In this document: in pieces, positions 1 to 30,906 of the stretch
How positions within the stretch are numbered: the first letter of the stretch is position 1
Layout: each line of letters starts with the position of its first letter
Assembly (NCBI RefSeq): GCF_000717875.1
Contig: NZ_JOCT01000045.1
Location: 1 to 30,906 of the forward strand
From: Streptomyces sp. NRRL S-455
Lineage (GTDB): Bacteria > Actinomycetota > Actinomycetes > Streptomycetales > Streptomycetaceae
Length of the DNA stretch: 30,906 nucleotides
Reading direction: 5' to 3'
Translations under genes and position numbers: made by a program
Notes under the pieces: generated by a model
Databases searched by the model: none
What the model saw: only the letters and a program-made list of their open reading frames with translations
Told to the model about the DNA's origin: nothing

Positions 1-14
1 GGGGCGATGGGGGT

Positions 15-48
15 CCCCCCTGCTCGAGCGAAGCCGAGAGCTTGGGGG
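15..48. repeat. Imperfect palindromic intergenic repeat (hairpin)
   Basis: C-run 15-19 can pair with G-run 44-48, and inner CTCG (23-26) with CGAG (35-38) around a GC-GAA-GC core. Sequences of this form (C-run, GCTCGAGCGAAGCCGAGAGC, G-run) are familiar from Streptomyces intergenic regions, where they probably act as Rho-independent terminators or REP-like repeats. It lies downstream of the SH3 gene and may end it or a gene left of the window. The remaining bases up to 150 show no gene I can support. Confidence 0.5.
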
Positions 49-150
49 AGGGTGGGCGCAGCGGCACCCCGCCACGCCGGGCTGCGCAACGCCCCGCCCT
101 CAGCTACAACGCCGAGCAAGTCGCGCAGCCCTCCGGCCGGCTGCCGCGGG

Positions 151-459
151 TCAGCCGCAGCGCGGGCGTATGTAGCCGTCGCTGCCGGTGTTCACGTACG
201 CGTCCGACACGTACTGGCCGCTCGCGATGTTGTCCCAGATGTTCGTCGTGCCGTACGGGCCCGTGACCAGGGTGCCGGGTGACTGGCAGTGGATCTGGAC
301 GCGGGAGCCCTCGGGCAGGACCTTGACGATCGGATAGCCGGTACCGGGACCGCTGCGGACGTTGACGCGGACGCCCGGCGCGATCGAGAAGTACGTGGCC
401 GCCGCGGCCAGTGTGGTGACCAGCGGCATGCCGGCCTCTTCGACAGGCTCGACAGACAT
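151..459 (-). CDS. Small SH3-like domain protein
   Basis: This 102-residue protein has one bacterial SH3-like (SH3b) domain at about residues 28-97. The signature is VNVRSGPGTGYPIVKVL, the usual first strands of SH3b domains in wall-binding proteins. Cys58 and Cys101 could form a disulfide if the protein is exported. The start at 459 is chosen because GGGGGAGG lies 7 nt upstream; the frame stays open to 630 but has no good ribosome site there. Residues 11-27 are hydrophobic but lack the basic N-region of a signal peptide, so export is uncertain. A perfect inverted repeat (481-499) lies just upstream. By analogy it may bind cell wall or polysaccharide; the substrate is unknown. Confidence 0.75.
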   Translation of the reverse strand: MSVEPVEEAGMPLVTTLAAAATYFSIAPGVRVNVRSGPGTGYPIVKVLPEGSRVQIHCQSPGTLVTGPYGTTNIWDNIASGQYVSDAYVNTGSDGYIRPRCG

Positions 460-480
460 GACAAAACCTCCCCCGTTGAA

Positions 481-499
481 TCCCATGGGTGCCATGGGA
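481..499. promoter_or_regulatory. Inverted repeat upstream of the SH3 gene
   Basis: TCCCATGG (481-488) and CCATGGGA (492-499) are perfect inverted copies with a 3-nt spacer, 22-40 nt before the SH3 gene start. It could be a repressor operator or a 5'-UTR hairpin. The binder is unknown. Confidence 0.35.
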
Positions 500-643
500 C
501 CCCGTTCATTCCCCTGGATCACACGATCAAACACCTGTGCGCGATTCGTTTGTGGAGGCTGGCAAGCCGCCTCTGTCCCGTAGGAGTCATCGACTAGGCT
601 CCGTGCGTCGCGCGCGCGGACGAACAGCACGGGGGTGGTCCCA

Positions 644-2761
644 GTGGCGCCACAGCGGAATGCCGGGGCGGGCCCGGAAGCGGAGCTTCCCGAGTACGCC
701 GGTCACTACCGGCTCGAGTCGTGCCTGGGCTCGGGCGGCATGGGTGTCGTGCATCTGGCCCGGAGCACCTCCGGGATGAAGCTCGCGGTGAAGGTCGTGC
801 ACGCGGAGTTCGCCAAGGACCCCGAGTTCAGGGGACGTTTCCGGCAGGAAGTGGGAGCGGCACGGCGGGTGAGCGGGGCCTTTACGGCGCCCGTGGTCGA
901 TGCCGATCCGGAGGCCGGGCGGCCTTGGATGGCCACTCTGTTCATTCCGGGACCCACACTCGCCCAGGAGGTGAAGCGGAACGGGCCTTTGGCCCCGGCG
1001 CAGTTGCGTCGGCTGATGGCCGGGCTCGCGGAGGCGCTGCGCGACATTCATCGGGTCGGGGTCGTGCACCGGGATCTGAAGCCGAGCAACGTGCTGCTCG
1101 CCGAGGACGGGCCGAAGGTCATCGACTTCGGCATCTCCCGGCCGGCGGACAGTGAGCTGCGGACCGAGACCGGGAAGCTGATCGGCACGCCGCCGTTCAT
1201 GGCGCCCGAGCAGTTCCGGCGTCCGAGAGAGGTGGGGCCCGCAGCGGATGTGTTCGCCCTCGGGTCTGTCATGGTGCATGCGGCCACCGGGCGGGGGCCG
1301 TTCGACTCCGACAGTCCCTATGTCGTCGCCTACCAGGTGGTGCACGACGAGCCCGAGCTGACGGGCGTACCGGAGGAACTGGCGCCGCTCGTGCTGCGGT
1401 GTCTCGCCAAGGAGCCCGAGGACCGGCCCTCTCCCGACGAGTTGATGCGGGAGCTGCGGTCGGTGGCGGCCTCGTACGACACACAGGCGTTCATACCTGC
1501 GCCGCGGGTGGACGAGCCGTCAGCGGTGGTCGAGGCACCGGTGGCCGAGCGGCCCGATGGGGAGAGACGGTCCCGGCGGCGGCTCGGTAAGCGGGGCGCT
1601 CTCGGGGCCGGTGTCCTCGGACTGGTCGTCGTCGGTGCGCTCGTGTCGGTGTCGTTGTCGGGGGGCGATCCCGTTCCGGCGCCTGAGGTGACCGCCCCGC
1701 GGACCACGGCTGCCGCCTTCACGGCGTGGGCGGCGACACCGTTGTCGAGGACGGGCACCCCGCAGTGTTCGTACGCGGCTGGGAAGTTGCTGTGCGCGCA
1801 GACCGGGCTGGTGTTCGCTCTGGATCCGGCGGACGGGCGTCTGCTGTGGAAGCACCGGCTGGACGGGGTCGCCGCCGAGGGGCCGCCGAGTGGGGCTCCG
1901 GTCGTGTCGGGTGATCTGGTGCTGGCCGGGCTCGGCCACGGGCAGCGGCTGACCGCGCTCGATCCGGACTCGGGTGACGTGGCACGGCGGCAGGCCATGT
2001 CGATGTCGGGCGGAGTGCGGGCCGTGGGAGGGATGGTGCTGCTCACCGCGGCCGATGGCACCGTCACCGGCGTGGACGGTGCGTCGGGGAACGTGAAGTG
2101 GAGCCATCGGATCCCGGGGCAGGACGTGCCGTATTTCGTGTCGTTCGCGGGTGATCCGCTGGCCTACACGGCGACTGTGTCCGGCGACGGGGCGAGTACG
2201 AAGGTCACCGCGGTGGACCCGGGGACGGGCGACGTGCGGTGGGACGAGCGGTTGGAGGGGGACTTGCGGCCTATCGGGGCCGTGGACGGGTCGGTGGTGT
2301 TCGTGGCCGTCGATGCCGTGCGGGGGGAGGCGCGGGCCGTGGTCCGGTACAGCCCGGGGAGTCGTACGACCGTGCGTGTCCCGTTGCGCTTGCCCTTGCA
2401 GGACGTTCAGGGCGGTGTGCGCCGGGACGTCGTCCACCTGATGGCGACCGGTGGGGCGCTGGTCGCCGTCGATCTGGAGTCGCGGAAGCAGCTCTGGAGT
2501 CTGGAGACGGGCGTCGTCCGGGGATCCACTCCGGTGGCGGACGAACGCCATGTGTACGTGACCGCTCCTGACGGGCGGCTGCTCGCCGTCGACGCCCGGC
2601 GCGGGAAGCTCGTCGGGCAGACCTCTCCCCGGCTGGGCGAGCGGTCGGACCGGGTTCCGGCCTCGCTGCCCGAGCCCGTGGTCGTCGGTGGCCGTGTCTA
2701 CGCCGGTGCGCCGGACGGGGTCGTCTTCGCCGAGGACGGGCGTGATCCGTCCGCCTGGTAG
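644..2761 (+). CDS. Transmembrane Ser/Thr protein kinase with PQQ-like beta-propeller sensor
   Basis: A Hanks-type receptor kinase. Counting from the upstream GTG at 635, the kinase domain (about 26-278) has the glycine loop GSGGMG (32-37), ATP-binding Lys53, catalytic HRDLKPSN (145-152), DFG (164-166) and the APE motif (190-192), so it looks active. A basic stretch and one membrane span (about 321-341) follow. The outer part (about 370-708) has about six PQQ/WD40-like blades of the form ALDPADGRLLWK, predicting an extracytoplasmic propeller that may sense a ligand. GTG 644 is preferred because GGGGGTGG (631-638) sits 5 nt upstream; GTG 635 would add three residues. The gene is monocistronic and faces ilvD across a strong hairpin. 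Phosphorylation targets are not known. Confidence 0.93.
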   Translation: MAPQRNAGAGPEAELPEYAGHYRLESCLGSGGMGVVHLARSTSGMKLAVKVVHAEFAKDPEFRGRFRQEVGAARRVSGAFTAPVVDADPEAGRPWMATLFIPGPTLAQEVKRNGPLAPAQLRRLMAGLAEALRDIHRVGVVHRDLKPSNVLLAEDGPKVIDFGISRPADSELRTETGKLIGTPPFMAPEQFRRPREVGPAADVFALGSVMVHAATGRGPFDSDSPYVVAYQVVHDEPELTGVPEELAPLVLRCLAKEPEDRPSPDELMRELRSVAASYDTQAFIPAPRVDEPSAVVEAPVAERPDGERRSRRRLGKRGALGAGVLGLVVVGALVSVSLSGGDPVPAPEVTAPRTTAAAFTAWAATPLSRTGTPQCSYAAGKLLCAQTGLVFALDPADGRLLWKHRLDGVAAEGPPSGAPVVSGDLVLAGLGHGQRLTALDPDSGDVARRQAMSMSGGVRAVGGMVLLTAADGTVTGVDGASGNVKWSHRIPGQDVPYFVSFAGDPLAYTATVSGDGASTKVTAVDPGTGDVRWDERLEGDLRPIGAVDGSVVFVAVDAVRGEARAVVRYSPGSRTTVRVPLRLPLQDVQGGVRRDVVHLMATGGALVAVDLESRKQLWSLETGVVRGSTPVADERHVYVTAPDGRLLAVDARRGKLVGQTSPRLGERSDRVPASLPEPVVVGGRVYAGAPDGVVFAEDGRDPSAW

Positions 2762-2774
2762 GGCGTCACGGGTG

Positions 2775-2814
2775 GGGGCCGCCTCCCCTTTGTGGATCTG
2801 GGGGAAGCGGCCCC
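2775..2814. terminator. Bidirectional hairpin terminator between the kinase gene and ilvD
   Basis: GGGGCCGC (2775-2782) pairs with GCGGCCCC (2807-2814). After one mismatch the stem continues through C2785-C2788 with G2801-G2804. It lies midway between two convergent genes and has no clear U-tract, as is common in Streptomyces. Confidence 0.8.
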
Positions 2815-2827
2815 TGCGAGAGGTTGT

Positions 2828-4681
2828 TCAGCCCAGTTTCGTCACGTCGCGCACGGCGCCCTTGTCGGCGCTGGTCGCCATCGCGGCGTAGGCGCGCAGG
2901 GCGGCGGAGACCTTGCGGTCGCGGTTCTTCGGGGCGTAGACGCCGTTCAGCGCCTGCTCGCGGCGGGCCAGTTCGGCGTCGTCGACGAGGAGCTCGATGG
3001 AGCGGTTGGGGATGTCGATGCGGATGCGGTCGCCGTCCTCGACGAGGGCGATGGTGCCGCCGCCGGCCGCCTCGGGCGAGGCGTGCCCGATGGAGAGGCC
3101 GGAGGTGCCGCCGGAGAAGCGGCCGTCGGTGATCAGGGCGCAGGTCTTGCCGAGGCCGCGGCCCTTCAGGTACGAGGTCGGGTAGAGCATCTCCTGCATG
3201 CCGGGGCCGCCCTTGGGGCCCTCGTAGCGGATGACGACGACGTCGCCCTCCTTGATCTGCTTCAGCAGGATCTTCTCGACGGCCTCCTCCTGGGACTCGC
3301 AGACGACCGCCGGGCCCTCGAAGGTCCAGATCGACTCGTCGACGCCGGCTGTCTTCACGACGCAGCCGTCGACCGCGAGGTTGCCCTTGAGGACGGCGAG
3401 GCCGCCGTCCTTGGAGTAGGCGTGCTCGACGGAGCGGATGCAGCCGCCCTCGGCGTCCTCGTCGAGGGCCTCCCAGCGCTCGGACTGGGAGAAGGCCTCG
3501 GCGGAGCGGACGCAGCCGGGGGCCGCGTGCCACAGTTCGACCGCCTTGGCGGACGGGGAGCCGCCGCGCACGTCCCAGGTCTTCAGCCAGTCGGCGAGGG
3601 ACGGGCTGTGGACCGCGTGCACGTCCTCGTTGAGCAAGCCGGCGCGGTGCAGTTCGCCGAGGAGGGCGGGGATGCCGCCGGCGCGGTGCACGTCCTCCAT
3701 GTAGTACGTGCGGTCCTTGGCGACGTTCGGGGCCACCTTGGCCAGGCAGGGGACGCGGCGGGAGACCGTGTCGATCTCGGCGAGGCCGAAGGGGACGCCC
3801 GCCTCCTGGGCCGCGGCCAGCAGGTGCAGGATCGTGTTGGTCGAGCCGCCCATCGCGATGTCCAGGGCCATCGCGTTCTCGAAGGCCGCGAAGGTGGCGA
3901 CGGAGCGGGGCAGGACCGTCTCGTCGTCCTCCTCGTAGTAGCGGCGGGTGATGTCCATGACCGTGTTGGCCGCGTCGACGTAGAGCTGCTTGCGCGCGGT
4001 GTGGGTGGCCAGGACCGAGCCGTTGCCGGGGAGGGAGAGGCCGATGGCCTCGGTGAGGCAGTTCATCGAGTTGGCGGTGAACATGCCGGAACAGGAGCCG
4101 CAGGTCGGGCAGGCGTTCTCCTCGATGCGGAGGATGTCCTCGTCCGAGATCTTGTCGTTCACGGCGTCGGAGATCGCGTCGACCAGGTCGAGCGTGCGGA
4201 CCGTGCCGTCGACCAGGGTGGCGCGGCCGGACTCCATCGGGCCGCCGGAGACGAACACCGTCGGGATGTTCAGGCGCAGGGCCGCGTTGAGCATGCCCGG
4301 GGTGATCTTGTCGCAGTTGGAGATGCAGATCAGGGCGTCGGCGCAGTGGGCCTCGACCATGTACTCGACCGAGTCCGCGATCAGGTCGCGGGAGGGCAGG
4401 GAGTACAGCATGCCGCCGTGGCCCATGGCGATGCCGTCGTCCACCGCGATGGTGTTGAACTCGCGCGGGATGCCGCCGGCCTCGACGATCGCCTCGCTGA
4501 CGATCCGGCCGACCGGCTGCAGGTGGGTGTGGCCCGGCACGAACTCGGTGAAGCTGTTGGCGACCGCGATGATCGGCTTGCGGCCGATGTCCGCACCCGG
4601 TACACCGGAGGCGCGCATAAGGGCGCGGGCGCCCGCCATGTTGCGGCCGTGGGTGACTGTGCGGGACCTCAGCTCGGGCAT
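2828..4681 (-). CDS. ilvD: Dihydroxy-acid dehydratase
   Basis: IlvD removes water from 2,3-dihydroxy-isovalerate or -methylvalerate, giving the keto acids for valine and isoleucine (and then leucine and pantothenate). The 617-residue length fits the IlvD/Edd family. Visible signatures are CDKITPGM and [19 protein letters not shown], which carry iron-sulfur cluster ligands, plus the C-terminal GRFSGGTSG and [11 protein letters not shown] segments. The ATG at 4681 has AAGGAGCG about 8 nt upstream. The gene stands alone rather than in an ilv operon. An imperfect inverted repeat (4707-4731) lies in its leader, but I see no attenuator peptide rich in branched-chain codons. Confidence 0.97.
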
Positions 4682-4706
4682 CGTCGCTCGCTCCTTCAGA
4701 GACTGC

Positions 4707-4731
4707 GTCAGAGTTTTCGGAGATTTCTGAC
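4707..4731. promoter_or_regulatory. Inverted repeat in the ilvD upstream region
   Basis: GTCAGA (4707-4712) and TCTGAC (4726-4731) are perfect inverted copies about 25 nt before the ilvD start. This could be an operator or leader hairpin. No regulator is assigned; the neighbouring TetR protein is one untested candidate. Confidence 0.25.
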
Positions 4732-4822
4732 TGCTACCGAGCGTACGCCGGTCATCCAGTGGGCGGGACGGTGCGTCCGGAATGCGGGACGCGTGTCTCG
4801 GCCGACGGCCGTCTCCGGCGGT

Positions 4823-5551
4823 TCAGGGTCCGGTGAGGTGGCGCTGTACGACCGGTGCCAGCCGCGCGACGATCTGCTCCGGGTCGGCCGAGGCCAGTGG
4901 CTCCACCTTGATGACGTACCGCAGCAGCGCCGTGCCCACGAGCTGGGCGGCGGCCAGCTCGGCCCGCAGTTCGGCGTCCGGCAGGTCGAGGCGGTCGGCG
5001 ATCCGGCGCAGCACCTGCGTGGCGACGATCCTCCGGAAGACGGCGGCGGCCGTCTCGTTGGTGACGGCGGAGCGGACGATGGCGAGCAGGGGCGCGCGGG
5101 TCGCCGGGTTGTCCCAGACGCCGAAGAAGAAGCGGACCAGGCGCTCCCCCACGCCGTCGAGGGGGCCCTCCTCGATGGCCTTCGGTGCCTCGATGGCGGG
5201 CGCGAAGGACTGGGTGATCGCCGCCTCGAAGACCTGCTCCTTGGTGCCGAAGTAGTGGTGCACGAGTGCCGAGTCGACCCCGGCCGTCTTGGCGATGCCG
5301 CGTACGGAGGTCTTCTCGTAGCCGCGCTCGGAGAACTCCTCGCGGGCGGCGGTCAGGATGCGGTCGCGGGTGTCGGCCGACTCGGCACGCGGGGGGCGGC
5401 CCCGGCGACGGGCGGCGGCGCTGGGGCCGGTACCGGGGGCGCTGCCGGAGCCGGAGCCGCTGCCGGTGCGGGGGCCGCTGCCGGGGCCAGGGGCGCTGCC
5501 GGGGCCGGGGGCGCTGCCGGCCGTGGGGCCGCCTGGGGGCAGGTCGCTCAT
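4823..5551 (-). CDS. TetR-family regulator with Gly/Ser/Pro-rich N-terminal tail
   Basis: A 242-residue TetR-type repressor. Residues 1-45 are a low-complexity tail of SAPGPG and SG repeats, encoded by 18-bp tandem repeats near 5490-5525. A basic patch RRRGRPPR follows, then the TetR helix-turn-helix at about 79-102 ([21 protein letters not shown]). The C-terminal half is the ligand/dimer domain typical of large TetR proteins. Its ATG overlaps the TGA of the upstream sugar isomerase-like gene by 4 nt, so the two are translationally coupled. The tail is longer than in most TetR proteins. The ligand is unknown, and no adjacent efflux gene suggests one. Confidence 0.9.
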
Positions 5552-6372
5552 CGCCTCGGTACCTTCTGCGCCGAGGCCAGGTGGAGGCGGGTGAAGGCCA
5601 GCGCCTCCGCCAGGTCGGCCTCTCGCTCGGCGCTCGACATGGCGCGGCGGGTGTTGACCTCGATGACGACGTGCCCGTCGAAGCCGGTCAGGGCGAGCCG
5701 GTCCAGCACCTCGGCGCAGGGCTGGGTGCCGCGGCCGGGGACCAGGTGCTCGTCCTTGGCCGATCCCCTGCCGTCGGCGAGGTGGACGTGGCCGAGGCGG
5801 TCTCCCATGCGGTCGACCATGTCGAGGGCGTCGGCGCGAGCCGTGGCGGTGTGACTGAGGTCGATCGTGAAGTGGCGGTAGTCGTCGTTCGTCACGTCCC
5901 AGTCGGGGGCGTAGGCGAGCATCTCGCGGTCGCGGTAGCGCCAGGGATACATGTTCTCGACGGCGAACCGTACGTCCGTCTCGTTGGCCATGCGCCAGAT
6001 GCCGGTGACGAAGTCCCTGGCGTACTGGCGCTGCCAGCGGAACGGGGGGTGGACCACGACCGTGCTCGCGCCGAGCTTCTCGGCCGCCGCACGGGCCCGC
6101 TGGAGCTTGGTCCAGGGGTCGGTGGACCAGACGCGCTGCGTGATGAGCAGGCAGGGGGCGTGCACGGCCAGGACCGGGATCTGGTGGTAGTCGCTGAGTC
6201 TGCGCAGGGCCTCGATGTCCTGGCTGACGGGGTCCGTCCAGACCATGACCTCGACCCCGTCGTAGCCGAGGCGCGCGGCGATCTCGAAGGCCGTGGCCGT
6301 CGACTCCGGGTAGACCGAGGCCGTCGAGAGTGCGACCTTCGCGTCCGGGATCTTCACGGCTGGCTCTGCCAT
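5548..6372 (-). CDS. Sugar phosphate isomerase/epimerase-like TIM-barrel protein
   Basis: A 274-residue member of the xylose-isomerase-like TIM-barrel family (AP endonuclease family 2 fold). Supporting motifs are [13 protein letters not shown] near the N terminus, VVVHPPF and FAVENMYPW in the middle, and [16 protein letters not shown] and HVVIEVNTR toward the C terminus; the His and Glu residues are the usual divalent-metal ligands. The start at 6372 gives [17 protein letters not shown], the first conserved strand; longer frames lack coding character. No ribosome site is visible, but TAATCT ends 7 nt before the ATG, suggesting a leaderless mRNA. It is followed by and coupled to a TetR gene. 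The substrate cannot be told from sequence; an endonuclease IV-like role is less likely. Confidence 0.87.
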
Positions 6373-6379
6373 GCAGGAC

Positions 6380-6385
6380 AGATTA
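6380..6385 (-). promoter_or_regulatory. -10 box for a leaderless start (isomerase-like gene)
   Basis: TAATCT on the minus strand lies 7 nt before the ATG at 6372. That spacing would put the transcription start at or next to the start codon. No clear -35 is seen. Confidence 0.5.
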
Positions 6386-6453
6386 CGGGGTGTGGTGGGG
6401 AGGGAGTGGGGGGCCTGTTGGCCGATGTGGTGTTCGCCACGGGCGGGTACGGT

Positions 6454-6479
6454 CGTTCCGCGTCGCTGGAAGCGGAACG
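6454..6479. terminator. Hairpin after the Ppx/GppA gene
   Basis: CGTTCCGC (6454-6461) pairs perfectly with GCGGAACG (6472-6479) around a 10-nt loop, directly downstream of the phosphatase stop codon. Confidence 0.55.
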
Positions 6480-7412
6480 CTACGCGGACTCCATGTGATC
6501 CAGCCGACGCAGGATCACGCCCTCCCGCAGCGCCCACGGGCAGATCTCCAGGCGTTCCACGCCGAACAGGTCCATGGCGGCCTCCGCCACCAGGGCACCG
6601 GCCAGCAGCTGGCCCGCCCTGCCCTCCGAGACGCCGGGCAGCTCGGCTCGTTCCGCTTCCGTCATGCCGGCCAGCCTCGGGACCCAGCCTTCCAGGGACT
6701 CCCGTTTGAGCTCGCGCTGGACGTAGAGGCCCTCCGCGGAGCGGGCCGCGCCGGCGATGCGGGCCAGTTGCTTGAAGGTCTTGGACGTGGCGACGACGTG
6801 GTCGGGGGTGCCGAGGCGGCTGAACTCGCCGACCGTGCGGGCGATCTCGGTCCGCACGTGGCGGCGCAGGGCGCGAACGTCCTTCGGGTCGGGCGGGTCA
6901 CCGGGGAGCCAGCCGGCGGTGAGGCGACCGGCGCCCAGCGGCAGGGAGGCGGCCGCGTCGGGTTCCTCGTCTATGCCGTAGGCGATCTCCAGGGAGCCGC
7001 CGCCGATGTCCACGACCAGCAGCTTTCCGGCCGACCAGCCGAACCAGCGGCGGGCGGCGAGGAAGGTGAGCCGGGCCTCCTCCTCGCCGGTGAGGACCTG
7101 GAGCTCGACGCCGGTCTCGGTGCGCACGCGTGCGAGGACGTCGTCGGCGTTGCGGGCCTCCCGTACGGCGGAGGTCGCGAACGGCAGCACTTCCTCGACG
7201 CCCTTGTCCTCGGCGGCCTGGAGCGCCTCGTGGACGACCGAGATCAGCCGGTCGACGCCGCCGTTGCCGATCGCTCCGCTGTCGTCGAGGAGCTGGGCGA
7301 GGCGCAGCTCCGCCTTGTGCGAGTGCGCGGGCAGCGGGCACGCTCCGGGGTGCGCGTCCACCACCAGAAGGTGCACCGTGTTCGATCCCACGTCGAGGAC
7401 ACCGAGTCTCAT
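6480..7412 (-). CDS. Ppx/GppA-family phosphatase
   Basis: A 310-residue member of the exopolyphosphatase / pppGpp phosphatase family (ASKHA fold). The phosphate-1 motif is [16 protein letters not shown] (about 4-19) and the phosphate-2 motif is [25 protein letters not shown] is also characteristic. The length matches the short actinobacterial type that lacks the C-terminal HD-like domain of E. coli Ppx. Whether polyphosphate or pppGpp is the substrate cannot be told. The start at 7412 begins exactly at the conserved motif, and TAGCGT ends 7 nt upstream, so the mRNA is probably leaderless. It diverges from the cysteine-rich gene at 7484 across 71 bp. Confidence 0.93.
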
Positions 7413-7419
7413 GTACGGA

Positions 7420-7425
7420 ACGCTA
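7420..7425 (-). promoter_or_regulatory. -10 box for a leaderless start (Ppx/GppA gene)
   Basis: TAGCGT on the minus strand lies 7 nt before the ATG at 7412. There is no Shine-Dalgarno sequence in the gap. Confidence 0.5.
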
Positions 7426-7471
7426 CTGCCAGCGGTGCCGTCCGCCGTCCTCGGTGGGGGTAAGAGACCCG

Positions 7472-7477
7472 TACCCT
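7472..7477 (+). promoter_or_regulatory. -10 box for a leaderless start (Cys-rich protein gene)
   Basis: TACCCT lies 6 nt before the GTG at 7484. The stretch TACCCTGGACTC recurs almost exactly before the small gene at 30788 (TACCCTGGAGTC). Confidence 0.55.
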
Positions 7478-7483
7478 GGACTC

Positions 7484-8284
7484 GTGCCAAAGACGAAAAA
7501 GGCGAAGCGCGACAAATCCCCGGGCGTCGTTGAATCCGACGAGAAGGGTCTCGACTTCGCTCGGGCGTGGGTGGAGTTTCCCGATCCGGCGGACGACGAG
7601 CAGGTCTTCCGTTGCGATCTGACATGGCTGACCTCTCGCTGGAACTGCATCTTCGGCAGCGGCTGCCAGGGCATCCAGGCCGGCCGCGCTGACGACGGGT
7701 GCTGCACGTTGGGTGCCCACTTCTCCGACGAGGACGACGAGAAGCGGGTGGCCGAGCATGTGGCGAGGCTCACGCCGGACATCTGGCAGCACCACGCCGA
7801 GGGCACGCGGAACGGCTGGGTCTCCGAGGACGAGGACGGCGACCGGCAGACGCGTCCCTTCCAGGGCTCCTGCATCTTCCAGAACCGGCCCGGATTCCCG
7901 GGCGGCATGGGCTGCTCGCTGCACATCCTCGCCCTGAAAGAGGGCCGCGAGCCGCTGGAGACCAAGCCGGACGTGTGCTGGCAGCTGCCGGTGCGGCGGA
8001 CGTACGAGTGGATCGACCGGCCCGATGACACCCGGGTGCTGCAGGTGTCGATCGGCGAGTACGACCGGCGCGGCTGGGGGCCGGGCGGCCACGACCTGCA
8101 CTGGTGGTGCACCTCGGCGACCTCGGCACACGGCGCGGGTGAGCCGGTGTACGTCTCCTATCGGCCGGAGCTGATCGAGCTGATGGGCAAGGCCGGCTAC
8201 GACCGGCTGGTCGAGCTGTGCGAGGAGCGGCTGGCCTCGCAGCTGCCGTTGCTGGCGCCGCATCCGGCGGATCCGGCCGGCTGA
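7484..8284 (+). CDS. Conserved cysteine-rich hypothetical protein, possible metal-binding
   Basis: This 266-residue protein begins with a lysine-rich tail ([10 protein letters not shown]). It has nine Cys: 44, 55, 61, 73, 74, 130, 144, 165 and 209. The spacing (WNC-x5-C, then CC, GSC, GC, DVC) resembles proteins that hold an Fe-S cluster or zinc, such as the loosely related YkgJ/DUF3109 families; that link is inference. A highly acidic patch (SDEDDEK, SEDEDGD) lies between the clusters. No signal peptide or membrane span is seen. The GTG at 7484 lacks a ribosome site and fits a leaderless start. It ends 12 nt from the convergent BACON-domain gene with no obvious terminator. I cannot assign a function. 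Confidence 0.85.
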
Positions 8285-8296
8285 CACGCCGACCGT

Positions 8297-10012
8297 CTAC
8301 GACGTGGCCGGGCTCGGGTCGTCGCCGTCCGGGGGCGGTGGCGCCGAGTCCGCCGGGTCGGTCGGGTCGCTCGGGGCCGGGTCCGTGGGTGTGGGGTCCG
8401 GGTCGGGTGACGCGGGCGGGGTGGTCGGGTCCGGGGCGGAGGGCGTGGGCGTCGGCTCGGGCTGCGACGAGGGCGGGTCGCTCGGGACTGTGGGGCGCGG
8501 GTCCGGGCGAGGGCCGGGGCCGGAGGGGCTGGGCGCGGTTCCGTAGCCCTCGATGTGGACCACTGCTCCGACGGGAGAGACCGCCACTCGTGCGCGCCAG
8601 GGACCCGACGGCTCGCGCAGATGATCGACGTACACCTTGATCGTCAACGACTCGCCGGGCCGGAGTGTCCCCGAGGTCCGGCTGAGGTAGAGCCAGTCGG
8701 CTCCCGTGGCGGCGGACCAGCGGACCGGGGCCGAGCCCGTGGCGGTGAGGGTGACGAGGGTGGTGTCACCCCTGTTTCCGGCCGTGACCTCCAGGCGAGC
8801 GGCGCCCTTGCCGGCCCCTGCGACGCCGAGGACTTCCACGGAGACGTCGGCCTTTCCGTCCTTGCCGAAGCGGGGGCCGGGTCTGGTGCTCGCGTTGCCG
8901 GCGTTCTCGTAGCCGCCGCCCGCCACCTCGCCGTCCAGGCCGAGCGGGTCGTCGGCCTCGCGCGCGGAGGCGGTGCGGCCGTCCTGGCCCTCGCCCACGG
9001 GGGTGCCCCGGTAGGCGGCCCACAGGGCGAGCACGGGAGCGGCGACGACGGTGGCGACGACGGTCGTGGTGATGGCACGCGCGCGCAGGCGGTCCCGCCG
9101 GGCGGCGCGGTCCTTGGGGTCCATCGGGAAGCCGCGCCGGTCGAAGCGGGGTGCGGCGCCACGCGCGCGTGACGGGTGGGCCATGGCGACGTGAACGGCC
9201 GCGCGGGGGGCCGGCAGGACGGGCAGCGCGGCGGGAGTGACGCTGGTGCCGGGCCAGCGGCCCGGGATGGCGCGCTCGGCGGTGCGGCGGCAGCGCGGGC
9301 AGTCGTCGACGTGCCGGACCAGTTCGCGACGCAGGGCGGTGCCGAGGACGAGCCGGTCGTCCCCCACGAGGTGGGCGACGCTCGGGCACGCTCCGGTCTC
9401 GACCACGGCGAGGGCCGCACGGGTGCGTTCGACCTCGCAGGCGGCGGAGGCGAGCAGGTCGCGGGCGGCGGCCAGGTCCATGCCGAGGACGGCCGCGACC
9501 TCGTGGGCGGCTAGGTGGTGGCGCACGGCCAGTTCGAGCGCCTCGCGCTGCTCCGGCGTGGTGCCGGCCGCCTCCGGCCAGGCCAGCAGGGCCAGTTCGT
9601 CCCGCCGCCGCTCCTGGACCTCCTCGGAGACGGCGGGGGCGGCCGGCCGTTCGGCGCGCTGCGTGCGGCCCGCGGCGTGGCTGCTCGTACGTTTCTGCTT
9701 GGCCTCGGCCAGCTTGCGCAGGCACGCCCAGCGGGCCAGGGCGTACAGCCAGGCCCTGCGGTCGGCGGGGGCGTCGGGGACGTGCCGGCCGCGGCGTTCG
9801 GCCAGCGCGAGGGCGTCGCCCAGGGCGGCGGTCGCGGCGTCGTGGTCGCACAGCACGGACAGGCAGTAGGTGAACAGGCCGTCCAGGTAGGGCTCGTAGC
9901 GCGTGGGCGGCCGCTGGACCAGCGTGCGTGCCGCCCCGTGGTCACGCGCTTCCCGGTGCGCCCGGTGCGCGCCGGCCGTGCGGGTCGAGATCTCCGGAGT
10001 ACTGCTCATCAT
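8297..10012 (-). CDS. Sigma-like / anti-sigma-like / membrane / BACON-domain fusion protein
   Basis: One 571-residue chain joins parts that are normally separate. Residues about 38-105 resemble ECF sigma region 2 (RAWLYALARWACLRKL aligns with the usual RAWLYRIARN segment), and 150-202 resemble region 4 (TPEQREALELAVRHHLAAHE then a helix-turn-helix-like part). HVDDCPRC (234-241) is an H-x3-C-x2-C motif like zinc anti-sigma domains. One membrane span follows (about 313-333). The outer part has a BACON-like Ig domain (about 390-490; ADWLYLSRTSGTLRPGESLTIKV) and a Pro-rich tail rich in Ser, Asp and Thr (493-571). The acidic DLVQ-like core of region 2 is missing, so it may not drive transcription. 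TACGGT lies 6 nt before the ATG, suggesting a leaderless start. Confidence 0.88.
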   Translation of the reverse strand: MMSSTPEISTRTAGAHRAHREARDHGAARTLVQRPPTRYEPYLDGLFTYCLSVLCDHDAATAALGDALALAERRGRHVPDAPADRRAWLYALARWACLRKLAEAKQKRTSSHAAGRTQRAERPAAPAVSEEVQERRRDELALLAWPEAAGTTPEQREALELAVRHHLAAHEVAAVLGMDLAAARDLLASAACEVERTRAALAVVETGACPSVAHLVGDDRLVLGTALRRELVRHVDDCPRCRRTAERAIPGRWPGTSVTPAALPVLPAPRAAVHVAMAHPSRARGAAPRFDRRGFPMDPKDRAARRDRLRARAITTTVVATVVAAPVLALWAAYRGTPVGEGQDGRTASAREADDPLGLDGEVAGGGYENAGNASTRPGPRFGKDGKADVSVEVLGVAGAGKGAARLEVTAGNRGDTTLVTLTATGSAPVRWSAATGADWLYLSRTSGTLRPGESLTIKVYVDHLREPSGPWRARVAVSPVGAVVHIEGYGTAPSPSGPGPRPDPRPTVPSDPPSSQPEPTPTPSAPDPTTPPASPDPDPTPTDPAPSDPTDPADSAPPPPDGDDPSPATS

Positions 10013-10018
10013 TCGGCG

Positions 10019-10024
10019 ACCGTA
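10019..10024 (-). promoter_or_regulatory. -10 box for a leaderless start (BACON fusion gene)
   Basis: TACGGT on the minus strand lies 6 nt before the ATG at 10012. The same hexamer precedes the divergent radA. Confidence 0.5.
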
Positions 10025-10194
10025 GGGGGCCGGGAGTGGCAGCTTCAGGCGGCTTGAGCGTATTTAATCCGTACGGGTGAAACGATCCCTCAATAGGGGA
10101 CAGGAATCAGTGGTTCCGCCGCTGGCGCGGGGTGGCGGGGCCTGGCGCGCAGGTGGCCGCACCAGGCGGTCCCCGCGATGTCAGTGGCGGCGGC

Positions 10195-10200
10195 TACGGT
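10195..10200 (+). promoter_or_regulatory. -10 box for a leaderless start (radA)
   Basis: TACGGT lies 7 nt before the radA ATG at 10208, with no Shine-Dalgarno between. The 196-bp gap between the two divergent genes (10013-10207) otherwise holds an AT-richer patch near 10060-10095 with no convincing full promoter. Confidence 0.5.
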
Positions 10201-10207
10201 TTCGTCC

Positions 10208-11617
10208 ATGGCTGCCCGTACGAAATCCACCAAGGACCGTCCGTCCTACCGCTGCACGGAGTGCGGCTGGCAGACGGCGAAGTGGCTCGGCCGCTGCCCC
10301 GAGTGCCAGGCCTGGGGGACGGTCGAGGAGTACGGCGCGCCCGCGGTGCGTACGACGACGCCGGGCCGGGTCACCACCTCGGCGCTGCCGATCGGCCAGG
10401 TGGACGGCCGCCAGGCGACGGCCCGCTCCACCGGCGTGCCCGAGCTGGACCGCGTGCTGGGCGGCGGACTGGTCCCGGGCGCCGTGGTGCTGGTCGCGGG
10501 CGAACCGGGCGTCGGCAAGTCGACGCTGCTGCTCGACGTGGCGGCCAAGTCGGCGAGCGACGAGCACCGCACGCTGTACGTCACGGGCGAGGAGTCGGCG
10601 AGCCAGGTCCGGCTGCGCGCCGACCGCATCGGAGCCCTCGACGACCACCTGTACCTGGCGGCCGAGACGGACCTGGCGGCGGTGCTCGGCCACTTGGACG
10701 CGGTGAAGCCGTCCCTGCTGATCATGGACTCGGTGCAGACGGTCGCCTCCCCGGAGATCGACGGAGCACCCGGCGGCATGGCGCAGGTGCGTGAGGTCGC
10801 CGGGGCCCTGATCCGGGCCTCCAAGGAACGCGGCATGTCCACGCTGCTGGTGGGCCATGTCACCAAGGACGGCGCCATCGCGGGCCCCCGCCTGCTGGAA
10901 CACCTGGTGGACGTCGTCCTGCACTTCGAGGGCGACCGGCACGCCCGCCTCCGGCTCGTCCGGGGCGTCAAGAACCGTTACGGCACCACGGACGAGGTCG
11001 GCTGCTTCGAACTGCACGACGAGGGCATCACGGGCCTCGCGGACCCGAGCGGACTTTTCCTGACACGTCGGGCGGAACCGGTCCCGGGCACCTGTCTGAC
11101 CGTCACCCTGGAGGGCCGCCGCCCGCTGGTCGCCGAGGTCCAGGCGCTCACGGTCGACTCGCAGATCCCCTCCCCGCGCCGCACCACCTCGGGCCTGGAG
11201 ACCTCCCGGGTCTCGATGATGCTCGCGGTGCTGGAACAGCGCGGCCGGATCAGCGCCTTGGGCAAAAGGGACATCTACTCCGCGACGGTCGGCGGTGTGA
11301 AGCTCTCGGAGCCCGCCGCGGACCTGGCCGTCGCCCTCGCGCTCGCGAGCGCGGCGAGTGACACACCTCTCCCCAAGAATCTCGTCGCGATCGGTGAGGT
11401 GGGCCTCGCGGGAGAGGTCAGGCGGGTCACGGGGGTGCAGCGCAGGCTGGCCGAAGCCCACCGTCTGGGCTTCACACACGCGCTCGTCCCGGGCGACCCC
11501 GGCAAGATCCCGCCGGGCATGAAGGTCCTGGAAGTCGCGGACATAGGAGACGCCCTGCGGGTCCTTCCGCGCTCCCGTCGCAGAGAGGCCCCACGGGACG
11601 AGGAGGGTCGCCGGTAG
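10208..11617 (+). CDS. radA: DNA repair protein RadA
   Basis: RadA (Sms) is a RecA-like ATPase that drives branch migration during recombinational repair. The 469-residue protein has the N-terminal zinc finger (Cys16, Cys19, Cys30, Cys33), Walker [10 protein letters not shown] (98-106), the RadA-specific KNRYG motif and a C-terminal Lon-like domain ([24 protein letters not shown]). The start at 10208 gives [16 protein letters not shown], the usual RadA beginning; an upstream ATG at 10178 has no support. It precedes disA by 79 nt on the same strand, probably as one transcript. This pairing also occurs in Bacillus, where RadA inhibits DisA; a similar link here is inference. Confidence 0.97.
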
Positions 11618-11696
11618 ACTTTGCCCTGGTCTCGCCCGTCCGTGCGAACCCAGCGCGACACGGGGGCGTCCAAGAACCTGCGACCGGAGGAGTGCA

Positions 11697-12821
11697 GTGG
11701 CAGCCAACGACCGGGCAGCGGCTCCCGGAAAATCCGGTGGGAGTGCCGGCACCGATGGCCTGATGCGCGCCTCGCTGAGCGCCGTGGCACCCGGCACCGC
11801 GCTGCGTGACGGCCTGGAGCGCGTGCTCCGGGGCAACACCGGCGGACTCATCGTGCTCGGCTCCGACAAGACGGTCGAGGCGCTGTGCAGCGGTGGTTTC
11901 GTGCTGGACGTCGAGTTCACGGCGACCCGTCTGCGGGAGCTGTGCAAGCTGGACGGCGGCATCGTGCTGTCCTCGGACCTGTCGAAGATCCTCCGCGCGG
12001 GCGTGCAGCTGGTCCCGGACCCCACGATCCCCACGGAGGAGACGGGCACCCGGCACCGCACCGCGGACCGCGTCAGCAGGCAGGTCGGCTTCCCGGTGGT
12101 CTCGGTCTCCCAGTCGATGCGGTTGATCGCCCTGTACGTGGACGGCCAGCGCCGGGTCCTGGAGGACTCCGCGGCGATCCTGTCCCGCGCCAACCAGGCC
12201 CTGGCCACCCTGGAGCGCTACAAGCTCCGCCTCGACGAGGTCGCGGGCACGCTGTCGGCGCTGGAGATCGAGGATCTGGTGACCGTCCGGGACGTCTCGG
12301 CGGTCGCCCAGCGGCTGGAGATGGTGCGCCGCATCGCTACGGAGATCGCCGAGTACGTGGTGGAGCTGGGCACGGACGGCCGGCTGCTGGCCCTCCAGCT
12401 CGACGAGCTGATCGCCGGTGTGGAGCCCGAGCGCGAGCTGGTCGTCCGGGACTACGTCCCCGAGCCCACCGCCAAGCGTTCCCGCACGGTCGACGAGGCC
12501 CTGGCCGAACTCGACGCCCTCACCCACGCCGAGCTGCTCGAACTGCCCACGGTGGCCCGTGCGTTGGGCTACACCGGCTCGCCCGAGACGCTGGACTCGG
12601 CGGTGTCCCCGCGCGGCTTCCGTCTCCTCGCCAAGGTGCCCCGACTGCCCGGCGCGATCATCGACCGCCTGGTCGAGCACTTCGGCGGACTGCAGAAGCT
12701 GCTCGCCGCGAGCGTCGACGACCTCCAGACGGTGGACGGTGTGGGCGAGGCCCGGGCGCGAAGTGTGCGGGAAGGGCTGTCGCGGCTGGCGGAGTCGTCG
12801 ATCCTGGAGCGGTACGTCTAA
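11697..12821 (+). CDS. disA: DNA integrity scanning diadenylate cyclase DisA
   Basis: DisA makes c-di-AMP from two ATP and scans DNA for branched intermediates. The 374-residue protein has the DAC domain (about 20-160) with LDGGIVLSS (motif at 86-88) and GTRHRTADR (RHR at 119-121), then the DisA linker and a C-terminal helix-hairpin-helix domain ([22 protein letters not shown]). The GTG at 11697 has GGAGGAG at about 8 nt. The motif reads DGG where DGA is usual, a conservative change that may be common in Streptomyces. The stop is odd: TAA at 12819-12821 takes its last A from an inserted IS, and the pre-insertion sequence would read TAG at the same codon, so the protein is unchanged. Confidence 0.97.
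12819..12820. repeat. Left target-site duplication (TA)
   Basis: TA flanks the left end of the IS and recurs at 13580-13581. Removing the element plus one TA restores CTAG and a TAG stop for disA. A 2-bp duplication is short, so this rests mainly on the ends of the inverted repeats. Confidence 0.6.
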
Positions 12822-12853
12822 CGAGCTCGTGCACGGTAAGCGGTGAGGCGTCG
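12821..12853 (+). repeat. Left terminal inverted repeat of the IS
   Basis: Begins ACGAGCTCGTGCACGG and matches the reverse complement of 13547-13579 at all 33 positions. The palindromes GAGCTC and GTGCAC lie inside it. Confidence 0.9.
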
Positions 12854-12879
12854 GGGTCCTGATCGTCGATCATGGTTGT

Positions 12880-13524
12880 GTGGTGGGGAACGCGTCTCGT
12901 GCAGCAATCATCAGCGACCGGAGGATCACGGGCTTGTCGGCAGACGTGATTGCTGAACTCGTGGCTGAGTTGGGCCCGTTGTGGCATGAACGCCACCAGG
13001 CCCGACTTGTGTCCCGGCCACGGAAGCGGGTCGTGGGCGCGGGCGCGAAACACCGGCTGGTCTTCGTCGACCGCCTCCTGGCCACCCTCGTGCACCTCCG
13101 ACACGCGACCACCCACGGCGTGCTGGCCTGCTGGTTCGGCGTGGACCGCTCCACCATCACCCGCGCTATCGGCGAGGTGCGGCCCCTGCTCGCCGAGCGA
13201 GGCTGCACCGTCAGCCCCGACGTGCGGCTGCGGACCCTGGCCGAGGTCGTCGACCACCTCGGCTCAAGCGGGACGACCGGAATCATCGACGGCACCGAGA
13301 TTCGCGTCCGTCGGCCCGCCGCCGGCCGCAAGGACCAGCGCCAGCGCAAAGCACACTCTTCGCGACGTATCCGTGTCGAGCACGGCATCGCACATCTGCA
13401 GAACTGGCGGGCCTTGGCCCGACACCTCGGTCGCCGAGAGCACATCAGCGACACCGTCCAGGCCGTCGCCAGCCTGCTGTCCCACCAGCAGATCGCGGAC
13501 CTGCACCCGACACCGCAGACGTGA
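12880..13524 (+). pseudogene. Internally deleted IS transposase
   Basis: The frame encodes 214 residues. The N-terminal half is intact: a helix-turn-helix (about 75-100; HGVLACWFGVDRSTITRAI) and the first catalytic Asp in GIIDGTEIRVRRP. Right after GRKD the sequence jumps to RQRKAHSSRRIRVEHGIAHL, the C-terminal part. The stretch with the second catalytic Asp (from memory, some 50-80 residues) is missing, in frame, near 13331-13345. Without it the protein should bind DNA but not cut or join it; it might even act as a dominant-negative inhibitor, which is inference. The GTG at 12880 or 12883 is the likely start. The right end of the frame abuts the right inverted repeat. Confidence 0.82.
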
Positions 13525-13546
13525 ACACAGGCCATCACGAAGTTCT

Positions 13547-13579
13547 CGACGCCTCACCGCTTACCGTGCACGAGCTCGT
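13547..13579 (-). repeat. Right terminal inverted repeat of the IS
   Basis: Perfect reverse complement of 12821-12853, followed by TA (13580-13581). Confidence 0.9.
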
Positions 13580-13624
13580 TAGGGCCTGTTGCGAAAGCCG
13601 TCGGCTCCCGCTGAGACGTCATGG

Positions 13625-13654
13625 GGGGGGTGTTCCCGAGCGGGAACACCCCCC
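13625..13654. terminator. Strong bidirectional hairpin terminator
   Basis: A 13-bp perfect stem, GGGGGGTGTTCCC (13625-13637) with 13642-13654, closed by a GAGC loop. It serves the minus-strand gene ending at 13676 and, before the IS arrived, probably disA. Confidence 0.82.
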
Positions 13655-13675
13655 ACGCGCTTGAGGACGGTCGGA

Positions 13676-14551
13676 CTAGTCATCCTTCAGCACGAACGAC
13701 GTCTGCACCTTCGCGAAGCCCGGAGCCTTGGCTTCCACCAGGTAGGTGCCCGCCCCGGCCGATCCCGCCGGAGGCGTGCCGCACTCGGGGGCGCTCGGCT
13801 CGCGGTCCCACTTCAGGGTGTAGGTGATGCCGCTGCCCGCGGGCACCCGGTACAGCTGGTGCGCGGCGGCCTTCGGGCAGTCCTTGGAAGACCAGTAGTC
13901 GTCGTCGGTGCTCGCCTGGGTGATGGTGAACACCGCGTTCTTCGGCCCGAGATCGATCTTGCAGTCGCTGCCGGAGATGTTCCGCGCGGTCAGCAGGAAC
14001 GTGGGCGTCTTCTCGGGGTCGTACGTGTTGTGCTCGCTGCGCAGGCTGAACTTGACGACGCTCGCCGTGCAGTTGGGCAGCGTGGAACCGGCCGGCAGCG
14101 TGTCGCCCGAGCCGACGCCCCCCACTCCGCTCCCGGAGCCACCGGCGCCGCCCGCTCCGCCGGAGCCGGAACCGCCCCCGGAACCGCCCCCGGATCCGGC
14201 GCCCGAGCCATCCCCTGATCCGGTGCCCGAACCGTCACCGTCACCGGATCCATCGCCCGAGCCGCTCCCGGAGCCGGACGACGAACCGCCCGAGCCCTCG
14301 CCGCCCGACTCGTCGCGTCCTCCGGGCGCTTGGCTGATGGCCGGGCCCGAACTCGACGGGCCGGGAGTGATGGAAGGCGCGGGATTCTTGCCGTTGGCGC
14401 CGTTGTCGTCACCCTTGCCGCCCCCGCCGCCCATGGTGACGATCCAGGTGATCAACAGCGTCAACAGGGCGACCACGGACACCAGTACGACCCTCCGCCG
14501 CCAGTAGATGGAGGAGGGAAGCGGCCCGACCGGATTGCGCAGAGATCCCAC
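13676..14551 (-). CDS. Membrane-anchored protein with Gly/Ser/Asp-rich linker
   Basis: A 291-residue protein of unknown function. It has a short cytoplasmic N-terminus, one membrane span (about 20-40; RRRVVLVSVVALLTLLITWIV) and a long low-complexity linker of GS/GD/GGG repeats (about 80-150, encoded around 14100-14300). The C-terminal beta-rich domain has four or five Cys (NCTAS, SDCKID, KDCPK, PECGT), consistent with disulfides outside the cell. The GTG at 14551 is preferred: GTAAGG lies about 9 nt upstream and the membrane span follows at the expected place. The frame is open further up, but that part lies across the PAP2 promoter. It may be a surface sensor or wall-binding protein. Confidence 0.82.
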   Translation of the reverse strand: MGSLRNPVGPLPSSIYWRRRVVLVSVVALLTLLITWIVTMGGGGGKGDDNGANGKNPAPSITPGPSSSGPAISQAPGGRDESGGEGSGGSSSGSGSGSGDGSGDGDGSGTGSGDGSGAGSGGGSGGGSGSGGAGGAGGSGSGVGGVGSGDTLPAGSTLPNCTASVVKFSLRSEHNTYDPEKTPTFLLTARNISGSDCKIDLGPKNAVFTITQASTDDDYWSSKDCPKAAAHQLYRVPAGSGITYTLKWDREPSAPECGTPPAGSAGAGTYLVEAKAPGFAKVQTSFVLKDD

Positions 14552-14712
14552 GGCGCAAACCTTACGAGAGATCGGCGCGTTCACCGGTCCCACCCGCCGC
14601 TCAGGGCCACAACTTTTCCGGATCATCATGCCGGAGACCGTGGTCCCACCCCTGTCTGTCGTCAGGTTCCGCACGCGACGATCGCTGGGTGTGACGGGAT
14701 CGGCCTCCCACC

Positions 14713-14718
14713 TACGGT
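14713..14718 (+). promoter_or_regulatory. -10 box for the PAP2 remnant
   Basis: TACGGT lies 8 nt before the ATG at 14727, with a possible -35 GTGACG 16 nt further up. The promoter looks intact although the gene is broken. Confidence 0.45.
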
Positions 14719-14726
14719 CCGTGACC

Positions 14727-14984
14727 ATGGACTTCGAGGACAGCGCGCTCTGCCGCGACATCACCGACTTCGCCCACGAGACCCCGAGATGGGTCCAGCA
14801 CGGGGCCGCGATATGGACGGAGGCCGGACTGCTGTTGTTCGTAGCGCTGTTCGTCGCCGGCTGGTGGCGTGCCCGCCGCGGCGGCCCCGACGTGTTCGCG
14901 ATCGCGGCCCTTGCACCCGTGGCCACGGCTGTGGCGTACGTGTGCAGCGAACTGCTCAAGTCGGCCGTGTCTCAGGAGCGTCCG
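14727..14984 (+). pseudogene. 5' fragment of a PAP2-type membrane phosphatase
   Basis: The first 86 codons look like an intact start of a PAP2 (type 2 phosphatidic acid / undecaprenyl-PP phosphatase) protein: MDFEDSALCRDITDFAHETP, one or two membrane spans (GLLLFVALFVAGWW; IAALAPVATAVAYVCSELL), then KSAVSQERP, which fits motif 1 (K-x6-R-P). Homology stops right after that motif at 14984. The SGH and SRxxxxxHxxxD motifs are absent; the frame runs on into sequence belonging to the antisense kinase remnant. It cannot be an active phosphatase. Confidence 0.75.
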
Positions 14985-15858
14985 TCACGGCGGCCCGCAG
15001 CCCCAGCAGGCCCGTGCCGCCTCGGGGCTGGCGGGAAGTCCCCTGGGCAGCAGGGCCGTTTGCGTCGGGCGGCCTGCATGGTGACGGCCGTCCCCTCGCC
15101 CTGGTGCGTCGCCGTCACGACCACGGACGCGCCCGGTGCGTGCCTGCCGCGTTGGTCAGTGCCTCCCAGACCACTCGGTACAGCAGCCGTTCGGCGACCC
15201 GCCGAGCTGTGCGGCCGGGCCGGGTCCGCGCCCGGCGCACCCGCAGGCCCGACTCGCTGGCGCGGTCGACGAGTTGCTCCAGCGTCTCACCCGCCGTGGC
15301 CAGGGCGGCGGCTCGTCGTCGCGCAGGACGCCGATGATGCGGCGCCAGCGCGTTCAACGACCACCACGAGGAAAGGTCGCCCATTCGACAGAGGAACTTT
15401 CGTTCCCCTCGCGGGGACGCACCTTCGGCCCACGGCCACGCACTCATGCGCGCCTGAACCCGCCTGTGCGCAGTCAACCGCCAGCAGTTCACAGCCCCGA
15501 CGAGCACGATCCGGGCGGCGCCGGCGCAGCCCACGGCCACGAAGCCCAGCACGGCGGGGCGTGCCCGGGCGGCACGCAGACCGAGCAGCAGTGCGAACAC
15601 GCCGAGGGCAGGGCCGTAGGAGACGGTGAACAGGGCCGGGGCGGCGGCGAGGCTCAGGGTGGCGGCCAGCGGGAAGGCCGCGAGCGGCAGCCGCCGGGAC
15701 AGGGCGGTCGCGACGGCCGGCACCGCCACACCCACCGCCTGCTGCCAGGCCGGGCGCGGCTCGTTCAGCCCGATGCGGTCCGCTGTGAGCGCGGGGAGGG
15801 CGAGGGACGCCCAGAGCAGGGTGCCCCGGGCAGGAGAGGCCGTGCTCGGACGCTCCAT
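14985..15858 (-). pseudogene. Decayed NarL-type sensor histidine kinase
   Basis: Reading from 15858, residues 1-125 look normal: several membrane spans, as in actinobacterial NarL-type kinases. At about 15348-15471 the phosphoacceptor HisKA_3 region is missing and replaced by unrelated sequence. Kinase sequence resumes with GVLRDDEPP (one frame) then ALATAGETLEQLVDRASESGLRV (another frame) and LLYRVVWEALTNAA, the N-box of the ATPase domain. Further frameshifts separate HAPGASVVVT and GGTGLLGLRAAVTDA, the G-box. The gene then stops at 14985, where the PAP2 fragment begins. At least one internal deletion, two or more frameshifts and a 3' truncation make this a clear pseudogene. No partner response regulator remains nearby. 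Confidence 0.78.
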
Positions 15859-15971
15859 GCGCGCGACGCTACAGGCGTCCGACAGGGCGGCGCTGCTGTC
15901 GATCGTCAGGTATCCGTATCCCTCTTGAGTGGCGGTGTGCCCGTTTCGAGGCCCTCGCGTGGCAGGATCGA

Positions 15972-16919
15972 ATGGCCATGACTGCTCCCACGAAACCCCC
16001 GCACCCGACCCCCGCCGACACCGACACGACCTCCGGCCCCGCCCTCGGAGAGCACCTCCACGCCCCCGTCATCGACTGGTTCAGTGAGAACGCCCGTGAC
16101 CTGCCGTGGCGGCGCCCCGAGGCCGGGGCGTGGGGCGTGATGGTCAGTGAGTTCATGCTCCAGCAGACGCCGGTGAACCGCGTCCTGCCCGTCTACGAGC
16201 AGTGGCTGGCCCGCTGGCCGCGCCCCGCCGACCTGGCCGCGGAAGCGCCCGGCGAGGCGGTCCGGGCCTGGGGCCGGCTCGGTTACCCGCGCCGCGCCCT
16301 GCGGCTGCACGGCGCCGCCGTCGCGATAACGGAACGGCACGGCGGTGACGTACCGGCCGACCACGCGCAGCTGCTGGCGCTGCCGGGCATCGGCGAGTAC
16401 ACGGCCGCCGCCGTGGCCTCCTTCGCCTACGGTCAGCGGCACCCGGTGCTGGACACCAATGTGCGGCGGGTCATCGCCCGCGCGGTCACCGGCGTTCAGT
16501 ACCCGCCGAACGCCACCACCGCCGCCGAGCGCAAGCTGGCCAGGGCGCTGCTGCCTCAGGACGAGTCGACCGCCGCGCGGTGGGCCGCCGCCTCCATGGA
16601 GCTGGGCGCGCTGGTGTGCACGGCGAAGAGCGAGGCGTGCCACCGCTGCCCGATCGCCGCGCAGTGCGCGTGGCGGCTGGCGGGCAAGCCGGAGCACGAG
16701 GGGCCGCCGCGCCGCGGCCAGACGTACGCGGGCACCGACCGGCAGGTGCGCGGGCGGCTGCTCGCCGTACTGCGGGAGGCTCACGGTCCGGTTCCGCAGT
16801 CGGCTCTGGACCGGGTGTGGCACGAGCCGGTGCAGCGCGCCCGTGCCCTGGACGGCCTGGTCGCCGACGGACTGGTGGAGCCGCTCGCGGGCGGTCTGTA
16901 CCGGCTGCCGCTGACCTGA
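15972..16919 (+). CDS. mutY: A/G-specific adenine glycosylase
   Basis: MutY removes adenine mispaired with 8-oxoguanine or guanine. The protein has up to 315 residues. It shows SEFMLQQTPVNRV (catalytic Glu and strand-separating Gln), the helix-hairpin-helix LPGIGEYTAAAVASFAYG, the catalytic Asp in VLDTNVRRV, and a [4Fe-4S] motif C-x6-C-x2-C-x5-C (CTAKSEACHRCPIAAQC). The C-terminal region is short and lacks a clear NUDIX-like 8-oxoG recognition domain, as in many actinobacterial versions. Two starts are possible: ATG 15972, or ATG 15978, whose AGGA is 10 nt upstream. It is a single gene with its own hairpin downstream. Confidence 0.95.
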   Translation: MAMTAPTKPPHPTPADTDTTSGPALGEHLHAPVIDWFSENARDLPWRRPEAGAWGVMVSEFMLQQTPVNRVLPVYEQWLARWPRPADLAAEAPGEAVRAWGRLGYPRRALRLHGAAVAITERHGGDVPADHAQLLALPGIGEYTAAAVASFAYGQRHPVLDTNVRRVIARAVTGVQYPPNATTAAERKLARALLPQDESTAARWAAASMELGALVCTAKSEACHRCPIAAQCAWRLAGKPEHEGPPRRGQTYAGTDRQVRGRLLAVLREAHGPVPQSALDRVWHEPVQRARALDGLVADGLVEPLAGGLYRLPLT

Positions 16920-17201
16920 CGTACAGGCGGATCACAGACGCGGGCCGCCCGTCACACTCATCCGCCGTGCCCAAATCACCCTGAACCACCCCCAACACGC
17001 CCACCGCTGTACCCCGTTCCGGCTTCCGTTACACAACCGACGGACAGCCGAGTGCTGGCCGCAGGCTGCTTCGGACAGCGCCGTGACAACGCCTCCGTAC
17101 CTTCGATCGTGTTCCCGACAAGGCACGGGACGACTGAGGACCACAGGCAGTACGACCGGCGGCACAGAGCCTGCCGGAACGGGGAAACGGGAGGCTTCAC
17201 C
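16920..17201 (+). other. mutY-sigE intergenic region with the sigE promoter area
   Basis: The first part holds the mutY hairpin (16926-16966). The rest should contain the sigE promoter, which in S. coelicolor is used by the HrdB holoenzyme and activated by phosphorylated CseB. A GTGACA (17083-17088) with GATCGT 16 nt on (17105-17110) is the best match I can see, but it is weak. I could not define a CseB site. Confidence 0.35.
16926..16966 (+). terminator. Hairpin after mutY
   Basis: GGCGGAT (16926-16932) pairs with ATCCGCC (16960-16966), and a nested GAC/GGGC-GCCC/GTC stem lies inside the loop. There is no U-tract. Confidence 0.5.
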
Positions 17202-17741
17202 ATGGCGCAGGGCGAGGTGCTCGAGTTCGAGGAGTACGTCCGCACCCGGCAGGACGCGCTGCTGCGCAGCGCCCGCCGCCTGGTCCCGGACCCGACCGAC
17301 GCGCAGGACCTGCTGCAGACCGCGCTGGTCCGGACGTACGGCCGCTGGGAGACGATCGAGGACAAGCGGCTGGCGGACGCCTATCTGCGCCGGGTGATGA
17401 TCAATACGCGGACGGAGTGGTGGCGGGCCCGCAAGCTGGAGGAGGTGCCGACCGAGCAGCTCCCGGACGCCTCGGTCGACGACGCCACCGAGCAGCACGC
17501 GGACCGCGCCCTGCTGATGGACATCCTGAAGGTGCTCGCCCCGAAGCAGCGCAGTGTCGTGGTGCTGCGACACTGGGAGCAGATGTCCACGGAGGAGACG
17601 GCCGCCGCCCTCGGCATGTCGGCCGGAACGGTCAAGAGCACGCTGCACCGGGCGCTCGCCCGGCTCCGCGAGGAGCTGGAGTCCCGCGATCTCGACGCAC
17701 GCGCGCTGGAGCGTGAGGAGCGGGAGCGGTGCGCGGCCTGA
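17202..17741 (+). CDS. sigE: ECF RNA polymerase sigma factor SigE
   Basis: SigE directs the cell-envelope stress regulon in Streptomyces. The 179-residue protein has sigma region 2 (LEFEEYVRTRQDALLRSARRL to AYLRRVMINTRTEWWR) and region 4 (LAPKQRSVVVLRHWEQMSTEETAAALGMSAGTVKSTLHRAL), and it matches the SigE sequence as I remember it from S. coelicolor. The ATG at 17202 has GGGAGG 8 nt upstream. cseA begins 13 nt before the sigE stop, so the two are coupled. SigE has no cognate anti-sigma factor; its level is set by the CseB/CseC two-component system encoded downstream. In S. coelicolor most transcripts end soon after sigE; no strong hairpin is obvious here. Confidence 0.97.
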   Translation: MAQGEVLEFEEYVRTRQDALLRSARRLVPDPTDAQDLLQTALVRTYGRWETIEDKRLADAYLRRVMINTRTEWWRARKLEEVPTEQLPDASVDDATEQHADRALLMDILKVLAPKQRSVVVLRHWEQMSTEETAAALGMSAGTVKSTLHRALARLREELESRDLDARALEREERERCAA

Positions 17742-18382
17742 CCGGCGGTGGTTCTGCGGGACCCCGGGGCAGTATCCAGGCGGTGAGTGCGGCAGGGGCC
17801 GTGCTCGCCGCCCTCGCCCTTTTGGCGTCCGGGTGCGGTGCGGGCGGCACCGGCGCCCGTGACGAGGGCCCGGCGCACGCCGACTCGGTGGCGGGCGCCG
17901 CCGCCACCCCCTCCACCGCGCCGTCGAAGACGCCCGACACCGTGAACGCGGTCAGGCTCGTCAAGGACGACCCGAAGGTGTCGCCGGAGGTGAAGCGCGA
18001 GCTGAAGCCGTGCGTGGCCGACGAGTACCCCGTCGACGTGTCGTACGGCAACCTGACCGGAGGTTCGGCCGAAGACGTCGTCGTCAATGTGCTGACCTGC
18101 GGTGACGCGGTCGGCGTCGGCAGTTACGTCTACCACGAGCAGGACGGCTCGTACACGAACGTGTTCAAGGCCGAGGAGCCCCCGGTCTACGCGGAGATCG
18201 ACCGCGGCGACCTGGTGGTGACCAAGCAGGTGTACGACAAGGGCGACCCGGTGTCGAGCCCGTCCGGCGAGAACGTGATCACGTACCGATGGGTCTCCGG
18301 CCGCTTCGCGGAGAAGTACCGCACGCACAACGACTACGGGAAGGTCACCGGCGACAGCGCGACGCCGGTGCCCGCGGGCTGA
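17729..18382 (+). CDS. cseA: Lipoprotein CseA, modulator of the SigE system
   Basis: CseA is a lipoprotein on the outer face of the membrane that dampens sigE expression. The 217-residue protein has a signal sequence with the lipobox LLASGC (lipidated Cys36), a low-complexity Ala/Thr/Ser/Pro spacer (about 40-70), and a soluble domain with two more Cys (KPCVAD, LTCGDA) that could bond. The GTG at 17729 overlaps the end of sigE and is preceded by GGAGCGGGAG. A later GTG at 17783 would also retain the signal sequence. It is the second gene of sigE-cseA-cseB-cseC; the position and lipobox make the assignment firm. Confidence 0.92.
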   Translation: MRGLTGGGSAGPRGSIQAVSAAGAVLAALALLASGCGAGGTGARDEGPAHADSVAGAAATPSTAPSKTPDTVNAVRLVKDDPKVSPEVKRELKPCVADEYPVDVSYGNLTGGSAEDVVVNVLTCGDAVGVGSYVYHEQDGSYTNVFKAEEPPVYAEIDRGDLVVTKQVYDKGDPVSSPSGENVITYRWVSGRFAEKYRTHNDYGKVTGDSATPVPAG

Positions 18383-18511
18383 CGCGGGGCGGACGGCCGC
18401 GTGAACCGATCGGGCCATTCGGACCGATGCACCGGTGAACGCGGCGCACGAACCGTGCGTCCCAGCAGAGAGAACACACCCCACGGACCACGAAGGACTG
18501 AGAGCACCGGG

Positions 18512-19213
18512 ATGGCAGATCAGACCCACGTCCTGTTCGTCGAGGACGACGACGTCATCCGCGAGGCCACGCAGCTCGCCCTGGAACGGGACGGCTTCGC
18601 GGTGACCGCCATGCCCGACGGACTGTCGGGCCTGGAGGCGTTCCGGGCGGACCGCCCCGACATCGCGCTGCTGGACGTCATGGTGCCGGGCCTGGACGGC
18701 GTCAGCCTCTGCCGCCGGATCCGGGACGAGTCGACCGTGCCGGTCATCATGCTGTCGGCACGGGCCGACTCCATCGACGTCGTCCTGGGCCTGGAGGCGG
18801 GCGCCGACGACTATGTGACGAAGCCGTTCGACGGTGCCGTGCTGGTCGCCCGGATCCGCGCGGTGCTGCGCCGGTTCGGGCACGCCGGGGGCGGCCGGGC
18901 CGGGGAGCAGGAATCCCCGGCGGACGGCGGAGTGCTGACCTTCGGGGACCTGGAGGTCGACACCGAGGGGATGGAGGTGCACAGGGCCGGGCGGCCGGTG
19001 GCGCTGACGCCGACCGAGATGCGGCTGCTGCTGGAGTTCTCCTCGGCGCCGGGCACGGTGCTCTCCCGCGACAAGCTGCTGGAGCGGGTGTGGGACTACG
19101 GCTGGGGTGGGGACACCCGGGTCGTCGACGTGCACGTGCAGCGGCTGCGGCAGAAGATCGGCCAGGACCGGATCGAGACGGTCCGCGGTTTCGGCTACAA
19201 GTTGAAGGCCTGA
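18512..19213 (+). CDS. cseB: Response regulator CseB
   Basis: CseB is an OmpR/PhoB-type regulator which, when phosphorylated by CseC, activates the sigE promoter. The 233-residue protein has a receiver domain with the acidic pair Asp12-Asp13, phosphoacceptor Asp55 (LLDVMVPG), and Lys104 in YVTKPF. Its C-terminal winged-helix domain (about 140-233) ends in VVDVHVQRLRQKIG and TVRGFGYKL. The ATG at 18512 is preceded by AAGGA at a long spacing. A 129-nt gap follows cseA and holds a small hairpin, CGCACG-AAC-CGTGCG (18445-18459), possibly an attenuator or processing site. cseC starts 7 nt after the stop. Confidence 0.96.
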   Translation: MADQTHVLFVEDDDVIREATQLALERDGFAVTAMPDGLSGLEAFRADRPDIALLDVMVPGLDGVSLCRRIRDESTVPVIMLSARADSIDVVLGLEAGADDYVTKPFDGAVLVARIRAVLRRFGHAGGGRAGEQESPADGGVLTFGDLEVDTEGMEVHRAGRPVALTPTEMRLLLEFSSAPGTVLSRDKLLERVWDYGWGGDTRVVDVHVQRLRQKIGQDRIETVRGFGYKLKA

Positions 19214-19220
19214 GCGGGGT

Positions 19221-20582
19221 ATGAGGGGGCATTTCCGGCGCCTGGTCGCCACGGGCCTGGAGCGGGCGGGGATCCGTACGGGCCTCAGATGGAAGCTGAG
19301 CGCGGCCATCGCCCTGGTCGGCGCGCTGGTGGCGGTCGCCCTGAGCCTCGTGGTGCACAACGCGGCGCGGGTGTCGATGCTGGACAACGCGCGCGACCTC
19401 GCCGACGAGCGCATCATGATCGCCCAGCGCAACTTCGAGCTGTCCGGGCGGGTGAACTTCCCCAACACCAAGATCGACGACCCGGACCTGCCGGAGGCGC
19501 TGCGGGAGCGGGTCGAGGCGGGCCGGCGGGCGACCTATGTGGCGGACCGGCCAGGTGACGTACCGGACATATGGGCCGCCGTGCCGTTGAAGAACGGGCA
19601 CGTGATGTCCCAGCACTCCGGTTTCACCGACCGCAGCTCGGACATCCTGCAGGACCTCGACCAGGCCCTGTTCATCGGGTCGATCGCGGTCGTCCTCGGG
19701 GGCAGCGCGCTCGGGGTGCTCATCGGCGGACATCTCTCGCGGCGGCTGCGCAAGGCGGCCGTCGCGGCCGGCCAGCTCGCGGGCGGCGAGACGGACGTCC
19801 GGGTGCGGGACGCCATGGGCGGGGTCGTGCGGGACGAGACCGACGACCTGGCGAGCGCGGTGGACGCCATGGCGGACGCGCTGCGGCAGCGCATCGAGGC
19901 CGAGCGGCGGGTCACCGCCGACATCGCGCACGAGCTGCGCACGCCGGTGACCGGGCTGCTGACCGCCGCCGAACTGCTGCCGCCCGGTCGGCCGACCGAG
20001 CTGGTGCTGGACCGGGCGAAGGCCATGCGCACGCTGGTGGAGGACGTGCTGGAGGTGGCCCGGCTGGACGGAGCCTCGGAGCGGGCGGAGCTGCAGGACA
20101 TCATGCTGGGCGAGTTCGTCGCCCGGCGGGTGGCGGCCAAGGGGCCGGACATCAAGGTACGGATCGTGCACGAGTCGGAGGTGACCACCGACCCGCGCCG
20201 GCTGGAGCGGGTGCTGTTCAACCTGCTCGCCAACGCGGCACGGCACGGCAAGCCGCCCATCGAGGTCACCGTGGAGGGCAGGGTCATCCGCGTCCGCGAC
20301 CACGGCCCCGGCTTCCCCGAGGACCTGCTCGCCGAGGGGCCGAGCCGCTTCCGCACCGGCAGCAAGGACCGGGCCGGCCACGGCCACGGCCTCGGCCTGA
20401 CCATTGCCGCCGGTCAGGCCCGGGTGCTGGGCGCCCGGCTGACCTTCCGCAACGTCCGCACGCCGGGTGCGCCGGAGGGCGTTCCGGCCGAGGGCGCGGT
20501 GGCGGTGCTGTGGCTGCCGGAACACGCGCCGACGAACACGGGGAGCTACCCGGTGCTGCCGGGGCCGAGGCCGGGGGCGTAG
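19221..20582 (+). CDS. cseC: Sensor histidine kinase CseC
   Basis: CseC senses envelope stress, such as cell-wall antibiotics, and phosphorylates CseB. The 453-residue protein has two membrane spans (about 24-46 and 149-172) around a roughly 100-residue extracytoplasmic sensor, then HAMP, HisKA with DIAHELRTP (His237), the N-box NLLANAARHG, the G1 box DHGPGF and the G2 box GHGHGLGLTI. All catalytic boxes are intact. The tail after LPEHAPTNTGSYPVLPGP is short and Pro/Gly-rich. It is the last gene of the operon. The frame stays open for 59 codons after the stop, which I take as chance in GC-rich DNA. A hairpin at 20767-20793 ends the unit. Confidence 0.96.
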   Translation: MRGHFRRLVATGLERAGIRTGLRWKLSAAIALVGALVAVALSLVVHNAARVSMLDNARDLADERIMIAQRNFELSGRVNFPNTKIDDPDLPEALRERVEAGRRATYVADRPGDVPDIWAAVPLKNGHVMSQHSGFTDRSSDILQDLDQALFIGSIAVVLGGSALGVLIGGHLSRRLRKAAVAAGQLAGGETDVRVRDAMGGVVRDETDDLASAVDAMADALRQRIEAERRVTADIAHELRTPVTGLLTAAELLPPGRPTELVLDRAKAMRTLVEDVLEVARLDGASERAELQDIMLGEFVARRVAAKGPDIKVRIVHESEVTTDPRRLERVLFNLLANAARHGKPPIEVTVEGRVIRVRDHGPGFPEDLLAEGPSRFRTGSKDRAGHGHGLGLTIAAGQARVLGARLTFRNVRTPGAPEGVPAEGAVAVLWLPEHAPTNTGSYPVLPGPRPGA

Positions 20583-20766
20583 GGCGAGGCTTTCCGGAGC
20601 GGCGGGACCGGTCCTGGTCGATGCCGCTTCAGCCGCTTCGACCGCTTCTTCCGCGGGACCGCGCCCCGGGTGCCGGCCGAGCACATACGGGAGGTCGAGC
20701 TGCGCGACGTGGGTCGGCCTCCCGGGCGGGGGCTCGGCGGGGACGTGTGCGGCCAGGCGTGACAAA

Positions 20767-20793
20767 GCCCCCGGGGGTGGGTCCCCCGGGGGC
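20767..20793. terminator. Bidirectional hairpin terminator, cseC / efflux gene
   Basis: GCCCCCGGGGG (20767-20777) pairs perfectly with CCCCCGGGGGC (20783-20793) around TGGGT, between convergent genes. Flanking AAA and CTT runs can extend the stem. Confidence 0.85.
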
Positions 20794-20819
20794 CTTGTGC
20801 GGGGCCCGGCTCGGTGCGG

Positions 20820-22409
20820 TCAGACGGTCTCCGCCACGGGCGGCTGCGCCGCCGGGGCGTCCGGCTCGTCCGCCGCCTTCGGTCCCGCCCCCTTGAGCGG
20901 CACCTCCTTGACGAACACCGCCGCCGCGAGGGCGACCACCGCCACCACGGCTCCGAGCAGGAACGCCGAGTGGATGCCGGCGGAGACGGCGTGCTGGTAG
21001 GCCTCCCGGGCCGCCTCCGGCAGCTTCGCGAGGCGTGCCTCCGTCAGTTGGGCGGACTGCTCCGTCACCTTGGAGCCCAGGACACCGGCGCGCTCGGCCA
21101 TGACGTCCTGGACGCGGTTGTTGAACAGCGCGCCCATGATCGCGACGCCGAAGGAGGAACCGAGCGTGCGGAACAGCGTGGTGGACGAGGAGGCGACGCC
21201 CATGTCCTTCATCTCCACGCTGTTCTGGGCGACCAGCATCGTGATCTGCATCAGGCAGCCCATGCCGAAGCCGACCACGGCCATGAAGACACCGGACGTG
21301 AACCGCGAGGTCCCCGTGTCCATCGTGGACAGCAGGTAGAGACCGACGGCCATCAGGACGCTGCCCAGGATCGGGAAGACCTTGTAGCGGCCGGTGTTGG
21401 TGGTGACGCGGCCGGCGACCATCGAGGTGACGAGCATCGCGCCGAGCATCGGCAGCAGCAGCAGCCCGGAGTTGGTGGCGGAGGCGCCCTGCACGGACTG
21501 CTGGTACAGCGGCAGGAACAGCGTGGCGCCGAACATCACGAAGCCGGTGATGAAGCCGATGACCGACATCAGCGTGAAGTTCCGGCTGCGGAAGATGTGC
21601 AGCGGCACCACCGGCTCGGCCGCCCTGGTCTGCCAGAACACGAACCCGACGAGGGCCGCGACGCCGATGCCGGTCAGCTCCATGATCCGCGCGGACGTCC
21701 AGGCGTACTCCGTGCCGCCCCAGGTGGTGACGAGCACGATCGCGGTGATGCCGATCGTCAGCAGCGCGGCGCCCAGGTAGTCGATCCGCGCCTCGGACCG
21801 CTTCTTCGGCAGGTGCAGCACCGCGCTGACGGCGACCAGCGCGACCGCGCCGAGCGGCAGGTTGATGTAGAACGCCCAGCGCCAGCCCCAGTTGTCGGTG
21901 ATGGTGCCGCCGACGAGCGGACCGCCGATCATCGCGAGCGCCATGACGCCGGCCATCATGCCCTGGTACTTGCCACGCTCCCGGGGCGGGATCAGGTCGC
22001 CGATGATCGCCATGACGCCGACCATCAGACCGCCGGCGCCGAGGCCCTGCACGGCACGGAAGCCGATGAGCTGGCCCATGTCCTGGGCCATGCCGCTGAG
22101 TGCCGAGCCGATCAGGAAGATGACGATGGACGTCATGAACATGCCCTTGCGGCCGTACATGTCGCCGAGCTTGCCCCACAGCGGGGTGGAGGCGGCGGTC
22201 GCGAGCGTGTAGGCGGTGACCACCCAGGAAAGGTGTTCGAGCCCGCCCAGCTCCCCGACGATCGTCGGCATCGCCGTACCGATGATCATGTTGTCGAGCA
22301 TCGCGAGCATCATCGCGATCATCAGCGCGAGCAGGACGACCCGCACGCTCTTCGGCTGTTGTCCCCCGGCGTCGGTGTCGACCGCCGACGTGTCCGTCGT
22401 GTCCGCCAT
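20820..22409 (-). CDS. DHA2-type MFS drug efflux transporter
   Basis: A 529-residue major facilitator with about 14 membrane spans, the DHA2 (EmrB/QacA-type) proton antiporter class. Motifs seen are LDNMIIGTAMPTI after the first span, motif A GKLGDMYGRKG, and GPLVGGTITDNWGWRWAFYIN (motif C plus the signature before span 6). Long hydrophilic ends carry Ala/Pro-rich sequence. It probably exports a hydrophobic drug or endogenous metabolite; the substrate is unknown. The ATG at 22409 has GGGGGAG about 9 nt upstream. The gene diverges from a TetR gene across a 22-bp inverted-repeat operator, so it is very likely repressed by that TetR protein. Confidence 0.93.
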   Translation of the reverse strand: MADTTDTSAVDTDAGGQQPKSVRVVLLALMIAMMLAMLDNMIIGTAMPTIVGELGGLEHLSWVVTAYTLATAASTPLWGKLGDMYGRKGMFMTSIVIFLIGSALSGMAQDMGQLIGFRAVQGLGAGGLMVGVMAIIGDLIPPRERGKYQGMMAGVMALAMIGGPLVGGTITDNWGWRWAFYINLPLGAVALVAVSAVLHLPKKRSEARIDYLGAALLTIGITAIVLVTTWGGTEYAWTSARIMELTGIGVAALVGFVFWQTRAAEPVVPLHIFRSRNFTLMSVIGFITGFVMFGATLFLPLYQQSVQGASATNSGLLLLPMLGAMLVTSMVAGRVTTNTGRYKVFPILGSVLMAVGLYLLSTMDTGTSRFTSGVFMAVVGFGMGCLMQITMLVAQNSVEMKDMGVASSSTTLFRTLGSSFGVAIMGALFNNRVQDVMAERAGVLGSKVTEQSAQLTEARLAKLPEAAREAYQHAVSAGIHSAFLLGAVVAVVALAAAVFVKEVPLKGAGPKAADEPDAPAAQPPVAETV

Positions 22410-22435
22410 CGCTTCCCACTCCCCCAGCTACCGCT

Positions 22436-22505
22436 ACTTACTTGTCGACCGGCTAGTGACTACACTCGGAAGCTAGCCGCGGAACTAGCCGGGCGTCAAG
22501 TAAGT
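22436..22505. promoter_or_regulatory. Operator region between the efflux gene and its TetR repressor
   Basis: Arms 22436-22457 and 22484-22505 are inverted copies matching at 20 of 22 positions, 26 nt apart. Each arm holds an imperfect dyad: ACTTGTCGACCGGCTAGT (22440-22457) and ACTAGCCGGGCGTCAAGT (22484-22501). A third CTAGCCG copy lies in the centre (22473-22479). This fits two TetR dimer sites covering both promoters. Confidence 0.75.
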
Positions 22506-22544
22506 TTTATGGAAAGGGAGCGGCGTAGGAGGATGGGCGGCACC

Positions 22545-23129
22545 ATGGACGGGACCAGGCAGCGGCGCCGCGGGGACACCCGCCAGCGCATCCAGGACGT
22601 GGCCCTCGAACTCTTCGCGGAGCAGGGTTACGAGAAGACCTCTCTGCGCGAGATCGCCGAGCGTCTGGACGTCACCAAGGCGGCGCTCTACTACCACTTC
22701 AAGACGAAGGAAGAGATCCTCGTCAGCATCTTCGAGGACCTCACCAAGCCGATCGAGGAACTGATCGAGTGGGGGCGGCGGCAGCCGCACACTCTGGCCA
22801 CCAAGCAGGAGATCATCCGCCGCTACGCGGAGATCCTGTCGGGTGCCGTGCCGCTGTTCCGCTTCATGCACGACAACCAGGCGACGGTCCGGGACCTGCG
22901 GATCGGCGACTCCTTCAAGGAGCGCATCCGCGGCCTGCGCGACGTCATCGTCGACCCTGACGCGGACCTGGTCGACCAGGTCCGCAGCGTCAGCGCGATC
23001 TTCACGCTGCACGCCGGGATCTCCCTGCTCCAGGACCTCGAAGGCGACCCCGAGGACAAGAACAGGGCCGTCCTCGAGGTCGCCACGGACCTGGTGGCCC
23101 AGGCCCACCGGGGGGCTGAGGGCTCCTAG
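22545..23129 (+). CDS. TetR-family repressor of the divergent efflux gene
   Basis: A 194-residue TetR protein with an N-terminal helix-turn-helix (about 32-54; TSLREIAERLDVTKAALYYHF) and a C-terminal ligand-binding and dimer domain. By position it should repress itself and the DHA2 pump and release DNA when it binds the pump's substrate. Start choice is uncertain. ATG 22545 (MDGTRQRRR) has AGGAGG 12 nt upstream, ATG 22533 directly follows that box, and ATG 22509 lies 4 nt after the operator with no ribosome site. I prefer 22545. The stop codon lies inside the large inverted repeat 23125-23200. Confidence 0.9.
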   Translation: MDGTRQRRRGDTRQRIQDVALELFAEQGYEKTSLREIAERLDVTKAALYYHFKTKEEILVSIFEDLTKPIEELIEWGRRQPHTLATKQEIIRRYAEILSGAVPLFRFMHDNQATVRDLRIGDSFKERIRGLRDVIVDPDADLVDQVRSVSAIFTLHAGISLLQDLEGDPEDKNRAVLEVATDLVAQAHRGAEGS

Positions 23130-23200
23130 GGGGAGTCCGCAAAGTCGCGTCGTCCGCCCGGAGTCGCGGGGCAGGCGGGACTTTGCGGACACCCCCTAGG
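23125..23200. terminator. Very long inverted repeat over the tetR stop codon
   Basis: 23125-23133 plus 23135-23146 pair with 23179-23190 plus 23192-23200: 21 base pairs with a single A-A mismatch. A 32-nt loop holds further CGCC/GGCG pairing. It lies between convergent genes and works as a bidirectional terminator. Its size and symmetry also resemble a small repeat element. Confidence 0.75.
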
Positions 23201-23208
23201 GCCGGGGG

Positions 23209-23826
23209 TCAGACCTTCACACCCTTGGCCTGCAGGAACTTCACCGGGTCGATCGCCGAGCCGTAGTTCGGGGTCGTACGGATCTCGAAGTGCAGGTGGG
23301 GACCGCTCGAGTTCCCGGTGTTGCCGGACCGGGCTATCTCCTGGCCGGTCTTGACGACCTGGCCGACCCGCACCTCGACCTTCGAGAGGTGGGCGTACTG
23401 GGAGTACGTGCCGCTGCCGTGCTTGATCACGACGGCGTTGCCGTACGCGGGCCCGTCACCGGCGCCGTTGCCGCCGGCCTTGACGACGGTGCCGCCGTGG
23501 GCGGCGACGACCTTGGTGCCGCTCGGCACGGCGAAGTCCTGCCCGCTGTGGGTGGACTGCCACATGCCGCCGTTCTGGGCGAAGCTCGCGGAGAGCTTGT
23601 ACTTCTTCACCGGGTCGACCCAGGTCGGCTTGGCCTTCTTGGCGGCCTTCTCGGCGACGCCCTGCGCCTGGACGGCACTGGCGGCACCGGACGCGGGCGT
23701 GGTGTCGGCGGCGGACGCGACCCCGGCCCCCAGTGCGACCGAGACGCCGAGGCCGGCGGCCAGCACGGTCGCACGGGTGCGGAGCTGGGACGTACGGGAG
23801 GAACGGGACGTGGCGCGCTGGGACAT
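23209..23826 (-). CDS. Secreted M23 (LytM) family peptidase
   Basis: A 205-residue exported protein. The signal peptide (about 1-40) ends near GVASAAD with a Sec cleavage site. A short Lys/Ala linker precedes the LytM domain (about 75-200), which has the zinc ligands in HSGQDF (H-x3-D) and HLHFE (H-x-H). It is predicted to cut peptidoglycan cross-bridges. No wall-binding LysM or SH3 domain is present. The ATG at 23826 has CGAGG 6 nt upstream. The 440-bp gap upstream is long for Streptomyces and AT-richer than the rest of the window. I looked for a ydaO (c-di-AMP) riboswitch, which controls some Streptomyces wall hydrolase genes, and did not see a convincing one. Confidence 0.93.
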   Translation of the reverse strand: MSQRATSRSSRTSQLRTRATVLAAGLGVSVALGAGVASAADTTPASGAASAVQAQGVAEKAAKKAKPTWVDPVKKYKLSASFAQNGGMWQSTHSGQDFAVPSGTKVVAAHGGTVVKAGGNGAGDGPAYGNAVVIKHGSGTYSQYAHLSKVEVRVGQVVKTGQEIARSGNTGNSSGPHLHFEIRTTPNYGSAIDPVKFLQAKGVKV

Positions 23827-24267
23827 CGAAACCTCGTAGGGCAGGGGACGGAGAAAACCACCCGGCGCACGGTCGCCCGCCGAATGGCCATCCCTTGGTA
23901 ACCCGAAGTCCGATAAACGCCCAAAAGCGCGATCTACGGCCTAAGTTAGTAATTTGGTTCAGTGTTCTACGTCTCTTGACACCGCAGGCATTCGGTACAA
24001 ATACGGACACTAACCAGCATTTCGCCCGTCTTCGCGCAGCGAAAGTCCCTTTCCTCCCGGTCTGATTGCCACTAATCCGCGTAGTACCGGACATTTCGCC
24101 TGTGCGGCATGTCACCGGGGGCCCTCTTCAGCCATTCCGTAAATGTGGCGCACGCCTCTAGGCACCTACCGTCCGGTAACCCTACGGTTCCCCTCGCGCC
24201 ACCCTCGCACACGAACATGCACACGACATGTTGGCAGCGTCACGGACGTGAGAGGACTCCCCACGAC
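23827..24267. other. Long divergent intergenic region, AT-richer than its surroundings
   Basis: This gap separates the divergent M23 and HAD phosphatase genes. On the plus strand there is a perfect TTGACA (23976-23981) without a good -10. On the minus strand the 8-mer GCGAAATG occurs twice in direct orientation, and there are AT-rich stretches near 23940-23960. No open frame with coding character is seen. It probably holds both promoters and may hold a structured leader. Confidence 0.4.
24159..24188 (+). promoter_or_regulatory. Candidate promoter of the HAD phosphatase gene
   Basis: TAGGCA (24159-24164) and TACGGT (24183-24188) are 18 nt apart, giving a start near 24195 and a leader of about 73 nt. 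ACCGT/ACGGT half-sites overlap the -10. Confidence 0.4.
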
Positions 24268-24906
24268 ATGCAGACCCGCTCCTGGTTGCGCCGCGCATCA
24301 GTGACCGCCGTCTCGGCGGCCGCCCTCGTGGCCATGGCAGCACCGGCCGACGCCACGACCAGCACCTCCGCCGCCACGGCCGCCACCGCGGCCTCCACGG
24401 CCGCCGCCGCTGACGTCGACTACGCCACCTGGCAGAAGGACTGCCAGGCGGTGATGGACCAGGCGCTGCCCTATCTGAAGCAGCGCATCGCGGCCACGAA
24501 GCCGGGCGAGAAGCAGGCGATCGTATTCGACATCGACAACACCACACTGGAGACCGATTTCGGCTTCAGCTACCCGCAGCCCGCCAACAAGCCGGTCCTG
24601 GAAGTGGCGAGATACGCGCAGGAGCGCGGTGTCGCCCTGTTCTTCGTGACCGCCCGGCCGGACATCATCCACTCGTTCACCGAGTACAACCTCAAGCAGG
24701 CCGGCTACCAGGTCTCCGGCCTCTACGTCCGGAACTTCATCGACCTCTTCAAGAACGTCGCCGAGTACAAGACGGCCCAGCGCGTCAACGTCGAGAAGAA
24801 GGGCTACACGATCATCGCGAACATCGGCAACAGCGCCACCGACCTCTCGGGCGGCCACGCCGAGAAGACGTACAAGCTGCCGGACTACGACGGGCAGCTC
24901 TCCTGA
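24268..24906 (+). CDS. Secreted HAD-family acid phosphatase-like protein
   Basis: A 212-residue exported protein with a twin-Arg-containing but Sec-like signal peptide (MQTRSWLRRASVTAVSAAALVAMAAPADA), an Ala/Thr/Ser-rich spacer (about 30-48), then a HAD fold. The catalytic motif is VFDIDNTTLE (nucleophile Asp and acid/base Asp), motif II is FFVTARPD, and the late motif is NIGNSATDL. It resembles class B / plant vegetative-storage-type acid phosphatases. The ATG at 24268 follows a weak AGAGGA. The natural substrate is unknown; I see no Pho boxes. It ends at a bidirectional hairpin facing clpC. Confidence 0.9.
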   Translation: MQTRSWLRRASVTAVSAAALVAMAAPADATTSTSAATAATAASTAAAADVDYATWQKDCQAVMDQALPYLKQRIAATKPGEKQAIVFDIDNTTLETDFGFSYPQPANKPVLEVARYAQERGVALFFVTARPDIIHSFTEYNLKQAGYQVSGLYVRNFIDLFKNVAEYKTAQRVNVEKKGYTIIANIGNSATDLSGGHAEKTYKLPDYDGQLS

Positions 24907-24932
24907 CAGCGAGCCGGACCACGGCATGCGAA

Positions 24933-24962
24933 AAGGGCCGGTGCTTTTCAGCACCGGCCCTT
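24933..24962. terminator. Bidirectional hairpin terminator, phosphatase gene / clpC
   Basis: AAGGGCCGGTGCT (24933-24945) pairs perfectly with 24950-24962 around a TTTC loop. TTCT follows on the plus strand. Confidence 0.88.
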
Positions 24963-24980
24963 CTCACTCGACCGTGACGC

Positions 24981-27506
<2,526 letters not shown>

Positions 27507-27718
27507 CGTTAATCGCTCCTCAGAGCGGTCAGGCAGTGGGGGGAACTTCCCCTCCCTGTCCTTCCGCAGCTTAGTCCCGCAAGCGGGGACCGCTCATTCC
27601 AACTGCCGACACCGGACCGAGAACCAACACCGCCTCCTGACCCCGAACGCCGACATCTGCTCCAACCCGATGGTGCGAGACGATGTTCCCGCAGGCCAGG
27701 CAGATACCCCACTCGCCA

Positions 27719-27735
27719 GTACGCCGATGGCGAAC
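27719..27735 (-). promoter_or_regulatory. ClgR-type box upstream of clpC
   Basis: On the minus strand it reads GTTCGCCATCGGCGTAC, fitting the GTTCGC-N5-GCG pattern remembered for ClgR sites before actinobacterial clp genes. It lies just upstream of the possible -10 at 27701-27706. Confidence 0.55.
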
Positions 27736-27791
27736 GTGAGACGGCCTTTTCCGCGTGGCGCCCCCTCCCACTAGGGATGTCTTACCCGTAG

Positions 27792-27804
27792 GGACCTCAG
27801 GTCC
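27792..27804. promoter_or_regulatory. Perfect palindrome in the clpC divergent region
   Basis: GGACCT-C-AGGTCC, enclosed by CCCGTAG (27785-27791) and CTACGGG (27830-27836). It could be an operator or a nested hairpin; no regulator is known. Confidence 0.3.
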
Positions 27805-27947
27805 ATGCCGAACACCCCCGTTCCCTCCGCTACGGGCGAACAACCTTGCGCCTCCCGGCACCCCCCACACGCCCCTCTTTCGCCACTCCTTGCACTCGTT
27901 TTGACACTCAGCGTAACCCGCATGCCCTTCGGGCGGTTGCGCTTGGC

Positions 27948-28787
27948 ATGTTCGGTGCCCCTCGCTCCGTGACCGCGGCCGGGTCCCCGGTGGTCCCGCC
28001 GCCCCGCCGTCCGCTCGACACGAGCGGCCATGGCTCCGGTCGCCTCGCCGCGAGCGGTCAGGTCCGGCGGTGGTACGAGTGCGAACTGGGCTGGCCGACG
28101 GTCTCCGGGGATCCGGTGCGGCTGGTGGTGGGGGCGCGCTTCGACGTCCTGGACGTGCCGGCCGAGGCGGGACACGCGGCGCTGCGGCGCCTGGGGCCCG
28201 GCGCTCCGGTGGCCCTGCGAGGGGACCGGATGCGGTTCCTGGTGGCCTCGGGCAGCGCTGAGGAGCTGCCAGGGCTGCTGGAGTGGCTGGAGTGGGGAAC
28301 GCTGGCGCTCGATCTGAGGACGATCGGCGCGGGCGGCGCGATGGAGGCGCCGGTACCGCCTTGTGGGGCGGGTGGGCTGCCGTCCTGCGGGGCGGGAGGG
28401 CAGCCGTCCTGCGGGGCGAGAGGGCTGCCGCACTGCGGGGCGAGTGGGCTGCCGCACTGCGGGGTCGGCGGGTCGACGTCCTGCGGGGCGGGTGGGCCGC
28501 TGCCCCGGGCTGTGGAGGGTCCGTTGCTCTCCGGGGCCGGCCCATGTGGTGGGCGGGCGCTTTCACCGGGTCGTCGGCATGATTCCCAGGGGGCCGCTGT
28601 GTGGTTGCGGCCCCCCGAGCCGGGGTGCGAGGTCGAGGCCTCGCTGCCGACGCTGTCGGCCTTGGGGGGCGGTGCGGGTGCACCCGATCTCGTGCGGCTG
28701 GTGGACACGGTGGCCACTCACTGCCACCGAGTCCGGCTGCGGCGCGCGTGCGCCCAGCCGACGCCCTCGCGTGCGCGGGGTCGGTAG
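27948..28787 (+). CDS. SCO3374-type hypothetical protein with cysteine octapeptide repeat
   Basis: About 279 residues, function unknown. The segment VRRWYECELGWPTVSGDPVRL recalls the N-terminus of bifunctional primase/polymerase-like (Prim-Pol) proteins. Two conserved blocks (VRRWYE to LALDLRTIGAG; AAVWLRPPEPGCEVEASLPTL to HCHRVRLRR) are split by an insert with six 8-residue repeats, consensus CGAGGLPS (28362-28505). Position between clpC and lsr2 matches the SCO3374 family as I remember it. The start is uncertain: ATG 27948 or GTG 27969 are both possible and neither has a clear ribosome site; TTGACA at 27901 would fit either. It converges on lsr2 with 12 nt between the stops. The WYE-CELGWP start may bind nucleotide, but that is speculation. 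Confidence 0.75.
   Translation: MFGAPRSVTAAGSPVVPPPRRPLDTSGHGSGRLAASGQVRRWYECELGWPTVSGDPVRLVVGARFDVLDVPAEAGHAALRRLGPGAPVALRGDRMRFLVASGSAEELPGLLEWLEWGTLALDLRTIGAGGAMEAPVPPCGAGGLPSCGAGGQPSCGARGLPHCGASGLPHCGVGGSTSCGAGGPLPRAVEGPLLSGAGPCGGRALSPGRRHDSQGAAVWLRPPEPGCEVEASLPTLSALGGGAGAPDLVRLVDTVATHCHRVRLRRACAQPTPSRARGR
28362..28505 (+). repeat. Six tandem 24-bp repeats (Cys-Gly octapeptide)
   Basis: Units start at 28362, 28386, 28410, 28434, 28458 and 28482, with TGC/TGT-GGG as the first two codons each time. The encoded units are CGAGGLPS, CGAGGQPS, CGARGLPH, CGASGLPH, CGVGGSTS and CGAGGPLP. They stay in frame. Confidence 0.9.
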
Positions 28788-28799
28788 TGGTGCGGCTGT

Positions 28800-29135
28800 T
28801 CAGCCGTTGGCCTTCTCGTAGGCCTCGCGGATGGTCGCGGGAACACGGCCGCGGTCGTTGACCTCGTAGCCGTTCTCCTTCGCCCAGGCGCGGATGGCCG
28901 CGGTGTCCTGGCTGCCGCTCGAAGCCGCGCGTGCCTTCCCGCGCCCGCCCGAAGCGCGGCCTCCGGTACGACGACCGCCCTTCACGTAAGGCTCGAGAAG
29001 GCCACGGAGCTTGTCCGCATTGGCGGTGGTGAGATCGATCTCGTACGTCTTGCCGTCCAGCGCGAACGTCACGGTCTCGTCCGCCTCGCCACCGTCGAGG
29101 TCGTCGACAAGAAGGACCTGAACCTTCTGTGCCAC
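28800..29135 (-). CDS. lsr2: Lsr2 nucleoid-associated protein
   Basis: Lsr2 is an H-NS-like protein that bridges AT-rich DNA and silences horizontally acquired and specialised-metabolism genes in Streptomyces. The 111-residue protein has the N-terminal dimer domain (VQVLLVDDLDGGEADETVTF, about 1-50), a basic linker (KGGRRTGGRASGGRGKARA), and the C-terminal DNA-binding domain with the AT-hook-like RGR (95-97) in NDRGRVPATI. The GTG at 29135 has AAAGGAAA upstream; the longer open frame from 29324 is non-coding. It is monocistronic. A possible promoter has TATAAC (29202-29207) about 70 nt upstream. Confidence 0.97.
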   Translation of the reverse strand: MAQKVQVLLVDDLDGGEADETVTFALDGKTYEIDLTTANADKLRGLLEPYVKGGRRTGGRASGGRGKARAASSGSQDTAAIRAWAKENGYEVNDRGRVPATIREAYEKANG

Positions 29136-29201
29136 CGGATTTCCTTTCATCGATATCTTCAGGGCCGGGGTGTGCCGGCGTCCGCCGTATCGCCGTCCCC
29201 T

Positions 29202-29231
29202 GTTATATGCAGTGCTGCAGTACCTCGGAAA
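29202..29231 (-). promoter_or_regulatory. Candidate lsr2 promoter
   Basis: TATAAC (-10, 29202-29207) with TTTCCG (29226-29231) 18 nt further upstream on the minus strand. The -10 is unusually AT-rich for this genome; the -35 is poor. Confidence 0.4.
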
Positions 29232-29405
29232 GCAAACCGCTTTTCCCGGAAAAACACAAACCCTCGGCAGAGACCGGCAGCCCCGGCTCCGTCCGGAAAC
29301 GTGCGCGTTTCGGACATAGGGCACCGGGGAAGGGCCGGCGGCGCGGAATATGCCTTGACGAACCGGTCGGCCGGTGGATGTGACCGGTCTTGTGCCCGAC
29401 TTGCG

Positions 29406-29438
29406 GTCGACTAGCGGCCGAGTAGTGGTCGAGTAGTG
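29406..29438. repeat. Three 11-bp tandem repeats
   Basis: GTCGACTAGCG, GCCGAGTAGTG and GTCGAGTAGTG follow each other directly, with a partial fourth GTCG. The period is close to one helical turn. It lies between the argA-like gene end and the lsr2 promoter region. Confidence 0.6.
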
Positions 29439-29451
29439 GTCGTCCCGACGC

Positions 29452-29985
29452 TCACAGATGCAGAAGCATCCGGCTGTTGCCCAAGGTGTTCGGTTTCACT
29501 CGTTCGAGACCGAGGAACTCCGCGACACCCTCGTCATAGGAACGCAGCAGCTCGGCGTAGACATCCGTGTCGACGGGCGTCTCGCCGATCTCCACGAAGC
29601 CGTGCTTGCTGAAGAACTCCACTTCGAAGGTCAGACAGAAAACCCTGCGAACGCCGAGCCAGCGGGCGGTGTGCAGCAACTTCTCCAGCAACTGGTGGCC
29701 GACGCCCGCGCCCTTCAGGCCGGGCTTCACCGCGAGAGTGCGGACTTCCGCGAGGTCTTCCCACATCACGTGCAGCGCGCCGCAGCCGACGACCTCGGCG
29801 TTGTCGTCCCGTTCCGCGACCCAGAACTCCTGGATGTCCTCGTAAAGCGTCACCGTTGCTTTGTCCAGCAGGATGCGGCCGCGGACGTAGGCGTCAAGGA
29901 GACCGCGCACGGCCGGGACATCGCTGGTGCGGGCCCGTCGGACGGTGATGGCTTTTGCGGGGGCTTCGGGGGTGTTCGCGGACAT
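29452..29985 (-). CDS. argA: GNAT amino-acid N-acetyltransferase, first step of arginine synthesis
   Basis: A 177-residue GNAT protein of the short actinobacterial N-acetylglutamate synthase type, which starts arginine synthesis by acetylating glutamate. The acetyl-CoA loop is seen as VKPGLKGAGVGHQLLEKLL, and the C-terminal SKHGFVEIGETPVDTDVYAELLRSYDEGVAEFL matches ArgA-type proteins as I remember them. It has no N-terminal kinase-like domain, unlike E. coli ArgA. The ATG at 29985 follows the stop of the BlaI-type gene by 9 nt, with no separate ribosome site, so translation is probably coupled. A generic acetyltransferase cannot be excluded. Confidence 0.87.
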   Translation of the reverse strand: MSANTPEAPAKAITVRRARTSDVPAVRGLLDAYVRGRILLDKATVTLYEDIQEFWVAERDDNAEVVGCGALHVMWEDLAEVRTLAVKPGLKGAGVGHQLLEKLLHTARWLGVRRVFCLTFEVEFFSKHGFVEIGETPVDTDVYAELLRSYDEGVAEFLGLERVKPNTLGNSRMLLHL

Positions 29986-29994
29986 GAGCGGACG

Positions 29995-30486
29995 CTATCG
30001 CCCGCCGTGGTCCTCAGCGGAGGCGGGGTTCTCCGGGGAGGCTTCCCCGGGTTCTGCGGGTTCTGCCGGTTCTGCGGGTTCCGGCGGTTCCGAGGGTTCC
30101 GACGGTTCGGTCGGTTTCTGGGTTTCCGGGCTCTGGACGATGCGCACGGCATCACGGAGAGTCTCTCGCTGTTCCTCGCTCATCATGCCGAAGAAGGCGA
30201 CGAGAGCCGCCGCGGGGTTGTCGCTCTGCGACCAGGCGTCGTTCATCAGAGCGGCGGCGTAGGCGGCGCGTGTGGACACCGCCTCATATCGATAGGCGCG
30301 GCCTTCCGCCTGGCGGCGCACCCAGCCCTTCTGATGGAGATTGTCCAAAACGGTCATCACCGTGGTGTACGCGATGGACCGCTCCTTCTGAAGATCTTCC
30401 AGGACTTCTCGAACGGTCACCGGGCGGTTCCACTTCCACACCCGCGACATGACCGCGTCTTCGAGTTCTCCCAATGGGCGAGGCAC
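29995..30486 (-). CDS. BlaI/MecI/CopY-family transcriptional regulator
   Basis: A 163-residue regulator. The N-terminal winged helix (about 1-80; LGELEDAVMSRVWKWNRPVTVREVL, TTVMTVLDNLHQKGWV) is typical of BlaI/MecI/CopY. The C-terminal tail (about 120-150) is [TSPA]EP repeats encoded by eight 9-bp tandem units (30051-30122). No BlaR1-type sensor protease (M56) gene is next to it; its partner gene is the argA-like acetyltransferase 9 nt downstream. The GTG at 30486 has TATTGT ending 8 nt upstream, a leaderless layout. I see no TACA-N-TGTA operator in the upstream region. Confidence 0.92.
   Translation of the reverse strand: MPRPLGELEDAVMSRVWKWNRPVTVREVLEDLQKERSIAYTTVMTVLDNLHQKGWVRRQAEGRAYRYEAVSTRAAYAAALMNDAWSQSDNPAAALVAFFGMMSEEQRETLRDAVRIVQSPETQKPTEPSEPSEPPEPAEPAEPAEPGEASPENPASAEDHGGR
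30051..30122. repeat. Eight 9-bp tandem repeats encoding Glu-Pro triplets
   Basis: Units such as GTTCTGCGG and GTTCCGAGG run without gaps in the 3' part of the BlaI-type gene and encode the [AST]EP tail on the minus strand. Confidence 0.85.
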
Positions 30487-30494
30487 AGCTCAGA

Positions 30495-30500
30495 ACAATA
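30495..30500 (-). promoter_or_regulatory. -10 box for a leaderless start (BlaI-type gene)
   Basis: TATTGT on the minus strand, 8 nt before the GTG at 30486. Confidence 0.5.
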
Positions 30501-30561
30501 GTGGGAGATCTCGGTAATGGCGTGGCGGACGTGCGCTTCACCGGCGAATGGGAACAAAAAG

Positions 30562-30604
30562 GGCGTACGACTCGAAGCGCGTCGCGCTCGCGGGGTCGTA
30601 CGCC
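30562..30604. terminator. Hairpin between the small membrane protein gene and the BlaI gene
   Basis: GGCGTACGAC (30562-30571) pairs perfectly with GTCGTACGCC (30595-30604), and an inner AGCG/CGCT stem lies in the loop. It follows the small gene at 30627 on the minus strand. Confidence 0.65.
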
Positions 30605-30626
30605 GTCGGCGGGATGCCGGGGTGGC

Positions 30627-30788
30627 TCAGGCGTCGGCCTTCGTGTCCGTGTGCGCGAGGGCGGCGTCCACGGCCGCGTCCTCCTTGGCCTTGTTGGCGC
30701 CGCCCTGTGTCTTCACGATCACCCGGATCACGCCGATGAAGAAGACGGCCATGACGACCGGGGGCAGGAGCGCGGAGACGTAGTCCAT
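30627..30788 (-). CDS. Small membrane protein, 53 residues
   Basis: A short gene with near-perfect G/C at third positions. It encodes MDYVSALLPPVVMAVFFIGV and so on, one membrane span (about 4-25), then a hydrophilic tail rich in Lys, Ala and Asp (KTQGGANKAKEDAAVDAALA). I recall similar small proteins from Streptomyces genomes without known function. TACCCT ends 6 nt before the ATG at 30788, so the mRNA is probably leaderless. It starts 18 nt after the stop of the partial gene at the window edge. Confidence 0.75.
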   Translation of the reverse strand: MDYVSALLPPVVMAVFFIGVIRVIVKTQGGANKAKEDAAVDAALAHTDTKADA

Positions 30789-30794
30789 GACTCC

Positions 30795-30800
30795 AGGGTA
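30795..30800 (-). promoter_or_regulatory. -10 box for a leaderless start (small membrane protein)
   Basis: TACCCT on the minus strand, 6 nt before the ATG. It overlaps the end of the spacer after the upstream partial gene. Confidence 0.5.
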
Positions 30801-30806
30801 GCCACG

Positions 30807-30906
30807 TCAGCCGGCGGCGAGCTGCTGGGGGTTCGCCGGGGGTGGCGGGGTGGGCTTGCGGCGCGGGAAGACCTCGCCCGGGGTGGGGATGGGGCGGGAG
30901 GGCTTC
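30807..30906 (-). CDS. C-terminal end of a gene running out of the window
   Basis: The last 32 codons of a minus-strand gene end with TGA at 30807-30809. They encode a Pro/Arg-rich tail ending PPPPANPQQLAAG, with GEVFPRRKPTPPP before it, and third positions are nearly all G or C. Too little is present to name the product. Confidence 0.6.
   Translation of the reverse strand, partial: KPSRPIPTPGEVFPRRKPTPPPPANPQQLAAG

Follow-up and report, generated by a model that had tools for sequence, protein, structure and literature searches.

The gene on the minus strand at 8297..10012 of the window (the whole stretch of 30,906 nucleotides that was analysed, from Streptomyces sp. NRRL S-455) raises the question of whether a protein built like a sigma factor tied to its own anti-sigma domain still works as a sigma factor. 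That sigma, anti-sigma, membrane and BACON parts lie in one chain had been proposed from the letters alone, and this observation is confirmed. The parts are as follows.

8297..10012, minus strand: whole gene, encoding a 571-amino-acid candidate pseudo-sigma / zinc anti-sigma / membrane / BACON protein (open reading frame sequence; family matches)
9698..9901, minus strand: sigma region 2-like domain, residues 38-105
9401..9598, minus strand: sigma region 4-like domain, residues 139-204
9263..9400, minus strand: zinc anti-sigma-type domain, residues 205-250, C209-x24-H234-x3-C238-x2-C241 (invariant ligands)
9125..9145, minus strand: juxtamembrane FDRRGFP motif, residues 290-296 (conservation)
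9008..9076, minus strand: single membrane span, residues 313-335 (hydropathy peak, flanking charge)
8540..8845, minus strand: BACON domain, residues 390-491, predicted to be extracellular (Pfam BACON_2)
8300..8539, minus strand: Pro/Asp/Thr-rich low-complexity tail, residues 492-571 (sequence; pLDDT)
10059..10092, minus strand: 34-base conserved block in the intergenic region from which radA diverges (80/80 loci)

This anatomy, together with descent from fusions of ECF sigma factors with anti-sigma domains, is hardly in doubt. The original prediction was staked on a sigma fold in residues 38-202, and structure-model and profile comparisons find both the sigma 2 and the sigma 4 fold in the protein, the sigma-fold portion overall covering residues ~34-202 of the 571. 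The structure-model matches and the profile-profile alignment speak against a chance resemblance or an absent sigma fold, and this reading is rejected. Aligned as profiles, the Streptomycetaceae set and the relatives from outside the family match with probability 100 and E 1.8e-42 across sigma 2, sigma 4, the zinc motif and the juxtamembrane GFP motif. In the full-length model the closed arrangement of sigma 2 and sigma 4 fits anti-sigma-bound chains (3.4 A to 5uxx_A). A second model, of residues 30-250, gives 8.3 A and does not reproduce the closed arrangement, so that a zinc clamp is left without structural support; every Foldseek match of this model has E >0.001. The best hit of a single-sequence search of solved structures reaches no better than E 0.043. 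PhyR rows stand level with ordinary sigma rows in the fold searches, which are thus uninformative on function, and the zinc domain does not appear as a separate match in these listings, which sigma rows filled. Helices are predicted in the zinc domain at 210-216, 225-237 and 239-248, for comparison with the three-helix fold of RsiW, ChrR and RslA.

A zinc anti-sigma domain is defined in PMC4598750 by HxxxCxxC and a fourth Cys or His ligand, the pattern found here in C209, H234, C238 and C241. All four are invariant in 134/134 rows of an alignment made of P0001 and the 133 distinct frames among 140 (5 tandem copies included) and in 77/77 aligned rows of another set; 24 residues separate C from H in the 38/38 outside relatives checked. 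The Pfam zf-HC2 model stays below its cut-off in the window protein (E 0.55, 10.8 vs 22.2 bits). Towards the membrane, G294 is found in 134/134 rows and P296 in 133/134, and both are invariant in 77 rows, 38 of them outside relatives. The GFP motif just inside the span is common to Streptomycetaceae and outside relatives; a hinge or a protease site is a possible role for it. The hydropathy peak begins at 313-314, with a net charge of +5 on the N-terminal side of the span and 0 on the C-terminal side; with BACON lying beyond, these charges suggest a cytoplasmic sigma-like half and an extracellular BACON domain. BACON_2 is above cut-off in the window protein (31.6 vs 25 bits) and, with an E limit of 0.01, matches 55/56 members from Streptomycetaceae. 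The tail (492-571) has a predicted pLDDT mostly <50. Among the listed homologues NCBI mostly names the protein after BACON or as 'hypothetical', which hides the sigma-like half; some members are named 'sigma-70 family' or 'sigma24' by NCBI and JGI.

The origin of the chain is visible in other Actinomycetota. Of 198 genomes sampled across the phylum, 21 have matches, and 13 of these belong to other genera. The proteins extracted from 10 of the 13 consist of an ECF-like sigma with the same zinc motif after it; G025, G054 and G055 were dropped as generic ECFs or low-complexity matches. Eleven fused outside proteins were extracted and nine scanned with Pfam (L094 and L095 were left out), and Sigma70_r2 is above cut-off in 9/9. 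BACON_2 is above cut-off in L093 and L096 and matches L097 at 0.015. HYDIN-type Ig-like matches below cut-off are present in L091 and L097 (E 0.0015 and 3.2e-5), a Pro-rich tail with no BACON match is present in L089, L090, L092 and L108, and L098 runs off its contig. When the outside relatives were used as the query, all 120 listed rows carried PF04542 and about 22 PF19190, counted by eye, the named rows being Ilumatobacteraceae and other actinomycete MAGs. The order in the intact relatives is sigma, zinc domain, span, Thr/Pro-rich stretch and a BACON or Ig-like domain. These proteins (L096, L091, L093, L097; P0121-P0240) thus resemble the window protein in the CHCC motif, the span and the Thr/Pro-rich stretch, and some of them in a BACON or Ig-like end, but differ from the Streptomycetaceae protein in having an intact Sigma70_r2 and, in 8 regions, no RadA or DisA nearby.

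The BACON domain had been regarded as an unusual extra, and this part of the original prediction does not hold. The domain is shared with intact ECF relatives in other Actinomycetota, and ECF52 has a carbohydrate-binding module in that place. Because some intact relatives end in a BACON or Ig-like domain, BACON is no odd local addition, and this candidate explanation is rejected.

All 56 Streptomycetaceae rows form one clade in a 114-row tree (98/97), with the nearest outside rows L108, L090 and L092 weakly placed (87/73). The stem leading to the orthologues is long (branches of 0.74 and 1.2 changes per column, in a part of the tree where long branches meet). A long stem and a single clade are what a change of role followed by constraint would be expected to leave. 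Judged by these alignments, the ancestors of the family were actinobacterial ECF sigma factors with a fused zinc anti-sigma domain.

The Streptomycetaceae branch departs from its relatives in the signatures by which a sigma factor is recognised. Pfam Sigma70_r2 (PF04542) has no match in the window protein, and the gene is not among the 48 matches of this model in the genome. The model is found in 1/56 Streptomycetaceae members, at E 0.0072, and none of the 120 listed close homologues carries it, counted by eye. With the E limit set at 10, Sigma70_r4_2 has no match in the window protein; at a limit of 0.01 it is found in 16/56 members (best 3.7e-7), and the NCBIfam sigma model PRK12513 in 44/56 (best 7e-8).

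We take the acid-Gln-acid residues of region 2.2 to be the contact with the beta' coiled coil. That region 2.2 makes this contact is stated in PMC4598750. The corresponding motif, [DE]62+[QH]65+[DE]66, is present in 0/52 Streptomycetaceae orthologues vs 47/47 outside relatives, a non-independent sample collected via mutual similarity, and the doubt first raised over the acidic core of region 2 is thereby borne out. The motif is found in 1/4 tandem copies and in 6/11 other ECFs of this genome, which were chosen for similarity to the family profile. These eleven have an acid at 62 in 11/11 and Q65 in 8/11, hence Q65 is not universal, and some of the five off the exact motif have S or A replacing Q. 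Because 5/11 depart from it, loss of the motif is no proof of lost RNA polymerase binding. The orthologues themselves retain an acid at 62 in 10/52 and at 66 in 36/52.

The recognition helix of region 4 has a mean net charge of -0.77 in the 52 orthologues vs +1.77 in the 47 outside relatives, +3.45 in the 11 own ECFs and +2.25 in the tandem copies, and is net positive in 7/56 Streptomycetaceae rows, tandem copies counted. In a control of 30 sigma loci from the same genome the helix was measurable in 25, after five loci had been dropped, and net negative in 0/25; principal-type sigmas align poorly in this control, and for that reason only its recognition-helix part is used. Other residues of the sigma-like half are constant: W88 and R94, in the region 2-like part, are kept in 77/77 aligned rows, and W145-P146, specific to Streptomycetaceae, is present in 39/39 of their rows. 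As far as sequences can tell, the loss in region 2.2 and in the recognition helix, conserved across Streptomycetaceae, is the new part of these results, the architecture class being known already. The protein is probably not a normal promoter-binding sigma.

The loss is not accompanied by decay. Median dN/dS is 0.204 in the sigma 2-like domain, 0.106 in the sigma 4-like domain, 0.253 in the zinc part and 0.043 in the span, and 0.379 in BACON, 0.487 in the tail, 0.582 in the linker and 0.705 in the stalk (300 random pairs from 80 close orthologues; Nei-Gojobori, approximate). By these low ratios, purifying selection acts strongly on the sigma-like domains.

Several known systems combine the same parts. 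ECF52 SCO4117 of Streptomyces coelicolor is described as having a sigma part, a zinc finger, a span, a proline-rich part and an outside carbohydrate-binding part (PMC5826349), the same domain order as in the window protein. For SCO4117 a TIGR02937 sigma domain is reported together with a smart00776 module, whereas the window protein has lost the sigma signatures and carries BACON. No Pfam match to a carbohydrate-binding module of the smart00776 type is found in the window protein, where BACON_2 matches. We presume that smart00776 is an NPCBM-type domain; a search of this genome for ECF52 with NPCBM (PF08305) gave none. ECF48 and ECF53 are predicted to have a fused zinc anti-sigma domain and one or two membrane helices, like the window protein, and membrane proteolysis that frees the sigma part is proposed for ECF48, ECF52 and ECF53 (PMC8999054). 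The architecture class is therefore known already, from ECF52 with a carbohydrate-binding module and, as a prediction, from ECF48 and ECF53. IutY of Pseudomonas putida (ECF243) likewise joins a sigma and a membrane anti-sigma in one chain; it is freed by proteolysis and its sigma is active, according to PMC8999054. The precedent for sigma mimicry is PhyR, the anti-anti-sigma factor of Alphaproteobacteria, which binds NepR (PMC4598750). PhyR has a receiver domain, of which Pfam finds no match in the window protein, and in its place the window protein has the zinc motif, the span and BACON. In pairs of ECF and anti-sigma factors, helix 1 of the anti-sigma is reported to bind sigma 4 and helix 4 to bind sigma 2 (PMC7406223). 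No paper on this Streptomycetaceae protein was found by title and abstract start in the mainly non-subscription literature on BACON, pseudo-sigma and fused anti-sigma factors.

The explanation that we tentatively prefer is a membrane-anchored pseudo-sigma that acts through sigma mimicry instead of serving RNA polymerase as a subunit. Its ancestor, a membrane sensor with an ECF sigma and a zinc anti-sigma domain in one piece, would have kept its fold, zinc motif, span and BACON domain, and in Streptomycetaceae the sigma part would have lost the residues presumed to bind core RNA polymerase (region 2.2) and those presumed to bind promoter DNA (the region 4 recognition helix). The zinc domain might clamp the sigma-like domain within the same chain, and the clamp might be opened by a cell-wall or surface signal read by BACON, or by proteolysis. 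Once exposed, the sigma-like domain would bind another protein, with an anti-sigma factor as the likeliest candidate, in the way PhyR binds NepR; since the core- and DNA-binding signatures are gone, it would act through such binding. An inner half without the usual working residues probably relays the outside signal as a lookalike. Mimicry of the PhyR-NepR kind by this domain is suggested by analogy and is possible. A more specific form is doubtful, in which a receptor would hold a decoy sigma under its own zinc clamp and, when an envelope signal arrives, offer it to an anti-sigma factor in trans, thereby freeing a separate, real sigma. If true, such a transmembrane mimic would be a one-molecule partner switch across the membrane, fixed family-wide beside disA, the c-di-AMP synthase gene.

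The main rival to the pseudo-sigma, which we consider rather unlikely, is a one-component ECF sigma that has diverged and still works; the zinc domain would keep it inactive until an outside signal leads to membrane proteolysis and the freed sigma directs RNA polymerase. A mechanism of this kind is proposed for SCO4117, with its identical domain order (PMC5826349), and for ECF48/52/53 (PMC8999054). The outside relatives have intact signatures, W88 and R94 are kept throughout, and Sigma70_r4_2 and PRK12513 still match 16 and 44 of the 56 members. The acid that persists at residue 66, less often at 62, the seven rows with a net positive recognition helix and the basic helix of the RadA-side tandem copies also speak against a pseudo-sigma. 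What weighs against a working sigma is the absence of the region 2.2 motif from all 52 orthologues and a negative mean helix charge, which none of the 25 measurable control helices of the same genome shows. Loss of sigma signatures with the fold and the zinc ligands kept would also suit a permanently closed plug, with BACON and the Pro-rich tail as the working part, for example as a wall-binding anchor. This is improbable, since constraint is tighter inside than outside (dN/dS 0.106-0.253 in the sigma-like and zinc parts vs 0.379 in BACON and 0.487 in the tail) and residues fixed specifically in the family, such as W145-P146, would hardly be needed by a passive plug. Least of all do we expect a redox sensor in which the zinc CHCC together with C50 and C97 switches the cytoplasmic half as in RsrA, for which there is precedent (PMC4598750), with the membrane part secondary. 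These two cysteines of the sigma 2-like domain are kept in 132/134 and 131/134 rows, where outside relatives have A (37/38) and V (38/38); zinc, however, is described as structural in most zinc anti-sigma domains (PMC4598750).

Either outcome tests directly what makes a sigma factor, and does so in readily manipulated strains. A pseudo-sigma would be a new type of membrane receptor in ECF signalling and a further case of natural sigma mimicry besides PhyR. If the protein is still a sigma, an ECF can work without the hallmark core-binding motif.

The gene is near-universal in Streptomycetaceae, the main antibiotic producers. Residues 38-345 are matched in 99/101 genomes and 17/17 genera of a family set (f1, equated with Streptomycetaceae via named homologues); the two genomes without a match are G230 and G265. 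The gene is divergent from RadA in 78/80 close loci, the other two (L057, L066) having no RadA match within the DNA examined, and RadA is found in 20/20 diverse family loci (L153-L172). Neither RadA nor DisA matches in any of the 8 outside-relative regions, where the positive control L158 worked, and radA-disA are accordingly rejected as ancestral neighbours.

In six of the 20 diverse loci (L153-L158) there are two tandem copies each, both with the zinc motif, the span and a BACON-like end, judged by eye; the pair in L153 lies at 3562-6928. Identity to P0241 assigns L158 to Yinghuangia seranimata, and L159, also a Yinghuangia locus, has one copy; L153-L155 and L157 are probably Embleya, going by their best named homologues. 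The RadA-side copy forms a separate branch, sister to all others, in a tree with four such copies. These four keep the basic recognition helix that the other copy has lost, so the two copies may have split roles.

The far side of radA-disA-mutY holds the sigE-cseA-cseB-cseC envelope-stress operon (window 17202-20579), in which NCBIfam models for the SigE family, CseB and CseC are above cut-off and cseA is assigned by position only. RadA, DisA and MutY are present in 14/14 other regions and the linkage to sigE-cseABC is kept on that side in only 4/14, for which reason a functional link to this operon was set aside. The convergent neighbour (window 7481-8284) encodes 267 amino acids with a Cys-rich stretch and has no NCBIfam match at 1e-5; a match to it adjoins the gene in 72/80 close loci, as found with a query translated in the wrong frame.

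The 34-base block upstream of the gene has 0-6 mismatches in 80/80 close orthologue loci of genome contigs, and its 24-base core, with up to 3 mismatches allowed, occurs at a single place in the genome. The block is not tied to any known operator, and a consensus promoter scan found none. A similar CACCCGAAAGGGTTAA-like core lies near the gene start in L163 and L164, with 13 mismatches overall, which is close to background. Another ECF of the same genome (L112, L182; G000:C26:104215-105114, minus strand), in which no span was noticed by eye, combines a sigma 2 that looks intact (DDVVQET) with a zinc HxxxCxxC motif in the same chain.
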